Shown here in pieces: positions 1 through 63,614 of a stretch of DNA of 63,614 nucleotides. Source of the stretch: an uncultured Bacilli bacterium (GTDB lineage: Bacteria > Bacillota_I > Bacilli_A > RF39 > UBA660); the NCBI GenBank assembly GCA_947589105.1, contig CANQBL010000005.1:1-63614 (forward strand). Reading direction: 5' to 3'. The notes beneath the pieces are model-generated. The model ran no database searches and was not told the DNA's origin. It saw nothing but the letters and a program-made list of their open reading frames with translations. The position numbers were made by a program, and so were the translations under genes. Position 1 is the stretch's first letter. Each line of letters opens with the position of its first letter.

Positions 1-36
1 CAGGAAAGCAAACTAGCCTAGTAGGTTGCTCTCTCT
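1..36 (-). ncRNA. leader RNA element, left copy (cut by window edge)
   Basis: Read on the minus strand, this stretch shares four ordered blocks with the right edge of the window (63533-63567): GAGAG, ACCTA, GGCTAGT and GCTTTCC. It begins just downstream of a good minus-strand promoter, so it is probably the 5' end of a transcript running off the left edge. In the right-hand copy the same element is followed by a hairpin and a small gene; here that part is missing. Family not recognised. The conservation is seen; the leader role is inferred. Confidence 0.5.
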
Positions 37-42
37 AAATAA

Positions 43-71
43 ATTATATAATATTAGTAAATATATGTAAA
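43..71 (-). promoter_or_regulatory. sigma-A type promoter for the left leader RNA
   Basis: On the minus strand TTTACA (66-71) and TATAAT (43-48) are separated by exactly 17 bases, predicting a start near base 36. This is where the conserved leader element begins. Confidence 0.65.
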
Positions 72-92
72 TGTTTTTTTCACAATAAGTAA

Positions 93-299
93 AAAATATT
101 GACTGAGGAAAATTCAAACTGTGAGATTAGTGATTATGTTGATGGTAATATAACATTGCAATCTGGTGAATGTATTGATATACAAATAACCTATATATGA
201 TTTGATTCTGGTAAAAGTGAACAACCAAAATTAAATTGTGGTACTGCTACTATGAAATATGATATTACTTTAGGCTTTACTCAAGCAACTAATGAATAG
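93..299 (+). pseudogene. decayed fragment of a secreted/surface protein
   Basis: An open frame from 93 to the TAG at 297-299 encodes a Thr/Asp/Cys-containing stretch ending GFTQATNE. It has no plausible start codon or ribosome binding site and is broken by an in-frame TGA at 198-200. TGA is used as a stop elsewhere in the window, so this is read as gene decay rather than recoding. Beta-rich composition with cysteines resembles an extracellular protein C-terminus. The family was not identified, and its parent could be a pseudopilin-like or TasA-like protein. Confidence 0.45.
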
Positions 300-304
300 A
301 ATAA

Positions 305-336
305 TAAAAAGAAATAAATTTGAATTTATTTCTTTT
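305..336. terminator. bidirectional terminator-like hairpin
   Basis: AAAGAAATAAATT and its complement AATTTATTTCTTT flank a 3-base loop, with A and T runs outside. It lies right behind the minus-strand gene ending at 341 and behind the decayed fragment on the plus strand. Confidence 0.7.
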
Positions 337-340
337 TATG

Positions 341-604
341 TTAAAACCATCTTCTAGGAGGGTATCCGTAGTATGGGTATGGTCTAGGAGGATAATAATA
401 TGACGGTCTATTATAACCATAACCGTTATTCCAAAATGCAGGGGCAATTGCAGCACCTGTTACGCCACCCAATAAAAATGGAAAAGCAAAACCTCCAACT
501 AATCTTTCATCATTAGTATTATTAGATTTTGTATTGTAAGTTGGAATGTAATAACCATAGTATTGGTTTGTTAATGGTAAACCGTTTTGATAACTTTGAT
601 TCAT
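341..604 (-). CDS. small Tyr/Pro-rich protein with Gly-rich hydrophobic segment
   Basis: An 87-residue protein. Residues 1-30 are polar and Tyr/Asn-rich, a Gly/Ala/Phe-rich hydrophobic stretch follows (GGFAFPFLLGGVTGAAIAP), and the last 30 residues are almost only Pro, Tyr, Arg and Gly (repeated YYPPRPYP-like units). The start at 604 is preferred over two in-frame upstream starts because AGAAAGGTG sits 8 bases before it. Such tails are common in spore-coat and surface proteins of Firmicutes, and the window holds spore genes, but no family is recognised. It is divergently transcribed from mutL and followed by a strong hairpin. Confidence 0.75.
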   Translation of the reverse strand: MNQSYQNGLPLTNQYYGYYIPTYNTKSNNTNDERLVGGFAFPFLLGGVTGAAIAPAFWNNGYGYNRPSYYYPPRPYPYYGYPPRRWF

Positions 605-648
605 TTTCATCACCTTTCTCTAAAATAGTATATGTTATAATAAATAAA

Positions 649-678
649 GTGACATAAGCATAATAAAAATGATATAAT
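649..678 (+). promoter_or_regulatory. promoter for mutL-kinase-miaA
   Basis: GTGACA at 649-654 and TATAAT at 673-678, 18-base spacer, 37 bases before the mutL start. No closer promoter is seen before miaA, which fits one operon. Confidence 0.55.
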
Positions 679-715
679 TAAAATAGCTTATTTAAGAATT
701 AGGAAGTGTTGTAAA

Positions 716-2491
716 TTGGGAAAAGTTAAAGTAATGGATGATATTTTGGCAAATAAAATATCAGCAGGAGAAGTTGTTGAAAAATGTGTTTCAGTTGTTA
801 AAGAATTGGTAGAAAATAGCGTTGATGCGGGCGCTAGTGAAATAAAAATAGAAGTTAAAGATGCTGGAACAAAATTAATAAAAGTAATTGATAACGGTAC
901 TGGTATGGATCATGATGATGCTCTTATGGCTTTTCAAAGGCATGCTACAAGTAAGTTATTAGATGAAATGGGACTTTTTAGAATTTCATCTTTAGGATTT
1001 AGAGGGGAAGCTCTTCCTTCAATAGCTTCGGTATCTGAAGTTATTTTAAAGACTTCTACTGGAGAAGTTGGAACAAGGCTTGAATTAAAAGGTGGTAAAT
1101 TAACTAAGGATGAAGTATCTGATGCAAGGCGTGGTACAGAAGTTACTGTTAAAAATTTATTTTATAATACACCTGCAAGACTTAAATATTTAAATAGCTT
1201 ATATAGTGAACTTGCAAACGTATGTGAATACGTTAATAAAATGGCTCTATCATATCCGGAAAAGAAATTTACTTTGATAAGCGATGATAAGGTATTACTT
1301 AATACTGATGCTTCTGGAAACTTACTTAAGGTAATAAAAGAAATATATGGTTTAGATGTTGCAAGGAAGATGAAAAAAATATCGGTTTTTAATGATGATT
1401 ATGACGTGGATGGTTTTATTTCACTTCCAGAGGTTACTAGATCTAGTAGAAGTCATATGATTACACTAGTTAATAATAGGGTTGTAAAAAATGTCGAATT
1501 AAATAGAGCGATAAATGATGCATATCATACTTATAAACCAGAGACAAGATATCCTATTGTTGTGCTTAATATAACAACTGATCCATCACTTGTTGACGTT
1601 AACGTACATCCTTCTAAATTAGATATAAAATTTAGTAATTTTGATGATTTAAAAGAACTTATTAAAAAGGGAATAAAAAATGTTTTAGATAAAGCTCTTT
1701 TAATTCCTAAAATTGAAAAGAAAGAAAATTTAGAACAACCAATTAAAACAAAAGTGCAACAACTTAATTTAGAAAGACAAAACGTAATTTCATCTAACGA
1801 GATAGATTATTCTATTTTTGATGAACCAGTAATGGAAGTAAATGATGATATAACAAGTTATAATGAAGAAGAAAATGTTAAACCAAATGAAGAAAATAAA
1901 AAAATAATTATGCCAGAAATGTATCCTGTAGGACTTGCTAAAGGAACGTACATAATATGTCATAATGAACTAGGCCTTTATATGATAGATCAGCATGCTG
2001 CAAAGGAAAGAATAAACTATGAAGGTTATTTAAAAGCGTTTGGTAATCCAAAAAGTGATAGCATAAAAATGCTTATTCCACTTACTTTAGAATTTCCATC
2101 TAACGAATTTATAATAATAAAACAAAATATTAACGTTTTAAAAGATATGCATTTTGATATTGAAGAAAGCGGTATAAACTCATTTGTTATAAAAGAGCAT
2201 CCTACTTGGATTAAAGAAGGTTACGAAGAAGAGTCAATTAAAAGAATTTTAGAAGTAATAATAAGTGAAGAAAAGAATTTTACAATTGAAAAATTTAGAG
2301 AAAAGGCTGCCATTATGCTTAGTTGTAAAATGGCTATTAAAGCTAATACAAACATATCAATAGAAGAAATGGAAGCTTTAATTGATGATTTAAGACGTTG
2401 TGATAATCCGTATACATGTCCTCATGGAAGACCAACTACCATATTTTATAGTAATTATGAACTTGAAAAAATGTTTAAAAGAGCTATGTAA
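716..2491 (+). CDS. mutL: DNA mismatch repair protein MutL
   Basis: Links mismatch recognition by MutS to strand incision. The N-terminal GHKL ATPase is clear: NKISAGEVVE, ENSVDAGA, DNGTGM and GFRGEALPSIASV in the first 110 residues, then the transducer domain with VDVNVHPSK. The C-terminal dimer domain carries the endonuclease motif DQHAAKERINYE (from residue 425), SCKMAIKAN and CPHGRPT, so the protein should nick DNA itself, as in Bacillus and unlike E. coli. The start is TTG at 716 with AGGA upstream: this keeps the family N-terminus MGKVKVMDDILANKI, and the internal ATG at 734 would cut it. One oddity is VEKC where most MutL proteins have VERP. mutS, often directly upstream, is not in the 700 bases to the left. 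Confidence 0.97.
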   Translation: MGKVKVMDDILANKISAGEVVEKCVSVVKELVENSVDAGASEIKIEVKDAGTKLIKVIDNGTGMDHDDALMAFQRHATSKLLDEMGLFRISSLGFRGEALPSIASVSEVILKTSTGEVGTRLELKGGKLTKDEVSDARRGTEVTVKNLFYNTPARLKYLNSLYSELANVCEYVNKMALSYPEKKFTLISDDKVLLNTDASGNLLKVIKEIYGLDVARKMKKISVFNDDYDVDGFISLPEVTRSSRSHMITLVNNRVVKNVELNRAINDAYHTYKPETRYPIVVLNITTDPSLVDVNVHPSKLDIKFSNFDDLKELIKKGIKNVLDKALLIPKIEKKENLEQPIKTKVQQLNLERQNVISSNEIDYSIFDEPVMEVNDDITSYNEEENVKPNEENKKIIMPEMYPVGLAKGTYIICHNELGLYMIDQHAAKERINYEGYLKAFGNPKSDSIKMLIPLTLEFPSNEFIIIKQNINVLKDMHFDIEESGINSFVIKEHPTWIKEGYEEESIKRILEVIISEEKNFTIEKFREKAAIMLSCKMAIKANTNISIEEMEALIDDLRRCDNPYTCPHGRPTTIFYSNYELEKMFKRAM

Positions 2492-2542
2492 CTTGACATT
2501 CATTTAGTTTTAATTTAGTATATCTTGCTAAAGAGGTGTTTA

Positions 2543-3211
2543 ATGATTAAAATTAATAGTAATGAACTATCAAGAATTAAAAATAATCCTATAAATGATA
2601 GTAATTCTGGAATTTTTGGGAGTTGTTATTATTATAAAAAAGATGAAATTATGAAAATTTTTAATAATTTGGATAGTTATATTTTAAATAATATAAAGTT
2701 AAATGTAAAAAGAACTTCAAACATTATAATATATCCGAATGATTTAGTTTTTTTAAATAAGAAATTTATAGGATACACCATGAACAAGGCTCCAGGTACA
2801 AGTTTAGATGAAATAATAAATGATATATTCTGTTTTAAAAAAGATATAGCTTTTGAAGAATTTTTAACTTTTTTCTATGATAAATTCATTCCTGAATTAA
2901 AAAAACAAGATGTATTAATGAATGATATTAAACCTTGTCATATGTTTATTGATGATAATATATATTTTATTGATACAGATTGTTATGAACAGCTAAGTAA
3001 TGAAAGTGAAGATGCGTTTAAACATAATGTCTTTATAATAAATCAAGTTTTAATGAACCTAATGCTTGATTATAGTGAATTTTATATACAAGAACCTACA
3101 CTAATTGAATTGGGTAATGTAAATTTCATGAAAAAACAACTTCATGAATTAGACGTTTTAACTCATGGTGATGTTAAGACTTTTAAAGAATTAGTATATT
3201 ATAAAAGGTGA
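2543..3211 (+). CDS. small protein-kinase-like protein
   Basis: A 222-residue protein with remnants of a kinase fold. There is a Gly-containing loop GIFGSCYYY (residues 23-31), a possible ATP lysine in EIMKIF (K38), a catalytic-loop-like NDIKPCHMF (N127-F135) and a metal-binding-like FIDTD (D144/D146). The HRD triad is replaced by MND, so catalysis is uncertain. At about 220 residues it is shorter than a Ser/Thr kinase and closer to lipopolysaccharide- or aminoglycoside-kinase-like proteins. The start at 2543 is chosen because AGAGGTG lies 5 bases upstream; the in-frame TTG at 2525 has no such site. It sits tightly between mutL and miaA (4 bases before miaA), so it is co-transcribed. Substrate unknown. 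Confidence 0.7.
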   Translation: MIKINSNELSRIKNNPINDSNSGIFGSCYYYKKDEIMKIFNNLDSYILNNIKLNVKRTSNIIIYPNDLVFLNKKFIGYTMNKAPGTSLDEIINDIFCFKKDIAFEEFLTFFYDKFIPELKKQDVLMNDIKPCHMFIDDNIYFIDTDCYEQLSNESEDAFKHNVFIINQVLMNLMLDYSEFYIQEPTLIELGNVNFMKKQLHELDVLTHGDVKTFKELVYYKR

Positions 3212-3215
3212 TAAA

Positions 3216-4082
3216 ATGATTTTAGCAATAGTAGGGCCAACTGGTGTTGGTAAAACAAAATTATCTGTTGAACTTGCAAAAAAATATAACGCAGAAATAA
3301 TATCTTGCGACAGTATGCAAATATATAAAAAAATGGATATTGGAACTGCAAAGGTAACTGAAGAAGAAAAAGAAGGTATTATTCATCATTTAATAGATAT
3401 AAAAGATGTAAATGATAATTATTCGGTTTATGATTATCAAAAAGATGCAAGAAAAGTACTTAATGATTTATTAAGTAAAAATAAAAATGTCATAATAGTA
3501 GGGGGAACAGGGTTATATTTAAAAGCTTTATTATATAACTATGAATTTAAACAAAACGACAATAAGAAGGATTTTAGTAAATTCTCAAACGAAGAATTAT
3601 ATAATATGGTTAAGAAAATAGATGATAATACTAAAATTCACGTTAATAATAGGCAAAGATTAGAAAGCTTTTTAAATAACCATGATTCTATTAATATAAA
3701 GTTGGGAAATGAGTTATTATATGATGCTAAAATAATAGGTCTTACAAGACCTAAAGAAGAATTATATCAAATAATAAATAAAAGGGTAGATGAAATGATT
3801 AATTCAGGATTAATTGAAGAAGCTAAATATTTTTATGATAATAACATTCATAGTAAAGCTATTAATACCGCAATTGCTTATAAAGAACTTTATATGTATT
3901 TTGATGGTAAAATAAGTTTAGATGAAGCCATTAATTTAATTAAACAAAGAAGTCGTAATTATGCAAAAAGACAATATACGTGGTTTAATAATCAAATGGA
4001 AGTTAATTGGTTTAACATAGATGCAATTAACTTTGAAAACACAATTAATGCAGTAATTCAGTTTTTACAAAAAAATAAATAA
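3216..4082 (+). CDS. miaA: tRNA dimethylallyltransferase MiaA
   Basis: Transfers a dimethylallyl group to N6 of A37 in tRNAs reading UNN codons. Residues 6-13 form the P-loop GPTGVGKT. DSMQIYKKMDIGTAK and the downstream GGTGLYLKALL are family signatures, and the C-terminal half has the KQRSRNYAKRQYTWF motif of the tRNA-binding part. 288 residues is slightly short for the family (about 300-315). The ATG follows AAAGGTGATAAA, 4 bases after the kinase-like gene. mutL-miaA neighbourhood is widely conserved. Confidence 0.96.
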   Translation: MILAIVGPTGVGKTKLSVELAKKYNAEIISCDSMQIYKKMDIGTAKVTEEEKEGIIHHLIDIKDVNDNYSVYDYQKDARKVLNDLLSKNKNVIIVGGTGLYLKALLYNYEFKQNDNKKDFSKFSNEELYNMVKKIDDNTKIHVNNRQRLESFLNNHDSINIKLGNELLYDAKIIGLTRPKEELYQIINKRVDEMINSGLIEEAKYFYDNNIHSKAINTAIAYKELYMYFDGKISLDEAINLIKQRSRNYAKRQYTWFNNQMEVNWFNIDAINFENTINAVIQFLQKNK

Positions 4083-4110
4083 GGAACTTATAAAGTTTCT
4101 TATTTATTTT
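4074..4110. terminator. bidirectional terminator between miaA and the transglutaminase gene
   Basis: AAATAAATAAGGAACTT pairs with AAGTTTCTTATTTATTT across a 3-base loop, with T-runs readable on both strands. It overlaps the stop of miaA and lies at the end of the converging minus-strand gene. Confidence 0.8.
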
Positions 4111-5033
4111 GCTTCAATATAAATATCATCGTTAAATAAGTGTTCGGTATCAGAATTATTTTTAAGAGTATTAGTATCGATTAGAAAATATTTATCGCTT
4201 AATAAATCAGTTTTATCGATGGTTATAGGATCATCCCAAGTAAGATCGACGTGTAGCCATTTTCCTTCAACATAAACCAAATTCCATACGTGGGTATCTG
4301 ATGATATACGATAGTTTTTAACCTTCATTTTTTCTAAGAACAAACTCATTGCATCTGCGTAACCACTACATATACCATTACCTTCTAATAATACTCCATA
4401 AGCAGTTGAGGAGTTTATATCAGAAAGACCAGTTTTGTTATTAGAATCATATTTAGTATTATTTATTATGTAATCATGAAATATCTTTATATTTTGTCTT
4501 ACGTTTTTAGAACTATCATAGTTCTTGTCATAAATTTCGTTTACTTTTTCATTTATTTTTCTAATCTGCTCCTTAGTATACCTAGGGTCTTTTTTTATAG
4601 TTATTCTTCCGGTACTACTAAATGATGTATTAACATTATTGAAAGTATTAAAAGGGTGAACAAAATTACTTAAATCTGTTAAATAAGTGTTATTTTCAAC
4701 CATTTTTTTAACATCATTTATGCAAGATAAATAATCAGGATCACATTTAACAGTATATTCATTCCAACCCGCATCAAGAAAAGTATATAAGAAATTTTTT
4801 GCATCTTCAATATTTTTTATAGTTGTGTTTTCATTTATTTTTAAATACTCATAATTTTCTTTTTTTCGATAAATATTATCTGTTAAATTCTGTCTTATAT
4901 CAGTTTCAAAGTACTTAGAATAAATGTATTCTATTTTATTTAATAATAAATAATAATTATCATATATTAAGTATCCAGTAATTACCACTATGATTACTTT
5001 AATAGCTATTTTTACTAATTTTTTTAAGTTCAT
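4104..5033 (-). CDS. membrane-anchored transglutaminase-like (cysteine protease fold) protein
   Basis: A 309-residue protein with one N-terminal membrane segment (about residues 9-24) and a C-terminal transglutaminase-core domain. The likely catalytic triad is Cys222 in GNGICSGYADAM, His248 in DTHVWN and Asp263 in HVDLTWDD, the usual order and spacing. About 190 residues between the anchor and the core are not recognisable. It is probably on the outer face of the membrane; such proteins act as peptidases, crosslinkers or peptidoglycan-linked enzymes. It converges on miaA and lies upstream of rpsT on the same strand, separated by the rpsT terminator. The specific role is unknown. Confidence 0.8.
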   Translation of the reverse strand: MNLKKLVKIAIKVIIVVITGYLIYDNYYLLLNKIEYIYSKYFETDIRQNLTDNIYRKKENYEYLKINENTTIKNIEDAKNFLYTFLDAGWNEYTVKCDPDYLSCINDVKKMVENNTYLTDLSNFVHPFNTFNNVNTSFSSTGRITIKKDPRYTKEQIRKINEKVNEIYDKNYDSSKNVRQNIKIFHDYIINNTKYDSNNKTGLSDINSSTAYGVLLEGNGICSGYADAMSLFLEKMKVKNYRISSDTHVWNLVYVEGKWLHVDLTWDDPITIDKTDLLSDKYFLIDTNTLKNNSDTEHLFNDDIYIEAK

Positions 5034-5068
5034 TGTATCACCATAATAATTATACCATTAAAACATAA

Positions 5069-5090
5069 AAAAAGAAGTATAATTACTTCG
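5069..5090 (-). terminator. rpsT terminator
   Basis: On the minus strand GAAGTAATTATACTTC is followed by seven T residues, directly overlapping the stop of rpsT. Confidence 0.75.
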
Positions 5091-5325
5091 TTTCATTTAC
5101 TTTTTTAGATAATCTAGATTTAAGACGAGCTGCCTTGTTTTTAGTTATAATTCCTTGACCTAAAGCTTTATCTATTCTTTTGTTAGCTGTATTTAAATTT
5201 TCTTTAGTTGCTTCTTTTTCAACTTTTTTAACAGCGGTTTTCATAGCTCCCTTTTTTAAAATGTTAGCATCATGCTTTGAAGCGATAACCTTAACCCTTT
5301 TCTTAGCACTTTTAATATTTGGCAT
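5083..5325 (-). CDS. rpsT: 30S ribosomal protein S20
   Basis: An 80-residue basic protein starting MPNIKSAKKRVKV, which matches the S20 N-terminus, with KNKAARLKSRLSKKV at the end. It binds 16S rRNA early in 30S assembly. The ATG at 5325 has a perfect AGGAGGTGA site 5 bases upstream, so a longer in-frame reading with eight extra residues is rejected. The gene is divergent from gpr, as in Bacillus subtilis. Confidence 0.97.
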   Translation of the reverse strand: MPNIKSAKKRVKVIASKHDANILKKGAMKTAVKKVEKEATKENLNTANKRIDKALGQGIITKNKAARLKSRLSKKVNETK

Positions 5326-5433
5326 TTTTTCACCTCCTGGCGTTTTCATAACTTCTTATAGTTTAGCAAAAAAAAAATAAAAAATCAATAATAAATAATA
5401 TTTTTGGTAAAAATAAAAATGGGTGATGATTTA

Positions 5434-6444
5434 ATGCATAAAATTGATTTAGAAAAATATGAAATAAGAACTGATATGGCAATTGATTTAACAGAAAAAG
5501 ATAAAGAAAATTATAAGCCAATAACGTATGTTAAAAATAACGTTAAAGTATCGTGGTTAGATTTAGGAAAGGATAATAATATTGGAAAAAAACCAGGGAG
5601 TTACTTAACTCTTGAATTTGAAGATGTAACAGATGATGATGCTAAAAAAAACGTATCCATGGTATTTAAAGAAGAACTTACTAATATGTTATTAAAACTC
5701 GGATTTAATAAAAATACTAAAACACTTGTTATTGGATTAGGAAACATTAAGTCTACTCCTGATGCTTTAGGTCCTTTTGTATCTGATAAAATAATAGTTA
5801 CTAAACATTTTTTTGATATGGGAGTATCAGTAGAAGATAAATTTTCCTGTGTATCTTCTTTTTATCCTGGAGTAACAGGTACAACAGGTATTGAAACAAG
5901 TGATTTAATACAAGGGGTAAAAGACGTTGTAAAACCTGATTTATTAATTGTTGTTGATGCTCTTTCTTCTTCTTCAATTTCCAGGGTTAATAAAAGTATT
6001 CAAGTATCAGATGCAGGCATATCCCCTGGTAGCGGGATAGGTAATAAAAGAAAGGAAATCTCAAAGGAAACTTTAGGAATACCTGTTATTGCAATCGGAG
6101 TTCCTACCGTTACATCGGCCGCGGTAATTGTATCGGATACAATTAATTATATGATAAAAAATTATGCTTATAATAAGAATTTTTCAAAAAGTAAGGCATC
6201 TAAATTAGTCACAAAACCAGTTAATTATTTAAATAAAGAAGTTTTAGCTACTAATGATGATAAAAAAACGTTTCTTGGTTTAGTAGGATTACTAAGTGAA
6301 GAAGAATTAATCAGTTTAACATATGAGGTTTTAACCCCAATTGGATATAACTTGATGGTTACACCAAAAGAAGTTGATTTTGTAATAGAAAAACTAAGTG
6401 ATGTTATAAGTTATGGAATAAACCATAGCTTAAATGAAATATAA
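5434..6444 (+). CDS. gpr: spore protease GPR (germination protease)
   Basis: Degrades small acid-soluble spore proteins at germination. Family signatures: RTDMAIDL near the N-terminus (the region of autoprocessing), VIGLGNIKSTPDALGP, SSFYPGVTGTTGIETSD, DLLIVVDALSSSS, and SDAGISPGSGIGNKRKEIS followed by IGVPTVTSAAVIVSDT. Length 336, close to the usual 340-370. The start at 5434 (MHKIDLEKYE) is chosen because GGGTGATGA lies 4-6 bases upstream; earlier in-frame starts lack this. It is immediately followed by spoIIP, the classical gpr-spoIIP pair. Together they are strong evidence that the organism makes endospores. Confidence 0.96.
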   Translation: MHKIDLEKYEIRTDMAIDLTEKDKENYKPITYVKNNVKVSWLDLGKDNNIGKKPGSYLTLEFEDVTDDDAKKNVSMVFKEELTNMLLKLGFNKNTKTLVIGLGNIKSTPDALGPFVSDKIIVTKHFFDMGVSVEDKFSCVSSFYPGVTGTTGIETSDLIQGVKDVVKPDLLIVVDALSSSSISRVNKSIQVSDAGISPGSGIGNKRKEISKETLGIPVIAIGVPTVTSAAVIVSDTINYMIKNYAYNKNFSKSKASKLVTKPVNYLNKEVLATNDDKKTFLGLVGLLSEEELISLTYEVLTPIGYNLMVTPKEVDFVIEKLSDVISYGINHSLNEI

Positions 6445-6510
6445 ATTTTATTATTTACTTCGACAATAATGACCTTCTATTTATGATAATTTAAATTTGA
6501 AGGTGATAAC

Positions 6511-7437
6511 ATGAAAAGATTTAAATCGGGGAAAATAAAAAAGAAAAACAAATTTAAACGATTATTCATTATGTTTGTTTTTGCATCATCGTATATATTT
6601 TCTTTGTTTTATATACCAGAAAATCGTCTTAATAAAAATATTTTAGATAATAAAGTTAATTATATTGATTTTAACTTTAAAAAATTTTTATCTGATAAAA
6701 CAACTGAAATAATAAATAAACCAGTAAGCTTACTTAATAGTAATGTAAAAAAAGCTTATTACACAAATGAAAAGAAAGCAAGTGTTAGTGTTAAAAAGGA
6801 TAATGTAGAAAAATTAGAAAATGAAAAAATAGAAACTACAGAAAAGTTTGAACCACTAATATATGTATATAATACTCATCAAAGTGAAAACTATACAGAT
6901 TATACCGTTTTACAAGCCGCTTCTTATTTAACAGATAAGTTAAATAAAAAAGGATTAGATACGTTTTTTGAAGAACAAAGTGTAACTACTTTTTTGCAAT
7001 CTAATAATATGAAATATTATAAGTCATACACTGTTTCTAGAAAATATTTAGAAGAAGCTAAACAAAAGTATCCTAGTATTACGTATTTTTTTGATATTCA
7101 CCGTGATGCGGTAAGTAAAAGCAAAAGTACTATAACAGTAGGTGAAAAAAGCTATGCTAAAATAATGTTTATTGTTGGTACTGATAATAAATCTTATCAA
7201 TCTAATTTAGATAATGCAAATAAACTAAATGATAATATAAATAAAAAAGTTCCAGGAATAACAAGAGGAGTAATGAAAAAAGGTGGATCTGGAGTAAATG
7301 GTATATATAACCAAGATACTTCTGCTAATTCTTTTTTAATAGAAGTAGGGGGTAATAATAACAATAAACAAGAAGTAATAAACACGATGGACGTTATCTT
7401 TGAAGCAGTAGAAGAGTACGTAAGAGGTGTTATATGA
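6511..7437 (+). CDS. spoIIP: stage II sporulation protein P (SpoIIP)
   Basis: A cell-wall amidase/endopeptidase that, with SpoIID and SpoIIM, remodels septal peptidoglycan during engulfment. It has a Lys-rich N-terminus, one membrane anchor (about residues 17-32), a linker to residue 115, then the catalytic domain. That domain shows YNTHQSENY (a zinc-binding His), TYFFDIHRDAV (second His), IMFIVGTDN and a C-terminal FLIEVGGNNNN carrying the usual glutamate. Length 308 is short for the family because the linker is short. The AAGGTGATAAC site precedes ATG 6511. The stop overlaps the start of the next gene (ATGA). Confidence 0.94.
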   Translation: MKRFKSGKIKKKNKFKRLFIMFVFASSYIFSLFYIPENRLNKNILDNKVNYIDFNFKKFLSDKTTEIINKPVSLLNSNVKKAYYTNEKKASVSVKKDNVEKLENEKIETTEKFEPLIYVYNTHQSENYTDYTVLQAASYLTDKLNKKGLDTFFEEQSVTTFLQSNNMKYYKSYTVSRKYLEEAKQKYPSITYFFDIHRDAVSKSKSTITVGEKSYAKIMFIVGTDNKSYQSNLDNANKLNDNINKKVPGITRGVMKKGGSGVNGIYNQDTSANSFLIEVGGNNNNKQEVINTMDVIFEAVEEYVRGVI

Positions 7438-7760
7438 TAAGTTATAAAAAAATATTTCATGGTTTTATATGGCTTTTGTTTCTTAGCTTTTTGGTTTTAT
7501 ACTTTTCCCAAGCTAATGGATACTACGAAGATTTAAATAATAAAACCTCATCATTAACAGAAGATAAAATAAAAGAGTTTGAGGAAGATGTTAAAAATGG
7601 TAAGGAAATAAAAGTTGAAAATTACGTAGTTAACATTAAAAAAGATTATGGTAATAAAATATCTTCTTTTGGACTATTTACATCAAAAACCTTTGCAGAA
7701 TATTTTAAAAAAGCCATGAATGGTATTTTTAATGGAATAGATAAGATGGTTAATGATTAA
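7434..7760 (+). CDS. yqxA: small membrane protein, YqxA-like
   Basis: A 108-residue protein with one N-terminal membrane segment (residues 10-26) and a charged, probably extracytoplasmic, remainder. Its position directly after spoIIP with a 4-base overlap, and before lepA in the ancestral order, matches yqxA of Bacillus subtilis (DUF3679). The family call rests mainly on position and size, because sequence likeness is weak. A sporulation role is plausible but not shown. The ancestral next gene, lepA, has been pushed 12.5 kb downstream by the LRR and repeat-gene insertions. Confidence 0.6.
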   Translation: MISYKKIFHGFIWLLFLSFLVLYFSQANGYYEDLNNKTSSLTEDKIKEFEEDVKNGKEIKVENYVVNIKKDYGNKISSFGLFTSKTFAEYFKKAMNGIFNGIDKMVND

Positions 7761-7772
7761 ACAAAAAAATAA

Positions 7773-7801
7773 TTGACTAACTTTGTATTTTTTAGTATCC
7801 T
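7773..7801 (+). promoter_or_regulatory. promoter for the LRR operon
   Basis: TTGACT at 7773-7778 and TATCCT at 7796-7801 with a 17-base spacer, 18 bases before the first LRR gene. Confidence 0.55.
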
Positions 7802-7819
7802 AAAAGTAGGAGAGTAGCA

Positions 7820-10639
7820 ATGAAAAAAATAAAGAATTTAAAAAGAAAAATAATAGTTTTAGCAATAGTTTTATTTATTTTGCTTTTTGTATTAGTATTC
7901 AAATTATTTATTACTAATAACAAACCAAATAAATTATCAGCAAGGGTTATAACACCAGTAAATAACGCATTTACTGATAATCAATTTTATTCGTGTGTTG
8001 TAAACTCTTATAATAAAGAAAATGATACTAATTATGGATATGATTATAATTTATCAGATGAGCAGTTAGCAAGCATAAAAGATGTTAATTGTAATGAAAT
8101 TAACAATTATTTTTATAAAGGGGATATTTTTGAAGATGGGGTAGAATATTATAGCGGTTTTAGACTCGATAGAAATTCCAAGGTAGAAACTTGGCTTGGA
8201 ATTCCTGAAAGTTATTCTGATAACTTTGGAGATATTGATTCACTTGCAGATATGTTTACAAAATCTTCATATAAAGTTAATAATATCAAAGGAATTGAAA
8301 AATTAACCGGCCTTAAAAATTTTGATATTTCAGAATCATACGTTGATATTTCTGATGAATTTATATTTAAAAATAACGTTAATCTTGAAACACTTAAAAT
8401 AAGTACTTCTTTAAATAGCGGAGGAAAAACAATTAATCTTTCAAATAATAAAAAATTAAAAACCCTTTATTTTAATTCTTATTCTGGTTATAAAAAGGAA
8501 ACAATAATTTATCCTGAACAATTTAAAAATCAAAATTTAAAAAACGAAGATGATATAACTTTAATTTTAGAAAGTAATTTAAATTCGGATATAAATAATT
8601 TAAATGGAGTAAATAAACTTGCAATACTAGGAGAAATTAAAGATTATTCATATATTAAAGATCTTTCTAATTTAAAAAATTTGGTAATCTATAATAAAAA
8701 AAATATTACAAGTGATGTAACATTATCTGATTTTAAATCAATTGATAATTTACAAACTCTTTATTTTCATGGAGAAAGTAGTGATTTAGGTCCTGATGGC
8801 ACTTTGCCAAAGATGGATAAATTAAAAAAATTATATTTGGATGTTTCTGATAATTTTGCTAATTTTAATTTTGAAAATGTTAATAACGTAGAATCTGTTT
8901 CTTTAAAAGATTATAATTCTAAAACTACTAAAATTATGGATTTAAACGGTTTTTCTAGTTTGAGTAAACTAAAATTTTTAAACGTTGAAGACTCTAGTTT
9001 AACCGATTTAACCGGAATAGAAACCTTAAGTAATCTTGAAACTTTAGTTGTAGATAATATAGATTTAAATAATAAGGTATATAGTATCAAAAATCTTAAA
9101 GGAATCGTAAATGATTTTGCTAATTTACCAAATTTAAAAGCTTGGTATGCAAAAGGATATATTGGAGAAGAACCAAAAAAGAAGTTTAGTGAAGAGGAAA
9201 TAAATATAATCAAAAATCTTAATTACATTGTTTGTCCGTTCTTTAAATATATAATTTCCGAAATAAAAGATGGAGAATTTAAAAATTTAGAGTATTTATA
9301 CGTTGATAATATTTCCCAAACTAATTTAAATAAATTAGTAAATTTAAAAGAATTAGAAGTTTTAAATTCGGATATTTTAAATGTAGAAAATAATAAGAAA
9401 TTGAAAAAAGTTTTTGGTTATACTACTGGTTTTAGTAATTTAACTGATTTAGAAATTTTATTTGGCGCTATATTATCTGATGAAAAAGGTATATATTATA
9501 TGAAGAAAAATGATCTATATTTTTTTGAAGAAAAAGATTATGAAAAGCTTGTTCCTTCTAATACGTTAAAATTAACAAAACTACGAATTTTAGTTGATAT
9601 GAGTTTATCTAGTGGATTTTCTGTAACAAGTAATTTAGATTTTTCTAATAATACTAATTTAGAACTTATACATATTGGAAATGCTTATAATGGTAAAGAA
9701 ACTGGCATAGATGTATCTAAATGTGTTAATTTAAGATACTTATACTATGAAGGTAATTTAAGAAGATTAAATATTTCTAACAATAAAAAATTAGCTTTTG
9801 TAAATAATATTTTTCCTAACCAAAACATAGTTTTAAAAGATAAGGTAGACATAAGAGCTTTATATGATGTACCAGAACAAATTAAATTTCTTGATTTTGC
9901 ATCAGATGATGCTAGATTAGATGGTAATATAATGACTCTAAATAAATTAGGTCTGGTTAATTTTAGTGTTAATTTTATAAATACTTCTGCTTTTTGTATT
10001 AATAATGATTCAATTCAAACAAATAAAGAAACTACTTTAAAAGGTGATTTACTTTACCTAAAAGTATCATCAGATAAATTAGATATTAATAGCGATAAAA
10101 TGTATATATATACAAATGGCATAAATAAAGAAAAAGATATAATTAAAAATACTCATTTATCCACTTATGCTTTGGAAAATAAAGATGGATTTAGTAAGAT
10201 TTATATGTATGTTAACAAAAATAATTTAATTGCTAAAAGTGAAGGAAAAGAGATTTTAAAATATGAATTAATAAAAGTTTTATCATCTAAATATGAGGTT
10301 AAAGAAAACGAAATAAGATATCTTGGTGATTTTGATATTTCTAACGTAAGAATTATAAATGCAAATTATGAAGTTAAAGATGATGTTTTAAAAATAGTTA
10401 AAGAAAACGAAGTAATTAAAGAGTATAAATTAGTTAAAGAAGATGAAATGGTAGGAGATGTAAATAAAGATGGTATTATCTCAATATCAGATTTAACAAA
10501 GCAGTATAAACATGTTAAGTACGTACTTGATTTGGAAGGAAAAGATTTTTATAGAGCTGATATGAATGCAGATGATGATATTTCAATTACCGATGTAAGC
10601 CTATTATATAAATTATTAAAAGAGAAAGTAAGTGATTAA
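7820..10639 (+). CDS. membrane-anchored leucine-rich-repeat protein with C-terminal dockerin-like domain
   Basis: A 939-residue protein. Residues about 10-30 form a hydrophobic anchor after a Lys/Arg-rich start, giving an N-in, C-out topology. Most of the body is irregular leucine-rich repeats of the bacterial internalin/BspA-like kind (for example GIEKLTGLKNFDIS, LSNLKNLVIYN, SLSKLKFLNVEDS). The last 61 residues look like a type I dockerin, with two calcium-loop segments, DVNKDGIISISDL (from 880) and DMNADDDISITDV (from 914), in the D-x-N-x-D pattern. The second loop lacks the usual Gly. Dockerins bind cohesins, and a possible cohesin-like protein is encoded two genes downstream. No LPXTG motif. 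GGAGAG precedes the ATG. Function inferred: surface adhesion or assembly. Confidence 0.85.
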   Translation: MKKIKNLKRKIIVLAIVLFILLFVLVFKLFITNNKPNKLSARVITPVNNAFTDNQFYSCVVNSYNKENDTNYGYDYNLSDEQLASIKDVNCNEINNYFYKGDIFEDGVEYYSGFRLDRNSKVETWLGIPESYSDNFGDIDSLADMFTKSSYKVNNIKGIEKLTGLKNFDISESYVDISDEFIFKNNVNLETLKISTSLNSGGKTINLSNNKKLKTLYFNSYSGYKKETIIYPEQFKNQNLKNEDDITLILESNLNSDINNLNGVNKLAILGEIKDYSYIKDLSNLKNLVIYNKKNITSDVTLSDFKSIDNLQTLYFHGESSDLGPDGTLPKMDKLKKLYLDVSDNFANFNFENVNNVESVSLKDYNSKTTKIMDLNGFSSLSKLKFLNVEDSSLTDLTGIETLSNLETLVVDNIDLNNKVYSIKNLKGIVNDFANLPNLKAWYAKGYIGEEPKKKFSEEEINIIKNLNYIVCPFFKYIISEIKDGEFKNLEYLYVDNISQTNLNKLVNLKELEVLNSDILNVENNKKLKKVFGYTTGFSNLTDLEILFGAILSDEKGIYYMKKNDLYFFEEKDYEKLVPSNTLKLTKLRILVDMSLSSGFSVTSNLDFSNNTNLELIHIGNAYNGKETGIDVSKCVNLRYLYYEGNLRRLNISNNKKLAFVNNIFPNQNIVLKDKVDIRALYDVPEQIKFLDFASDDARLDGNIMTLNKLGLVNFSVNFINTSAFCINNDSIQTNKETTLKGDLLYLKVSSDKLDINSDKMYIYTNGINKEKDIIKNTHLSTYALENKDGFSKIYMYVNKNNLIAKSEGKEILKYELIKVLSSKYEVKENEIRYLGDFDISNVRIINANYEVKDDVLKIVKENEVIKEYKLVKEDEMVGDVNKDGIISISDLTKQYKHVKYVLDLEGKDFYRADMNADDDISITDVSLLYKLLKEKVSD

Positions 10640-10640
10640 C

Positions 10641-12626
10641 ATGAAGAAAAAGAAAAATATAATTACTATAATAATAATAACGATAATAATTTTATTAGTT
10701 GCGGTTTTATTTATTGTTAATCCATTTAATTTATTAAAATTAAAAGGTAGTGTTGAAATTGGAAATAAAGCTTTTACAGATCAATTCTTTTACTCTGATA
10801 TAGTTTATAATTATTATTCAAATTTATATCAAGATGAAGATGATGAAATGGCCATGTTTAATACTTTTTATGATAGCTATGAAGCAGGGATTTCCGATAT
10901 ATACTTTTTAATTGAATCTAAATATAATAATTTATATAAAATGAGTCTTTCTGATTCTCAATTAAGTACAATATCAGAGTTACATTTAGATAATTATTTT
11001 ATAACTAATTTAAAAGGAATAGAAAAATTAAATAACTTGACAACTTTATCTGGTAATATAAATGTAACTGAATTAGATTTATCTAATAATAGCAAAATAT
11101 CTCACGTAAATATTAATAGTGATGATTTTATTAAAGATATCTTATTACCTAATAATAATGTTTTAAAATCTTCTATTATTAATTGTTCTAAATATGAGCT
11201 AAGATCACCAAATAATACTTTTAATATAAATGATAAGAATTTTGATGCATCTGGTATAAAATCTATAAACTTTAATAATTTAGAAGTTAAAATATATAGT
11301 GATGATAAGCTGACTAATGAAATTACTGATAATTTAATCGCATCTGATTTATTAGGTAAATATTTAGTTTTGCGTGCCGATGATACTGAGTTTAAATATC
11401 AAATAACATATACCGAAAACTCAGAAAATGATAATGCAGTTACTTCTGATTCTTTCTTATATAGTAAAATAATAGAAGAATATAATAAAGAAAATAATAC
11501 CAATTATGATACTAATTATAGTTTATCAAAACAAGAGGCTAGTAAGTTAAAGAAATTAGAAATAACTTGTTCTAATAATAAAATAGATTCTTTAGAGAAA
11601 CTAGAATATTATAAAGGTTTACAAACACTAAAAATTAATAATTGTGGGTTAACAGATTTTACGGATTATTCTTTAAGAAATTTAAAAGAATTGGATTTAT
11701 CTAATAATGATATAACTGAATTTTCTATTTTTGATTCTGCATTTTTAGAAAAGTTAAATTTAAGTAATAATCCAAATTTAGAAATTATAGGGGCTTCTTC
11801 TTTTTTACTTAAAGAAATAAATATTAATAATGATAATTCAATTTATATTATTCAAGTTTTATCACCCATGTTAACTAAAATGGATGGAATAGAAAACTTA
11901 GATTTACAAATTTTATTGTTAGTATATTCTAAATTAGAAAAATTAGATATAACTAAAATGAAAAATTTACCAATGGTTTCTTTTGTAAATTCTGATTTTA
12001 CAAAAAATAAAGTAAATATTTTAGTTGGTCAAAATAAAGAGCTTGAATATAAATTAAAAATGCCTGATTCTTATTATGATAAAGACATATATAATGAAGA
12101 TGATTATATAGCTACTATAAAAGATAATGTTATAACTGCTCATAATATTGGTGAAACCGTGTTTACGAAATATTATAATGCTCTTGATTTTTCTATAATG
12201 GGCTATTATGATGATGATGAACAAACTTTATTTCCGATTAAAACATATGTAAATGTATATGATATTAAATCAAGTAAATTTTTAGTTAATAAAGAGCATA
12301 ACTATATATACACAAAACAAGAAACAGATGATAAAGTAATTAAAAGATATATAAAAGTGTATGGTGATAATGCAAAAAAAACTTATGATGCTAATAAAAA
12401 GAAAATTAGTTTAGAATCAAATGATGAGAAACTATTTACTTTTGATATTGTAAGCATAGATAGTGATGATTACCAAATTAAAAATAACGTAATAAAGTAT
12501 ACGGAAGAATTTGATATTAATAAATTAAAAATTACTAATGCTACCGCAAGTGTTATAGATAATCAATTACAATTAATATGTAATGGGGCAATAGTAGATA
12601 CATTCATATTAGAAGAAAGGAATTAA
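10641..12626 (+). CDS. membrane-anchored leucine-rich-repeat protein
   Basis: A 661-residue relative of the preceding protein. It has an N-terminal anchor (about residues 6-27), two LRR blocks each introduced by a similar cap (FTDQFFYSDIVYNYY near residue 48, SDSFLYSKIIEEYNKENN near 270), then a beta-rich C-terminal region without dockerin loops. The ATG at 10641 directly follows the stop of the upstream gene, so the pair is translationally coupled; the in-frame GTG at 10632 lies inside that gene. The start lacks a strong Shine-Dalgarno. Probably exposed outside the cell. Function unknown. Confidence 0.82.
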   Translation: MKKKKNIITIIIITIIILLVAVLFIVNPFNLLKLKGSVEIGNKAFTDQFFYSDIVYNYYSNLYQDEDDEMAMFNTFYDSYEAGISDIYFLIESKYNNLYKMSLSDSQLSTISELHLDNYFITNLKGIEKLNNLTTLSGNINVTELDLSNNSKISHVNINSDDFIKDILLPNNNVLKSSIINCSKYELRSPNNTFNINDKNFDASGIKSINFNNLEVKIYSDDKLTNEITDNLIASDLLGKYLVLRADDTEFKYQITYTENSENDNAVTSDSFLYSKIIEEYNKENNTNYDTNYSLSKQEASKLKKLEITCSNNKIDSLEKLEYYKGLQTLKINNCGLTDFTDYSLRNLKELDLSNNDITEFSIFDSAFLEKLNLSNNPNLEIIGASSFLLKEININNDNSIYIIQVLSPMLTKMDGIENLDLQILLLVYSKLEKLDITKMKNLPMVSFVNSDFTKNKVNILVGQNKELEYKLKMPDSYYDKDIYNEDDYIATIKDNVITAHNIGETVFTKYYNALDFSIMGYYDDDEQTLFPIKTYVNVYDIKSSKFLVNKEHNYIYTKQETDDKVIKRYIKVYGDNAKKTYDANKKKISLESNDEKLFTFDIVSIDSDDYQIKNNVIKYTEEFDINKLKITNATASVIDNQLQLICNGAIVDTFILEERN

Positions 12627-12628
12627 AA

Positions 12629-13432
12629 ATGAAGAAAGTAAAGTTTTTAATATTATTATTTTTAATTTTAATCATTCCTTATAAAGTTAAAGCATTAAGC
12701 CCAAGTCAAATTTTAACTTGTAATAGTAATAATTTAACAAATGACATAATAACTTGTGAATATTATGTTGATGTAGGAAGTAGTAGTATAAATGGAATAA
12801 CTACTAAATATTCGTATGACTCCAATTTAATTAGTATATCTTTTACTGCGGTAGGAACTTGGCAAGGAAATGCTAATGGTAATAGAATAGATTATTATAA
12901 CTATGAAGATTATACTGGAAAAGTACATATTTCTACAATAAAGATTAAACTTAAAGATGGGATAAGTGTTAAAGAAGATACAACTACCTTACTAAAGTTA
13001 AACTTACTTGAATTAAGTGATCAAGATAGTAAAGCTAATAAGTTTGATTTAAATGATTCTTATAGTTTTGTAATTAAAAAGGTATCTTTACCTCCTACAA
13101 AAGAAACTACAACAACTAAGCAAACAACAACTAGTAGTATAAAAACAACAACTAGTAAAAAAATGACTACTAAAGAAAATAAAGTAACTAGTAATAATGA
13201 AAATAAGACAACTAGTAATGTAACAAATACTGAGGTAACAAATACTACCAAAAAGAAAAATCATTTTAATACCACTAAAGAGTTAAATACTGAAAGTAAA
13301 AAAAATAAAAAAACAAAAAAATGTTTTTCTTGGCTAATCATTTTTATACTTTTATTAATTGCCATTTTATTAATTAGAAAAATTAATAAATTAATAAAAG
13401 AAGAAAAAGAAAATAAAAATTTGACAAAATAA
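12629..13432 (+). CDS. secreted, C-terminally membrane-anchored protein with possible cohesin-like domain and Thr-rich stalk
   Basis: A 267-residue protein. It has a signal peptide (residues 1-22, cleavage probably after KVKA), then a beta-rich domain of about 125 residues. In that domain the pattern of an acidic edge, INGITTKYSYDSNLISIS, and a later TGKVHISTIKIKLKD resembles cohesin or carrier-type immunoglobulin folds. Next come a Thr/Lys-rich stalk (about 152-225), a membrane helix (about 236-254) and a short basic cytoplasmic tail. It is the third gene of the LRR operon (2-base gap). If truly a cohesin, it would receive the dockerin of the first gene and display the complex on the envelope. 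The architecture is seen; the cohesin assignment is inference. Confidence 0.7.
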   Translation: MKKVKFLILLFLILIIPYKVKALSPSQILTCNSNNLTNDIITCEYYVDVGSSSINGITTKYSYDSNLISISFTAVGTWQGNANGNRIDYYNYEDYTGKVHISTIKIKLKDGISVKEDTTTLLKLNLLELSDQDSKANKFDLNDSYSFVIKKVSLPPTKETTTTKQTTTSSIKTTTSKKMTTKENKVTSNNENKTTSNVTNTEVTNTTKKKNHFNTTKELNTESKKNKKTKKCFSWLIIFILLLIAILLIRKINKLIKEEKENKNLTK

Positions 13433-13449
13433 AGTATCTTAGATATAAT
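13421..13449 (+). promoter_or_regulatory. promoter of the trpS T-box leader
   Basis: TTGACA at 13421-13426 and TATAAT at 13444-13449 with a 17-base spacer, a consensus promoter. Its -35 box lies inside the last codons of the upstream gene. Confidence 0.8.
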
Positions 13450-13465
13450 TTTGATATATTTAAAT

Positions 13466-13691
13466 CAATGAGCAAGAAAAGTAACTAAAATAGATATTAA
13501 AGAGAGTAGCTGTTTGGTGTGAAGCTATATAAATGTTTTAGTAAATGGGCTTGCGAGTGGATACCGAAAAAGTAATTCAAGTAGGTTATCCCGGGAGTAA
13601 CCGTTAGCTTATAACATATGTATTAAAATACATAGGTGGCATTAAAAGTAAGAATAAAACTCTTATCCTATTTGGGTGAGAGTTTTTTTAT
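13466..13691 (+). promoter_or_regulatory. T-box riboswitch (tRNA-Trp), upstream of trpS
   Basis: The leader has the AGAGAG/GTGTGAAG features of T-box stem I, a TGG specifier at 13558-13560 on its 3' side, and the T-box sequence AGGTGGCA. In the latter, TGGC (13637-13640) can pair with a tRNA ending GCCA, as expected for tRNA-Trp with discriminator G. It is followed by a terminator hairpin (AAAACTCTTATCC 13657-13669 with GGGTGAGAGTTTT 13674-13686) and T residues. Uncharged tRNA-Trp should stabilise the antiterminator and raise trpS expression. Confidence 0.88.
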
Positions 13692-13734
13692 TACATTAAT
13701 GTAATAAAATATAATTGAAAAGAGGATTGAAAAT

Positions 13735-14778
13735 ATGAAAAATATTATATTAACAGGAGATAGGCCAACCGGGCCACTTCATATTGGACATTACGTTGGT
13801 TCTATAAAAAATAGAGTTAAGGTGCAAAACGAGGGAAACTATGATGAAATGTATGTTTTTCTAGCAGATGCACAGGCACTAACAGATAATTTTGATAATC
13901 CAAAAAAAATAAAAGATAACATAATTGAGGTTGCATTAGATTATTTAGCAGTTGGTTTAGACCCTTCTAAGGTTACGTTTTTTATCCAATCAATGATACC
14001 GGAATTAACAGAATTAACTTTTTATTATATGAATCTTGTTACAATATCAAGATTACATAGAAATCCAACCGTAAAGTCTGAAATAGAGCAAAAAGGATTT
14101 GAAGAAAGCATACCAGCAGGTTTTTTTACTTATCCAGTTTCGCAGACGGCAGATATAACAGCTTTTAAAGCAAATATTATTCCGGTTGGAGACGATCAAT
14201 TACCAATGATAGAACAAGCAAGGGAAATTGTAAGAAAGTTTAATTCTATATATGGTAATACTTTAGTTGAACCAAAAGAATTGTTACCTGAAAATGAGGC
14301 TTGTTTTAGATTAGTTGGAATCGATGGAAAAGCTAAAATGAGTAAATCACTTGACAACTGTATTTATTTAAAAGATTCTGAAGAAGAAATAAAAAGAAAA
14401 GTAATGAGTATGTATACTGATCCTAATCATATAAAAATTGAAGACCCAGGAAATGTTGAAGGTAACACCGTATTTACATACCTAGATGCATTTTGTAAAG
14501 ATGATGATTTTAAAAAATATCTTCCAGAATATAATAATTTAGATGAACTAAAACAGCATTACCAACGTGGTGGTCTTGGTGATATGAAAATAAAAAGATT
14601 CTTAAATGATATTTTACAAGCAGAATTAAAACCAATTAGGGAAAGAAGACAAAAGTACGAAAAAGATATTGATAAGGTATATGATATTTTAAAAGAAGGA
14701 ACAAAAAAAGCTCGTTTAGCAGCATCAAAAACTTTAAAAGAAGTAAAAACAGCTATGGGAATTGAATACTTTGATTAG
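13735..14778 (+). CDS. trpS: tryptophanyl-tRNA synthetase
   Basis: Charges tRNA-Trp. Class I synthetase signatures: [13 protein letters not shown] (HIGH motif, residues 12-24), [16 protein letters not shown] and [10 protein letters not shown] (KMSKS). Length 347 fits bacterial TrpRS of the Bacillus/clostridial type. GAGGATTG precedes the ATG. It is expressed through the Trp T-box immediately upstream and was inserted, like the neighbouring surface and repeat genes, between yqxA and lepA of the ancestral order. Confidence 0.97.
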
Positions 14779-14911
14779 TAAATAAAAATGATATAGTTGT
14801 CAAAATAAAGTAAAATGAAAATTTTTCTTACTTTTGTTTAAAAATATTTTAAAAATGAAAAAAATTTGCTATAATAGTAGGCATTCAAATGAAAAAAGGG
14901 AGAAGATTTGA

Positions 14912-15393
14912 ATGGAAAACACTAAAAAGAAGTAAAAAATATTAAATTCGACTTAGATGCATTAAAAACTATTTCAAGGTGCTTTGACGGGCGTTATGCT
15001 TATACAAGAAACATATCAAATCCTGAAGATTTAGAAAGCGATTTAAGAAAAGTATTGATTTCTAATAATAAAATTTTAATTAAGGAATATATTCGTTTAT
15101 GCGTTTTTTGTTTACCACAATCTACATTAGATAAGATTATATTTGGTACAAAAGATAAAAATATAATAGCCTTATATTTGTTCTTAAAAGAGGATATTAA
15201 CTTAATAAATCAAATATTTGGAAATATAGATAATTTTTCTTCATATTGCTATGCTTGCAAGAAAGAGATTGGTTTTAATGATAAAGATATTATAAAAATA
15301 AAAAAGCTAGCTGATACGAACAAATATAATTATGTTGATGCTAATATAGAAGATTATTTAAAAACAATTAATGATTCTAAAAAAAGTCTTTAA
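14912..15393 (+). pseudogene. frameshifted, repeat-less first copy of the 31-residue-repeat gene family
   Basis: An ATG at 14912 with GGGAG upstream opens a frame that stops after seven codons (TAA 14933-14935). A -1 shift in the A-rich stretch 14923-14932 joins it to an open frame running to 15393. The joined product would be about 160 residues. Its last 110 or so residues match the C-terminal domain of the next three genes (for example TKDKNIIALYLFLKEDINLINQIFG and NIEDYLKTINDSKKSL), but no 31-residue repeats are present and the N-terminus (NIKFDLDALKTISRCF onward) is different. From TTG 15055 a shorter product is possible. It is either a decayed gene or one whose frame depends on slippage; the flanking terminator is intact. 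Confidence 0.65.
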
Positions 15394-15407
15394 CAAAGAC
15401 TTTTTTT
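15379..15407 (+). terminator. cassette terminator (copy 1)
   Basis: A perfect 13-bp stem, AAAAAAAGTCTTT with AAAGACTTTTTTT, around the loop AAC. The stop codon of the gene is part of the stem and loop. The same structure closes the next two genes. Confidence 0.85.
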
Positions 15408-15426
15408 GTATATTAGATCTTTATAA

Positions 15427-15454
15427 TTGTCAAATACTTAAAAATATATAAAAT
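15427..15454 (+). promoter_or_regulatory. cassette promoter of the 5-repeat gene
   Basis: TTGTCA and TAAAAT with a 16-base spacer, in a 90-base spacer copied twice more downstream. The -35 here has T at the fourth position where the other two copies have the consensus TTGACA, so this copy may be weaker. Confidence 0.6.
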
Positions 15455-15483
15455 AAAAGTAATTTAAAAAGGAGAAAATTACT

Positions 15484-16422
15484 ATGAGACTAAAGATAAA
15501 AATATTTGTTAATAAAATTGATTCTAAAAACGCTAGTGAAATATATAGATTTACGCTTGATAATCAAAAAATATTAACATCCAGTGATATAAATGAATTA
15601 ACCAAAGGAATAATACAAACTAATGATGCAGAATATATTTATTATTTTGCAACAGATTTAGAAGGCTTAACAAAAGAGAATAAGGATGAATTAACCAAAG
15701 GAATAATTCAAACTAAAGTTGCAAAGTTTATTTATTTGTTTGCAAAAGATGTAAAAAACTTAACAAAAGAGAATAAAGATGAATTAACCAAAGGAATAAT
15801 ACAAACTAACGATGCATACTATATTTATGGTTTTGCATTAGATGTAGAAGGTTTAACAAAAGAGAATAAAGATGAATTAACCAAAGGTATAATACAAACC
15901 AACAATGCAGAATGCATTTATTTGTTAGCAGAAGATGGAGAAGGTTTAACGAAAGAGAATAAGGATGAATTGACCAAAGGAATAATTCAAACTAAAAATG
16001 CAAAGTTTATTTATAATTTTGCAGTAGATGTAGAAGGTTTAACAAAAGAAAATAAGGATGAGTTAACTAAGAAAATTTTAAATTCAGATGATATTAATAT
16101 AATTAGAAGCTATATTAATTTATGTCTTGAAAAAAATCTAATATCACAAACTACGTTAGAAAAAATGGTATTAGAAACAAAAGATAAAAATGTAATAGCA
16201 TTATATTTATTATTAAAAAAAGATATTAACTTAATAAATCAAATATTTGGTAGTACTAATAATTTTTGTTTGTACTGTAATACTTATAAAAATGAAATTA
16301 AGCTTGATGATAACGATATTAAAGAAATAGAAAAACTATCTAATATAGATAAATATACTTATGTTGATTCTAACATAGAAGATTATTTGAAAACGATTGA
16401 TGATTCTAAAAAAAGTCTTTAA
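15484..16422 (+). CDS. 31-residue-repeat protein, 5 repeats
   Basis: A 312-residue protein with three parts: an N-terminal cap (residues 1-37, MRLKIKIFVNKIDS start), five tandem 31-residue repeats (38-192), and a 120-residue C-terminal domain. Each repeat begins ELTKGIIQT and ends LTKENKD, predicted as two short helices, so an alpha-solenoid is likely. The middle of the repeat varies: position 13 is E,K,Y,E,K, position 17 is Y,L,G,L,N and position 20 is T,K,L,E,V in repeats 1-5. No signal peptide or membrane segment, so cytoplasmic. AAAGGAG lies upstream. It has its own promoter and terminator. I do not recognise the family; a binding scaffold is inferred from the architecture. Confidence 0.85.
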   Translation: MRLKIKIFVNKIDSKNASEIYRFTLDNQKILTSSDINELTKGIIQTNDAEYIYYFATDLEGLTKENKDELTKGIIQTKVAKFIYLFAKDVKNLTKENKDELTKGIIQTNDAYYIYGFALDVEGLTKENKDELTKGIIQTNNAECIYLLAEDGEGLTKENKDELTKGIIQTKNAKFIYNFAVDVEGLTKENKDELTKKILNSDDINIIRSYINLCLEKNLISQTTLEKMVLETKDKNVIALYLLLKKDINLINQIFGSTNNFCLYCNTYKNEIKLDDNDIKEIEKLSNIDKYTYVDSNIEDYLKTIDDSKKSL

Positions 16423-16436
16423 CAAAGACTTTTTTT
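16408..16436 (+). terminator. cassette terminator (copy 2)
   Basis: The same 13-bp stem with AAC loop and T-tract as copy 1, overlapping the stop codon of the 5-repeat gene. Confidence 0.85.
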
Positions 16437-16455
16437 GTATATTAGATCTTTATAA

Positions 16456-16483
16456 TTGACAAATACTTAAAAATATATAAAAT
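16456..16483 (+). promoter_or_regulatory. cassette promoter of the 6-repeat gene
   Basis: TTGACA at 16456-16461 and TAAAAT at 16478-16483 with a 16-base spacer, within the repeated 90-base spacer. Confidence 0.65.
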
Positions 16484-16512
16484 AAAAGTAATTTAAAAAG
16501 GAGAAAATTACT

Positions 16513-17544
16513 ATGAGACTAAAGATAAAAAGATTTGTTAATAAAATTGATTCTAAAACCGCTAGTGAAATATATAGATTTACGCTTGATAATCAAACAA
16601 AATTAACATCAAAAGATATAAATGAATTAACCAAAGGAATAATACAAACTAACGATGCACACTATATTTATATTTTTGCAATAAATGTAGAAGGTTTAAC
16701 GAAAGAAAATAAAGATGAATTAACCAAAGGAATAATTCAAACTAACAATGCATACTATATTTATTTGTTTGCAAGAGATGTAAAAGGCTTAACGAAAGAA
16801 AATAAAGATGAATTAACCAAAGGTATAATACAAACCAACAATGCATACTATATTTATTTGTTTGCAAGAGATGTAAAAGGCTTAACAAAAGAGAATAAGG
16901 ATGAATTAACCAAAGGAATAATTCAAACTAACGATGCAAAATATATTTATTGGTTTGCAAGAGATGTAAAAGGCTTAACGAAAGAAAATAAGGATGAATT
17001 AACCAAAGGTATAATACAAACCAACAATGCAGAATATATTTATTGGTTTGCAAGAAATGTAAAAGGCTTAACAAAAGAAAATAAGGATGAATTAACCAAA
17101 GGAATAATACAAACTAGCGATGCAAAGTTTATTTGTAATTTTGCAACAGAGGTAGAAGGTTTGACAAAAGAAAATAAAGATGAGTTAACTAAGAAAATTT
17201 TAAATTCAGATGATATTAATATAATCAGAAGCTATATTAATTTATGTCTTGAAAAAAATCTAATATCACAAACTACGTTAGAAAAAATGGTATTAGAAAC
17301 AAAAGATAAAAATGTAATAGCATTATATTTATTATTAAAAAAAGATATTAACTTAATAAATCAAATATTTGGTAGTACTAATAATTTTTGTTTGTACTGT
17401 AATACTTATAAAAATGAAATTAAGCTTGATGATAACGATATTAAAGAAATAGAAAAACTATCTAATATAGATAAATATACTTATGTTGATTCTAACATAG
17501 AAGATTATTTGAAAACGATTGATGATTCTAAAAAAAGTCTTTAA
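16513..17544 (+). CDS. 31-residue-repeat protein, 6 repeats
   Basis: A 343-residue paralogue of the previous gene: the same 37-residue cap, six repeats (38-223) and a C-terminal 120 residues identical at protein level to the 5-repeat gene. Repeats 2 and 3 are identical. Positions 13/17/20 read H-I-I, Y-L-R, Y-L-R, K-W-R, E-W-R, K-N-T. It is exactly 31 residues longer than its neighbour, the size of one repeat. Synonymous differences dominate in the constant repeat ends while the middle residues change the protein. Own promoter and terminator. Function unknown. Confidence 0.85.
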   Translation: MRLKIKRFVNKIDSKTASEIYRFTLDNQTKLTSKDINELTKGIIQTNDAHYIYIFAINVEGLTKENKDELTKGIIQTNNAYYIYLFARDVKGLTKENKDELTKGIIQTNNAYYIYLFARDVKGLTKENKDELTKGIIQTNDAKYIYWFARDVKGLTKENKDELTKGIIQTNNAEYIYWFARNVKGLTKENKDELTKGIIQTSDAKFICNFATEVEGLTKENKDELTKKILNSDDINIIRSYINLCLEKNLISQTTLEKMVLETKDKNVIALYLLLKKDINLINQIFGSTNNFCLYCNTYKNEIKLDDNDIKEIEKLSNIDKYTYVDSNIEDYLKTIDDSKKSL

Positions 17545-17558
17545 CAAAGACTTTTTTT
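17530..17558 (+). terminator. cassette terminator (copy 3)
   Basis: Identical in sequence to copy 2, overlapping the stop codon of the 6-repeat gene. Confidence 0.85.
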
Positions 17559-17577
17559 GTATATTAGATCTTTATAA

Positions 17578-17605
17578 TTGACAAATACTTAAAAATATAT
17601 AAAAT
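17578..17605 (+). promoter_or_regulatory. cassette promoter of the 11-repeat gene
   Basis: TTGACA at 17578-17583 and TAAAAT at 17600-17605, 16-base spacer. The whole 90-base spacer is identical to the one before the 6-repeat gene. Confidence 0.65.
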
Positions 17606-17634
17606 AAAAGTAATTTAAAAAGGAGAAAATTACT

Positions 17635-19131
17635 ATGAGACTAAAGATAAAAAGATTTGTTAATAAAATTGATTCTAAAACCGCTAGTGAAATATATAGA
17701 TTTACGCTTGATAATCAAACAAAATTAACATCAAAAGATATAAATGAATTAACCAAAGGAATAATACAAACTAACGATGCACACTATATTTATATTTTTG
17801 CAATAAATGTAGAAGGTTTAACGAAAGAGAATAAAGATGAATTAACCAAAGGAATAATTCAAACTAACGACGCAGAATATATTTATTGGTTTGCAAAAAA
17901 TGTAAAAGGCTTAACAAAAGAAAATAAAGATGAATTAACCAAAGGAATAATTCAAACTAACGATGCAAAATATATTTATTGGTTTGCAACAGATGTAGAA
18001 GGGTTAACAAAAGAAAATAAAGATGAATTAACCAAAGGAATAATACAAACTAACGACGCAGAATATATTTATTATTTTGCAAAAAATGTAAAAGGTTTAA
18101 CAAAAGAGAATAAAGATGAATTAACCAAAGGAATAATACAAACTAAAGATGCAAAATATATTTATGGTTTTGCATTAGATGTAGAAGGTTTAACAAAAGA
18201 GAATAAAGATGAATTAACCAAAGGAATAATTCAAACTGGCGATGTAGAATATATTTATTTGTTTGCAAAAAATGTAGAAAGTTTAACAAAAGAGAATAAG
18301 GATGAATTAACCAAAGAAATAATTCAAACTAACAATGCATACTATATTTATAATTTTGCAAAAAATGTAGAAGGTTTAACAAAAGAGAATAAGGATGAAT
18401 TAACCAAAGGAATAATTCAAACCAACAATGCAGAATATATTTATAATTTTGCAACAGTTGTAGAAGGTTTAACAAAAGAGAATAAAGATGAATTAACCAA
18501 AGGAATAATTCAAACTAAAGATACAAAGGTTATTTATAATTTTGCAGTAGATGTGGATGGTTTAACAAAAGAGAATAAAGATGAATTAACCAAAGGTATA
18601 ATACAAACTAACAATGTAGAATATATTTATTTGTTTGCAAAAAATGTAGAAGGTTTAACAAAAGAGAATAAGGATGAATTAACCAAAGAAATAATTCAAA
18701 CCAACAATATACGCTATATTTATAATTTTGCAACAGAGGTAGAAGGTTTAACGAAAGAGAATAAGGATGAGTTAACTAAGAAAATTTTAAATTCAGATGA
18801 TATTAAAATAATCAGAAACTATATTAATAAATGTTTTGAAAAAAATCTAATATCACAAACTACGTTAGAAAAAATGATATTAGAAATAAAAGATAAAAAT
18901 GTAATAGCGTTATATTTATTATTAAAAGGTGATATTAACTTAATAAATAAAATATTTGTAAATATAGACAATTTTTCTTCATATTGTAATGTTTTCAAGG
19001 ATAAAATTGGTTTAAATGAAGTTGATTTTATAAAAATAAAAGAATTAAAAAATATGAACGAATATACTTATGTTGATTCTAACATAGAAGATTATTTAAA
19101 AACAATTGATGATTCTAAAAAAAGTTTTTAA
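17635..19131 (+). CDS. 31-residue-repeat protein, 11 repeats
   Basis: A 498-residue member of the array with the same cap as the 6-repeat gene and eleven repeats (38-378). Its C-terminal domain is diverged from the other two, with NIDNFSSYC as in the frameshifted first copy. Positions 13/17/20 over the repeats read H-I-I, E-W-K, K-W-T, E-Y-K, K-G-L, E-L-K, Y-N-K, E-N-T, K-N-V, E-L-K, R-N-T. Repeat 1 equals repeat 1 of the 6-repeat gene. The sharing of 5' ends with one paralogue and parts of the 3' end with another indicates recombination. The closing hairpin (around 19119-19145) has a mismatch. No catalytic motif is visible; a binding role is inferred. Confidence 0.85.
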   Translation: MRLKIKRFVNKIDSKTASEIYRFTLDNQTKLTSKDINELTKGIIQTNDAHYIYIFAINVEGLTKENKDELTKGIIQTNDAEYIYWFAKNVKGLTKENKDELTKGIIQTNDAKYIYWFATDVEGLTKENKDELTKGIIQTNDAEYIYYFAKNVKGLTKENKDELTKGIIQTKDAKYIYGFALDVEGLTKENKDELTKGIIQTGDVEYIYLFAKNVESLTKENKDELTKEIIQTNNAYYIYNFAKNVEGLTKENKDELTKGIIQTNNAEYIYNFATVVEGLTKENKDELTKGIIQTKDTKVIYNFAVDVDGLTKENKDELTKGIIQTNNVEYIYLFAKNVEGLTKENKDELTKEIIQTNNIRYIYNFATEVEGLTKENKDELTKKILNSDDIKIIRNYINKCFEKNLISQTTLEKMILEIKDKNVIALYLLLKGDINLINKIFVNIDNFSSYCNVFKDKIGLNEVDFIKIKELKNMNEYTYVDSNIEDYLKTIDDSKKSF

Positions 19132-19248
19132 CAAAGACTTTTTTAATTTATATAAATTTTATTAATTTATTAATTTTTGTATGTCTTTTATATTTGACTT
19201 TTGTATAAAAAATATATAATATATAATTCGTAAAAAGAGGAGTTTATT

Positions 19249-20283
19249 ATGCTTGAAGTTTTTATTAAGAATAAATTTTTGAAAAAAATAGATAAAAAAG
19301 ACTCAAATGAAATCTTGGATTTTATTTTAAAGTATCAAGAATTTTTAACAAAAGATGACATTGACCTATTAATAGAAAGGGTAATATCATTAAATGATCC
19401 TAAATTAATTTATGAAGTTTCTTTAAAAATAAAAAATTTAAGTAATAAAAATAAAAATGATTTAATTAATGCTTTAATATTAACTAAAAATGATAAATTC
19501 ATATATTTATATGCTTGTAATATTAATTATTTAAGTAAAGATAATATTAAAAAATTATTAAATGAAATAATTGAAATCAATAATGTAAAGTATATATATT
19601 TATTTGCTTCTAATGTAAAAGGTTTAGAAAAAGAAGATATTAATTTATTATTAGATGCAGTAATTAAATCAAAGGATTCAGAGTACATTAAAAATTTTGC
19701 TTGTTACGTGCCAAATTTAACAAAAGAAAATATAGATAAATTAACTATAGGCATAATTCAAACTAAAGATGAAGTAAATATTTATTTGTTTGCAAAAGAA
19801 GTAAAAAATTTAACAAAAGAGAATATAGATCAATTAACTAAAGGTATAATTCTTACTAAAAGTGAAAGATATATATATTTATTTTCAAAAAATATTGAAA
19901 ATTTAACAAAAGAAAATAAACTTCAATTATTTGAAGCATTATTATCAATAGCAAAAATTCCTGTAATTATAAATTTCTTTAAATTTTGTGTAAGTGAAGA
20001 ATTAATTAATAGTAAAGAGTTTGAAGAAATTGTAATTTCTTCTAGAAATGTTACTGTAATAGCTATTTATTTATTTAAAACTAAAAATGAAATATTAATA
20101 AATAAAATATTTGAAAGTAAAGCAAATTTTATTTTATATTGTAATTTAAATAAAAAAGAAATGAAAATTGATAATAATGATTTACAACAATTTACAAGTG
20201 ATATTAAATTTAATTTTGTAGATGATAATATACAAGATTATATTAATAATAAACAAGATAAGATTAAAAAGAGTCATATTTAA
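19249..20283 (+). CDS. diverged member of the 31-residue-repeat family
   Basis: A 344-residue protein, with no near-identical DNA to the array but the same plan. It has an N-terminal cap ([19 protein letters not shown]), six recognisable 31-residue units of which the fifth and sixth still carry [16 protein letters not shown] and LTKGIILTK, and a C-terminal domain with [15 protein letters not shown] and NIQDYINN matching the paralogues' ends. Positions 13 and 17 again vary while the I-Y/L-F-A core is kept. AGAGGAG lies 8 bases before the ATG. It is probably the older copy; the three preceding genes arose by recent local amplification. A G-U containing hairpin with T-tract follows at 20266-20292. 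Confidence 0.8.
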
Positions 20284-20292
20284 AGACTTTTT
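20266..20292 (+). terminator. terminator after the diverged repeat gene
   Basis: AAAGAGTC pairs with GACTTTTT (one G-U pair) around a short loop that includes the stop codon, and a run of eight T residues follows. Confidence 0.65.
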
Positions 20293-20327
20293 TTTCTTTG
20301 TTTGGTATAATATTTATAGGTGATTTT

Positions 20328-22121
20328 ATGAATAAGAAAGCCATAAGAAACTTTTGTATAATAGCACATATAGATCATGGTAAATCTACGATTGCAGATA
20401 GAATAATGGAAAAAACAGGTGCCGTAAGTAAAAGAGAGTTAAAAGATCAACTTTTAGATTCAATGGATTTAGAAAGGGAAAGAGGAATAACTATAAAATT
20501 AAATTCTGTTGAGTTGATTTATAAAAAAGATGGAAATGATTATATGCTTAATTTAATTGATACTCCAGGTCATGTTGATTTTTCTTATGAGGTATCACGT
20601 TCTTTAGCAGCTTGTGAGGGTGCTATATTAGTTGTTGATGCCGCACAGGGAATACAAGCACAAACACTTGCTAATTTATATTTGGCTTTAGAAAATAATT
20701 TAACTATTATTCCAGTAATTAATAAGATAGATTTACCTAATGCTGATATTAAAAGAGTTAAGGATGAAATTATTAATACTTTTGGTTTTAAAGAAGATGA
20801 GATTATTTTAACTAGTGCTAAAACAGGTACTGGAATAACACAGCTTTTAAATGAAATAGTAGATAAAATTCCATCACCAAATGGAAAGGATACTTCTAAA
20901 ACTCAAGCATTAATTTTTGATAGTGTGTACGAATCTTATCGTGGAGCCATTATTTGGATTAGGGTAGTTAATGGTAAAATAAGCATCGGGGATAAAATAA
21001 AAATGGTAAGTAATGGTTCAGTATACGAAGTAGTTGAACTAGGTAAGCATAATCCTCGGGAAATTAAAGTTAATACCTTATCAGCAGGAGAGGTAGGTTA
21101 TTTATGTGCATCTATTAAAAGTGTAAGTGATGTTATGGTTGGGGATACGATTACTACTTTAAAAGATAATGCAAGTATGCTTCCTGGTTATAAGCATATT
21201 AAGTCCATGGTTTTTTGCGGTCTTTATCCAATTGAGTCTAACAAATATAATGATCTTAAGGATGCTTTAGAAAAATTAAAATTAAATGATGCTTCTTTAT
21301 TTTTTGAACCTGAGGTATCAACGGCTTTAGGATTTGGTTTTAGGTGTGGTTTTTTAGGAATGCTTCATATGGAAGTTATTCAAGAAAGAATAGAAAGGGA
21401 ATTTAAAATTGAAATAATTGCAACGTCACCATCAGTTGTTTATGAAGTAATTAAGACAAATAATGAAAAAATAATGGTTGATAATCCAAATAAAATGCCT
21501 GATAGAACTATTATAAAGGAAATAAGAGAACCGTACATAAAAACCAATATATTTGTACCAAGTAATTTTATAGGTTCTGTTATGGAATTATGTCAAAATA
21601 AAAGAGGTAATTATATAAATATGGATTATATTAACTCAACCAGGGTTAATTTACATTATGAAATACCTTTATCAGAGGTGGTGTATGATTTTTTTGATAA
21701 ATTAAAGTCATATACTAAAGGTTATGCTTCATTTGATTATGAAGTAATTGGCTATAGAGCAAGTAATTTAGTTAAAATGGATATATTAATAAATAATGAG
21801 GTAGTAGATGCTTTATCAATAATAACGCATAAGGATTTTGCATATAAAAGGGGTAAGTCAATAGCAGAAAATTTAAGAAAACTTATTCCAAGACAACTTT
21901 TTGAAGTTCCTATACAGGCTGTAATAGGTGGTAAAGTAATTGCAAGATGTGATATAAAAGCAATGAGAAAAGATGTTTTATCTAAATGCTATGGAGGGGA
22001 CATATCAAGAAAAAGAAAACTTTTAGAAAAGCAAAAAGAGGGCAAAAAAAGGATGAAAATGGTAGGTAGTGTAGAAATTCCTCAAGAAGCGTTTTTATCA
22101 GTATTGAAAGTAGATGAATAG
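20328..22121 (+). CDS. lepA: elongation factor 4 (LepA) GTPase
   Basis: A ribosome-binding translational GTPase. The G domain shows AHIDHGKST (G1), RERGITIK (G2), DTPGHVDF (G3) and NKIDLP (G4). LepA-specific features are [26 protein letters not shown] and a C-terminal domain ending in [20 protein letters not shown]. Length 597, normal. ATG 20328 follows TAGGTGA; the in-frame ATG 30 bases upstream has no such site. A TATAAT at 20306-20311 may be its -10. In the ancestral order it follows spoIIP/yqxA and precedes hemW; here a small regulator lies between. Confidence 0.97.
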
Positions 22122-22130
22122 GAGTATATT

Positions 22131-22583
22131 ATGGAAAAACAAGAAATGACAATTGCAATATTAAAAAATATTGCACAAGAATATTTAAAAGGAGATATAT
22201 CGTTAGCTAATTTAGCAGCTAAATATAATTTATCTAAAACTACACTTATTAGGTATTTAAATGAAGAAAAAGAAATTAAACTTCCGAAAGATATTCAAGA
22301 TAAGGTAAATTTAATGAAAGCAAAAAGATGGAAAGAAAGTAAGTCAACTAATGGAAATAAGGGTAAGTTTTCATTAACAAAAGATGAAATTATAGATTTA
22401 GCAAAAAAATATATTATGGGTGAAGAATTGGACTTAAGAGATATTGCAGCTTTTAATGGTGTTGCACCTGCTACTATATATAATCTTTTTAATGAAGAAA
22501 ATCTTGGAGAAGAATTATATTTAAAAGTATTAGAAAAATATGAACTTAATCATCCGTTAAATGAAAGAAAGAAGCATAATTAG
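22131..22583 (+). CDS. protein with two SpoIIID-like helix-turn-helix units
   Basis: A 150-residue basic protein made of two similar halves. The first (about 8-65) reads ISLANLAAKYNLSKTTLIRYLN followed by an amphipathic KVNLMKAKRW segment, the layout of the sporulation regulator SpoIIID. The second (about 82-135) has LDLRDIAAFNGVAPATIYNLF. SpoIIID itself is about 90 residues with one such unit, so this is a tandem form. It lies 9 bases after lepA and abuts hemW. DNA binding is likely; a sporulation role is inferred. The alternative is a generic HTH regulator. Confidence 0.65.
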   Translation: MEKQEMTIAILKNIAQEYLKGDISLANLAAKYNLSKTTLIRYLNEEKEIKLPKDIQDKVNLMKAKRWKESKSTNGNKGKFSLTKDEIIDLAKKYIMGEELDLRDIAAFNGVAPATIYNLFNEENLGEELYLKVLEKYELNHPLNERKKHN

Positions 22584-22584
22584 T

Positions 22585-23688
22585 ATGATAAAAAGTTGCT
22601 ATATTCATATACCGTTTTGTAAAAATATATGCAATTATTGTGATTTTTGTAAAAATTATTATAATGAAAAAATTGTTTTATCATATCTTGATGCTTTAAA
22701 AAAAGAAATAAAAGAAAATTATAATAATGAATTATTGAATACTTTATATATAGGAGGAGGAACCCCTAGCTGTTTAAATTATAATGAGTTAGATAAATTA
22801 TTTGAAATAACTAAACTCTTTAATTTAAGTGATGATTATGAATTTACTTTTGAATGTAATTATGAGGATATAAATGAAATAATGCTTCGTAAGTTAAAGG
22901 AAAATAAGGTAAATAGGATAAGCATTGGTATTCAAACGTTTAATGAAAAATTTAAACAAATATTGGGAAGAGGTATTAATAAAAAAGACATGATTTCTAA
23001 AATTAATTTAGCTAAAAAGTATTTTAATAATATTAATATAGATCTTATGTATGCACTTCCTTTAGAAAGTTTAGAAGAATTAAAATGTGATGTTTTAGAT
23101 ATTATAAATATGAAAGTAAGTCATATTAGTACTTATTCTTTAATTGTTGAAAAAAACACAAAATTAGGTATTAAGAAAATTAAAGAAACAAATGATGATT
23201 TGCAAAGAAAAATGTATGATATGATTATTGATATTTTATCTAAAAATGGTTATCAACATTATGAAATAAGTAATTTTTCAAAAATAGGTTATGAATCAAA
23301 ACATAATCTTACGTATTGGAATAATTTAGAATATTATGGTTTTGGAGCAGGGGCTTCTGGTTTTGTATCTAATATTAGATATGATAATACAAAAAGTGTT
23401 TTTAAATATATAAATGGTGTTAATAAAATTTATGAAGAAAAAATAGATAAAATTACGAAGATTAAAGATGAAATTATGCTAGGATTTAGAAAAACAAAAG
23501 GAATTAATAAATCAGAATTTAAGGAAAAATATAATATTGAATTGTTACAGGCTTTTGATTTAAATAAAATGATTATGGATGGTTTGTTAAAAGATGATTC
23601 TTTAAACATTTATATTCCTGATAAGTACATGTTTGTGTCTAATGAAATAATTTTAAGGGCAATTTCTAACTGCAACTTGAATTTATGA
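22585..23688 (+). CDS. hemW: radical SAM protein HemW (heme chaperone; formerly HemN-like)
   Basis: A radical SAM enzyme family member. The cluster motif is YIHIPFCKNICNYCDFCK (C-x3-C-x2-C), followed by YIGGGTPSCL, RISIGIQTFNE and HYEISNFSK. Length 367, normal for HemW rather than the longer true HemN. It is placed between lepA and hrcA as in many Firmicutes. Start 22585 (MIKSCYIHIP) is chosen by homology of the N-terminus; ATG 22561 inside the previous gene is possible, and neither has a strong ribosome binding site, so coupling to the upstream gene is likely. Confidence 0.9.
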   Translation: MIKSCYIHIPFCKNICNYCDFCKNYYNEKIVLSYLDALKKEIKENYNNELLNTLYIGGGTPSCLNYNELDKLFEITKLFNLSDDYEFTFECNYEDINEIMLRKLKENKVNRISIGIQTFNEKFKQILGRGINKKDMISKINLAKKYFNNINIDLMYALPLESLEELKCDVLDIINMKVSHISTYSLIVEKNTKLGIKKIKETNDDLQRKMYDMIIDILSKNGYQHYEISNFSKIGYESKHNLTYWNNLEYYGFGAGASGFVSNIRYDNTKSVFKYINGVNKIYEEKIDKITKIKDEIMLGFRKTKGINKSEFKEKYNIELLQAFDLNKMIMDGLLKDDSLNIYIPDKYMFVSNEIILRAISNCNLNL

Positions 23689-23730
23689 TTAAAATAAGAT
23701 ATAATATTCTTAAGATATGGAGGTATGGTT

Positions 23731-24156
23731 ATGGATACTAATAATAATGAAGAATTAATTGAGGAATTAACAGATAGCGAAACTAGTAAAACTGAAGAGG
23801 ATGGTGTTTCAAAAGAAATAGTACCAGATAAAAAGATAGAAGATGAAATAGGAGTAGATGTTATTCAAAAACCAATAAACGCTGAAGAAAATATTTCTAA
23901 TTCTATAGTAGAAAATCCTGATGAGGTTACTGTAAAGGATGAAAATAGTATTCAAACTGAAAGTTCAGATTTATCTTTAAATAAAGAAAATAAAGATGGG
24001 GATAAAATAGAAAATAATGAAGAAAGTAGTATTGAAAAACAAAAAAAGAGTAAAGTGCCATTAATAATTTTTCTTTCTATTTTGCTAATTATTGATATTG
24101 CTGCATTAGTTATATACTTAATTGGAATTGAAAAAGTACTTGTATTTATTAAATAA
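23731..24156 (+). CDS. acidic protein with C-terminal membrane anchor
   Basis: A 141-residue protein. The first 108 residues are highly acidic, polar and without predicted structure, and the last 30 form one membrane helix (PLIIFLSILLIIDIAALVIY) with a short tail. No signal peptide, so it is probably tail-anchored with the acidic part in the cytoplasm. GGAGG lies 7 bases before ATG 23731; ATG 23725 is too close. A TATAAT just upstream (23700-23705) suggests its own promoter. Not recognised. Confidence 0.75.
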   Translation: MDTNNNEELIEELTDSETSKTEEDGVSKEIVPDKKIEDEIGVDVIQKPINAEENISNSIVENPDEVTVKDENSIQTESSDLSLNKENKDGDKIENNEESSIEKQKKSKVPLIIFLSILLIIDIAALVIYLIGIEKVLVFIK

Positions 24157-24210
24157 CTAAAAAATAAAAAGATTCTAAAATGAGTCTTTTTATATTTTTT
24201 TAATTATTTT

Positions 24211-24237
24211 TTAGCACTCATGTATTGACATTGCTAA
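24211..24237 (+). promoter_or_regulatory. degenerate CIRCE operator (HrcA site)
   Basis: TTAGCACTC, 9-base spacer, CATTGCTAA. The left half is a perfect CIRCE half-site; the right half matches 7 of 9 positions of GAGTGCTAA. It overlaps the -35 box of the hrcA promoter, which suits repression by HrcA. This is the only CIRCE-like site found in the window. Confidence 0.82.
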
Positions 24238-24253
24238 AATTGCATATTATAAT
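24225..24253 (+). promoter_or_regulatory. hrcA-grpE-dnaK promoter
   Basis: TTGACA at 24225-24230 and TATAAT at 24248-24253 with a 17-base spacer, a perfect consensus overlapped by the CIRCE site. Confidence 0.88.
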
Positions 24254-24286
24254 GATGTCAGACTACAAAAAAAGAAGGTGATGCGT

Positions 24287-25276
24287 TTGCTTAATGAAAG
24301 AAGAAAAAAACTTTTAAAGTTAATTGTTGAAGAGTACATTAAAACCGCAACCCCGGTTGGATCTTCTGGTTTGTGTGACGAACTTAATTGTTCTTCTGCA
24401 ACCATTAGAAACGAAATGTCTTTCTTGGAGGAGAATGGTTATTTAGAAAAAACTCATACATCTTCTGGTCGGGTTCCTAGTGAAATGGGATATAGATATT
24501 ATGTAGATAATTTGATGGAACCAAAAAAAATGACCGGAGAAGACGTATTAAAGCTTCAAAGAATTTTTGATAATAAAAGTCTTGTTTTATCAGACGTTAT
24601 TACTAGAAGTATGGAAATAATTTCTGAAATTACAAATTGTACCTCTCTTGTTTTAGGGGCTAATAGTGCGTTTAATAAACTAAAGCAAGTAGAAGCGGTA
24701 CCGTTTGAAAATAATAAAGTTTTAGCTATTGTTATAACTGATAAAGGACACGTTGAACATAAAGAACTTAACGTTGGGGATAACGTTTTACCTTCTGAAA
24801 TAAAAAAAGTAGTTGAGTTAATCAATAAGCTTCTCGTAGGTACTCCACTTGATGAGGTTAGTAGTAAGTTGGAATTTGAAATCAAACCAATAATAGGTAA
24901 TTATGTAAAATCTCACGAAACGTTATATCAAGCTTTTTATAACGCATTTAATGAGTTTTCTTATAAAAATCATATGCATATGTCAGGAAGGACTAAACTT
25001 CTTGATTATCAAGAATTTGATAGTGTATCTAAGGTAAAAGATTTACTAAATAAGTTTGATGATGAAAAGATGGTTAGAAAAATTGAGGCTGAAGATAATA
25101 ACATTAATGTCTATATTGGTCATGAAAATAATTTTGATGATGATGTATCTGTAATTAAAACAAAATATAATATTGCAGGTGAAGAAGGAACCATTGCAAT
25201 AGTGGGACCTAAGAGAATGGATTACGAAAGGGTTGTTGCTTTACTTGAATTTATTAAGCAAAACATAGAAAGGTAG
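24287..25276 (+). CDS. hrcA: heat-inducible transcription repressor HrcA
   Basis: Represses class I heat-shock genes by binding CIRCE. It has an N-terminal winged-helix domain (KLLKLIVEEYIKTATPVGSSGL, SSATIRNEM, SGRVPSEMGYRYYVD), a GAF-like central region, and a C-terminus with VIKTKYNIAGEEGTIAIVGPKRMDY. Length 329-332, slightly short. I prefer TTG 24287 (MLNERRKKLL) because the GGTGAT ribosome binding site is 4 bases upstream, as in other genes here; ATG 24281 or GTG 24278 would overlap that site. First gene of the heat-shock operon. Confidence 0.95.
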   Translation: MLNERRKKLLKLIVEEYIKTATPVGSSGLCDELNCSSATIRNEMSFLEENGYLEKTHTSSGRVPSEMGYRYYVDNLMEPKKMTGEDVLKLQRIFDNKSLVLSDVITRSMEIISEITNCTSLVLGANSAFNKLKQVEAVPFENNKVLAIVITDKGHVEHKELNVGDNVLPSEIKKVVELINKLLVGTPLDEVSSKLEFEIKPIIGNYVKSHETLYQAFYNAFNEFSYKNHMHMSGRTKLLDYQEFDSVSKVKDLLNKFDDEKMVRKIEAEDNNINVYIGHENNFDDDVSVIKTKYNIAGEEGTIAIVGPKRMDYERVVALLEFIKQNIER

Positions 25277-25280
25277 TAAT

Positions 25281-25820
25281 ATGAAAGAAGAAAAAAAAGA
25301 AGAAATTATTACTAACAAAGACAATAAAAAGGAAAAAAAAGAACAAAAAAATAAAGTAAAAGAAGAAAGTATTAAAATTACTAAAGAAGAAATTGAAGCG
25401 ATGAATAAAAAAATAACTGAGGCTGAAGAAAAAGTTTTAAGAACTAAAGCCGATCTTATTAATTATCGCAAAAGAAAAGATGAAGAGGTTCAAAGAATTT
25501 TAAAGTACTCAAATGAAGATTTGGTTTTGGAATTATTACCAATTTTGGATAATTTTGAAAGAGCTCTTAGTATTAATGAAGAAAGTAAACTAGCAGAAGG
25601 TATGAAAATGGTTTATACTCAACTTATTAGTGTTTTAAATAAATTTGAGGTTAAAGAAATAGAGAGCTTAAATAAAAAATTTAATCCAACTTATCATCAG
25701 GCGGTAATAACTGGACATGATGATAAATTTGAAGAGGATATAGTTTTAGAGGTAATGCAAAAAGGTTATCTTCTAAAAGATAAAGTTATAAGACCAGCTA
25801 TGGTTAAAGTTAATAAATAA
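25281..25820 (+). CDS. grpE: nucleotide exchange factor GrpE
   Basis: Co-chaperone releasing ADP from DnaK. The first 45 residues are a Lys/Glu-rich disordered leader. A long coiled coil follows (about 35-85), then the beta domain with NFNP-like KKFNPTYHQAVITG and the end motif GYLLKDKVIRPAMVKV. 179 residues, typical. It starts 4 bases after hrcA with GAAAGG overlapping the hrcA end. Confidence 0.95.
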   Translation: MKEEKKEEIITNKDNKKEKKEQKNKVKEESIKITKEEIEAMNKKITEAEEKVLRTKADLINYRKRKDEEVQRILKYSNEDLVLELLPILDNFERALSINEESKLAEGMKMVYTQLISVLNKFEVKEIESLNKKFNPTYHQAVITGHDDKFEEDIVLEVMQKGYLLKDKVIRPAMVKVNK

Positions 25821-25835
25821 GAAAGGAAATGATAA

Positions 25836-27662
<1,827 letters not shown>

Positions 27663-27680
27663 AAAGGAGTAAATAAGTAG

Positions 27681-27705
27681 TAAAGTTCTAGTTTATCTAG
27701 AACTT
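27681..27705 (+). other. perfect hairpin between dnaK and pepF without T-tract
   Basis: AAAGTTCTAG and CTAGAACTTT flank a 5-base loop, giving a 10-bp perfect stem, but no run of T follows, so it is not a classical terminator. It is preceded by an AAAAGGAG motif with no start codon at the right distance. It may be an mRNA stabilising or processing site at the end of the dnaK cistron. Confidence 0.6.
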
Positions 27706-27729
27706 TATGCTTAATTATAGGGAGAGTTC

Positions 27730-29532
27730 ATGGATAATAAAATTAAATTAAGAGAAGAAATACAAGATAAGTATAAATGGGACTTAACAACGATTTATAA
27801 AAATGATGAAAAATGGGAAAAGGATTATAAAAAGGCTGAAAAATTATTAGAAGAAATTCCAAATTATAAAAAAGCTTTTTTAAAAAGTGCCGATAATTTA
27901 CTTGAATTTTTATTGTTTGATGAAAAAGTAGATAGATTGATGAACAAACTATATTATTATGCTCATTTAAATTATGATTCAAATACTTTAAGTGATAATT
28001 ATAAAAAAATGAAAGAAAAAATAACTAATTTATTTAGTAAGTACGCTGAGTATACTTCTTTTGTTACTCCATCAATATTAAAGTTAGATAATAATACTTT
28101 GGAAAAATATTATAAAGATAATCCTATGCTACTTGAGTATAAATTTATGCTTGATGATGTTATGAGGTATAAGCCTCATACCCTAAGTGAAGAAAAAGAA
28201 AATATGATAGCAATATTTTCTAAAGCATTAGATAGTTGTTCTAAAGCTTATAGTACGTTAATTTATTCGGATATCAAGTTTGAAAATATAAAAGATGAAG
28301 ATGATAAAGAAATAGAATTTAATGATAACGTATATAGTATTTTAATAAAATCTAAAAACAGAAGGGTAAGACGTGATGCCTTTATGACCTTATTTAATGG
28401 TTATAAAAATTATAAAAATATTATAACGGATTTATTTAATGGTAATAAAGAAGCTGAAATATCTTTGGCAAAAATACGTAATTATGAAAGTGCTGTTAAA
28501 GCATCATTATTTAGTGAAAATATAGATATTAAAGTTTATGAAAATTTAGTTAAGTGTATAAACGATAATATGAATGTTATTTATAAATACTACAAAATAA
28601 AAAAGGATATATTAGGACTTAAAGATTTTCATATATATGATACGTACGTGGATTTAGTTAAAGATTATGATAAAAAATATCCATTTGAAGAAGCTAAAGA
28701 TTTAGCGTTAAAATCATTAAGTGTTTTGGGCGATGATTATATAAAAACTATTAAAAGAGCCTTTGATGAAAGATGGATAGATGTATATTATAATAAAGGA
28801 AAATATACTGGAGCTTATTCTTCTGGATTTTATGATACAAACCCGTTTGTACTTTTAAACTATAAAGAAACTATTAATGATGTTTCAACATTAGTTCATG
28901 AACTTGGACACTCTATGCATACTTATTATTCATGTAAAAACAATAAATACGAATATTCTCATTATGAAATATTTGTAGCAGAAGTAGCATCTACGGTAAA
29001 TGAATTGTTACTTGCTAATTATATGTTAAAAAATTCTACAAAAAAAGATGAAAAATTATCAATTTTAAATCATATAATTGATATGTTTAAAGCAACCCTT
29101 TATAGACAAACTATGTTTGCGGAATTTGAATATCAAATGTATGATAAAAAACAAAAGGAAGAAAGTTTAACAGCAGATTATATATCAGAATGTTATTATG
29201 AAATATTAAAAAAATACTTTGGTGATGAAGTCATTTTAGATGAAGAAATTAAATATGAATGGATGAGAATTCCACACTTTTATTACAATTTTTACGTTTA
29301 TAAATATGCTACTGGAATTTCGGCAGCTTGTTATATAGTAGACGAAATCTTAAATAAAAAAGAAAAAGCTTTAGAAAATTATTTATCATTTTTAAAAGCA
29401 GGTGGAAGCATGTATCCTCTTGATGCTTTAAAAATAGCAAACGTGGATTTAACTGATAAAAAAGTAATTGAAAGTGCTGTAAAAATGTTTGATAAATACA
29501 TAGATGAATTTACTAAAGTATATAATAGTTAG
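27730..29532 (+). CDS. pepF: oligoendopeptidase F (M3 family metallopeptidase)
   Basis: A cytoplasmic zinc peptidase that cleaves short peptides. The zinc motif HELGHSMH begins at residue 390, with the third ligand expected in the following helix (EIFVAEVASTVNELL). N-terminal PepF-type helical domain with KWDLTTIY at residues 14-21. 600 residues, normal. GGGAGAG precedes the ATG. The position between dnaK and dnaJ is unusual: these two chaperone genes are normally adjacent. It presumably shares the heat-shock transcript, though the dnaK-pepF gap holds a hairpin. Confidence 0.95.
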   Translation: MDNKIKLREEIQDKYKWDLTTIYKNDEKWEKDYKKAEKLLEEIPNYKKAFLKSADNLLEFLLFDEKVDRLMNKLYYYAHLNYDSNTLSDNYKKMKEKITNLFSKYAEYTSFVTPSILKLDNNTLEKYYKDNPMLLEYKFMLDDVMRYKPHTLSEEKENMIAIFSKALDSCSKAYSTLIYSDIKFENIKDEDDKEIEFNDNVYSILIKSKNRRVRRDAFMTLFNGYKNYKNIITDLFNGNKEAEISLAKIRNYESAVKASLFSENIDIKVYENLVKCINDNMNVIYKYYKIKKDILGLKDFHIYDTYVDLVKDYDKKYPFEEAKDLALKSLSVLGDDYIKTIKRAFDERWIDVYYNKGKYTGAYSSGFYDTNPFVLLNYKETINDVSTLVHELGHSMHTYYSCKNNKYEYSHYEIFVAEVASTVNELLLANYMLKNSTKKDEKLSILNHIIDMFKATLYRQTMFAEFEYQMYDKKQKEESLTADYISECYYEILKKYFGDEVILDEEIKYEWMRIPHFYYNFYVYKYATGISAACYIVDEILNKKEKALENYLSFLKAGGSMYPLDALKIANVDLTDKKVIESAVKMFDKYIDEFTKVYNS

Positions 29533-29547
29533 GAGGTATAAGGCAGA

Positions 29548-30687
29548 ATGAAGAAAGACTATTATGAGGTACTTGGTGTTTCTAAAAATGCCAGCGATAC
29601 CGAGATAAAAAGTGCTTTTAGAAAGTTAGCAAAAAAGTATCATCCGGATGTTTCTAAAGAACCTGATGCCGCAGAAAAATTTAAAGAAGCGCAAGAAGCT
29701 TATGCGGTTTTATCAGATAAAGATAAAAGAAGCAAGTATGATCAGTTTGGACATGCTGCTTTTGATCAAAATGGTGGTTTTGGTGGAGGATTCTCTGGAT
29801 TTGAAGACTTTGATCCATCAGATATATTAAGAGATATATTTGGTTCTGGATTTGGTTTTTCAGGAGCTTCTTCTTTCTTTAATGGAGCATCTTCTAAAAC
29901 TGGAAAAAGACCTACTAAAGGTCCGGATATAAGTGTTATTTTTGAAATGGATTTTGAAGAGGCGGCTTTTGGAACCGAAACAACTATTTCGTTAAATATT
30001 GAGGATAAATGTCCAGATTGTAACGGATTAGGTGGAACTGGTGTTAAAACCTGCTCGGAATGTCATGGTACAGGGTATATAAAAGAACAACAAAGAAGTA
30101 TTTTAGGAGCTTTTATAACTCAAAGACCTTGTCATGTTTGTGGTGGTACGGGACAAGTGTATACTAATAAATGTTCAACTTGTAAAGGAACTGGTAAAAA
30201 GAAAGTTAAGAAAAACATTATTGTAAAAGTTCCAGCAGGAGTTGATACTGGAGATCATTTAAGAGTAACAGGAAAAGGTCCTGCAGGAGAAAACGGAGGT
30301 CCAAATGGGGATGTTTATATTGAAATAAAAGTAAAAAAACATCCTTTATTTCAAAGAGATGAAAATGATTTATATATTACTGTACCGCTTACCTTTACTG
30401 AAGCAGTTTTAGGTTGTAAAAAAGAAGTTCCAACTCTTGACGGAAACGTTATAATAAGTATTGCTCCAGGAAGTCAATCAGGAGAAAAACAAAGAATTAA
30501 AGGTAAGGGATTAAAAAGCCCTTCAAGAAGGGGAGTTGGAGATTTATATGTAATATTAAAAACTATAACCCCAACAAAAATAGATAGAAAGCAAAAGAAA
30601 CTATTTGAAGAACTTAATGGTACAAATTTAAAAACAAATGATTTTGATATTTTTGATAAATATGTAAAAAACAATGACAAAAGATAG
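29548..30687 (+). CDS. dnaJ: chaperone protein DnaJ (Hsp40)
   Basis: Stimulates DnaK ATPase. It has a J domain with HPD (KKYHPDVS, residues 31-38), a Gly/Phe-rich region (about 70-115), four zinc-finger repeats [24 protein letters not shown] and CSTCKGTG, and the C-terminal substrate domain. 379 residues. AGGAGG lies upstream, 15 bases after pepF. A hairpin overlapping the stop codon ends the operon. Confidence 0.97.
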
Positions 30688-30704
30688 TTGATACTATCTT
30701 TTTT
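30680..30704 (+). terminator. heat-shock operon terminator
   Basis: AAAGATAGT and ACTATCTTT pair around a 4-base loop followed by T residues; the dnaJ stop lies in the left arm. Confidence 0.75.
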
Positions 30705-30722
30705 AAAAATTAAATTTATTTG

Positions 30723-30751
30723 TTGACTATAAAATATTAGTATGATATTAT
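30723..30751 (+). promoter_or_regulatory. promoter of the sigma-factor gene
   Basis: TTGACT at 30723-30728 and TATTAT at 30746-30751, 17-base spacer, 34 bases before the start codon. Confidence 0.6.
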
Positions 30752-30785
30752 AAAGCAAATTTAAAGTTAAGGTTAGTGATTTATT

Positions 30786-32354
30786 ATGAATATAAGTTAT
30801 CAAAATGATGAAAATAAATTTAGTTTATATGATGATAAAATTTCAAATATACAAAAATATATTGATTCTTTACAAGAAAAAAATAAATACAAATTTTTGT
30901 ATGATATAAGTAAATATATAGATACTTTTAATTTTGATAATATTTTATTAGTTGTAAAGCAAATACTTTTGAATAATAAGGTAATTAACGTTTTAGAAAA
31001 TTGTAAAGAAGATGGCAAAATAAATATAAAAGATGTTCTTGAAAACTATAAAACGGATACCTTTAATTTAATTTTAAGCATGTATTGTGATCTAAATGAT
31101 ATTGAGTTAATAACTGATGATTATAATTTTAATGATGAATTATTAGATAACTACATAACTGATTCTTTAAGGTTATATATAAAAGATATAGAAAAGTATC
31201 CATTACTTTCTAAAGAAGAAGAAAAAGAATTATTTTTAAAACTTAAAAAAGGTGATGAAAAAGCACGAGAAAAACTAATTAACTCTAACTTACGTTTGGT
31301 TTTATCAATTGCAAAACAGTTTATAAATCAAGGCTTATCATTTTTAGATCTTGTTCAAGAAGGTAATATAGGTCTAATTAAATCAATTTCAAAGTTTGAT
31401 GTTTCTCTAGGTTTTAAGTTTTCAACGTATGCAACCTTGAGTATTAGGATAAATATACTAAGAGCAATACATAATAAAGCAAACACTGTTAGGATTCCAG
31501 TTTATATAAATGAAGAATTTTCAAAGATTAAAAAATTTTCTCAAAATTTTAGTATTCTTTATGGAAGGGAACCAACTGTACAAGAAATTGCAAATGGTCT
31601 TAATTATTCTATTACAAAAGTACTTGATTTATTGGAAATAAAAGCTTCATTTAATATTGTTAGCTTAAATACTCCAATTAGTGAAGTAGAAGATACTGAA
31701 CTTATGGATATTATTATTGATGAAGAAAGTAATTTTGAAAATGATATAATAAAAAAATTATTTCCTTTTGAATTTCCTTCTGAATTATTAAAAATCATGG
31801 ATGATATTAATCTTTCTGATAGAAAAAAAGATATTTTGTGTCTTAGATGGGGAATTTTAGATAATAAACCTTTATCACTTGAAGCCATTGGAAAAAAATA
31901 TGGTATAACAAGGGAAAGGGTAAGGCAAATTCAAGATGCTGCTTTAAAAGATTTTAAAAATTATTTATACCAAAATAACTTTTTAAAAATAAAAAATAAA
32001 AATGATATTAATGAGCTTTATTTAAAAGAGTTTGAAATTTGTTCTGATTTAAATAAGTTTGATCCTAGTAAAATTTTTCCAAAGTTTATTGATGGAACAC
32101 AAATGAGTACATGGTTTTATGATAATATTGGCGTGTTATTAAATTTAGAAAATAAGGAATTTAATTTAATCCAAGAACAATATAAAGAATATAAAGATCA
32201 AAAAAACCAAAAAGAACTTGAAAAAAGACAAAAATCAAGAGATATATTTTTCTTAAATAAAAAACCTTTTGTTAAAGAAGAACAAATATTAAAAGAAGAA
32301 GAAAAACCATCTATTAAAAAAATGACTAAATTTAATAAAGTAGCAAAAAGATAA
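30786..32354 (+). CDS. sigma-70 family RNA polymerase sigma factor, divergent
   Basis: A 522-residue protein. Residues 1-120 are an unrecognised, charged region. Regions 1.2-2 follow (LYIKDIEKYPLLS, NLRLVLSIAKQFINQGLSFLDLVQEGNIGL), then region 2.3-2.4 with FSTYATLSIRINILRAI and the RIPV start of region 3. Region 4.2 is well kept (GKKYGITRERVRQIQ from about 368). Two features are odd. The two tryptophans of region 2.3 that help melt DNA (YATWWIRQA in RpoD) are replaced by Leu218-Ser219, and the neighbouring Gln by Asn. There is also a 125-residue charged tail after region 4. It is not beside dnaG, where rpoD normally lies. Probably an alternative sigma factor; a diverged primary factor cannot be excluded. 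Confidence 0.85.
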   Translation: MNISYQNDENKFSLYDDKISNIQKYIDSLQEKNKYKFLYDISKYIDTFNFDNILLVVKQILLNNKVINVLENCKEDGKINIKDVLENYKTDTFNLILSMYCDLNDIELITDDYNFNDELLDNYITDSLRLYIKDIEKYPLLSKEEEKELFLKLKKGDEKAREKLINSNLRLVLSIAKQFINQGLSFLDLVQEGNIGLIKSISKFDVSLGFKFSTYATLSIRINILRAIHNKANTVRIPVYINEEFSKIKKFSQNFSILYGREPTVQEIANGLNYSITKVLDLLEIKASFNIVSLNTPISEVEDTELMDIIIDEESNFENDIIKKLFPFEFPSELLKIMDDINLSDRKKDILCLRWGILDNKPLSLEAIGKKYGITRERVRQIQDAALKDFKNYLYQNNFLKIKNKNDINELYLKEFEICSDLNKFDPSKIFPKFIDGTQMSTWFYDNIGVLLNLENKEFNLIQEQYKEYKDQKNQKELEKRQKSRDIFFLNKKPFVKEEQILKEEEKPSIKKMTKFNKVAKR

Positions 32355-32378
32355 TATGAAAATATATTATCTTTTTAT
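32345..32378 (+). terminator. terminator after the sigma-factor gene
   Basis: AAAAGATAATAT pairs with ATATTATCTTTTT around a short loop and the stem runs into a T-rich stretch; the stop codon is in the left arm. Confidence 0.65.
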
Positions 32379-32444
32379 TATTATTTTTAAACTTGGTAAA
32401 AAATGGTATAATAAAAATGTAGGTTAGAAAAGTGGGTGCATAAG

Positions 32445-34754
32445 ATGAAACAAATTAAAGGTTTAACAAACGAAGAAGTAAAACAAAGAATAGAAAAAGA
32501 ACTTGTTAATTATGATACTACCACACCTAGTAAGAGTATTAAACAAATACTAATTGAAAACTCTTGTACTTTATTTAACTTTATAAACATTATTTTAGGA
32601 ATTGCAATTATAGTTGTAGGTTCATATAAAAATCTTTTGTTTTTAGGTGTTGTAATCTGTAATACATTGATAAGTACCATTCAAGAAATACGAGCTAAAA
32701 AAACGGTTGATAAACTATCTATAATATCATCTTCTAAGGCTAAGGTAATAAGAGATGGTAAAACTAAGGATATACATATAAATGAAGTTGTTTTAGATGA
32801 TGTTATAATATATGAATTAGGGGATCAAATAATTGCAGACTCTAAGATTTTAGATGGAATTTGTGAAGTTGATGAATCGTTTATTACTGGGGAATCTAAA
32901 ACCATTACAAAAAAAACTGGTGATATGGTATTGTCTGGTAGTTTTATAGTAAGCGGTAATGTTACAGCTAAAGTTATTCATGTCGGAATAGATAATTATA
33001 CTTCGATAATATCTCATGATGCTAAGATGATGAATAAAGAAATAAATTCAGAAATAATGCGTTCTTTAAATAAAATTGTTAAATATGTATCAATAACTCT
33101 TATTCCTATTGGTATATTACTTTTATTAAACCAGTTTGATGTTGCATCTAATACAACTCAAAACGCTGTTGTAAAAGTTGTTGCGGCTTTAATTGGAATG
33201 ATTCCAGAAGGACTTATATTACTTGTTTCTACCGTGTTAGCAATTAGTGTAATAAAATTGTCTAAATATAAAGTTTTGGTTCAAGATTTATATTCTCTTG
33301 AAACTCTTGCGAGGGTAGATACTTTATGTTTAGATAAAACTGGTACTATAACTGAAGGTAAAATGGAAGTATATGATATTAAACCGGTAAATAAACATAC
33401 CATGGATGAAATTGATTTCATTATGGAAGCATTATCAACTAATTTAAAAGATAACAACCCAACGTTTAAAGCTATAAATGAAAAATATGGTAATAGCTCT
33501 TTAAAAAAAGCATCGGATATTATACCTTTTTCTTCAGATAGAAAATATTCAGGTATAAAATTAAATGATGTAACCTACTTAATAGGAGCTCCGGAATTTA
33601 TTTTAGAAGATGAGTTTTCATCATATAAAAAGGAAATTGATGATTTATCTAAAGAAAATAGGGTTTTAGCTTTAGTTTGTTTAAAAAATTCTAAAAAAGA
33701 TGTTATGGCACTTATTTTAATAAGAGATAAAATAAGAAAAGAAGCTATTAATACGATAGAATTTTTCAAAAATAATGATGTTAGTTTAAAAGTTATTTCA
33801 GGAGATAATCCAAAAACAGTAGAAGCTATTGCAAGAAGTGTAGGAATACAAGTAAATGGAGTTTTTGATGCTAGATTAATAGATGAAAACTCAGATATTA
33901 ATAATATTGTTGAAGAAAATAATATTTTTGGAAGGGTAAAACCAGATCAAAAAAGGCTATTAATAAGAGCTCTTAAAAATAATGGACATGTAGTTGCTAT
34001 GACTGGGGATGGTGTTAATGATGTTTTAGCACTTAAAGAATCTAATTGCGGTATAGCAATGAACTCTGGAGCAGATGCTGCTAGAAACGTTTCCGAATTA
34101 GTGCTTTTAGATTCTAATTTTGATGCTATGCCGGAAGTTGTTAAAGAAGGAAGAAGAACCATTAATAACGTAGAAAGATCAGCTACTTTATTTCTTTCTA
34201 AAACCATGTATGCTACTTTATTAGCATTATTATTTATATTTATTAATTATTCATATCCGTTTCAACCAATTCAAATGACCTTAATTAATACCCTTACCAT
34301 TGGTGGACCAGCTTTTATATTAGCTTTAGAACCAAATCACGATTTGGTAAAAGGAAAGTTTTTAATAAATGTTATAAGTAAGGCAATACCAAGTGGAATT
34401 ACAACTGTTATTAATATTTTAATACTAGTTTTTATAGCAAGTTTACTTGGAATATCTACTAGTCAAACATCTACCATTGCGGTTATTATAACTGGTTATA
34501 CTGCTCTTCTTTTAATATATAGAATAAGTAAACCTCTTAATGTTCTTCGTAAGTTATTGCTTATTTTAATATCATTAATATTTGTAATAGTATTATTAAC
34601 TCCTTTAAGTAGAAGAATATTTTCTCTTGAATTTTTAACACCAAATTCACTTTTAATATTATTACCTCTTATGTATTTATCAACTAGGTTATTTATGCTT
34701 TTTTCTAGATTATTAAATATAATTATTAAAAAGAAAAACAAATGGTTTATATAA
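32445..34754 (+). CDS. cation-translocating P-type ATPase (CtpE-like)
   Basis: A 769-residue membrane pump. Signatures: phosphorylation motif CLDKTGTIT, ITGESK in the actuator domain, KYSGIKL in the nucleotide domain, GDGVNDVLALK in the hinge. The membrane motif PEGL (GMIPEGLILLVS) replaces the CPC of heavy-metal pumps, and the late segment NTLTIGGPAFILALEPN resembles the mycobacterial CtpE calcium-pump type. About 8-10 membrane helices. The ATG at 32445 follows GTGGGTG; the GTG nine bases earlier lacks a site. Ion specificity (perhaps calcium) is inferred. Monocistronic. Confidence 0.9.
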   Translation: MKQIKGLTNEEVKQRIEKELVNYDTTTPSKSIKQILIENSCTLFNFINIILGIAIIVVGSYKNLLFLGVVICNTLISTIQEIRAKKTVDKLSIISSSKAKVIRDGKTKDIHINEVVLDDVIIYELGDQIIADSKILDGICEVDESFITGESKTITKKTGDMVLSGSFIVSGNVTAKVIHVGIDNYTSIISHDAKMMNKEINSEIMRSLNKIVKYVSITLIPIGILLLLNQFDVASNTTQNAVVKVVAALIGMIPEGLILLVSTVLAISVIKLSKYKVLVQDLYSLETLARVDTLCLDKTGTITEGKMEVYDIKPVNKHTMDEIDFIMEALSTNLKDNNPTFKAINEKYGNSSLKKASDIIPFSSDRKYSGIKLNDVTYLIGAPEFILEDEFSSYKKEIDDLSKENRVLALVCLKNSKKDVMALILIRDKIRKEAINTIEFFKNNDVSLKVISGDNPKTVEAIARSVGIQVNGVFDARLIDENSDINNIVEENNIFGRVKPDQKRLLIRALKNNGHVVAMTGDGVNDVLALKESNCGIAMNSGADAARNVSELVLLDSNFDAMPEVVKEGRRTINNVERSATLFLSKTMYATLLALLFIFINYSYPFQPIQMTLINTLTIGGPAFILALEPNHDLVKGKFLINVISKAIPSGITTVINILILVFIASLLGISTSQTSTIAVIITGYTALLLIYRISKPLNVLRKLLLILISLIFVIVLLTPLSRRIFSLEFLTPNSLLILLPLMYLSTRLFMLFSRLLNIIIKKKNKWFI

Positions 34755-34838
34755 AATTAGTTATTAAACTAAAGTGTTAACTTTTTATTAATAATTGTTT
34801 TTGTTATTAATGAAAAAACTAAATTTTATAACTAATTT
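34754..34838. repeat. nested AT-rich inverted repeats
   Basis: AAAATTAGTTAT after the ATPase gene and ATAACTAATTTT 75 bases on form a 12-bp inverted repeat. Inside it, ATTAAT occurs on both sides of a T-rich loop. No T-tract directly follows, so a simple terminator is doubtful, although transcription of the ATPase gene must end here before the T-box promoter. Confidence 0.55.
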
Positions 34839-34845
34839 TTATTAT

Positions 34846-34874
34846 TTGTAATATAATAATAAATATGTTATAAT
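34846..34874 (+). promoter_or_regulatory. promoter of the metG T-box leader
   Basis: TTGTAA at 34846-34851 and TATAAT at 34869-34874, 17-base spacer. Confidence 0.7.
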
Positions 34875-34886
34875 TTATTTGTTTTA

Positions 34887-35112
34887 AAGGCAAATTGAAA
34901 AAGAGTATGGGTAAAACTACTAAAAGAGAGTATGGTAAAGGTGAGAGCATACGTAGATAATAACCATATAAATGGCTTTCAAAGGCTTTTTAATCGAATA
35001 ATTAGATTAAAACGTTAACTTGCGTTAAGAGTTTAAGAGCTAGATAAATAATCTAGAACAAAGGTGGTACCGCGGTTAATGATCGTCCTTTATTTAAGGA
35101 CGATCTTTTATT
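34887..35112 (+). promoter_or_regulatory. T-box riboswitch (tRNA-Met), upstream of metG
   Basis: A leader with AGAGAG stem I base and GGTGAGAG loop, a likely ATG specifier at 34972-34974, and the near-consensus T-box AAGGTGGTACCGCG (35061-35074). TGGT at 35065-35068 pairs with an ACCA tRNA end, as in tRNA-Met. The terminator is GATCGTCCTT (35081-35090) with AAGGACGATC (35096-35105) followed by T residues. T-box control of methionyl-tRNA synthetase is known in some Firmicutes. Confidence 0.9.
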
Positions 35113-35186
35113 TATTAGAAAGTTTAAGAAACTTAATTTTTACCATCTAATTACGAATAAAAAAATAACGATAGGAGAGGGTTTAT

Positions 35187-36737
35187 ATGAATAAAAAATA
35201 TTATATTACAACGGCAATAGCATACACATCAGGTAAACCACACATAGGAAATACTTATGAAATTGTTTTAGCTGACGCTATTGCAAGGTATAAAAGGATG
35301 AAAGGTTATGATGTATATTTTCAAACCGGAACGGATGAGCATGGAGAAAAAATAGAGTTAAAGGCAAAAGAAAAAGGGGTAACACCTAAAGCTTTTGTTG
35401 ATGATGTTTCCGCTGAAATAAAAAGAATTTGGGACATCATGAATACTTCATACGATAGGTTTGTTAGAACAACTGATCCAAACCATGAAAAAATAGTTCA
35501 AAAAATATTTGATAAAATGTATGATAAAGGTGATATTTATAAAGGAGAATATAAAGGTCTTTACTGCACTCCTTGTGAAAGTTTTTGGACACAATCACAA
35601 TTAATCGATGGTAAGTGTCCTGACTGTGGTAGAAGTGTTGAAGAAAAAAGGGAAGAAGCGTACTTTTTTAGATTATCAAAGTATCAAGATAAGTTGATAA
35701 AATATATTGAAACTCATCCGGATTTTATTAAACCTGAATCAAGAAAAAACGAGATGTTAAACAACTTTATTAAACCTGGTTTACAAGATTTATGTGTATC
35801 TAGAACCTCTTTTGATTGGGGTATACCAGTTAATATAGATAAAAAACATGTTGTTTATGTTTGGCTTGATGCTTTAACTAATTATATTACAAACATAGGT
35901 TATGATCCAGATGGTTCTAGTGAAGAATTTAAGTATTGGTGGCCAGCAGATCTTCATTTAATAGGAAAAGATATAATACGTTTTCATACTATTTATTGGC
36001 CATGTTTTTTATGGAGTCTTGACTTAGAGTTACCTAAACAAGTATTTGGTCATCCATGGCTTTTAACTAATAGTGATAAAATGAGTAAAAGCAAGGGCAA
36101 TACTATATATGCAGATGATTTGGTAAATTTATTTGGGGTAGATGCTGTAAGATATTATGTACTTCATGAAATACCATTTTCAAATGATGGTAACTTAACT
36201 TATGACTTGTTAATAGAAAGAACCAATACTGATTTAGCTAATACTTTAGGTAATTTAGTTAATAGAACAATATCCATGGCTAACAAATATTTTGATGGTG
36301 TTATTACTAATACTAAGGTAAAAGAAGAATTAGATAATGAATTAATTAACATGATTAATGCTCTTGATTTAAAAGTAGAAGAAAAAATGGATAAATTAGA
36401 AATAGGTTTTGCTTTGGATGAGATATTTGAAGTTTTAAGACGTAGTAATAAATATATTGATGAAACCGCTCCTTGGATTTTAGCAAAACAAGAGGATAAA
36501 AAGGATAGATTACAAACTGTTTTATATAATTTACTTGAGTCAATTAGGGTATGTGCAAATGCTCTTAATCCTTTTTTAACAAAAACATCTGATGAAATAA
36601 AAAAACAGTTAAATACAAAAGATAATGAATTAGCATTTAAAGAAGATAATAATTACTTTGATATGAAACCTGAGGTATTATTTCAAAGAATAGATAAAAA
36701 TAAAAAATTAGAAGAAATAGAAAATAGCAAACAATAG
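35187..36737 (+). CDS. metG: methionyl-tRNA synthetase
   Basis: Charges tRNA-Met. Class I signatures TTAIAYTSGKPHIGNTYE (HIGH-type), TGTDEHGEKI, a one-zinc knuckle CTPCESFW...CPDCGRS, WLDALTNYI and KMSKSKGN. 516 residues: the C-terminal Trbp111-like tRNA-binding domain found in longer enzymes is absent. AGGAGAGGG upstream. Expressed from the Met T-box. A hairpin overlapping the stop codon (36723-36749) may end the transcript. Confidence 0.97.
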   Translation: MNKKYYITTAIAYTSGKPHIGNTYEIVLADAIARYKRMKGYDVYFQTGTDEHGEKIELKAKEKGVTPKAFVDDVSAEIKRIWDIMNTSYDRFVRTTDPNHEKIVQKIFDKMYDKGDIYKGEYKGLYCTPCESFWTQSQLIDGKCPDCGRSVEEKREEAYFFRLSKYQDKLIKYIETHPDFIKPESRKNEMLNNFIKPGLQDLCVSRTSFDWGIPVNIDKKHVVYVWLDALTNYITNIGYDPDGSSEEFKYWWPADLHLIGKDIIRFHTIYWPCFLWSLDLELPKQVFGHPWLLTNSDKMSKSKGNTIYADDLVNLFGVDAVRYYVLHEIPFSNDGNLTYDLLIERTNTDLANTLGNLVNRTISMANKYFDGVITNTKVKEELDNELINMINALDLKVEEKMDKLEIGFALDEIFEVLRRSNKYIDETAPWILAKQEDKKDRLQTVLYNLLESIRVCANALNPFLTKTSDEIKKQLNTKDNELAFKEDNNYFDMKPEVLFQRIDKNKKLEEIENSKQ

Positions 36738-36750
36738 TGTTTGCTATTTG
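36723..36750 (+). terminator. hairpin at the end of metG
   Basis: AAATAGCAAAC pairs with GTTTGCTATTT around a short loop that includes the stop codon. The T-tract is short, so termination strength is uncertain. Confidence 0.55.
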
Positions 36751-36831
36751 TTAATTTAATGTAAAGTAATTTTGTATATAAATGACAATTGTTATTATTA
36801 GATGATATACTTAATATAGTAGGTGATTTAT

Positions 36832-37950
36832 ATGTATAAATTAGTTTTTTATAATGAAGATAGACTTTGTGCTAGACTTTATGAAGAAAGTGCGAAAAAT
36901 GTAGAAAAAGCAGATGAAAAAGAATTGTTGGACTTACTTGAAACATTAAATAAAAATATTCATAAAATTAAAAATATTTATTATAGTGGTGATGATTTAA
37001 ATTTTAGAATAAATAATCTTAATATTGTTTTAAGAAATAAGGATAATTTTTTAAATGATGAAAGATTTAATTTTATATTTAACAATATAAAAAATAAACG
37101 TTTCAAGTTAATAAAAAAAGTAATTAAAATTACTGCCATTATTTCATTAGCAGGAGCATTGACGGTGGTTGGTATGGTTAGTTTACATGCAAAAGAAAAT
37201 AAAATAATAGATAATTCAGTTGAAAAAACAAATCTTTCTTCAACATATAAACAAGAAAGTAGTACCGCGTTATATAATGATGAGATTAAAACGGAAGATA
37301 TAACATCTAGTACGTATGTAGATGAAGAAAAAGATAAAACCAAAGAAGATAGTTTCATATCTTATGGTTTAACTACAAAAAATTATCAAAAATTAAAATT
37401 CGTTAAAGAAAATTATGGAAATATTATAAAAAAATATTCCGATAAGTATAATTTAGATTATAATTTGATGTGTGCAATAGCAACTCAAGAAAGAGGAGTT
37501 CACTCTGATAGAGTTGATGAGGGCGGAGCAATTGGACTTATGCAGATTCAACTTAGTGTTTTGGATGGTAAAGAAATTGAAGTTTACAATTATGATATTA
37601 ATAAAATTGAAAAAATAAGTATAACCAAAGAAAAATTAAAAGATGTTAATTTCAACGTAATGGTAGGATGTGCTATATATCAAAATTGTCTTGAACAAAT
37701 GAAGGGTAACTTAATCGCAGCAACTCAAAGTTATAATATGGGGCCTTATGCTGTTAAAAAAATATTATTACAATATGCTTTAAGTACTAAAAAAACGTTG
37801 GATGAAGTATTAGAAAACCAAAATGATATTGGATGGTTATCTTATAGAAATGGTTATGCAGGAGATTCTAAATATGTAGAACATGTATTTAGATTTTATG
37901 AAAATAATAAAAACGTAAAATTAGAAGTAGAAAATAATATTAAAAAGTGA
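36832..37950 (+). CDS. membrane-anchored lytic transglycosylase (SLT domain)
   Basis: A 372-residue protein. Residues 1-90 are a charged, probably cytoplasmic region without recognised family. One membrane helix follows (about 98-118), then a Ser/Thr/Glu linker to 180 and a C-terminal SLT goose-lysozyme-like domain. The catalytic glutamate is E220 in IATQERGVH; GGAIGLMQIQ and AATQSYNMGP are family motifs. It cleaves peptidoglycan glycan strands outside the membrane. The ATG at 36832 follows AGGTGA. The cytoplasmic N-terminal extension is unusual and could link wall cleavage to a cytoplasmic signal; spore-cortex enzymes can look similar. Confidence 0.85.
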   Translation: MYKLVFYNEDRLCARLYEESAKNVEKADEKELLDLLETLNKNIHKIKNIYYSGDDLNFRINNLNIVLRNKDNFLNDERFNFIFNNIKNKRFKLIKKVIKITAIISLAGALTVVGMVSLHAKENKIIDNSVEKTNLSSTYKQESSTALYNDEIKTEDITSSTYVDEEKDKTKEDSFISYGLTTKNYQKLKFVKENYGNIIKKYSDKYNLDYNLMCAIATQERGVHSDRVDEGGAIGLMQIQLSVLDGKEIEVYNYDINKIEKISITKEKLKDVNFNVMVGCAIYQNCLEQMKGNLIAATQSYNMGPYAVKKILLQYALSTKKTLDEVLENQNDIGWLSYRNGYAGDSKYVEHVFRFYENNKNVKLEVENNIKK

Positions 37951-37984
37951 TAAAACAAGAAAATTATTATGTAAATAAATTATA

Positions 37985-38011
37985 TGAGAGTAAACTTATG
38001 TTTATTCTTTT
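37985..38011 (+). terminator. terminator after the transglycosylase gene
   Basis: GAGTAAAC and GTTTATTC (one G-U pair) form a stem with a 4-base loop followed by six T residues. Confidence 0.6.
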
Positions 38012-38061
38012 TTGTTGCATTTTTAATATTTTTGCATAAAAAAATATAGAAGGTGATTAAT

Positions 38062-39402
38062 ATGCGTATGTATATGAATTCAAAGTGTATAAAAAAAGGA
38101 GACTATTTTTTAGTAGATAAAAAAAATTATAATTACGTAAAAGAAGCAATTAGTAATGGAGCAAGTAAGATAATTACTGAATTAGATTCTACTTATGAAA
38201 TAGAAACTATAAAGGTTAAAAGTATAAAAGATTATTTATATAATGCCTATTTTGATAAGATAGGAAAGATGATTTATGTTGGTATAACCGGTACTAATGG
38301 AAAAACAACAACGTGTTATTTAATGCATCAAATGGCAAAAACTTTAAATATTAAAAGTGCGTATATAGGAACAATAGGTTTTTACTTAGAAGATAAAATA
38401 ATAAATTTAGATAATACTACTCCTAGTATGGATGTTTTATATAATATGCTTTTAGATGCTTATGAAAAAGGTGTTGAAATTATTTTTATGGAAGTATCTT
38501 CTCATGCATTAAAGCAAAAAAGAATTTATGGACTATTATTTGATGCAATTGCGGTTACTAATGTTACAAGGGATCACTTAGATTATCATAAAAGTATGAA
38601 AGATTATATAAACAGTAAGAAAAAATTAATAAATATGACAAGGAAAAAAAGAATATGTATTTTAAATTCTAATGATAAATATTATAAAAGATTTATAAAT
38701 AAGGAAAATAAAAATATTATTATTGGAAAAGATATAAAAATTAAAAAAATAGTTATGTTGCCTAACGAAACTAAAATTATTGTAAAAGATAAAAATAAGT
38801 ATACTTTTAAAACTAATTTAGTTGGGTTATTTAACGTTTATAATTTTTTGATGGCATATACGATAATGAAGAGCTTAGGGTATGATGCTGATTTAATTTT
38901 AAAAAATGCTAAAGAATTTATTGAACCACCGGGAAGAATGCAAAAGATTTGTTATAAGACGAACGTAATTTTTATAGACTATGCTCATACTCCTGATGCG
39001 GTTTTAAACGTATTAAAAACGGTAAAGAAAATAAAAAATAAAGGTATTATAACAATTATAGGTTGTGGCGGAAATAGAGATAAAACGAAAAGACCAATTA
39101 TGGGTAAAATAGCATGTAAGAATTCGTCTTATGTAATTTTTACAAATGATAATCCAAGGGATGAAAACGAAAAAGATATTATAAATGATATTCTAAAAGG
39201 AGCAAAAAGTAATTATGAGGTTATATATGATAGGCACGAAGCTATAAAAAAAGGTATTATGTTACTTGATGATAAAAAAATATTAATGATATTAGGAAAG
39301 GGACATGAAGATTATCAAATAATAGGTGATAAAAAATATGATTTTTCTGATTTAAAAGAAGCTTTAAAAATAATAAATATTGAGACAAAGCAAGATAATT
39401 GA
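38062..39402 (+). CDS. murE: UDP-N-acetylmuramoyl-tripeptide synthetase MurE
   Basis: Adds the third amino acid to the peptidoglycan precursor. ATP motif GITGTNGKTTT, substrate motif EVSSHALKQKRIYG, DYHKSMKDYINSKKKL with the lysine that is carbamylated in Mur ligases, and the C-terminal DNPRDE. The DNPR motif is the signature for meso-diaminopimelate rather than lysine. 446 residues, at the short end of the family owing to a brief N-terminal domain. Start ATG 38062 after AAGGTGATT; the GTG nine bases earlier is rejected. It stands alone rather than in a dcw cluster. Confidence 0.92.
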   Translation: MRMYMNSKCIKKGDYFLVDKKNYNYVKEAISNGASKIITELDSTYEIETIKVKSIKDYLYNAYFDKIGKMIYVGITGTNGKTTTCYLMHQMAKTLNIKSAYIGTIGFYLEDKIINLDNTTPSMDVLYNMLLDAYEKGVEIIFMEVSSHALKQKRIYGLLFDAIAVTNVTRDHLDYHKSMKDYINSKKKLINMTRKKRICILNSNDKYYKRFINKENKNIIIGKDIKIKKIVMLPNETKIIVKDKNKYTFKTNLVGLFNVYNFLMAYTIMKSLGYDADLILKNAKEFIEPPGRMQKICYKTNVIFIDYAHTPDAVLNVLKTVKKIKNKGIITIIGCGGNRDKTKRPIMGKIACKNSSYVIFTNDNPRDENEKDIINDILKGAKSNYEVIYDRHEAIKKGIMLLDDKKILMILGKGHEDYQIIGDKKYDFSDLKEALKIINIETKQDN

Positions 39403-39452
39403 TATAATGTTTATAGAATAAAATAAAGGGGATAAAGAAAGGTAGGTATTTT

Positions 39453-40355
39453 ATGTCTAAATGGGATAAAGAGTATTTAAAATTATGTAAAAAAATATTA
39501 GAAGAAGGAAAAGAAGTAGAAAATAGAACCGGAATAAATACCATAAAAATTCCTTCTTATCACTTTCATTTTGATATGCAAGAAGAATTTCCAGTTCTTA
39601 CAACCAAACAATTATTTTTTAGACAAGCTATTCTTGAGATGTTATGGATTTATCAAGTGCAAAGTAATGATGTAAGATGGCTTAAACAAAGAAACATACA
39701 CATATGGGATGAATGGGAAATTGATGAAAACGGAATATGGAAGGCAACCCAAAAAGTTCCAAGTGAAGATGGAGGTTTAAAAACCGTTTTGATTGAAAAA
39801 GATTTTGGAAAAAATTACGCTCATACCATTGGTACTGCATACGGATATATAGTAAAAAAATTTGGTTTAATAGATAGACTAATAGATACGATAAAAAATA
39901 ATCCAAATGATAGAAGAATGGTAATGAGTTTGTGGCAAGATGATTATCTAAAAACAGCCGTGTTACCATCTTGTGTATGGTCAAGTGAGTGGGATGTAAC
40001 GGATGGCAAATTAAATGCTTTAGTTCATCAAAGAAGTTGTGATGTTCCGCTTGGATTACCATTTAACGTAACTCAGTATGCAACACTTCTTAACATGCTT
40101 GCTTTAACAAATGACTTAAAACCGGGTACGCTTGATTGGAGTATTAAAGATGCTCATATATATGTTAATCAAGTAGATGGTATTAAAGAACAATTAAGAA
40201 GAATGGATGAATTAGGTGATTATCCAGCTCCAGATTTATGGATAAATAAAGATGTTAAGAATTTTTATGATTATGATAATTCAAAAGATTGTAAAGATGT
40301 AAAAATATTAAATTATAAGCACCACGGAAAAATTAATTTTCCAATTGCTAAATAG
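39453..40355 (+). CDS. thyA: thymidylate synthase ThyA
   Basis: Makes dTMP from dUMP with methylene-tetrahydrofolate. It has NRTGINTIKIP, ILEMLWIYQVQSNDVRWL, DRRMVMSLWQ, the active-site cysteine in VLPSCVW, and HQRSCDVPLGLPFNVTQYA. 300 residues. GAAAGGTAGG lies upstream. The next gene encodes dihydrofolate reductase, which recycles the dihydrofolate formed; stop and start are 7 bases apart. Confidence 0.97.
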   Translation: MSKWDKEYLKLCKKILEEGKEVENRTGINTIKIPSYHFHFDMQEEFPVLTTKQLFFRQAILEMLWIYQVQSNDVRWLKQRNIHIWDEWEIDENGIWKATQKVPSEDGGLKTVLIEKDFGKNYAHTIGTAYGYIVKKFGLIDRLIDTIKNNPNDRRMVMSLWQDDYLKTAVLPSCVWSSEWDVTDGKLNALVHQRSCDVPLGLPFNVTQYATLLNMLALTNDLKPGTLDWSIKDAHIYVNQVDGIKEQLRRMDELGDYPAPDLWINKDVKNFYDYDNSKDCKDVKILNYKHHGKINFPIAK

Positions 40356-40362
40356 GCATAAT

Positions 40363-40854
40363 ATGAATAAGTTAATTATAATTGCGGCAATAGGAAAAAA
40401 TAATGAATTAGGGCGTGGCAATGATTTGATTTGGCATATAAAAGAAGATTTAAAATTTTTTAAAAGTGTAACCATGAATCATCATATATTAATGGGTAAA
40501 AACACGTTTTTATCATTGCCCAAACTACTTTTAGGAAGAACTCATATAGTTTTAACAACAAAAGATGAAAATACTTTTCCTAAAGAAGTTATTTGCATTC
40601 ATTCGTTAGATGAATTTAATCTTTTAAAAAAACAAATTGATGATGATATATACGTAATAGGTGGTGCATATGTTTATAAAGAAATGATCAATTACGCAGA
40701 TTATATGCTGTTAACTTTAATTGATGAAGAGTGTTTGGATGCAGATGTTTATTTTCCAAAATTTAAGGATGAATTATATGAAAAAGAGGTAATAGCATCA
40801 TATAATGATGTTACCCCTAAATATAAAAGAATGTTATATGAAAGAAAAAAATGA
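40363..40854 (+). CDS. folA: dihydrofolate reductase
   Basis: Reduces dihydrofolate to tetrahydrofolate. It shows NELGRGNDLIWHIKEDLKFFK (folate site with the acidic residue in KEDLK), MGKNTFLSLP, RTHIVLTT and YVIGGAYVYKEM. 163 residues, normal. ATG 40363 lies just after the thyA stop; an in-frame TTG 18 bases upstream is inside thyA and has no support. The ribosome binding site is weak, so coupling to thyA translation is likely. Ends at a hairpin. Confidence 0.95.
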   Translation: MNKLIIIAAIGKNNELGRGNDLIWHIKEDLKFFKSVTMNHHILMGKNTFLSLPKLLLGRTHIVLTTKDENTFPKEVICIHSLDEFNLLKKQIDDDIYVIGGAYVYKEMINYADYMLLTLIDEECLDADVYFPKFKDELYEKEVIASYNDVTPKYKRMLYERKK

Positions 40855-40877
40855 CAGATATTAATCTGTTATTTTTA
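40855..40877 (+). terminator. thyA-folA terminator
   Basis: ACAGAT and ATCTGT around a 4-base loop, followed by a T-rich tract. Confidence 0.55.
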
Positions 40878-40885
40878 ATAAAAGC

Positions 40886-40914
40886 TTGAAAAAAAAATTA
40901 TGATAATATATAAT
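40886..40914 (+). promoter_or_regulatory. promoter of the P-loop protein gene
   Basis: TTGAAA at 40886-40891 and TATAAT at 40909-40914 with a 17-base spacer. Confidence 0.65.
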
Positions 40915-40945
40915 ATCTTTAATTTTAGGGAGGGTTTTTATAAAA

Positions 40946-42052
40946 ATGGCTAAAACAGAAAAAGAGGTATACCAAGAAGTATTAGATTATATTAACGCAA
41001 AAAAACATAACAGAGTAAGCACGCTTGCAATGATAAAAAAAGATTTAAGAACGCCAAAAATAATTAATTTAATTTTTTCAAGACCAGATATATTTAAATT
41101 AGATCTTGAATTCCCGTTTATACCGGAAAATTGTATGGATGAAGAGTTTGCTAAGAGGTTATTATTAGGTAATCCAAAAAGAATAAACTTTATTAATGAA
41201 AAAAAAGAATATTTGATTAAAGATGAGTATTTAACATATCCAGTTTTATTAGCTTTTTATTTATCAAAATATATATATGAATATAAATCTCGTATAGAAT
41301 GGGGTCGTTATTCGGAGAAAATTTATTGTAAAAGAGATATTTGGATGTTTGAAAAAAAACTTACTAGTGATGCTAATAAATTAGTAAATGAGATTGTATA
41401 TAAAAACAATGAAGATATTTATAGTTTAGATGTAAATAAAACTTTATGTTATTTAAATAAGTATTTATCTACGATAGAAATTCCAAAATTTAAAGATGAC
41501 GAATATGAGCGTTATAAAAGGAAGTATTCGTATGCTAAATTTGAATTGGAAAAACCACTATTAATTCTTGTAAATGGAATGCCAGATTCTGGTAAATCAA
41601 AAATAGCTGAAGAGTTAAGTTATGTTATAGGTGGGTTTCATATTGATACAGATACAATTATAAAAAGACCTAATCTTAATAATATTGTAAACGAATATTG
41701 CAATGTAATTATATTATCAGATCCATATGCTTTTCAATTTTTTAGTGAAAGGGAAATGGAAGATTTTCAAGTTATTAACATTATAGTAAAACCAATTTCT
41801 ATAGAAAAACTTCATAGAAACTCAAAATATTTAACAGGTTTAGATTTAGATATACATAAGAAAAACGAACTGGATAAATTTATGAACACATATGACCATC
41901 TAGAAAACCCAATAATAGTTATAAATGATTATGAAAGTATAGATGAAAAAATTGATATTATTGTAGATAAATTAAAAGATAGGTTATTGTTAGAATTAGT
42001 AGATAATGGATCTTCAAAAAAGTTTGTAAGAAAAAGCAAAAAAGACCAGTAA
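40946..42052 (+). CDS. P-loop protein with unknown N-terminal domain
   Basis: A 368-residue cytoplasmic protein. Residues 1-200 are helical and charged with no recognised family. Residues 205-345 hold a P-loop kinase-like domain: ILVNGMPDSGKSKIAEEL (Walker A, K217) then FHIDTDTIIKRP, where DTD is placed like the acid of zeta-toxin or nucleotide kinases, and an NIIVKP beta strand. No lid Arg cluster is obvious. GGGAGGG lies upstream. It converges on the Clp-like gene across a shared terminator. The substrate is unknown. Confidence 0.75.
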   Translation: MAKTEKEVYQEVLDYINAKKHNRVSTLAMIKKDLRTPKIINLIFSRPDIFKLDLEFPFIPENCMDEEFAKRLLLGNPKRINFINEKKEYLIKDEYLTYPVLLAFYLSKYIYEYKSRIEWGRYSEKIYCKRDIWMFEKKLTSDANKLVNEIVYKNNEDIYSLDVNKTLCYLNKYLSTIEIPKFKDDEYERYKRKYSYAKFELEKPLLILVNGMPDSGKSKIAEELSYVIGGFHIDTDTIIKRPNLNNIVNEYCNVIILSDPYAFQFFSEREMEDFQVINIIVKPISIEKLHRNSKYLTGLDLDIHKKNELDKFMNTYDHLENPIIVINDYESIDEKIDIIVDKLKDRLLLELVDNGSSKKFVRKSKKDQ

Positions 42053-42061
42053 TGGTCTTTT
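42039..42061. terminator. shared bidirectional terminator
   Basis: AAAAGACCA and TGGTCTTTT around loop GTAA, with A/T runs on both sides, between the converging P-loop and Clp-like genes. Confidence 0.75.
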
Positions 42062-43064
42062 AATAATCGTTTAAATCAACGTTTTCTTTTTCTAAAAAAT
42101 CTTTAAATTGTACTTTAAATTTTTCAGCTTCTTTTTTTACAACGTCAGAGTAAACACTTTGACAGTTCATTATAGCTTTATATATATGCTTAAACGTTAA
42201 GTATTCACTATTATCAAATTTAGCATAACTAAATGCTTTTGATAAAAGAGCTAAAGAATTATCTGGATATCTTGAACCTAATTCATAAACTCTTTTATAT
42301 TCACTAGTCATATCAACGATAAATTTCATTATGTTTTCTATAACAAAACTTGAGTATGCTAGTTTAACTCCGGTTTTTTTCTCTATTCTAGGGTAAGATC
42401 CCATAAGTATTTTAACGGTTGTTTTAGCATCTGGTTCTTCAACATCAATTTTTTCAAAACGTCTTAAGAAGGCTTTATCTCTTATTAAATATTGGTTATA
42501 TTCATCAAGAGTTGTTGCACCAATTACTTTTATATCTCCTCTTGATAAAGCAGGTTTCATAGCATTAAGAAAGTCAATACCACTATTTCTTGATTCAATA
42601 ACTAACGTATGTATTTCATCAATGAATAAAATTGTGTTAGTTGCTTTTTCAACTTCTTTTAACAAAACGTTTATTCTAAGTTCTTCAACGCCTTCATCAG
42701 TAACATATTTACCAAGTAATTGAGATGTATTAACTTTTATTATGTCATAGCCTTTAATTGCGTTTGGTACAGTGCCATTTTGAATTTTATATGCTATTCC
42801 TTCAACAATAGCAGTTTTACCAATACCAGCTTTTCCAACTAATATAGCAGACTTATCTGGAGTTAATATGGTAAGAATAGTCTTTTCAATTTCGTTATCT
42901 CTTGCAATGGCTGGGTTAGTTATGTATTTTTTAGTGCTTAAATTTTCTCCATATTCTTCCAAAACACTTTTTTTATTATGAATGCTATCGACACCTTTTG
43001 TTTTGCTATTATCATCTTCAAAACCAAGTGTTTCATCATCTATAATGTCATACATTTCATTCAT
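42060..43064 (-). CDS. single-module Clp-like AAA+ ATPase
   Basis: A 334-residue protein equal to one D1-type AAA+ module of ClpA/B/C. Walker A VGKAGIGKTAIVEG and pore-loop-like LGKYVTDEG follow a 70-residue acidic N-terminus. Next come Walker B ILFIDEIHTL, sensor 1 VIGATTLDEYNQY and arginine finger RRFEKIDVEEP. The second AAA module and the N-terminal Clp_N repeats are missing, so this is not a full ClpB or ClpC. No IGF/ClpP loop is visible. ATG 43064 follows GAAGGTATT; an upstream in-frame GTG at 43082 overlaps the site. Possible roles are as an adaptor-like unfoldase or remodeller; partner unknown. Confidence 0.85.
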   Translation of the reverse strand: MNEMYDIIDDETLGFEDDNSKTKGVDSIHNKKSVLEEYGENLSTKKYITNPAIARDNEIEKTILTILTPDKSAILVGKAGIGKTAIVEGIAYKIQNGTVPNAIKGYDIIKVNTSQLLGKYVTDEGVEELRINVLLKEVEKATNTILFIDEIHTLVIESRNSGIDFLNAMKPALSRGDIKVIGATTLDEYNQYLIRDKAFLRRFEKIDVEEPDAKTTVKILMGSYPRIEKKTGVKLAYSSFVIENIMKFIVDMTSEYKRVYELGSRYPDNSLALLSKAFSYAKFDNSEYLTFKHIYKAIMNCQSVYSDVVKKEAEKFKVQFKDFLEKENVDLNDY

Positions 43065-43137
43065 TTTAATACCTTCTTTCACATTCTTCTTATATTATAC
43101 CAAAAATATATATTTTTTAGTAAATAAATAACGTTAG

Positions 43138-43166
43138 TTTACTATTTTAAAAATTATTGTTATACT
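43138..43166 (+). promoter_or_regulatory. rsmE promoter
   Basis: TTTACT at 43138-43143 and TATACT at 43161-43166, 17-base spacer. Confidence 0.6.
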
Positions 43167-43188
43167 AAAAAAGAAAAAGAGGTATATT

Positions 43189-43893
43189 ATGCAACAATAT
43201 TTTGCTAAAAATAAAAATTTAGAATTAGATCAAGGAGATTACCATCATATAAAGAATGTAATGAGAATGAAAAAAGGGGATAAAATAAAAGTGGTATTTG
43301 AAGATTATTTATATGATTGTGAATTGACTAACGTTTTTGATAAACCAACATTTAAAATCATTTCTAAAAAAAACATTACAAATAATAAACGTCAAGTTTC
43401 TATTGCGTTTTCTCTTATTAAAGAACAAAAATTAAATTATTTACTTCAAAAAGCAACAGAAATAGGTGTTGATACGTTTATACCTATTGTAACAGAAAGA
43501 TCTGTTGTTAAAATAGAAGAAAAAAAAGAAGTTTTAAAATTAGATAGATGGAAAAAAATATGTAAAGAAGCAGCAGAACAATCTTTTAGGGGAAACGTAC
43601 CAAAAATAAATAGTGTAATTAATATAAAAGATTTAGTAGAAAAAGACTATGATTTAAAATTATTTTGTTCTTTGAATAAAAATACAGAAAATATTAAAAA
43701 AGTGCTTCAAAAAAATAATAAGTGTGTTAAAATATTACTAGTTGTTGGTCCTGAGGGTGGTTTTTCTCAAAAGGAAGAAGAGTTTTTACTAAAACATGAT
43801 TTTAAAAGTGTTTCTTTAGGAAGTAACGTTTTAAGATCAGAAACGGCCCCAGTTGTGGCTTTATCAATGATAAATTATGAATTTATGAGGTGA
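43189..43893 (+). CDS. rsmE: 16S rRNA (uracil1498-N3)-methyltransferase RsmE
   Basis: A SPOUT-family methyltransferase acting on U1498 of 16S rRNA. It has a PUA-like N-terminus (DYHHIKNVMRMKKGDKIKV), LLQKATEIGVDTFIPI, and the knot region VGPEGGFSQKEEEF with LGSNVLRSETAPVVAL. 234 residues. The rsmE-mtaB proximity is the same as in Bacillus, where they follow dnaJ-prmA; here prmA is absent and 12.5 kb of other genes separate them from dnaJ. Confidence 0.95.
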   Translation: MQQYFAKNKNLELDQGDYHHIKNVMRMKKGDKIKVVFEDYLYDCELTNVFDKPTFKIISKKNITNNKRQVSIAFSLIKEQKLNYLLQKATEIGVDTFIPIVTERSVVKIEEKKEVLKLDRWKKICKEAAEQSFRGNVPKINSVINIKDLVEKDYDLKLFCSLNKNTENIKKVLQKNNKCVKILLVVGPEGGFSQKEEEFLLKHDFKSVSLGSNVLRSETAPVVALSMINYEFMR

Positions 43894-43898
43894 GTAGT

Positions 43899-44495
43899 AT
43901 GAAAAAGTTGTTTGCAGCAGCGTCTTATTCTTTTAATGATTTTTATAATAATTTAAATACGCAGGGGCAAATGATTTTTTCTATTATCATGTTTTTAATT
44001 GCAGTTTTATGCATTTTACTATTAATTACGTACGTAGTAGAAGGCATACAAACTAAGGCAAAATTAAAAAAATTAAAAGAAAATGTGACTACTAAACCAG
44101 TTGAATTAATAAAAAAGGAAAATGAAAATAAGGAACCTATTTATAACAACGAAAAAACGGAAATAGAAGATATTGCAAGTGCTATATCTGATGCTTTAAA
44201 AGAAGAGTCCATAATATCTCTTACGAATTTTGAAGAAGACCAAGAAAGAACTGCCATAATATCAATTGATGAATTATATGAAAAGGCTAAGGAATTAGAA
44301 TTAATAGATGATGAAGAAAATACTGGTGTTAATTATTTAGAAAAATATAATCTTGAACCTGCTGAGGTTGAAAATATTAGTCCTAAAAGTAATGATAAAA
44401 AAGTTGAAGGCGAGGTAAAGGCTTTTAGGGTATCACAAGTAATTTCTCCGATATATGGAATTAAAAAGGAAGTAATTGAAGGCGATAATAAGTAA
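43899..44495 (+). CDS. membrane protein with acidic cytoplasmic tail
   Basis: A 198-residue protein with one membrane helix near the N-terminus (about residues 28-50) and a long Glu/Lys-rich tail (IEDIASAISDALKEE, YGIKKEVIEG at the end). Start 43899 has GAGGTG 5 bases upstream; the GTG at 43890 overlaps the rsmE stop. Not recognised. It is tightly placed after rsmE, and a hairpin (44498-44513) separates it from mtaB. Confidence 0.75.
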   Translation: MKKLFAAASYSFNDFYNNLNTQGQMIFSIIMFLIAVLCILLLITYVVEGIQTKAKLKKLKENVTTKPVELIKKENENKEPIYNNEKTEIEDIASAISDALKEESIISLTNFEEDQERTAIISIDELYEKAKELELIDDEENTGVNYLEKYNLEPAEVENISPKSNDKKVEGEVKAFRVSQVISPIYGIKKEVIEGDNK

Positions 44496-44497
44496 GG

Positions 44498-44517
44498 ACT
44501 TAATCTTAAGTCTTTTA
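44498..44517 (+). terminator. hairpin before mtaB
   Basis: GACTTAA and TTAAGTC with a 2-base centre, followed by TTTTATTTTT. It probably ends or attenuates the rsmE transcript just before the mtaB ribosome binding site. Confidence 0.55.
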
Positions 44518-44534
44518 TTTTTGGAGGTTGTAAA

Positions 44535-45830
44535 ATGAAGGTTGCAGTTTATACTTTAGGTTGTAAGGTTAATACTTATGAAAGTGAATATGCGTTAAAA
44601 GAATTTGTAAAAAGAGGATATGAAGTAACTGATTTTTCTGATGATACTGCCGATGTCTATTTAATAAATACTTGTACAGTTACTAATACTAGTGATCAAA
44701 AATCAAGGAAAATGATAAGGCAAGCAAGAAAGAAAAATAAAAATGCCGTAGTAGCGGCCATGGGTTGTTTTACGCAGATAAGACGAAATAATGATTCAAT
44801 TATGGATTATGTAGACGTATTAATTGGAAACGAAAATAAAAGCAAAATTGTTGATATAATTGAAGATTTTATAAAAAACAAAAAGAAAATAATAAATATT
44901 AATGATGTTATGAGTAAAGAATTTGAAGATATGCAAATAACAAATTTTAAAACGAGAACAAGGGCTCTTGTAAAAATACAAGATGGTTGTGAAAACTTTT
45001 GTTCATATTGTATTATTCCATACGCAAGGGGAAAAGTAAGAAGTAAACAGCCAAAAAAAGCAATTGAAGAAGTTAAAGATTTAGTTTCAAATGGGTATAA
45101 AGAAATAGTTTTAACAGGTATTCATACAGGACATTATGGGGCAGATTTACAAGATTATGATTTTAGTGATCTATTAGTAGAATTAGAAAAAATAAAAGGT
45201 TTAAAAAGAATAAGAATATCATCAATAGAAATTACTGAATTAAATGATAAATTTTTAGAAGTATTAAAAAATTCAAATAAAATTGTTAATCACTTACATA
45301 TTCCTTTACAATCAGGAACTGATAAAATACTAAAACTAATGAACAGAAAATATGATACTAAATACTATATTAATAAAATTAATAAAATAAGAAAAATAAG
45401 ACCAGATATTGCTATTACAACTGATGTTATAGTTGGTTTTCCAAACGAAACTGAAGCATTATTTAACGATACTATAAATTTTGTTAAGAAAGTTTCTTTT
45501 GCAGGAGGTCATGTATTTCCTTTTTCTAAAAGAAACGGAACTTTAGCAGCTAAAATGGATGGGCAATTAACCAAAGAAGAAAAACATAAAAGATCAAAAC
45601 AATTAATACAAGTATTTAATTCTTTAGAAGAAAATTATTATAAAAAACACATTAACGAAATTGTATGTGTTATACCAGAAGTATATGATGAGGGTTACTT
45701 AACTGGTCATACTGATAATTACCTAAAAGTAAAATTTAAAGGTTGTAAGAATCTATTAGGTCAAGAAGTAAATGTAAAAATATTAGAATATGAAGATAAA
45801 ATATTAAAAGGAGCATTAATAAGTAAATAA
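44535..45830 (+). CDS. mtaB: tRNA t6A37 methylthiotransferase MtaB
   Basis: Radical SAM methylthiotransferase converting t6A to ms2t6A at position 37. Its N-terminal UPF0004 domain has three cluster cysteines (TLGCKVNTYES, LINTCTVTN, AAMGCF). The radical SAM motif is CENFCSYCIIPYARG, followed by LTGIHTGHYG, HIPLQSGTDKILKLMNRKY and the C-terminal TRAM domain. The GCKVN rather than GCQMN start places it in MtaB, not MiaB. 431 residues. GGAGGT upstream. Confidence 0.95.
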   Translation: MKVAVYTLGCKVNTYESEYALKEFVKRGYEVTDFSDDTADVYLINTCTVTNTSDQKSRKMIRQARKKNKNAVVAAMGCFTQIRRNNDSIMDYVDVLIGNENKSKIVDIIEDFIKNKKKIININDVMSKEFEDMQITNFKTRTRALVKIQDGCENFCSYCIIPYARGKVRSKQPKKAIEEVKDLVSNGYKEIVLTGIHTGHYGADLQDYDFSDLLVELEKIKGLKRIRISSIEITELNDKFLEVLKNSNKIVNHLHIPLQSGTDKILKLMNRKYDTKYYINKINKIRKIRPDIAITTDVIVGFPNETEALFNDTINFVKKVSFAGGHVFPFSKRNGTLAAKMDGQLTKEEKHKRSKQLIQVFNSLEENYYKKHINEIVCVIPEVYDEGYLTGHTDNYLKVKFKGCKNLLGQEVNVKILEYEDKILKGALISK

Positions 45831-45866
45831 TTATTAATGTTTTTTTCTACAATATTTTTAAAAAAA

Positions 45867-45910
45867 GTTCATATAATAACAACAAATAAGAAAGGTGTTA
45901 TTATATGAAC
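45867..45910 (+). promoter_or_regulatory. 14-bp perfect inverted repeat over promoter and start codon
   Basis: GTTCATATAATAAC (45867-45880) and GTTATTATATGAAC (45897-45910) are perfect complements with a 16-base loop. The left arm holds a TATAAT; the loop holds the AAGG of the ribosome binding site, whose GTG enters the right arm, which also holds the ATG. It could be an operator dyad or an RNA hairpin that hides the start. Confidence 0.75.
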
Positions 45911-46390
45911 TATTATAATGAAATAAAAAACGAACTTATAAATAATGAATTATATAAAAAAGTAAAGGACTACTCTAAAAATAAGAGCGATTTAACTACT
46001 TATTATAACGCTGGCAAATTACTTAATGATGCTGGTAAACATTATGGTAAAAGTGCTATTAAAAATTATTCATATAGATTAAAACAAGAAGTGGGTAAAA
46101 AATATAATGAAAGAACGTTAAGAAGAATGCGACAGTTTTATGAATTATTCAAAAATGAAAAATGGTCGGCATTGCCGACCGAATTGTCTTGGTCTCATTA
46201 TTCTGAACTGCTAAAACTAAAAGTTTCAAATGAAATAAATTATTATATTGATTTAAGTATTAAACAAAATTTATCATATAAGGAATTAGGAAAACGTATT
46301 AAAAATAAATATAACTATGATAGTGTATCAGAAAAACTATTACAACAATTAATACTAGTTTTTTCAAAGAGATATGTTTTATCTTGTTAG
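45905..46390 (+). CDS. orphan DUF1016 N-terminal domain (YhcG-like, lacking nuclease domain)
   Basis: A 161-residue protein. NAGKLLNDAGKHYGKSAIKNYSYRL, ERTLRRMRQFYELF and LPTELSWSHYSELLKL follow the N-terminal half of the DUF1016/YhcG family. The C-terminal PD-(D/E)XK nuclease half, usually another 180 residues, is absent: the frame ends with a short unrelated tail 40 bases before recD2. DUF1016 proteins are accessory, often linked to restriction or defence islands. This may be a truncated remnant or a stand-alone DNA-binding domain. A GC-rich hairpin (GGTCGGC/GCCGACC, 46166-46182) lies inside the coding region. Confidence 0.8.
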   Translation: MNYYNEIKNELINNELYKKVKDYSKNKSDLTTYYNAGKLLNDAGKHYGKSAIKNYSYRLKQEVGKKYNERTLRRMRQFYELFKNEKWSALPTELSWSHYSELLKLKVSNEINYYIDLSIKQNLSYKELGKRIKNKYNYDSVSEKLLQQLILVFSKRYVLSC

Positions 46391-46429
46391 TTTTTATGAT
46401 AAAATTATTTTAGTAAAGGATCTGAAATA

Positions 46430-48616
46430 ATGCAAACTTACATAAAAGGAACTTATAAGAAAACCATTTTTCAATCAAGTGATGGATTTGTTGTTGGTTT
46501 AATTAAAATAAAAGATACTGATGATCAAGAGCTCTTAGATTATATTGATAAACAATTTACTTTTACTGGTTTATTTGCTCAGTTAAACATAGATGAAGAA
46601 TATAAATTTTATGGTAATGTAATAGATAATCAAAAATATGGAATTCAGTATAAAGTAGAAAAATATGAAAAAATAATGCCTGAGGATAAAGATGGTTTAG
46701 TTATTTTTCTATCTAGTGATATATTTCCTAAGATTGGTGAAAAAACAGCAAAACAAATAGTGAATACTTTAGGTAATAAATGTTTAGAATTAATAGTTGA
46801 TGATTATAATTGTTTACTTAAAGTACCCAAAATGACTTTAAAAAAAGCAATTGATATTCATGATAAATTAATTAAATATAACGAAAGTTTTGAAATGGTA
46901 GTTTATTTAACAAATCTTGGTTTTAATATGAAAGATTCGCTTAAAATATATAATCATTACTTAGATGATACTATAAGAGTTATAACAAATAATCCATATG
47001 AGTTAATTGATACTGTTAAAATACCTTTTAATAAAATAGATTTATTAAAAAAAGAGTTAAAAATAAGTGATAATGATGAAAGAAGAATTTTATCTCTTAT
47101 TATATATGTTATGAAAAATATTTGTTTTCAAACTGGTGATACATATTTAAATTTTGAATTAATATATAGAGCTTTTAAATACGTATATGAACAAGAAATT
47201 ACTGAAGAAAGTTTATTATATTATTTAGTAGAATTAAATAGTTTGGGAAAGATAATAATTGAAGATGATAAATATATTTTAATGAATTATTATAAATATG
47301 AAAATTATGTAGCAGATAAAGTATATGAATTATCTAATAAAAAAGATGAGGTAATAGATAATATAGATATTAAAATAGAAAATTTAGAAAATCATTTTAA
47401 TATAGATTATAATGATGAGCAAAAAAGAGCAATAAAACAATCCTTAATAAAAAATTTTTCAATTATAACAGGAGGACCAGGTACTGGTAAAACAACTATA
47501 ATAAAAGGAATAGTACAGTTATATAAAATGATAACAGGTTATTCATATGAAAAATTACAAGAAAAATTAGTATTACTTGCACCAACTGGAAGAGCAGCTA
47601 AAAGAATGAGTGAAGCTTGTAACTTTCCGGCATCAACTATTCATAGGTATTTAAAATGGAATAAAGAAACTGGTGAATTTGGATATAATGAAATAAATAA
47701 GGCGCCTGCAAAATTTATTATAGTAGATGAAACAAGTATGATAGATATAGAGCTTTTATATAATTTTTTAAAAGCAATTAAAAAAGATGTAAAACTTGTA
47801 TTTATTGGTGATTATAACCAATTAGAAAGTGTAGCACCAGGTAAAATATTAAAGGATTTAATAGATTCAGATATGATAAATACCATATTTTTAAAAGAAA
47901 TATATAGACAAGATCAAAACTCATATATAACATCTTTAGCATATGAAATTAATAATGGCCAATTACAGGAAAATTTTTTAGATAAAAAAGATGATTATAA
48001 TTTTATTACTTGTAATGATGAAGAAATTTTAAAAATAACTTGCATTCTAGTACAAAAAGCAATACATAAAGGCTATGATTTAAAAAACGTACAAGTTTTA
48101 GCACCAGTATATAAAGGGGTAAATGGAATTGATAATTTAAATAAAAATTTACAAAAAATATTTAATCCAAAAGATGATAATAAAAATGAAACTTATGATG
48201 CTGATGTAATATATCGAGAAGGAGATAAAATTTTACAACTTGAAAACATGCCAGATGAAAATGTTTTTAATGGAGATATTGGTTTTATAAAACGAATAAA
48301 AGGTACTGAAATTACCGTTTCATTTGACGGAAACATAGTTAAATACACACCAAAGGAATATAAATTATTAAAACATGGTTATGCAATAAGTGTTCATAAA
48401 GCTCAGGGAAGTGAATTTGATATTGTTATAATGCCAATTGCTAATTCTTATAAAATGATGCTTTATCGTAAAATAATATATACTGCTGTAACTAGGGCAA
48501 AAAAATCTCTTATGTTAACTGGTGATCCAAAAGCTTTTTATCGAGGAGTTTATAACGAGGGAAATAAAGAAAGAAAAACTCTCCTTAAAAAATTTTTAAC
48601 TGATAAAGTTTTATAG
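46430..48616 (+). CDS. recD2: ATP-dependent DNA helicase RecD2
   Basis: A 5'-3' SF1B helicase acting in repair and fork maintenance without RecBC. N-terminal OB-like and helix-hairpin-helix regions (residues 1-200) precede the motor: Walker A TGGPGTGKTT (about residue 347), LAPTGRAAKRMSE, DETSMIDIELL, GDYNQLESVAPG, and the C-terminal motif VHKAQGSEFDIVIMP with YTAVTRAKKSL. 728 residues, normal. The start follows AAAGGATCTG. A hairpin (48648-48669) follows. Confidence 0.95.
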   Translation: MQTYIKGTYKKTIFQSSDGFVVGLIKIKDTDDQELLDYIDKQFTFTGLFAQLNIDEEYKFYGNVIDNQKYGIQYKVEKYEKIMPEDKDGLVIFLSSDIFPKIGEKTAKQIVNTLGNKCLELIVDDYNCLLKVPKMTLKKAIDIHDKLIKYNESFEMVVYLTNLGFNMKDSLKIYNHYLDDTIRVITNNPYELIDTVKIPFNKIDLLKKELKISDNDERRILSLIIYVMKNICFQTGDTYLNFELIYRAFKYVYEQEITEESLLYYLVELNSLGKIIIEDDKYILMNYYKYENYVADKVYELSNKKDEVIDNIDIKIENLENHFNIDYNDEQKRAIKQSLIKNFSIITGGPGTGKTTIIKGIVQLYKMITGYSYEKLQEKLVLLAPTGRAAKRMSEACNFPASTIHRYLKWNKETGEFGYNEINKAPAKFIIVDETSMIDIELLYNFLKAIKKDVKLVFIGDYNQLESVAPGKILKDLIDSDMINTIFLKEIYRQDQNSYITSLAYEINNGQLQENFLDKKDDYNFITCNDEEILKITCILVQKAIHKGYDLKNVQVLAPVYKGVNGIDNLNKNLQKIFNPKDDNKNETYDADVIYREGDKILQLENMPDENVFNGDIGFIKRIKGTEITVSFDGNIVKYTPKEYKLLKHGYAISVHKAQGSEFDIVIMPIANSYKMMLYRKIIYTAVTRAKKSLMLTGDPKAFYRGVYNEGNKERKTLLKKFLTDKVL

Positions 48617-48647
48617 TATACAAAAATAATAAATTTCCATAATAATA

Positions 48648-48683
48648 ATGGCATTAATTTATATGCCATATTCATATTTTTTG
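48648..48683 (+). terminator. recD2 terminator-like hairpin
   Basis: ATGGCAT and ATGCCAT around an 8-base AT loop, with a T-tract about 8 bases after the stem. Confidence 0.5.
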
Positions 48684-48698
48684 TAAGAGGTGAAGCAA

Positions 48699-48863
48699 AT
48701 GAAAATGCTAAATAACCTAGGATGGATGCTTTTAGGAGTTGCTGTTGGTTCTGGAGCTCTTTATTGCTATAATGAATGCTCTTGTAATGGTAGTATAAAG
48801 CAAACTATAAATAAGGTTAAGAAAAACGCAGAAGAAAAACTAGAAAATATGATGGAAAAATAG
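48699..48863 (+). CDS. small membrane protein of 54 residues
   Basis: The frame codes for 54 residues: a short N-terminal part with one membrane helix (LGWMLLGVAVGSGALYCY), two or three cysteines (CYNECSC), then a Lys/Glu-rich amphipathic helix ending ENMMEK. A strong ribosome binding site (AAGAGGTGA) lies 7 bases upstream and a strong terminator follows, so it is a genuine monocistronic small gene. Layout resembles small YtxH-like membrane proteins. Function unknown. Confidence 0.75.
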   Translation: MKMLNNLGWMLLGVAVGSGALYCYNECSCNGSIKQTINKVKKNAEEKLENMMEK

Positions 48864-48880
48864 TTCAGTATGAACTAAAT

Positions 48881-48914
48881 AAAAGAAATAGGTTTTTTCC
48901 TATTTCTTTTATTT
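48881..48914 (+). terminator. strong terminator after the small membrane protein gene
   Basis: AAAAGAAATAGG and CCTATTTCTTTT form a 12-bp perfect stem with a T6 loop and a T-rich tail. Confidence 0.85.
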
Positions 48915-48966
48915 AATATTTATTATTTAACAAATTTGTATTATAATTATATTACGGAGGTAAAAG

Positions 48967-49527
48967 ATGGAAAAAAAGATAAAAAAGATGTCTAATACAT
49001 CTCTTATAATATCAATTATTTTTATTATTGTTGGACTATTTTTATTTATTAAACCTGATACAACCGTGTCAATAATATCGTATGTAATAGGTGGGGCTTT
49101 ACTTGGAAGTGGTATTTTTTCAGCATATAAATATTTTACCGCAGAAGGAATTGGAAACGTATTTAACTTTGATTTAATATATGGTGTATTACTTTCTATT
49201 GGGGGAATATTTTTAATTGTAAAACCACATGCTTTAGCTACTTTATTTCCAATAATTTTAGGTATTTGGATAATAATAAACAGTGTTACTAAATTTCAGT
49301 ATGCATTAGTTCTAAAAAAAATAAAGAATGAAGACTGGGTTTATACTACTTTAATATCTGTTTTAACTCTTGCTTGGGGAATAGTATTATTATTTAATCC
49401 ATTTAAAACCTTTCTTATAATTACTCAAACAATTGGGGTATTTATAATTGTTTATGCAGTATTAGATATAATTGATAATTTTATTATTAGAAAAAATATT
49501 AAAGATATTATTACAATATTTAAATAA
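48967..49527 (+). CDS. HdeD-like (DUF308) membrane protein
   Basis: A 186-residue protein with six hydrophobic helices arranged as three similar pairs, each with a GxxLFxKP or similar turn: IIVGLFLFIKPDTTVSI, GGIFLIVKPHALATLF and AWGIVLLFNPFKTFLI. This triple pattern is typical of the HdeD/DUF308 family, found in acid-resistance and general membrane contexts. GGAGG is upstream. Monocistronic between two hairpins. Specific role unknown. Confidence 0.85.
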   Translation: MEKKIKKMSNTSLIISIIFIIVGLFLFIKPDTTVSIISYVIGGALLGSGIFSAYKYFTAEGIGNVFNFDLIYGVLLSIGGIFLIVKPHALATLFPIILGIWIIINSVTKFQYALVLKKIKNEDWVYTTLISVLTLAWGIVLLFNPFKTFLIITQTIGVFIIVYAVLDIIDNFIIRKNIKDIITIFK

Positions 49528-49550
49528 AAAGGACTTTAGTCTTTTTTATT
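49528..49550 (+). terminator. terminator after the DUF308 gene
   Basis: AAAAGGACT and AGTCTTTTTT (one G-U) around a 2-base centre with a T run. Confidence 0.6.
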
Positions 49551-49554
49551 TAAA

Positions 49555-49583
49555 TTGAAATGATTTTTAATTTATGATATGAT
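49555..49583 (+). promoter_or_regulatory. promoter of the first pseudopilin-like gene
   Basis: TTGAAA and TATGAT with a 17-base spacer. Confidence 0.55.
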
Positions 49584-49605
49584 GTAATTAAGATAGGAGT
49601 TACGT

Positions 49606-51423
49606 ATGAAAAAGAAAAATGGATTTACATTAATAGAATTATTAGTTACTATTGCTTTAATAATATCAATTACAGGTATTGCAGTAGTAAGTTTTATAAA
49701 AATAAGTGATAAAAGAAAAGAAGCAGCTTATGAAAAAGTTAAAGAACAAATAGTAACTGCAGCAGAAGAATATTTTAGTGTTAATGCTTACTATAAAGAA
49801 GTGTTATCTAGTAATGTTAACAATTCAATTAAAGTTTCTTTAGGAACTTTAGTTGAAGATGATTATTTAAATGTAGTTACTGATCCAAAAACAGGAAAAA
49901 AATTAAACTATTGTAACTATGTTAAAGTAAGTATGAATAATAAAGGTAGATTAAGTTATGATTTTAAAGATGATGAAGAAGATTGTTCAGCAAATAAATT
50001 CGTACAAGTAGAAGAAAAACCTTTTAAAGGAAGTACACCAACGATAAATATAGATGTTATTGGAAAAAAGGGAAACAACGACTGGTATGTTTTAGATGAA
50101 AATGCAGAAATAAAAACTCCAATTATAAAAATCACCGTTTCAGATGAAAGTAAAATAGAAGAAGATATAGAAGTAATAAATAAAAAAAGAGATGACAATT
50201 TTACCGAATCAGATTCTGATTTTTCTATACCATTATTTGAAAAAAACGGAGTGTTAACTGCAACAGATAGTATAAGTTATTCTGTAAGTACAAAAGGAAA
50301 AACAACCTGTTATAAAGTAACAAATGAATACGGAAATTCAACTGAAGATTGTAGAACTTTAAAAACTGATTTTGAAAACCCAAACTGTGAATTAAAATTT
50401 TTAGGAATAAGTGACGGAGAGGTAAATAAATATAAGGTATTTTATAGTAAACTAGGATCCTTCCCTCTTGTTTTGGTATCTTTATCTTATTCTGATAATA
50501 TATCAGGTGTTTTGACAAAAAAAATAAAAGTTCCAGTGGAAAAAGATTATGTAGCTTATCTTACTCCTAAAACTCAAGGGTATACTAATGATTCTACTAA
50601 AAAATGGTTCGGAATTGTTTATGATTATGCTGGTAACGTATCTGATTGTTCAAGAGATATTTATGTTTCTAAATATGATGGGTTAGAAAACTTTTTGAAT
50701 AAACAATTGAACGAACTATATTATACTTCTTGTGGTAAAACTGAAGGAGAAAATACAACTTGGACAAATAAAGATGTAACAATAACACAATATTTTGATG
50801 AAAAGCTTATTACTGGAACATTTAAAAATCAAAATGCTGATTCTAAAACCCAAACTTTTAAAGAAACAAAAAAAACTGCTGATATTGAAAAAAATATTGG
50901 TGTAAATGGTAATCAAACATTAAAATGTGAGGTTGATGTTTATGTTGATAAAACTAAACCTAAATATTCATATACAAGGTTTGATAAAGAAGGAAATAGC
51001 ACTGAAATTTCTAAAGGAACTATAATATTTAAATCATTGAACGGCTCGGGAAAGTTAGTTCAAAAAGAGGAAATTACTGTAACTAAAGATGACACTGGTA
51101 AATATAAAGGTACCGCTTGTATTGATGCTGCAAAGTTAGGTTATAAACCTGGTTCATTTAATTTTAGTGGATATAGTGAAGTTGCTATTGATGAGCATAG
51201 CGGTATTGCAAGCTATCAAGCTAATAGGACTGTAACAGGTAATGATGGAAAAAATAATTATACTTATTGTTATTATAATACTATAGGTAATAGAAAAGCT
51301 AATAGTCCTTGTACTTGGAGAGATGTTAGAACGGCAGTAGATAGAGCGGGAAACAAAAGTGATGATTTTGGAAAGATAGAGATTAAAGTAGGTTATAAAG
51401 GAAAAGATACTATTTGTAAATGA
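49606..51423 (+). CDS. large pseudopilin-like surface protein
   Basis: A 605-residue protein opening with a class III signal: basic MKKKNG, cleavage before F7, then FTLIELLVTIALIISITGIA with the glutamate at mature position 5. This is the type IV prepilin pattern. A short helical pilin-like part follows (KISDKRKEAAYEKVKEQI), then several beta-rich, Cys-containing units with DNTPP-like or D-x-T-x-P edges (VYVDKTKPKYSYTR) resembling bacterial Ig-like domains. Normal pseudopilins are 100-200 residues, so this is a pilin anchor fused to a large ectodomain. No prepilin peptidase or pilus ATPase is in the window. A paralogue follows. Confidence 0.8.
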   Translation: MKKKNGFTLIELLVTIALIISITGIAVVSFIKISDKRKEAAYEKVKEQIVTAAEEYFSVNAYYKEVLSSNVNNSIKVSLGTLVEDDYLNVVTDPKTGKKLNYCNYVKVSMNNKGRLSYDFKDDEEDCSANKFVQVEEKPFKGSTPTINIDVIGKKGNNDWYVLDENAEIKTPIIKITVSDESKIEEDIEVINKKRDDNFTESDSDFSIPLFEKNGVLTATDSISYSVSTKGKTTCYKVTNEYGNSTEDCRTLKTDFENPNCELKFLGISDGEVNKYKVFYSKLGSFPLVLVSLSYSDNISGVLTKKIKVPVEKDYVAYLTPKTQGYTNDSTKKWFGIVYDYAGNVSDCSRDIYVSKYDGLENFLNKQLNELYYTSCGKTEGENTTWTNKDVTITQYFDEKLITGTFKNQNADSKTQTFKETKKTADIEKNIGVNGNQTLKCEVDVYVDKTKPKYSYTRFDKEGNSTEISKGTIIFKSLNGSGKLVQKEEITVTKDDTGKYKGTACIDAAKLGYKPGSFNFSGYSEVAIDEHSGIASYQANRTVTGNDGKNNYTYCYYNTIGNRKANSPCTWRDVRTAVDRAGNKSDDFGKIEIKVGYKGKDTICK

Positions 51424-51445
51424 GGAAAATTTATTCCTCTTTTTA
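51422..51445 (+). terminator. terminator between the pseudopilin-like genes
   Basis: GAGGAA and TTCCTC around a 6-base loop followed by TTTTT; it includes the stop codon of the first gene. Confidence 0.65.
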
Positions 51446-51446
51446 A

Positions 51447-51475
51447 TTGAAATAAATTATTAGCTGTGATAACAT
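51447..51475 (+). promoter_or_regulatory. promoter of the second pseudopilin-like gene
   Basis: TTGAAA and TAACAT with a 17-base spacer, laid out like the promoter of its paralogue. Confidence 0.45.
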
Positions 51476-51496
51476 AATAATAGTAGGAGATATGAA

Positions 51497-53143
51497 ATGA
51501 AAAAGAAGAATGGATTTACATTAATAGAATTATTAGTTACTATTTTTTTAATAATAACAATTATAGGTATTGCAATAGTAAGTTTTATAAAAATAAGTGA
51601 TAAACAAAAGAAAAACGCTTATGAAAAGGTTAAAGAACAAATAATGGATGCTGCTGAGGATTATTTTTCATCAAACGAGTATTTATTTGAGGGGTTAAGC
51701 GATAATTCATATGGTGTAATAACTTTAGGAACATTGGTTGAAGAAGATTATATAAATAAAGCAACTGATCCAAGAAATAAAAAAGGTATTAACCCATGTA
51801 CTCAGGTAAGGGTAACTAAAAAAGATGGGGTTTATTCGTCTTCTTTTAAAGAGTTTTCAGAAGGAGATAAATGTGATAACAGTTATAAAATAACGGTTAG
51901 TGAACCTGGAGCTCCTGAAATAGTTATGATAGCAAGTGGTAAAAAAGGTAATGACCCATGGTATGTTGAAAATGTTACTTTAAATGTAGAAATAAATACA
52001 AAAAATAATGGAGTAATAAAAAGTATAGAAAAATGTATTGGTGATGTTTGTACTAATTATAATGATCCTTTAGAAATTAAAAATAAGTATATTGATACGA
52101 TAAAAGATACTGCTTCAACAACTATAAAATATAAAGCTACTAATATGTCGGGAAAAACTGCTGAAGCTTCGGTAACTTTAAAAGTAGATACTAACCCTCC
52201 AACGTGTAGTTATAAGACTAATAAAGAGCCTTCAAATACTGGTTGGTATAATAATAATACCGGAAAGCCTACTTTAACAATTACTGGTACGGATAGTTTA
52301 AGTGGTATTGATGGAAAGTCAAGTGCTACTCCTTCTATAGGTGTGGGAAACAATGCTTATAGTTATACTTTTAAAGATAAAGCTGGTAATTTAAAAGAAT
52401 GTTCTACCAAGATAAAGTATGATGATTCATCTCCTTTGTGTCCTTCAAAATGGAGTATAAAGGATGTAAATGTTAGTAATTACAAAAATTGTAATACATC
52501 ATATAGTAGAAATAATTGGCACTGTGCTGATGTTAAATTAACCATTAATAAGAGTTCTGATTGGGATAAGTGGAGTTGGGATAATAAAAGTTATTCAACA
52601 AGTGGTTTAAGTTCGGATAAAAAAACAATTTCTAATACATATAATACTGAAATGGATGTTAAATCTATAAAGTTTTATGTAAAAGATAAAGCTGGAAATG
52701 TATCTGTTTGTGATAGTGTTAAATTTGGAATTGATCATACACAACCTAAATTAGTTACTAGTGCAGGCGGTTGGGTAGATTGCCATAGAAAAGATTCAAA
52801 TTATTATAATTCATGGGGATACTCAGTTAAATTTAAAGATGATAGAAGTGGTGTAATTGCTAACTTAACAGAATATTATTCAAGTTGGGATTGTAATAAA
52901 ACAAATCCTTATCATTGGGCTTCATCATCATCAAATAGTAGTTATAAAAAATCTAATGACGAAAGAATTTATACTGTTTTTGCAGGCTGTTCTGATAATC
53001 CAGATCCTAAAGCAAGATTTAATATTGTAGATGGAGCTGGGAATGTGCTTAGTAATATAGAAATTATTGCAAGTAAAAAAACAGGAACTTCTAAAAAAGG
53101 AGATACTTGTAATAGTTCTAAGTGGTTTACTGATAATAGATAA
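51497..53143 (+). CDS. large pseudopilin-like surface protein, paralogue
   Basis: A 548-residue paralogue of the previous gene. The first 45 residues are almost the same (MKKKNGFTLIELLVTIFLI, then KISDKQKKNAYEKVKEQI), while the ectodomain differs. It has Ig-like units with VDTNPPTCSY, TGTDSLSGIDG and YSYTFKDKAGN motifs, many Trp and 15 or so Cys, ending in a Lys/Ser-rich tail. Conserved anchor with variable ectodomain suggests duplication followed by diversification of the exposed part. AGGAGA lies upstream. It is followed by the Ala T-box. Confidence 0.8.
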   Translation: MKKKNGFTLIELLVTIFLIITIIGIAIVSFIKISDKQKKNAYEKVKEQIMDAAEDYFSSNEYLFEGLSDNSYGVITLGTLVEEDYINKATDPRNKKGINPCTQVRVTKKDGVYSSSFKEFSEGDKCDNSYKITVSEPGAPEIVMIASGKKGNDPWYVENVTLNVEINTKNNGVIKSIEKCIGDVCTNYNDPLEIKNKYIDTIKDTASTTIKYKATNMSGKTAEASVTLKVDTNPPTCSYKTNKEPSNTGWYNNNTGKPTLTITGTDSLSGIDGKSSATPSIGVGNNAYSYTFKDKAGNLKECSTKIKYDDSSPLCPSKWSIKDVNVSNYKNCNTSYSRNNWHCADVKLTINKSSDWDKWSWDNKSYSTSGLSSDKKTISNTYNTEMDVKSIKFYVKDKAGNVSVCDSVKFGIDHTQPKLVTSAGGWVDCHRKDSNYYNSWGYSVKFKDDRSGVIANLTEYYSSWDCNKTNPYHWASSSSNSSYKKSNDERIYTVFAGCSDNPDPKARFNIVDGAGNVLSNIEIIASKKTGTSKKGDTCNSSKWFTDNR

Positions 53144-53152
53144 ACGGATATA

Positions 53153-53181
53153 TTGATTATTATTAATTTTATTGTTATAAT
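53153..53181 (+). promoter_or_regulatory. promoter of the Ala T-box leader
   Basis: TTGATT at 53153-53158 and TATAAT at 53176-53181, 17-base spacer. Confidence 0.65.
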
Positions 53182-53196
53182 GTATTTATAGTTAAA

Positions 53197-53391
53197 TTGT
53201 TGAAGAAAAACTAGTAAGTAATAATTATTTTAAAGAGAGTTAGTGGATGGTGAAAACTAATATTTAATATTACTGAAGCTATTTTTGGAGAGTAGTTAAA
53301 CACTACCGGTTAAAGCCGTTATCAAAATTAAGAATAAAATAGGATGGTACCACGACCTCTCGTTCCTAAGGATTGGTGTGGTACCTTTTTT
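53197..53391 (+). promoter_or_regulatory. T-box riboswitch (tRNA-Ala) upstream of a P-loop kinase gene and alaS
   Basis: AGAGAG and GGATGGTGAAAAC mark stem I, a GCT specifier is seen at 53278-53280, and the T-box is AGGATGGTACCACG (53341-53354). TGGT pairs with an ACCA tRNA end. The terminator uses the T-box itself: GGTACCAC (53346-53353) with GTGGTACC (53378-53385), then TTTTTT. The alaS position two cistrons downstream supports the alanine assignment. Confidence 0.88.
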
Positions 53392-53403
53392 ATAGGAGGA
53401 AAT

Positions 53404-53958
53404 ATGAAAATAGAAAAAAAAGATGTTAAAATTTTTATTGTTTCAGGTAAGGCTAATAGTGGAAAAGATACTACTTGTGAATTAATAAATAATTATGTTA
53501 AGTTAAAAAATCTTATGTCGGTTAATTTGCAATTTTCTTCTTATATTAAGATGTATGCAAAAAAAATATCTGGATGGAACGGACAAGAAGATACCAAACC
53601 AAGAAGTTTACTTCAAGAACTTGGAACAGATATTATTAGAAATAAAATAGATAAAGAATTTTTTATTAAACGTATTATAGGAGATATTAAAGTTTATTCT
53701 TATTATTGTGATGTTATAACAATAAGCGATGCAAGGCTACCAGAAGAACTTGATAGTATTAAAAATAATTTTGAAAACGTATATAAAATTAAAATAGAAA
53801 GACCAAATTTTGAAAATAATTTAACTAGTAATGAAAGAAAGCATATTACGGAAGTTGCGTTAGATAATTATGATAATTATGATTTTATTTTAGTAAATGA
53901 TGGGTCTATAGAAGATTTAAATAATAAGGTAATTAATATGATGAAAGAGGTGTTATAA
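53404..53958 (+). CDS. P-loop kinase-like protein (possible deoxynucleotide kinase)
   Basis: A 184-residue protein with Walker A VSGKANSGKDTT (about residues 12-23), SLLQELGTDIIRNKI and TISDARLPEELD, an arrangement like phage-type deoxynucleoside monophosphate kinases. Start ATG 53404 has AGGAGGAAAT immediately upstream; a longer in-frame reading begins inside the T-box terminator and is rejected. It is the first cistron under the Ala T-box and its stop overlaps the alaS start (TAATG), so its synthesis is tied to alanine-tRNA charging. Substrate is not proven. Confidence 0.75.
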   Translation: MKIEKKDVKIFIVSGKANSGKDTTCELINNYVKLKNLMSVNLQFSSYIKMYAKKISGWNGQEDTKPRSLLQELGTDIIRNKIDKEFFIKRIIGDIKVYSYYCDVITISDARLPEELDSIKNNFENVYKIKIERPNFENNLTSNERKHITEVALDNYDNYDFILVNDGSIEDLNNKVINMMKEVL

Positions 53959-56636
53959 TGAAAAATTTAACTAGTAATGAAATAAGAAAAATGTTTTTAG
54001 ATTTTTTTAAAAGTAAAGGTCATTTGATTGTTCCTTCTGCTTCTTTAATTCCGGATAACGATCCGTCCATTTTATGGATTAACGCTGGTGTAGCTCCATT
54101 AAAAAAATATTTTGATGGTAGTAAAATTCCTCCTAAAAAAAGACTAGCTAATTCTCAAAAATGTATTAGAACAAATGATATTGAAAGTGTTGGAGATACC
54201 TACCATCATACTTTTTTTGAAATGTTAGGAAACTTTTCTATTGGAGATTATTTTAGGAATGAAGCTTTAGAATATGCTTGGGAACTTCTTACTAGTCCTA
54301 ACTGGTTTGATATAGATAAAGAAAAATTATATGTAACGATATATCCTGATGATAAAGAAACTTATGATAGATGGGTTTCGTTAGGATTAGATAAGTCACA
54401 CATAATTAAATGTGAAGGAAATTTTTGGGATATAGGACCTGGTCCTTGTGGACCTGATTCTGAAATATTTTTTGATCGTGGAGAAGAATATGATAAAAGA
54501 GGTCCGGAATTAATTGAAAAAGAAATCGATAATGATAGATATATAGAAATATGGAATAATGTATTTAGTCAGTTTAATCATGTTGATGGTTTAGATAGAA
54601 AAGATTTTCCAGAACTTCCTCATAAAAACATAGATACTGGTATGGGTCTTGAAAGATTAGTATGTGCTTTACAAAATTGTAAAACTAATTATGATACTGA
54701 TTTGTTTAGGCCAATCATAGATGAAATAGAAAACATATCAGGAGTTAAATATACTGATCAAAAAGAAATTAGATCAATAGCAGATCATGTTAAAACTCTT
54801 GTTTTTGCACTTTCTGATGGGGCTACTTTTTCTAACGAAGGAAGAGGATATGTTTTAAGAAGAATTTTAAGACGTGCTTCTCGTTTTGGTAGAAGTCTTG
54901 GTATATATGAACCTTTTATGTATAAATTAACTGGTAGTGTTATTAAAATAATGAAAGATTTTTATCCTTATTTAACAGAAAAAAAACAAATGGTGGATAA
55001 ACAAATAAAGCTTGAGGAAGAAACTTTTTTAAAAACTCTTGATAAGGGAGAAAAAAGGTTAAAAGAATTAACTGAAAAAAATGAAGTAATAACTGGATAT
55101 GATGTATTTAAATTATATGATACGTATGGTTTTCCATACGAATTAACTAAAGAGATATTAGAAGAAAAAGGAATTGAAATAAATAAAGAAGAATTTGATA
55201 AATGTATGGAAAAACAAAGAAAAATGGCTAGGGATTCGGTAAAAAACACATCTGGAATGAACGTACAAGGTGATTTAGTAAACTTTAAAGAAGAAAGTAT
55301 TTTTACGGGATATGATGAATTAAAAACAAATGCAAAGGTAATTTTTGTAGGAGATTTAAACGGAAATATATCAGATATATATTCTGAGGGAATAGTAATA
55401 ACAGATAAAACTCCTTTTTATGCTACTATGGGAGGTCAATTAGGAGATATTGGTGTAATAACTTCTAATAATTTAAAAGCAGAGGTAATAAGAACTGAGA
55501 AGGCTCCTAATGGTCAAAACATGCATTATGTAAGAATATTAAATGGTGATATAAAGGTAGCTGATGAGGTAACCTTAATCGTTGATGAAGAGCATAGGTT
55601 TGATACTTGTCAAAATCATTCAGCTACACATTTACTTCAGCGCTGTCTTCAAGAAGTATTAGGTGATGAAGTAAAACAAGCAGGTAGTTTTGTTAATAAT
55701 GATATTTTACGTTTCGATTTTAATTATACTGGTAAAATTACTGATGAACAAATAATTAAAGTTGAAGAAAAAGTAAATGAAAAAATAAAAGCTTGTTATC
55801 CTGCTGAAATAAAACAAATGAGTATCGATGAAGCTAAAAAAATGGGCGCTATGGCCTTGTTTGATGAAAAATACGGTGATGTTGTTAGGGTTGTAAAATT
55901 TGGTGATTCGATTGAATTATGTGGTGGTACACACGTAACTAATACTGGTAATATAAGGAGTTTTGCTATTAAATCTATTGAGTCTAAAGGTCTTAATGTT
56001 TATCGAATAGAAGCTGCTTGTGATACAAATTTAGAAATAGAATTGTTTAAAATTATTAAACCATATAATGATGAAATGATCCTTTTGTTAAAAAAGGCTA
56101 AAAACATTATAAATGATGCAAAAAAGGATAATATTGATTTATCTTTAGATATTAATATTTCTAATGAAAGACCTAAATGTTATAAAGAAGTATTAGAAAA
56201 TAAAACTGAGGTAATTAATTTACGTAAGCAAATTAGTGATTTAGAAAAAAAGTATAAAGAAGAATTAACTTTGAAAGAGCTTAAAAAAGCTAATGAATAT
56301 GTTTCAAATAAATTAACTGGAAAATATGGAGATGTTGTAATACTTAGTTTTAAAAACCATGATATGGAAACAATTAAATCTTTAGCAGGAGCTATTGAAT
56401 CTAAGTTACAAAATGGTATAGTATTTATTTCTAATATTAAGGAAAATGCGGTTAATTTTGTTTGTAGGTCAAATAACAATTTAAAAAATAATTTTAATGC
56501 TGGTTATCTTATAAAAGAAGTATCTAAAATAGCTGAAGGAAACGGCGGAGGAAGCATTTTCTTTGCTCAAGGCGGAGGAACAAGACCTGATAAACTAGAA
56601 ATTATAGAAAATTACGTTAAAGACATTATTTTATAA
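53958..56636 (+). CDS. alaS: alanyl-tRNA synthetase
   Basis: Charges tRNA-Ala. It has the class II catalytic core with NSQKCIRTNDIE, HHTFFEMLGNFS, GPGPCGPDSEIF, and DTGMGLERL. The editing domain has the zinc motif HSATHLLQ and CGGTHV, and a C-Ala domain ends GGGSIFFAQGGG. 892 residues, full length. Ribosome binding site GAGGTG. First gene of the alaS-mltG-ireB-ruvX-yrzB neighbourhood conserved in Firmicutes. Confidence 0.98.
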   Translation: MKNLTSNEIRKMFLDFFKSKGHLIVPSASLIPDNDPSILWINAGVAPLKKYFDGSKIPPKKRLANSQKCIRTNDIESVGDTYHHTFFEMLGNFSIGDYFRNEALEYAWELLTSPNWFDIDKEKLYVTIYPDDKETYDRWVSLGLDKSHIIKCEGNFWDIGPGPCGPDSEIFFDRGEEYDKRGPELIEKEIDNDRYIEIWNNVFSQFNHVDGLDRKDFPELPHKNIDTGMGLERLVCALQNCKTNYDTDLFRPIIDEIENISGVKYTDQKEIRSIADHVKTLVFALSDGATFSNEGRGYVLRRILRRASRFGRSLGIYEPFMYKLTGSVIKIMKDFYPYLTEKKQMVDKQIKLEEETFLKTLDKGEKRLKELTEKNEVITGYDVFKLYDTYGFPYELTKEILEEKGIEINKEEFDKCMEKQRKMARDSVKNTSGMNVQGDLVNFKEESIFTGYDELKTNAKVIFVGDLNGNISDIYSEGIVITDKTPFYATMGGQLGDIGVITSNNLKAEVIRTEKAPNGQNMHYVRILNGDIKVADEVTLIVDEEHRFDTCQNHSATHLLQRCLQEVLGDEVKQAGSFVNNDILRFDFNYTGKITDEQIIKVEEKVNEKIKACYPAEIKQMSIDEAKKMGAMALFDEKYGDVVRVVKFGDSIELCGGTHVTNTGNIRSFAIKSIESKGLNVYRIEAACDTNLEIELFKIIKPYNDEMILLLKKAKNIINDAKKDNIDLSLDINISNERPKCYKEVLENKTEVINLRKQISDLEKKYKEELTLKELKKANEYVSNKLTGKYGDVVILSFKNHDMETIKSLAGAIESKLQNGIVFISNIKENAVNFVCRSNNNLKNNFNAGYLIKEVSKIAEGNGGGSIFFAQGGGTRPDKLEIIENYVKDIIL

Positions 56637-56654
56637 AGAAGTAAGAGGTATATC

Positions 56655-57764
56655 ATGAATTTAGAAAGTTTGAATAAACCAAAAAGAAGAAAGTTAAAAA
56701 AGAAAATTAAGTTAATGATTATATTAATTGTGTCTTTTATTATAACTATATTAATAGGGATTATTGCTTTCTTATTTTTACTAAGTCCTGTTTCAAATAA
56801 AAGTGAAATTATTGAATTTGAAGTAGGTAGTGGTTCTTCGGTTTATAGCGTTGGAAAAAGGTTAGAAGAAAAAGGTATAATTAGAAATTATTTTATCTAT
56901 AAACTTTATGTAAAACTAAGTGGTATAAATGAGTATAAGGCTGGTTTATATAAAATTGATAAGAGTTATTCGTTAGATAAAATAATAAAATTATTATCAA
57001 GTGATAATTATAATAATAAAAGTATTAAAATAACTTTTAAAGAAGGAAAAAATATTAGATGGGTAGCTAAAGAAATAGCAGAAAATACATCAATTAGTGA
57101 AAATGATTTTTATGCTAAAATGGCAGATAAAGATTATATTGATTCTTTAATAGAAAAATATTGGTTTTTAACTGATGATATAAAAAATGAAAATATATAT
57201 TATCCTTTAGAGGGTTATTTATTTGCGGATACTTATTATTTTAATGAAAATCCGAAAGTAGAAGATATAATAACGACCATGTTAGACCAAAGTGATATAA
57301 TATTTTCTAAGTATAAAGCTAAAATAGAATCTAGCACTTATGGTATACATGAAATTGTTACATTATCATCGATAGTTGAATCAGAAGGTATATATAGTAT
57401 AGATAGAAAGATGATTGCAGGAGTTTTTTATAATAGATTAAATAAAGGTATGTCTTTAGGTAGTGATGTTACAACTTATTATGCATTTAAAGTAGATATA
57501 GGAGAGCGTGATTTAACAAAGGCAGAAATAAATACCTATAATCCTTACAATACAAGGGGACCTTTAATGAATGGTAAATTACCGGTAGGACCAATATCTA
57601 ATTTTGGAAAATCATCTTTAGAAGCAGTTTTAGAGCCTACCTTAAATGATTATTATTATTTTGTTGCAGATAAATCTGGTAAAACACATTTTTCTAAAAC
57701 TTATGAAGAACATAATAATATAATTAGAGAGTTAAAATCTACAGGAAACTGGTTAGAATGGTAA
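56655..57764 (+). CDS. mltG: endolytic murein transglycosylase MltG
   Basis: Cleaves nascent glycan strands at the membrane and helps set strand length. It has a basic N-terminus, one membrane helix (about residues 21-44), LysM-like region (FEVGSGSSVYSVGKRLEEKG), then the YceG catalytic domain with SSIVESEG, where the second Glu is the catalytic residue, followed by AGVFYNRLNKGMSLGSDVTTYYA and YNTRGPLMNGKLPVGPIS. 369 residues. AAGAGG lies upstream, 18 bases after alaS, so it is probably in the same operon. A strong terminator follows. Confidence 0.95.
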   Translation: MNLESLNKPKRRKLKKKIKLMIILIVSFIITILIGIIAFLFLLSPVSNKSEIIEFEVGSGSSVYSVGKRLEEKGIIRNYFIYKLYVKLSGINEYKAGLYKIDKSYSLDKIIKLLSSDNYNNKSIKITFKEGKNIRWVAKEIAENTSISENDFYAKMADKDYIDSLIEKYWFLTDDIKNENIYYPLEGYLFADTYYFNENPKVEDIITTMLDQSDIIFSKYKAKIESSTYGIHEIVTLSSIVESEGIYSIDRKMIAGVFYNRLNKGMSLGSDVTTYYAFKVDIGERDLTKAEINTYNPYNTRGPLMNGKLPVGPISNFGKSSLEAVLEPTLNDYYYFVADKSGKTHFSKTYEEHNNIIRELKSTGNWLEW

Positions 57765-57792
57765 AAATTAGAGTTTTTCTCTAATTTTTTTT
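57763..57792 (+). terminator. terminator after mltG
   Basis: AAATTAGAG and CTCTAATTT around a T-rich loop with a run of T residues. Confidence 0.8.
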
Positions 57793-57822
57793 ATACGTAT
57801 TTAATATTAGAATATCTCATTA

Positions 57823-57851
57823 TTGATATTTCTTTTAATTAATGTTAAAAT
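57823..57851 (+). promoter_or_regulatory. promoter of ireB-ruvX-yrzB
   Basis: TTGATA at 57823-57828 and TAAAAT at 57846-57851, 17-base spacer. Confidence 0.55.
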
Positions 57852-57883
57852 ATAAGTGTCGTGTTAAAGATAGGAGTGATAAG

Positions 57884-58126
57884 ATGTCATCTACAACTTA
57901 TTTGTTCAACATTGAAAATATTAATGAGGCTTTAGTAAAAGAAACAATTAAAGAGGTTTGTGAAGCTTTAGAAGAAAGAGGATATAATCCTGTTAACCAA
58001 TTAGTAGGATATTTAATGAGTGGTGATCCAGGTTATATATCAAATCATAAAGAAGCTAGGAATAAAATTCTTAAAATAGATAGAAGTAAAATTCTTGAAA
58101 TATTAATAAAGGAATATTTAAATTAA
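57884..58126 (+). CDS. ireB: IreB family regulatory phosphoprotein
   Basis: An 80-residue protein with NPVNQLVGYLMSGDPGYISNHKEAR in the family position (YNPVNQ, SGDPGYI, KEARN). IreB is the substrate of the Ser/Thr kinase IreK in enterococci and acts in cephalosporin resistance; its homologue is yrzL in Bacillus. Start at ATG 57884 (MSSTTYLF), preceded by AGGAGTGATAAG, matches the family N-terminus. Stop and next start overlap (TAATG). Confidence 0.93.
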   Translation: MSSTTYLFNIENINEALVKETIKEVCEALEERGYNPVNQLVGYLMSGDPGYISNHKEARNKILKIDRSKILEILIKEYLN

Positions 58127-58569
58127 TGAGGTTCATTGGTTTAGACTTAGGAACAAAAACTCTTGGTGTTGCCATAAGTGATGTAACTGGTACCATTGCA
58201 ACTGGGCTTAAAACGTTAAGATTTAATGAAAATAAGCCAGAAGAATGTATCTTGGAGTTATCTAGTATTATTAGTTATTATGATGCTAAGGAAATAATAA
58301 TTGGTTTACCTAAAAACATGAATAATACTATTGGTGCAGCTGCTAAAAGAACGGAATCTTTTATAAATATACTTAAAGAAGTTTATAACTTACCAGTTCA
58401 TAAACAAGATGAAAGATTATCTTCAGTTAGTGCTAATAACGTATTATTACAAGCTGATGTTTCAAGAAAAAAAAGAAAAGAAAAGGTAGATACTGTTGCA
58501 GCTACAATAATTTTACAAAATTATTTAGATATAAGAAAGGAAAAGGAAAAATGGAAAACAAAGAATTAA
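58126..58569 (+). CDS. ruvX: RuvX/YqgF Holliday-junction resolvase-like nuclease
   Basis: A 147-residue RNase H-fold protein. GLDLGTKTLGVAISDVTG carries the first catalytic acid, IIGLPKNMNN the second strand, and DERLSSVSAN the later acids. The family is linked to 16S rRNA 5' processing as well as to DNA. It overlaps ireB by one base and yrzB by 19 bases, a tight operon conserved in Firmicutes. Confidence 0.95.
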   Translation: MRFIGLDLGTKTLGVAISDVTGTIATGLKTLRFNENKPEECILELSSIISYYDAKEIIIGLPKNMNNTIGAAAKRTESFINILKEVYNLPVHKQDERLSSVSANNVLLQADVSRKKRKEKVDTVAATIILQNYLDIRKEKEKWKTKN

Positions 58570-58850
58570 AACAGGATAATACATTTACTATCGTAAATGA
58601 TAATGGGGAAGAAATAAAATGTGAAATTTTATTTACTTATGAAGATGAAAAAACTAAGAAAAATTATATGGCCTATACTGATAACACTTTAGATGAGGAA
58701 GGAAATACAAAAGTATATGCATCTATTTATAATCCAAAAGAAGAAAATCCAGTTTTACTTCCAATTGAAACTGATGAAGAATGGAAATTAATTGAAGGTA
58801 TTTTAACTTCTCTTACAAGTGAAGAAAACGATGATAAAAAGGCAGAATAA
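58551..58850 (+). CDS. yrzB: DUF1292 family protein YrzB
   Basis: A 99-residue acidic protein with FTIVNDNGEEIKCEILFTYE, KKNYMAYTD, IYNPKEENPVLLPIETDEEW, the DUF1292 signature. Function unknown although the gene is widely conserved next to ruvX. It starts inside ruvX after AGGAAAAGGAAAA. A hairpin with T-tract follows (58836-58866). Confidence 0.92.
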   Translation: MENKELKQDNTFTIVNDNGEEIKCEILFTYEDEKTKKNYMAYTDNTLDEEGNTKVYASIYNPKEENPVLLPIETDEEWKLIEGILTSLTSEENDDKKAE

Positions 58851-58866
58851 ACTGTCTTTTTTTGTT
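58836..58866 (+). terminator. terminator after yrzB
   Basis: AAAAGGCAG and CTGTCTTTTT (G-U tolerated) with the stop codon in the loop and a run of T. Confidence 0.65.
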
Positions 58867-58874
58867 GTAAAACG

Positions 58875-58904
58875 TTGATTTTTTAATTATTATAATGCTA
58901 TAAT
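58875..58904 (+). promoter_or_regulatory. promoter of the tRNA-modification cluster
   Basis: TTGATT at 58875-58880 and TATAAT at 58899-58904, 18-base spacer, 27 bases before the trmR start. Confidence 0.5.
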
Positions 58905-58930
58905 TATTTAAGAATTTAGGTGGTGTTAAT

Positions 58931-59554
58931 ATGGATAATGATTATTTAATTAAAAAGATGGAAAAATATGCTGATGAAAAAGGTATACCTATAATGGAAA
59001 AAGATGGTATTAACTTTTTATCTGAATTCGTTAAACTAAATAAAATTAAGAACATCTTAGAAATAGGATGCGCTATTGGATATTCTGCTATTAACATGGC
59101 ATTAGTAAGTGAAGATATTACGGTAACCACTATTGAAAGGGATAAAGATAGGTATATCGAAGCTGTAAAAAATATTAAAAATGCTAAATTAGATCACAGA
59201 ATAACGCTTGTGTTAGCAGATGCGCTAGATTTTAATACAGATGAAAAATTTGATCTTATTTTTATAGATGCTGCAAAAAGTCAATATTTAAAATTTTTTA
59301 ATAAGTTTTCAAACAACTTAACTCAAAAGGGTTACATTATAACAGATAATATAAAGTTTCATGGTCTTGCTTTTTCTGATAAAACAAAATTATCTAGGAA
59401 TTTAAGACAATTAATTGGAAAATTAGAAAATTATATAGATTTTTTGAATAATAATAAAGAGTTTAAAACACGTTTTTTTGATGTAGGAGATGGAATTGCT
59501 ATTTCTAGAAGAAGGTTAGATAATAATGAAACAAATAATTCTAAAGATAAATAA
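58931..59554 (+). CDS. trmR: tRNA 5-hydroxyuridine methyltransferase TrmR (YrrM-like)
   Basis: A class I SAM methyltransferase of the O-methyltransferase 3 family. NILEIGCAIGYSAINMA is the SAM motif, TTIERDKDRY motif II, and LIFIDAAKSQYLKFF holds the metal-site Asp. 207 residues. In Bacillus the homologue YrrM makes 5-methoxyuridine at tRNA position 34 from the product of the two genes that follow. Same order here (trmR, yrrN-like, yrrO-like), overlapping by 29 bases with the next gene. Confidence 0.88.
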   Translation: MDNDYLIKKMEKYADEKGIPIMEKDGINFLSEFVKLNKIKNILEIGCAIGYSAINMALVSEDITVTTIERDKDRYIEAVKNIKNAKLDHRITLVLADALDFNTDEKFDLIFIDAAKSQYLKFFNKFSNNLTQKGYIITDNIKFHGLAFSDKTKLSRNLRQLIGKLENYIDFLNNNKEFKTRFFDVGDGIAISRRRLDNNETNNSKDK

Positions 59555-60353
59555 AGAAGAAGAAATCTTATACCCATGTGATGGGTATATTTTAGGTGTT
59601 AGAAATTTTTGTATATGTTTTGGTAAAACATTTACCTTATCTGATATTGAAAAAATTAGATTAAATAATCCTGATAAAAAAGTTTTTGCTTCTTTAAACA
59701 GACCAATTTTTAATAACGAAATTGAAAAATATAAAAAGATATTAAAATCACTTGATACAATTGGATTAGACGGAATTATTGTAGGGGATATAGCTTCGTT
59801 AACATATGATTTAAAAACACCTATTATATTAGATCAACTTCATCTAAATAATAGCTTTCTATCCGTAAAATATTATCTTAATAATGGTTGTTGTGGTACT
59901 TTTTTAACAAATGATATAACTCTTGATGAAACTAACGAAATAATAAGAAATAATAAGGATGCTTTAATATTTAAACAAGTGTTTGGTTTACCACATTTAT
60001 CAACATCAGTAAGAAACTTAGTTAGTAATTATCTAACTCATTTTAAAAAGATAAAAAAAAGTGATATTTATAAGATAGTAGAAGATAATAAGGACGATGA
60101 ATATGTTATTTTTGAGGATTATTTTGGAACCCATATTTTAAGTTCTAATCCAATTAATTTATTAGGTAAGCTATCATTAATAGAAGATTGTTTTTTTGTT
60201 TTTGATGGATATTTGTTAGAAGATTATAAATGGGTATTAGAAGCTTTTATAAATAATAATGTTTCTTTAAAAGATAAAATAGATAAAACTTTTAACGCTA
60301 ATGAAGGGTTTATAAATAAAAAAACTATTTATAAGGTGAAGAATAATGATTAA
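59526..60353 (+). CDS. trhP1: peptidase U32 family protein, TrhP1 (YrrN-like)
   Basis: A 275-residue member of the U32 family with reduced motifs, the layout of YrrN in Bacillus (about 308). It pairs with the next gene product to hydroxylate U34 of tRNA using prephenate. The sequence is weakly similar overall but has YILGVRNFCICFG and NNGCCGTFLTNDITLDE. Its start lies in trmR after GAAGG. It overlaps the next gene by 8 bases, a sign of stoichiometric expression. Function follows from position and family. Confidence 0.82.
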   Translation: MKQIILKINKEEEILYPCDGYILGVRNFCICFGKTFTLSDIEKIRLNNPDKKVFASLNRPIFNNEIEKYKKILKSLDTIGLDGIIVGDIASLTYDLKTPIILDQLHLNNSFLSVKYYLNNGCCGTFLTNDITLDETNEIIRNNKDALIFKQVFGLPHLSTSVRNLVSNYLTHFKKIKKSDIYKIVEDNKDDEYVIFEDYFGTHILSSNPINLLGKLSLIEDCFFVFDGYLLEDYKWVLEAFINNNVSLKDKIDKTFNANEGFINKKTIYKVKNND

Positions 60354-61554
60354 AAAGCCAGAACTTTTAGCACCTGCGGGGAGTTTAGAAAAATTAAAAT
60401 GGGCAATTAATTATGGTGCGGATGCTGTTTATTTAGGTGGTACAAAATATAGTTTAAGAGCTAATGCTAAAAATTTTACAATTGATGAAATAAGAAGTGG
60501 TGTTAATTATGCTCATAAAAAAAATGCAAAGGTATACGTTACGGTTAACATTGTTTTTCATGATGAAGATGTTACTGGTTTAGGAAATTATTTAAAAGAA
60601 TTAGAAGATGCTAATGTTGATGCAATTATATTTAGTGATCCTTTAGTAATTGATGTAGCTAAAAAATATGCTCCAAAACTATCTTTACATTTAAGTACCC
60701 AAGCTTCGGTATTTAATAAAGATGCAGCCTTATATTATGCTAAAAAAGGGGTACAAAGAATAGTACTAGCAAGGGAATGCTCTTATCTTGATATAAAAGA
60801 TATTATTGAATCTACTGGTATAGAAATAGAGTGTTTTATTCATGGAGCAATGTGTACTAATATATCAGGTAGGTGTGTTCTTTCTAATTATTTTACCAAT
60901 CGTGATGCTAACCGTGGAGGTTGCTGTCAAGTATGTAGGTTTAATTTTAACTTGTATGATAATAAAAATAACCTTATTTCTGATGGTCCAAATTTTTCTA
61001 TTGCGCCAAAAGATTTATCTTTAGTTAAGTATTTAAAGGAAATGATTGATATTAATGTTGCATCATTTAAATTAGAAGGAAGAATGAGATCTATTTATTA
61101 TGTTTCAACAATTGTTAATGTTTATAGACGTTTAATTGATATGTATTGTAAAAAAACGTTAGATAAAGCATATATTAATAAAGCTATAAAAATATTATAT
61201 AGATGTACTAACAGGGATGTTGCACCTCAGTTTTTTAATAAAAAACCTGGAGAAAAACAGCAGTACTATGCAAACAGAAAAGAAGACTCTAATCAAGACT
61301 TTTTAGGAATAATAAAAGGCTATGATGAAAGTAAAAAAGAAATTATAGTAGAACAAAGAAATTATTTTAAAAAAGATGATAGGGCAATTATTTTTTCTCC
61401 TACTAAAGATTATTATCCAATAATAATAAAAGAAATAAAAGATGAGGATGGTAATTCTTTAGAAGCGGCACGTCATCCGAATGAAATAATAAGAATTCCT
61501 TGTGCTGAAAAAATGCCTGTAAATGCTATTATGTGTGTCAACTTTTTAGATTGA
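60346..61554 (+). CDS. trhP2: peptidase U32 family protein, TrhP2 (YrrO-like)
   Basis: A 402-residue U32 protein. It has PELLAPAGSLEKLKWAINYG at the start, HLSTQASVFN, and the signature segment ECFIHGAMCTNISGRCVLS with later GGCCQVCRFNF; these cysteines are the proposed iron-sulfur ligands. Despite the family name the role is tRNA U34 hydroxylation, not peptide cleavage. Completes the trmR-trhP1-trhP2 cluster, next to greA as in Bacillus. Confidence 0.9.
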   Translation: MIKKPELLAPAGSLEKLKWAINYGADAVYLGGTKYSLRANAKNFTIDEIRSGVNYAHKKNAKVYVTVNIVFHDEDVTGLGNYLKELEDANVDAIIFSDPLVIDVAKKYAPKLSLHLSTQASVFNKDAALYYAKKGVQRIVLARECSYLDIKDIIESTGIEIECFIHGAMCTNISGRCVLSNYFTNRDANRGGCCQVCRFNFNLYDNKNNLISDGPNFSIAPKDLSLVKYLKEMIDINVASFKLEGRMRSIYYVSTIVNVYRRLIDMYCKKTLDKAYINKAIKILYRCTNRDVAPQFFNKKPGEKQQYYANRKEDSNQDFLGIIKGYDESKKEIIVEQRNYFKKDDRAIIFSPTKDYYPIIIKEIKDEDGNSLEAARHPNEIIRIPCAEKMPVNAIMCVNFLD

Positions 61555-61579
61555 CAAAAGTAAAAAAATATAGTATTAT
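61551..61579 (+). promoter_or_regulatory. greA promoter
   Basis: TTGACA at 61551-61556 and TATTAT at 61574-61579, 17-base spacer. The -35 box overlaps the stop codon of trhP2. Confidence 0.75.
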
Positions 61580-61609
61580 TGTAGCTAGTTTGTTTATAGA
61601 GGTGAACTT

Positions 61610-62080
61610 ATGAAAAAAGATGAAAAACAGATATATTTAACAAGTGAAGGTTTCTTAAAGCTAGAAGAGGAATTAAATGAAGCAAAAACTGTTAAACGTC
61701 CTGAAATTATAAATGCTATTAAGGAAGCTAGGGCTTTAGGAGATTTATCAGAAAATGCGGAGTATTCTTCAGCTAGGGAAAATCAAGCAAAATTGGAAGC
61801 TAGAATAAAAGAAATTGAATATACTTTAGAACATGCTATAATTATAGAAAATAAAGTTAACGGACAAATAGATGTAGGTTCAGTTATTACTATTAAGTAT
61901 GATGATGGAGAAGAAGAAGAATATACAATAGTTGGAACTAATGAAGCTGATCCTTTTGAAAATAAAATATCAAATGAATCTCCAATTGCCAAAGCTGTTA
62001 TCGGCAAAAAACAAAAAGATAAAGTTTTGGTTGAATCTCCAAATGGAAGTTTTGAAGTAGAAATAGTTAAAGTAGCATAA
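61610..62080 (+). CDS. greA: transcription elongation factor GreA
   Basis: Rescues backtracked RNA polymerase by stimulating transcript cleavage. An N-terminal coiled coil (residues about 12-78) has the acidic tip LGDLSENAEYSSARENQA, and the C-terminal FKBP-like domain ends ESPNGSFEVEIVKV. 156 residues. AGAGGTGAA lies upstream. It has its own promoter and a hairpin terminator at 62064-62093. Confidence 0.97.
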   Translation: MKKDEKQIYLTSEGFLKLEEELNEAKTVKRPEIINAIKEARALGDLSENAEYSSARENQAKLEARIKEIEYTLEHAIIIENKVNGQIDVGSVITIKYDDGEEEEYTIVGTNEADPFENKISNESPIAKAVIGKKQKDKVLVESPNGSFEVEIVKVA

Positions 62081-62093
62081 TGCTTGCTACTTT
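62064..62093 (+). terminator. greA terminator
   Basis: AAAGTAGC and GCTACTTTTT around a loop containing the stop codon. Confidence 0.75.
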
Positions 62094-62118
62094 TTATTTA
62101 CAGTATTATAATAAATGC

Positions 62119-62147
62119 TTGTAAAAGAAATTTAAATAAGTTATAAT
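62119..62147 (+). promoter_or_regulatory. tig promoter
   Basis: TTGTAA at 62119-62124 and TATAAT at 62142-62147, 17-base spacer. Confidence 0.7.
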
Positions 62148-62173
62148 ACTAATTGTTTTTAAGGAGGAATATT

Positions 62174-63430
62174 ATGGCTGAAAACAAAGCTAAAAATATC
62201 CACGAAGTAAAAGTTACTATAACTGGTGATGAGTGGAAAAAAATATTAGATGATACATTTAAAAGGGTTATTAAAACGGTTAAGATTGATGGGTTTAGAC
62301 CAGGTAAAGCTCCAAGAGATGTTTTTGAAAAAAAATATGGCAAACAATCTTTAGTAGTAGAAGCGGTTGATTCTTCTATGCAAGATGCCTATAAAAAAGC
62401 ATTAGAAAAGTTTAAAAAGGATCCTATAATACAACCTACTGTTGCAATAGAAAAAGCAGATACTGAAGGTGTTACTTATGTATTTACATTTACTACTAAA
62501 CCAGATGTTAAAATAAAAAAATATACTAACTTAAACGTAAAAAAAGAAAGTGTTAAAGTAACCGAAAAAAACGTTGAAGAAGAAATAGAAAAATTAAAAA
62601 AAGAATACGCTGATTTACAAGTAAAAGAGGGAAAAGCTGAAAAAGGCGATACCGTTATAATCGATTTTGAAGGATTTGATAATGGTAAAGCTTTTGAAGG
62701 TGGTAAAGGAGAAAATTATTCTCTAGAACTTGGTAGTAATTCTTTTATTCCTGGTTTTGAGGATGCTTTAATAGGTGTTAAAGCAGGTGATGAAAAAGAC
62801 ATAAATATAAGTTTTCCAAAAGATTATCATGCTGAAGAATTAAAAGGAAAACCAGTTGTATTTAAAGTAAAGGTTCACGAGGTAAAAACCAAAGTATATC
62901 CAGAACTTAACGAGGAATTCTTTAAAGATTTAGGTTTAGAGGATGTTAAAAATGTAGATGAACTTAAAAAGACAATAAAAGATACGATGACAGAGCAAAA
63001 AAATTATGAAGTAGAAAATAAATATATTGATGATTTATTTGAAGCTTTATTAAAAGAAACTAGTGTTGACGTACCTCATGAGTTGGTACATGAGGAAATA
63101 GATCGTATGGTTAGTCAATATGAAGAACGCTTAAAAATGCAAGGTATAACTTTAGACCAATTCTATAAGTTTACTAATTCAAACGAGGAACAACTAAAAA
63201 ATCAAATGCATGAAGAAGCTGAAAAAAGGGTAAAATTAAGGTTTGCTATTGATGAGATAATAGCATTAGAAAAAATAGAAGTTACCGAAGAAGAAGCTTT
63301 AAAAGACGCTGAAGAAAAGTCTAAGAAACACGCAATGGATAAAGATGAATACGTTAAGGCGTTTGGCGGTATAGAAATGCTTAAATATGACTTAAAGGTT
63401 CAAAAGGTATTAGACATATTAAAAAGCTAA
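62174..63430 (+). CDS. tig: trigger factor (ribosome-associated chaperone)
   Basis: A 418-residue peptidyl-prolyl isomerase chaperone at the ribosome exit. The N-terminal ribosome-binding signature is GFRPGKAPRDVFEKKYG. The central FKBP domain runs about 150-240 (GDTVIIDFEGF, FIPGFEDALIGVKAGDEK, FPKDYHAEELKGKPVVFKV), and the C-terminal helical arms include VPHELVHEEIDRMVSQYE. Start ATG 62174 after AAGGAGGAAT; the earlier in-frame ATG is 21 bases upstream without a site. A terminator follows. Confidence 0.97.
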   Translation: MAENKAKNIHEVKVTITGDEWKKILDDTFKRVIKTVKIDGFRPGKAPRDVFEKKYGKQSLVVEAVDSSMQDAYKKALEKFKKDPIIQPTVAIEKADTEGVTYVFTFTTKPDVKIKKYTNLNVKKESVKVTEKNVEEEIEKLKKEYADLQVKEGKAEKGDTVIIDFEGFDNGKAFEGGKGENYSLELGSNSFIPGFEDALIGVKAGDEKDINISFPKDYHAEELKGKPVVFKVKVHEVKTKVYPELNEEFFKDLGLEDVKNVDELKKTIKDTMTEQKNYEVENKYIDDLFEALLKETSVDVPHELVHEEIDRMVSQYEERLKMQGITLDQFYKFTNSNEEQLKNQMHEEAEKRVKLRFAIDEIIALEKIEVTEEEALKDAEEKSKKHAMDKDEYVKAFGGIEMLKYDLKVQKVLDILKS

Positions 63431-63453
63431 GTAGTCTAATTTTATAATAAACA

Positions 63454-63492
63454 AAAGGTGAGAAAAAAATATTTTCTTACTTTTTTTTTAAA
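63454..63492 (+). terminator. tig terminator
   Basis: GTGAGAAAA and TTTTCTTAC (one G-U) with an AT loop, followed by nine T residues. Confidence 0.75.
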
Positions 63493-63529
63493 ATTTATAG
63501 GGAGTTTTTTAAATAAAAGAAGAATAATT

Positions 63530-63600
63530 AAGGTGAGAGGACCTATAAATTGGGCTAGTAGCTTTCCACTTTTTCTTAAAAAAGAAAGGGTGGTGATGCT
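63530..63600 (+). promoter_or_regulatory. leader RNA element, right copy, with ribosome-binding-site hairpin
   Basis: The element GTGAGAGGACCTA...GGGCTAGTAGCTTTCC (63533-63567) matches the left-edge element. It runs into a 12-bp hairpin, CCACTTTTTCTT (63566-63577) with AAGAAAGGGTGG (63582-63593), loop AAAA, two G-U pairs. The right arm contains most of the ribosome binding site (AAAGGGTGGTGAT) of the gene starting at 63602, so translation should be blocked unless the stem opens. No clear promoter was found for this copy. Confidence 0.6.
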
Positions 63601-63601
63601 T

Positions 63602-63614
63602 ATGAAAAAAGAAA
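63602..63614 (+). CDS. start of a gene cut by the window edge
   Basis: An ATG after GGTGGTGATGCTT begins MKKE and is cut by the window end. The strong but hairpin-covered ribosome binding site and the short leader resemble type I toxin or other small regulated genes of Firmicutes, but four codons are too few to name it. Confidence 0.45.

Follow-up and report, generated by a model that had tools for sequence, protein, structure and literature searches.

Five adjoining homologous genes, bounded by trpS and lepA, occupy positions 14912–20283 of the window (the whole stretch of DNA analysed here, 63,614 nucleotides from an uncultured Bacilli bacterium) and form a new family of repeat proteins, narrow in host range and of an evolutionary kind already known. 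Statistically, their 31-residue unit combines a scaffold under strong purifying selection with an excess of change at positions 17, 21 and 24, on an exposed face of its second helix (helix B). That this face is a selected binding surface is probable. Our best explanation as a whole, which we hold tentatively and which falls a little short of probable, is that the genes may encode cytosolic modular binding proteins, engaged in conflict with phages or competitors, in which selection and the exchange of units reshape the face of helix B. The array, its spacers and its flanks are as follows.

13735–14778, + strand: trpS, left flank of the array, with low between-species divergence like that of the array.
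14912–15393, + strand: gene 1, a repeat-less member with its frame broken near the start; intact homologue at G001 L025:4525-5007.
15394–15483, + strand: spacer 1-2, with a terminator-like hairpin over the gene 1 stop codon, followed by promoter-like and ribosome-binding sequence (recognised only by inspection and consensus).
15484–16422, + strand: gene 2, N-cap, five 31-aa repeats and C-terminal domain, 312 aa (open reading frame and unit count).
16105–16706, + strand: first copy of a 602-bp exact repeat, covering the end of gene 2, the spacer and the start of gene 3.
16423–16512, + strand: spacer 2-3, 99% identical to spacer 1-2.
16513–17544, + strand: gene 3, N-cap, six repeats and C-terminal domain, 343 aa; copy number assembly-dependent.
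17227–17828: second copy of the 602-bp exact repeat.
17545–17634, + strand: spacer 3-4, 100% identical to spacer 2-3.
17635–19131, + strand: gene 4, N-cap, 11 repeats and C-terminal domain, 498 aa; AlphaFold mean pLDDT 93.8.
19249–20283, + strand: gene 5, a diverged paralogue with six repeats, 344 aa; AlphaFold mean pLDDT 90.4.
20298–22121, + strand: lepA, right flank of the array, with normal between-species divergence.

A sequence-only reading of this DNA had described five adjacent genes, one of them frameshifted, with 0, 5, 6, 11 and 6 repeats, and both the positions and the counts hold: the open reading frames and a repeat finder, which recovered the 93-nt period as 27 in-register copies at a spacing of 93, give units of exactly 31 residues. 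Gene 1 begins ATGGAAAACACTAAAAAG and reaches a stop codon immediately in that frame; its C-terminal domain is readable from 15055. The G001 counterpart is intact, repeat-less and 160 aa long, with an A-run of a different length, so the window copy is possibly a pseudogene, a phase-off allele or the result of a sequencing error. The nearest relative of gene 5 also lies in G001 (L025:6543-7667).

The three 90-bp spacers, already described as near-identical, are 99–100% identical. Each holds a promoter-like TTGACA/TTGTCA-16-TAAAAT (hexamers with 11 of 12 matches in two spacers, in a scan with no more hits in total than chance would give). Inspection also shows, in each, a terminator-like hairpin and T-run overlapping the stop codon of the preceding gene, so every gene has the look of a separate transcription unit. 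The C-terminal domain proteins of genes 2 and 3 are identical and lie within the 602-bp exact repeat. Because this repeat occurs at both 16105 and 17227, the copy number of gene 3 rests on how it was assembled; genes 2, 4 and 5, judged by their unique interiors, are safe from this doubt.

AlphaFold, given an alignment of window paralogues and relatives from genome contigs (11 related sequences), predicts regular helix pairs in the proteins of genes 4 and 5, with helices of ∼13 and ∼10 residues recurring every 31 residues. In the predicted unit, helix A spans approximately positions 31–12 and helix B positions 16–25, and the C-terminal domain is predicted to be helical, with confidence falling toward its end. 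AlphaFold models of repeat proteins are liable to over-confidence. The prediction, that for the 11-repeat protein included, supports the regular helical solenoid expected from sequence. Foldseek searches against the PDB returned solenoids of many kinds at query-normalised TM-scores ≤ 0.38, which leaves the predicted fold class clear, an alpha-solenoid of regular two-helix repeats, and membership of any known family not; as generic solenoids with low TM-scores, the individual PDB matches were rejected as homologues.

Within the units, variation is concentrated and directional. Across 19 internal units of the window, about half of the positions are invariant and changes cluster at 14–18, 21, 24, 25 and 27. 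The site set 17/21/24 consists of the positions that rank among the six most variable in both G001 and G005, so it is not fitted to the window alone. At these sites, window pN divided by the all-codon pS is 2.42 (unit bootstrap 1.88–3.08, with 0 of 1000 replicates below 1), an excess obtained as a pairwise count on recombining units and not from a formal site model; the remaining positions give a pN/pS of 0.29. The two least diverged sets give ratios of 2.3–4.3 when sites are taken from G001, from G005 or, for the other set, from the window itself, though only 1.0–1.2 when they are chosen from G011 and G015 together. The excess is gone (ratio ∼0.6–1.0) in the more diverged species, whose synonymous sites are nearly saturated.

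The variable positions of helix B share one face (direction 112–123 degrees in four sets, shuffle P 0.007–0.047), opposite the conserved I19, Y20, F22, A23 and V26. Amino-acid changes also accumulate at positions 14–15, in the A–B loop, and at 25, and G001 repeats carry extra residues in that loop, on the same edge as the variable positions. The changing surfaces proposed in the sequence-only reading are thus upheld to the extent that exposed residues do change. Helix A positions hardly vary in the window units, which argues against mere lack of constraint. Unit similarity is about equal within and between species (0.79–0.86) for the window, G001, G015 and G011, so their arrays draw on one shared pool; units of G005 and G004 are more alike within species than between. 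A diversity-generating retroelement was rejected as the source of this variation: changes in the variable codons are not confined to A-to-N, and the window shows no evident reverse transcriptase.

Between species, trpS and the array are far less diverged than their surroundings. In the same species pairs, pS is 0.20–0.33 for trpS and 0.20–0.35 for the array, compared with 0.52–0.71 for gpr, spoIIP and yqxA and 0.36–0.57 for lepA. Against G015, trpS stands at 0.32 and the array at 0.31–0.35, with gpr, spoIIP, yqxA and lepA at 0.56–0.71; against G017, trpS is at 0.33 versus 0.56–0.69 for the flanks; and against G001, trpS is at 0.20 and the array at 0.20–0.23 versus 0.36–0.53 for the flanks. At similar pS, pN is 0.11–0.15 in the array versus 0.006–0.019 in trpS. 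Tight codon conservation could lower trpS pS in part, but the trpS genes of G005 and G013 are as diverged as their own flanks (pS 0.68–0.69), so it does not explain the low values alone. The simplest reading of the divergence values is that the trpS–array segment was horizontally exchanged between species. The recent expansion suggested earlier holds locally, while the cassette appears also to have moved between species.

The full family, defined by repeats together with the C-terminal domain, occurs only in one genus of Bacilli with ∼1 Mb genomes. A C-terminal profile matched 13 of 18 genomes of the genus, a count that takes in genomes whose sole hit is a weak one, to a single-copy gene lying between truB and pnp, and the C-terminal and three-repeat profiles matched 2–3 of ∼300 class genomes and 2 of ∼390 phylum genomes, the window's own genome included. 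Those relatives that are named come from uncultured Bacilli or bacteria, at least these being metagenome assemblies; "Lapin" in several of their names is taken to mean rabbit gut, and the host is a small-genome, probably gut-dwelling bacterium.

The trpS–lepA slot is empty in five relatives (G006, G010, G013, G014 and G016; 54–76 bp), holds unrelated genes in G008 and a broken family remnant with a Bro-N gene in G017, and contains one member in G002, G004, G005 and G015, three in G001 and five in the window. In G003 and G011, one member follows trpS and the contigs end before lepA; in G009, at least five diverged members stand in a row after trpS, with lepA elsewhere. Family remnants were seen by inspection in G004 and G005, and a second copy in G015 adjoins a mutS-like gene (L027:5659-8214). 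The copy-number comparison across relatives proposed with the sequence-only reading thus yields anything from none to many copies. Across the genus, the yqxA–lepA interval contains an alternative TrpRS, LRR/dockerin, deoxyribosyltransferase, Rpn-type or Bro-N genes, or nothing. That reading had placed the array in an otherwise conserved yqxA–lepA core block; the gene content between trpS and lepA varies, with some relatives empty, and the supposed block is a turnover slot.

Other observations concern this interval and the rest of the window. Two TrpRS types (∼31% identity) swap at the same chromosomal slot within the genus, one example of each matching TIGR00233 (loci compared: window 13735–14778; L028:1351-2337; L030:4963-5943; L031:5313-6293; L098:3883-4860; L102:4502-5482), and the switch looks like in-place gene replacement. 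At window 7820–13432, two LRR proteins, of which the first carries a dockerin domain at its C terminus, are followed by a 267-aa protein in which a cohesin-type-looking domain, a Thr-rich linker and a membrane anchor are visible by eye, without Pfam support; a dockerin–cohesin pair is possible, and this group is absent from the position in the relatives examined. T-box leaders precede metS (34884–35093, 99.7 bits) and the alaS operon (53191–53370, 93.4 bits), and 49606–53143 encodes two large proteins in tandem whose N termini carry a pseudopilin-like methylation motif (Pfam match checked in the first protein).

Family searches returned little for the array proteins. Pfam, NCBIfam, PHROGs and PADLOC gave only short, low-quality matches, none credible, and PDB sequence searches gave nothing credible. 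The Pfam TPR, HEAT, ARM, ankyrin and mTERF profiles did not match, leaving scattered low-complexity-type hits to BofC_C and USP_UIM_N on short pieces; these, phrog_4021 and the other Pfam and PHROGs matches were rejected as one short stretch added up across many identical repeats. PADLOC yielded no defence-protein match (best E 0.017, over a 34-residue stretch). Neither tblastn of the 11-repeat protein against phages and plasmids nor of the G005 protein against phages returned a match, and 50,697 phage records and IMG/VR contained no close match to the family. IMG/VR scans with the protein, a generic repeat consensus typed by hand and profile A9 gave no confirmed match, and a hand-typed, phage-style consensus (KDVLKGRWPEAEP, not used as evidence) matched no phage and nothing useful in Pfam.

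Profile–profile comparison linked the 31-residue unit to a 28-residue FAxxVxGAD repeat present in G089, G246, G003 and a Stutzerimonas plasmid (WP_326430466.1), with probability 98.9 and E 1.8e-17 in one comparison of small alignments having no sequences in common. On this evidence, the unit is distantly related to a repeat of a few other bacteria, and thus neither isolated nor wholly unprecedented. Both share the helix-B signature Y-x-F-A-x-x-V, but the FAxxVxGAD unit is three residues shorter (it does not have the LTK of LTKEN), its repeats have low internal identity, and the proteins neither share the C-terminal domain nor form an array. In G003, a second solenoid protein with a 28-residue FARDVRGADIKAHE repeat lies directly upstream of trpS (L031:3815-4942), so that one hotspot hosts two kinds of repeat protein. 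The C-terminal domain is common to nearly all members, even those with decayed repeats, and its motif, IAxYL..LINxIF...YVDDNI, occurs in all five window genes and most other member-bearing genomes of the genus. A single-copy gene of ∼340 aa, predicted helical, lies between truB and pnp in the window's own genome (L084:4310-5332) and was seen in eight genomes of the genus; it shares this domain (hhalign 93.6%), with a weaker motif match, and may be an old vertical, possibly ancestral, member. The profile searches that had been suggested therefore match no known repeat family and connect the unit to FAxxVxGAD and the C-terminal domain to the truB–pnp gene. The earlier statement that no described family has this repeat stands for Pfam, NCBIfam, PHROGs, PADLOC and the PDB, and is qualified by the FAxxVxGAD link.

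Several known systems resemble the array in part. TPR, HEAT, ARM, ankyrin and Sel1 proteins also stack two-helix repeats as solenoids, and Foldseek returns many of them, but at the low TM-scores given above and with no family match, the array having a 31-residue consensus of its own. Among viral proteins, the best fold match is A0A6J5RY29 in BFVD, which is uncharacterised and comes from an uncultured tailed phage, with E 4.9e-7, TMt 0.48 and 24% identity across 221 columns. TALE/STAR proteins and pTERF, the latter from gut Bacillota metagenomes (PMC11417379), are likewise solenoids whose units are nearly identical and vary at few residues; pTERF units, however, have three helices and an mTERF annotation, unlike the two-helix, non-basic array units. 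In Podospora anserina het-d and het-e, near-identical repeats swap units, and positive selection acts on four codon positions in each repeat, which lie on the interaction surface (PMC1805685, PMC4986451). The HNWD/het-d/het-e genes and the array have in common near-identical repeats in varying number, exchange between paralogues and excess change at a few fixed exposed positions (here as pairwise counts), but the fungal repeats are WD40, ANK or TPR on a NACHT/STAND receptor with an effector; the array has a different fold unit and no NTPase, and the two are not homologous.

Metagenome assembly that created or miscounted the tandem copies is highly improbable as an explanation of the array. The 602-bp repeat does link the gene 2/3 and gene 3/4 junctions, and the genomes of at least the named relatives come from metagenome assembly, but beyond the unique interiors of genes 2, 4 and 5, units differ mutually by at least 3 of 93 bases, and the same architecture stands at the same place in independent assemblies of sister species, so that doubt falls only on the gene-3 copies. 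A neutral by-product, in which recombination homogenises tandem repeats and exposed positions are merely unconstrained, with no selected binding surface, would agree with the ratios of ∼0.6–1 at variable sites in diverged species and with repeat expansion alone being common. We consider it unlikely, given the window ratio and its bootstrap interval, the higher ratios of the two least diverged sets (though not with G011- and G015-chosen sites) and the near-invariance of helix A.

A special form of our best explanation is an immunity- or antitoxin-like repertoire, each protein neutralising a given incoming toxin or phage protein by binding alone. Orphan immunity gene clusters turn over in hotspots, and the strong turnover at one slot, the row of diverged members in G009, the regulatory sequence belonging to each gene and the want of a recognisable effector domain all fit; against these stand the absence of any Pfam or NCBIfam immunity-family match, no cognate toxin seen nearby and a varying repeat number atypical of immunity families, and we judge this form unlikely. 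Variation of few residues at fixed places in an invariant scaffold, together with varying repeat number, would also suit a sequence-specific nucleic-acid reader of the TALE, PUF, PPR or pTERF type in which each repeat would read a single base through residues 17, 21 and 24, and gut Bacillota are a source of new DNA-binding tandem repeat families (PMC11417379). Such a reader is very unlikely here: none of the four proteins is strongly basic, and two are plainly acidic (predicted pI 5.0, 8.0, 5.3 and 8.5; net charge −9 to +4), and the three-helix, mTERF-annotated units of pTERF (PMC11417379) differ from two-helix units with no mTERF match.

Under the preferred reading of a binding family remade by selection and unit exchange, residues 17, 21 and 24, with 14–15 and 25, would form a variable contact surface on each of the 2–11 near-identical repeats found per protein across the family. 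New combinations would arise by unequal recombination among 93-bp units and among genes, and horizontal exchange of the trpS–array segment would supply more. The ligand would be a fast-changing protein or peptide met in the cell, a phage or competitor product, and the array would act as a recognition or neutralising repertoire. The proteins have no recognisable domain, effector or other, beyond cap, repeats and C-terminal domain, no defence match and no defence genes recognisable nearby, which makes the conflict role one that we infer. By analogy, the family is possibly, if doubtfully, a STAND-free bacterial equivalent of the variable-repeat recognition genes of fungi, comprising genus-specific solenoid receptors or neutralisers directed against phages or competitors, with a binding face renewed by shuffling of repeats and by horizontal exchange of the trpS-linked cassette.

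If the preferred reading is true, a bacterium with a ∼1 Mb genome devotes scarce coding space to self-diversifying binding proteins, and the array would offer a compact bacterial model of how repeat shuffling and selection build recognition repertoires, so far known mainly from fungal allorecognition genes. Whatever its role, the unit amounts to a naturally occurring consensus solenoid, each repeat offering three variable positions, a design like that of engineered repeat binders, and it could serve as a binder scaffold.
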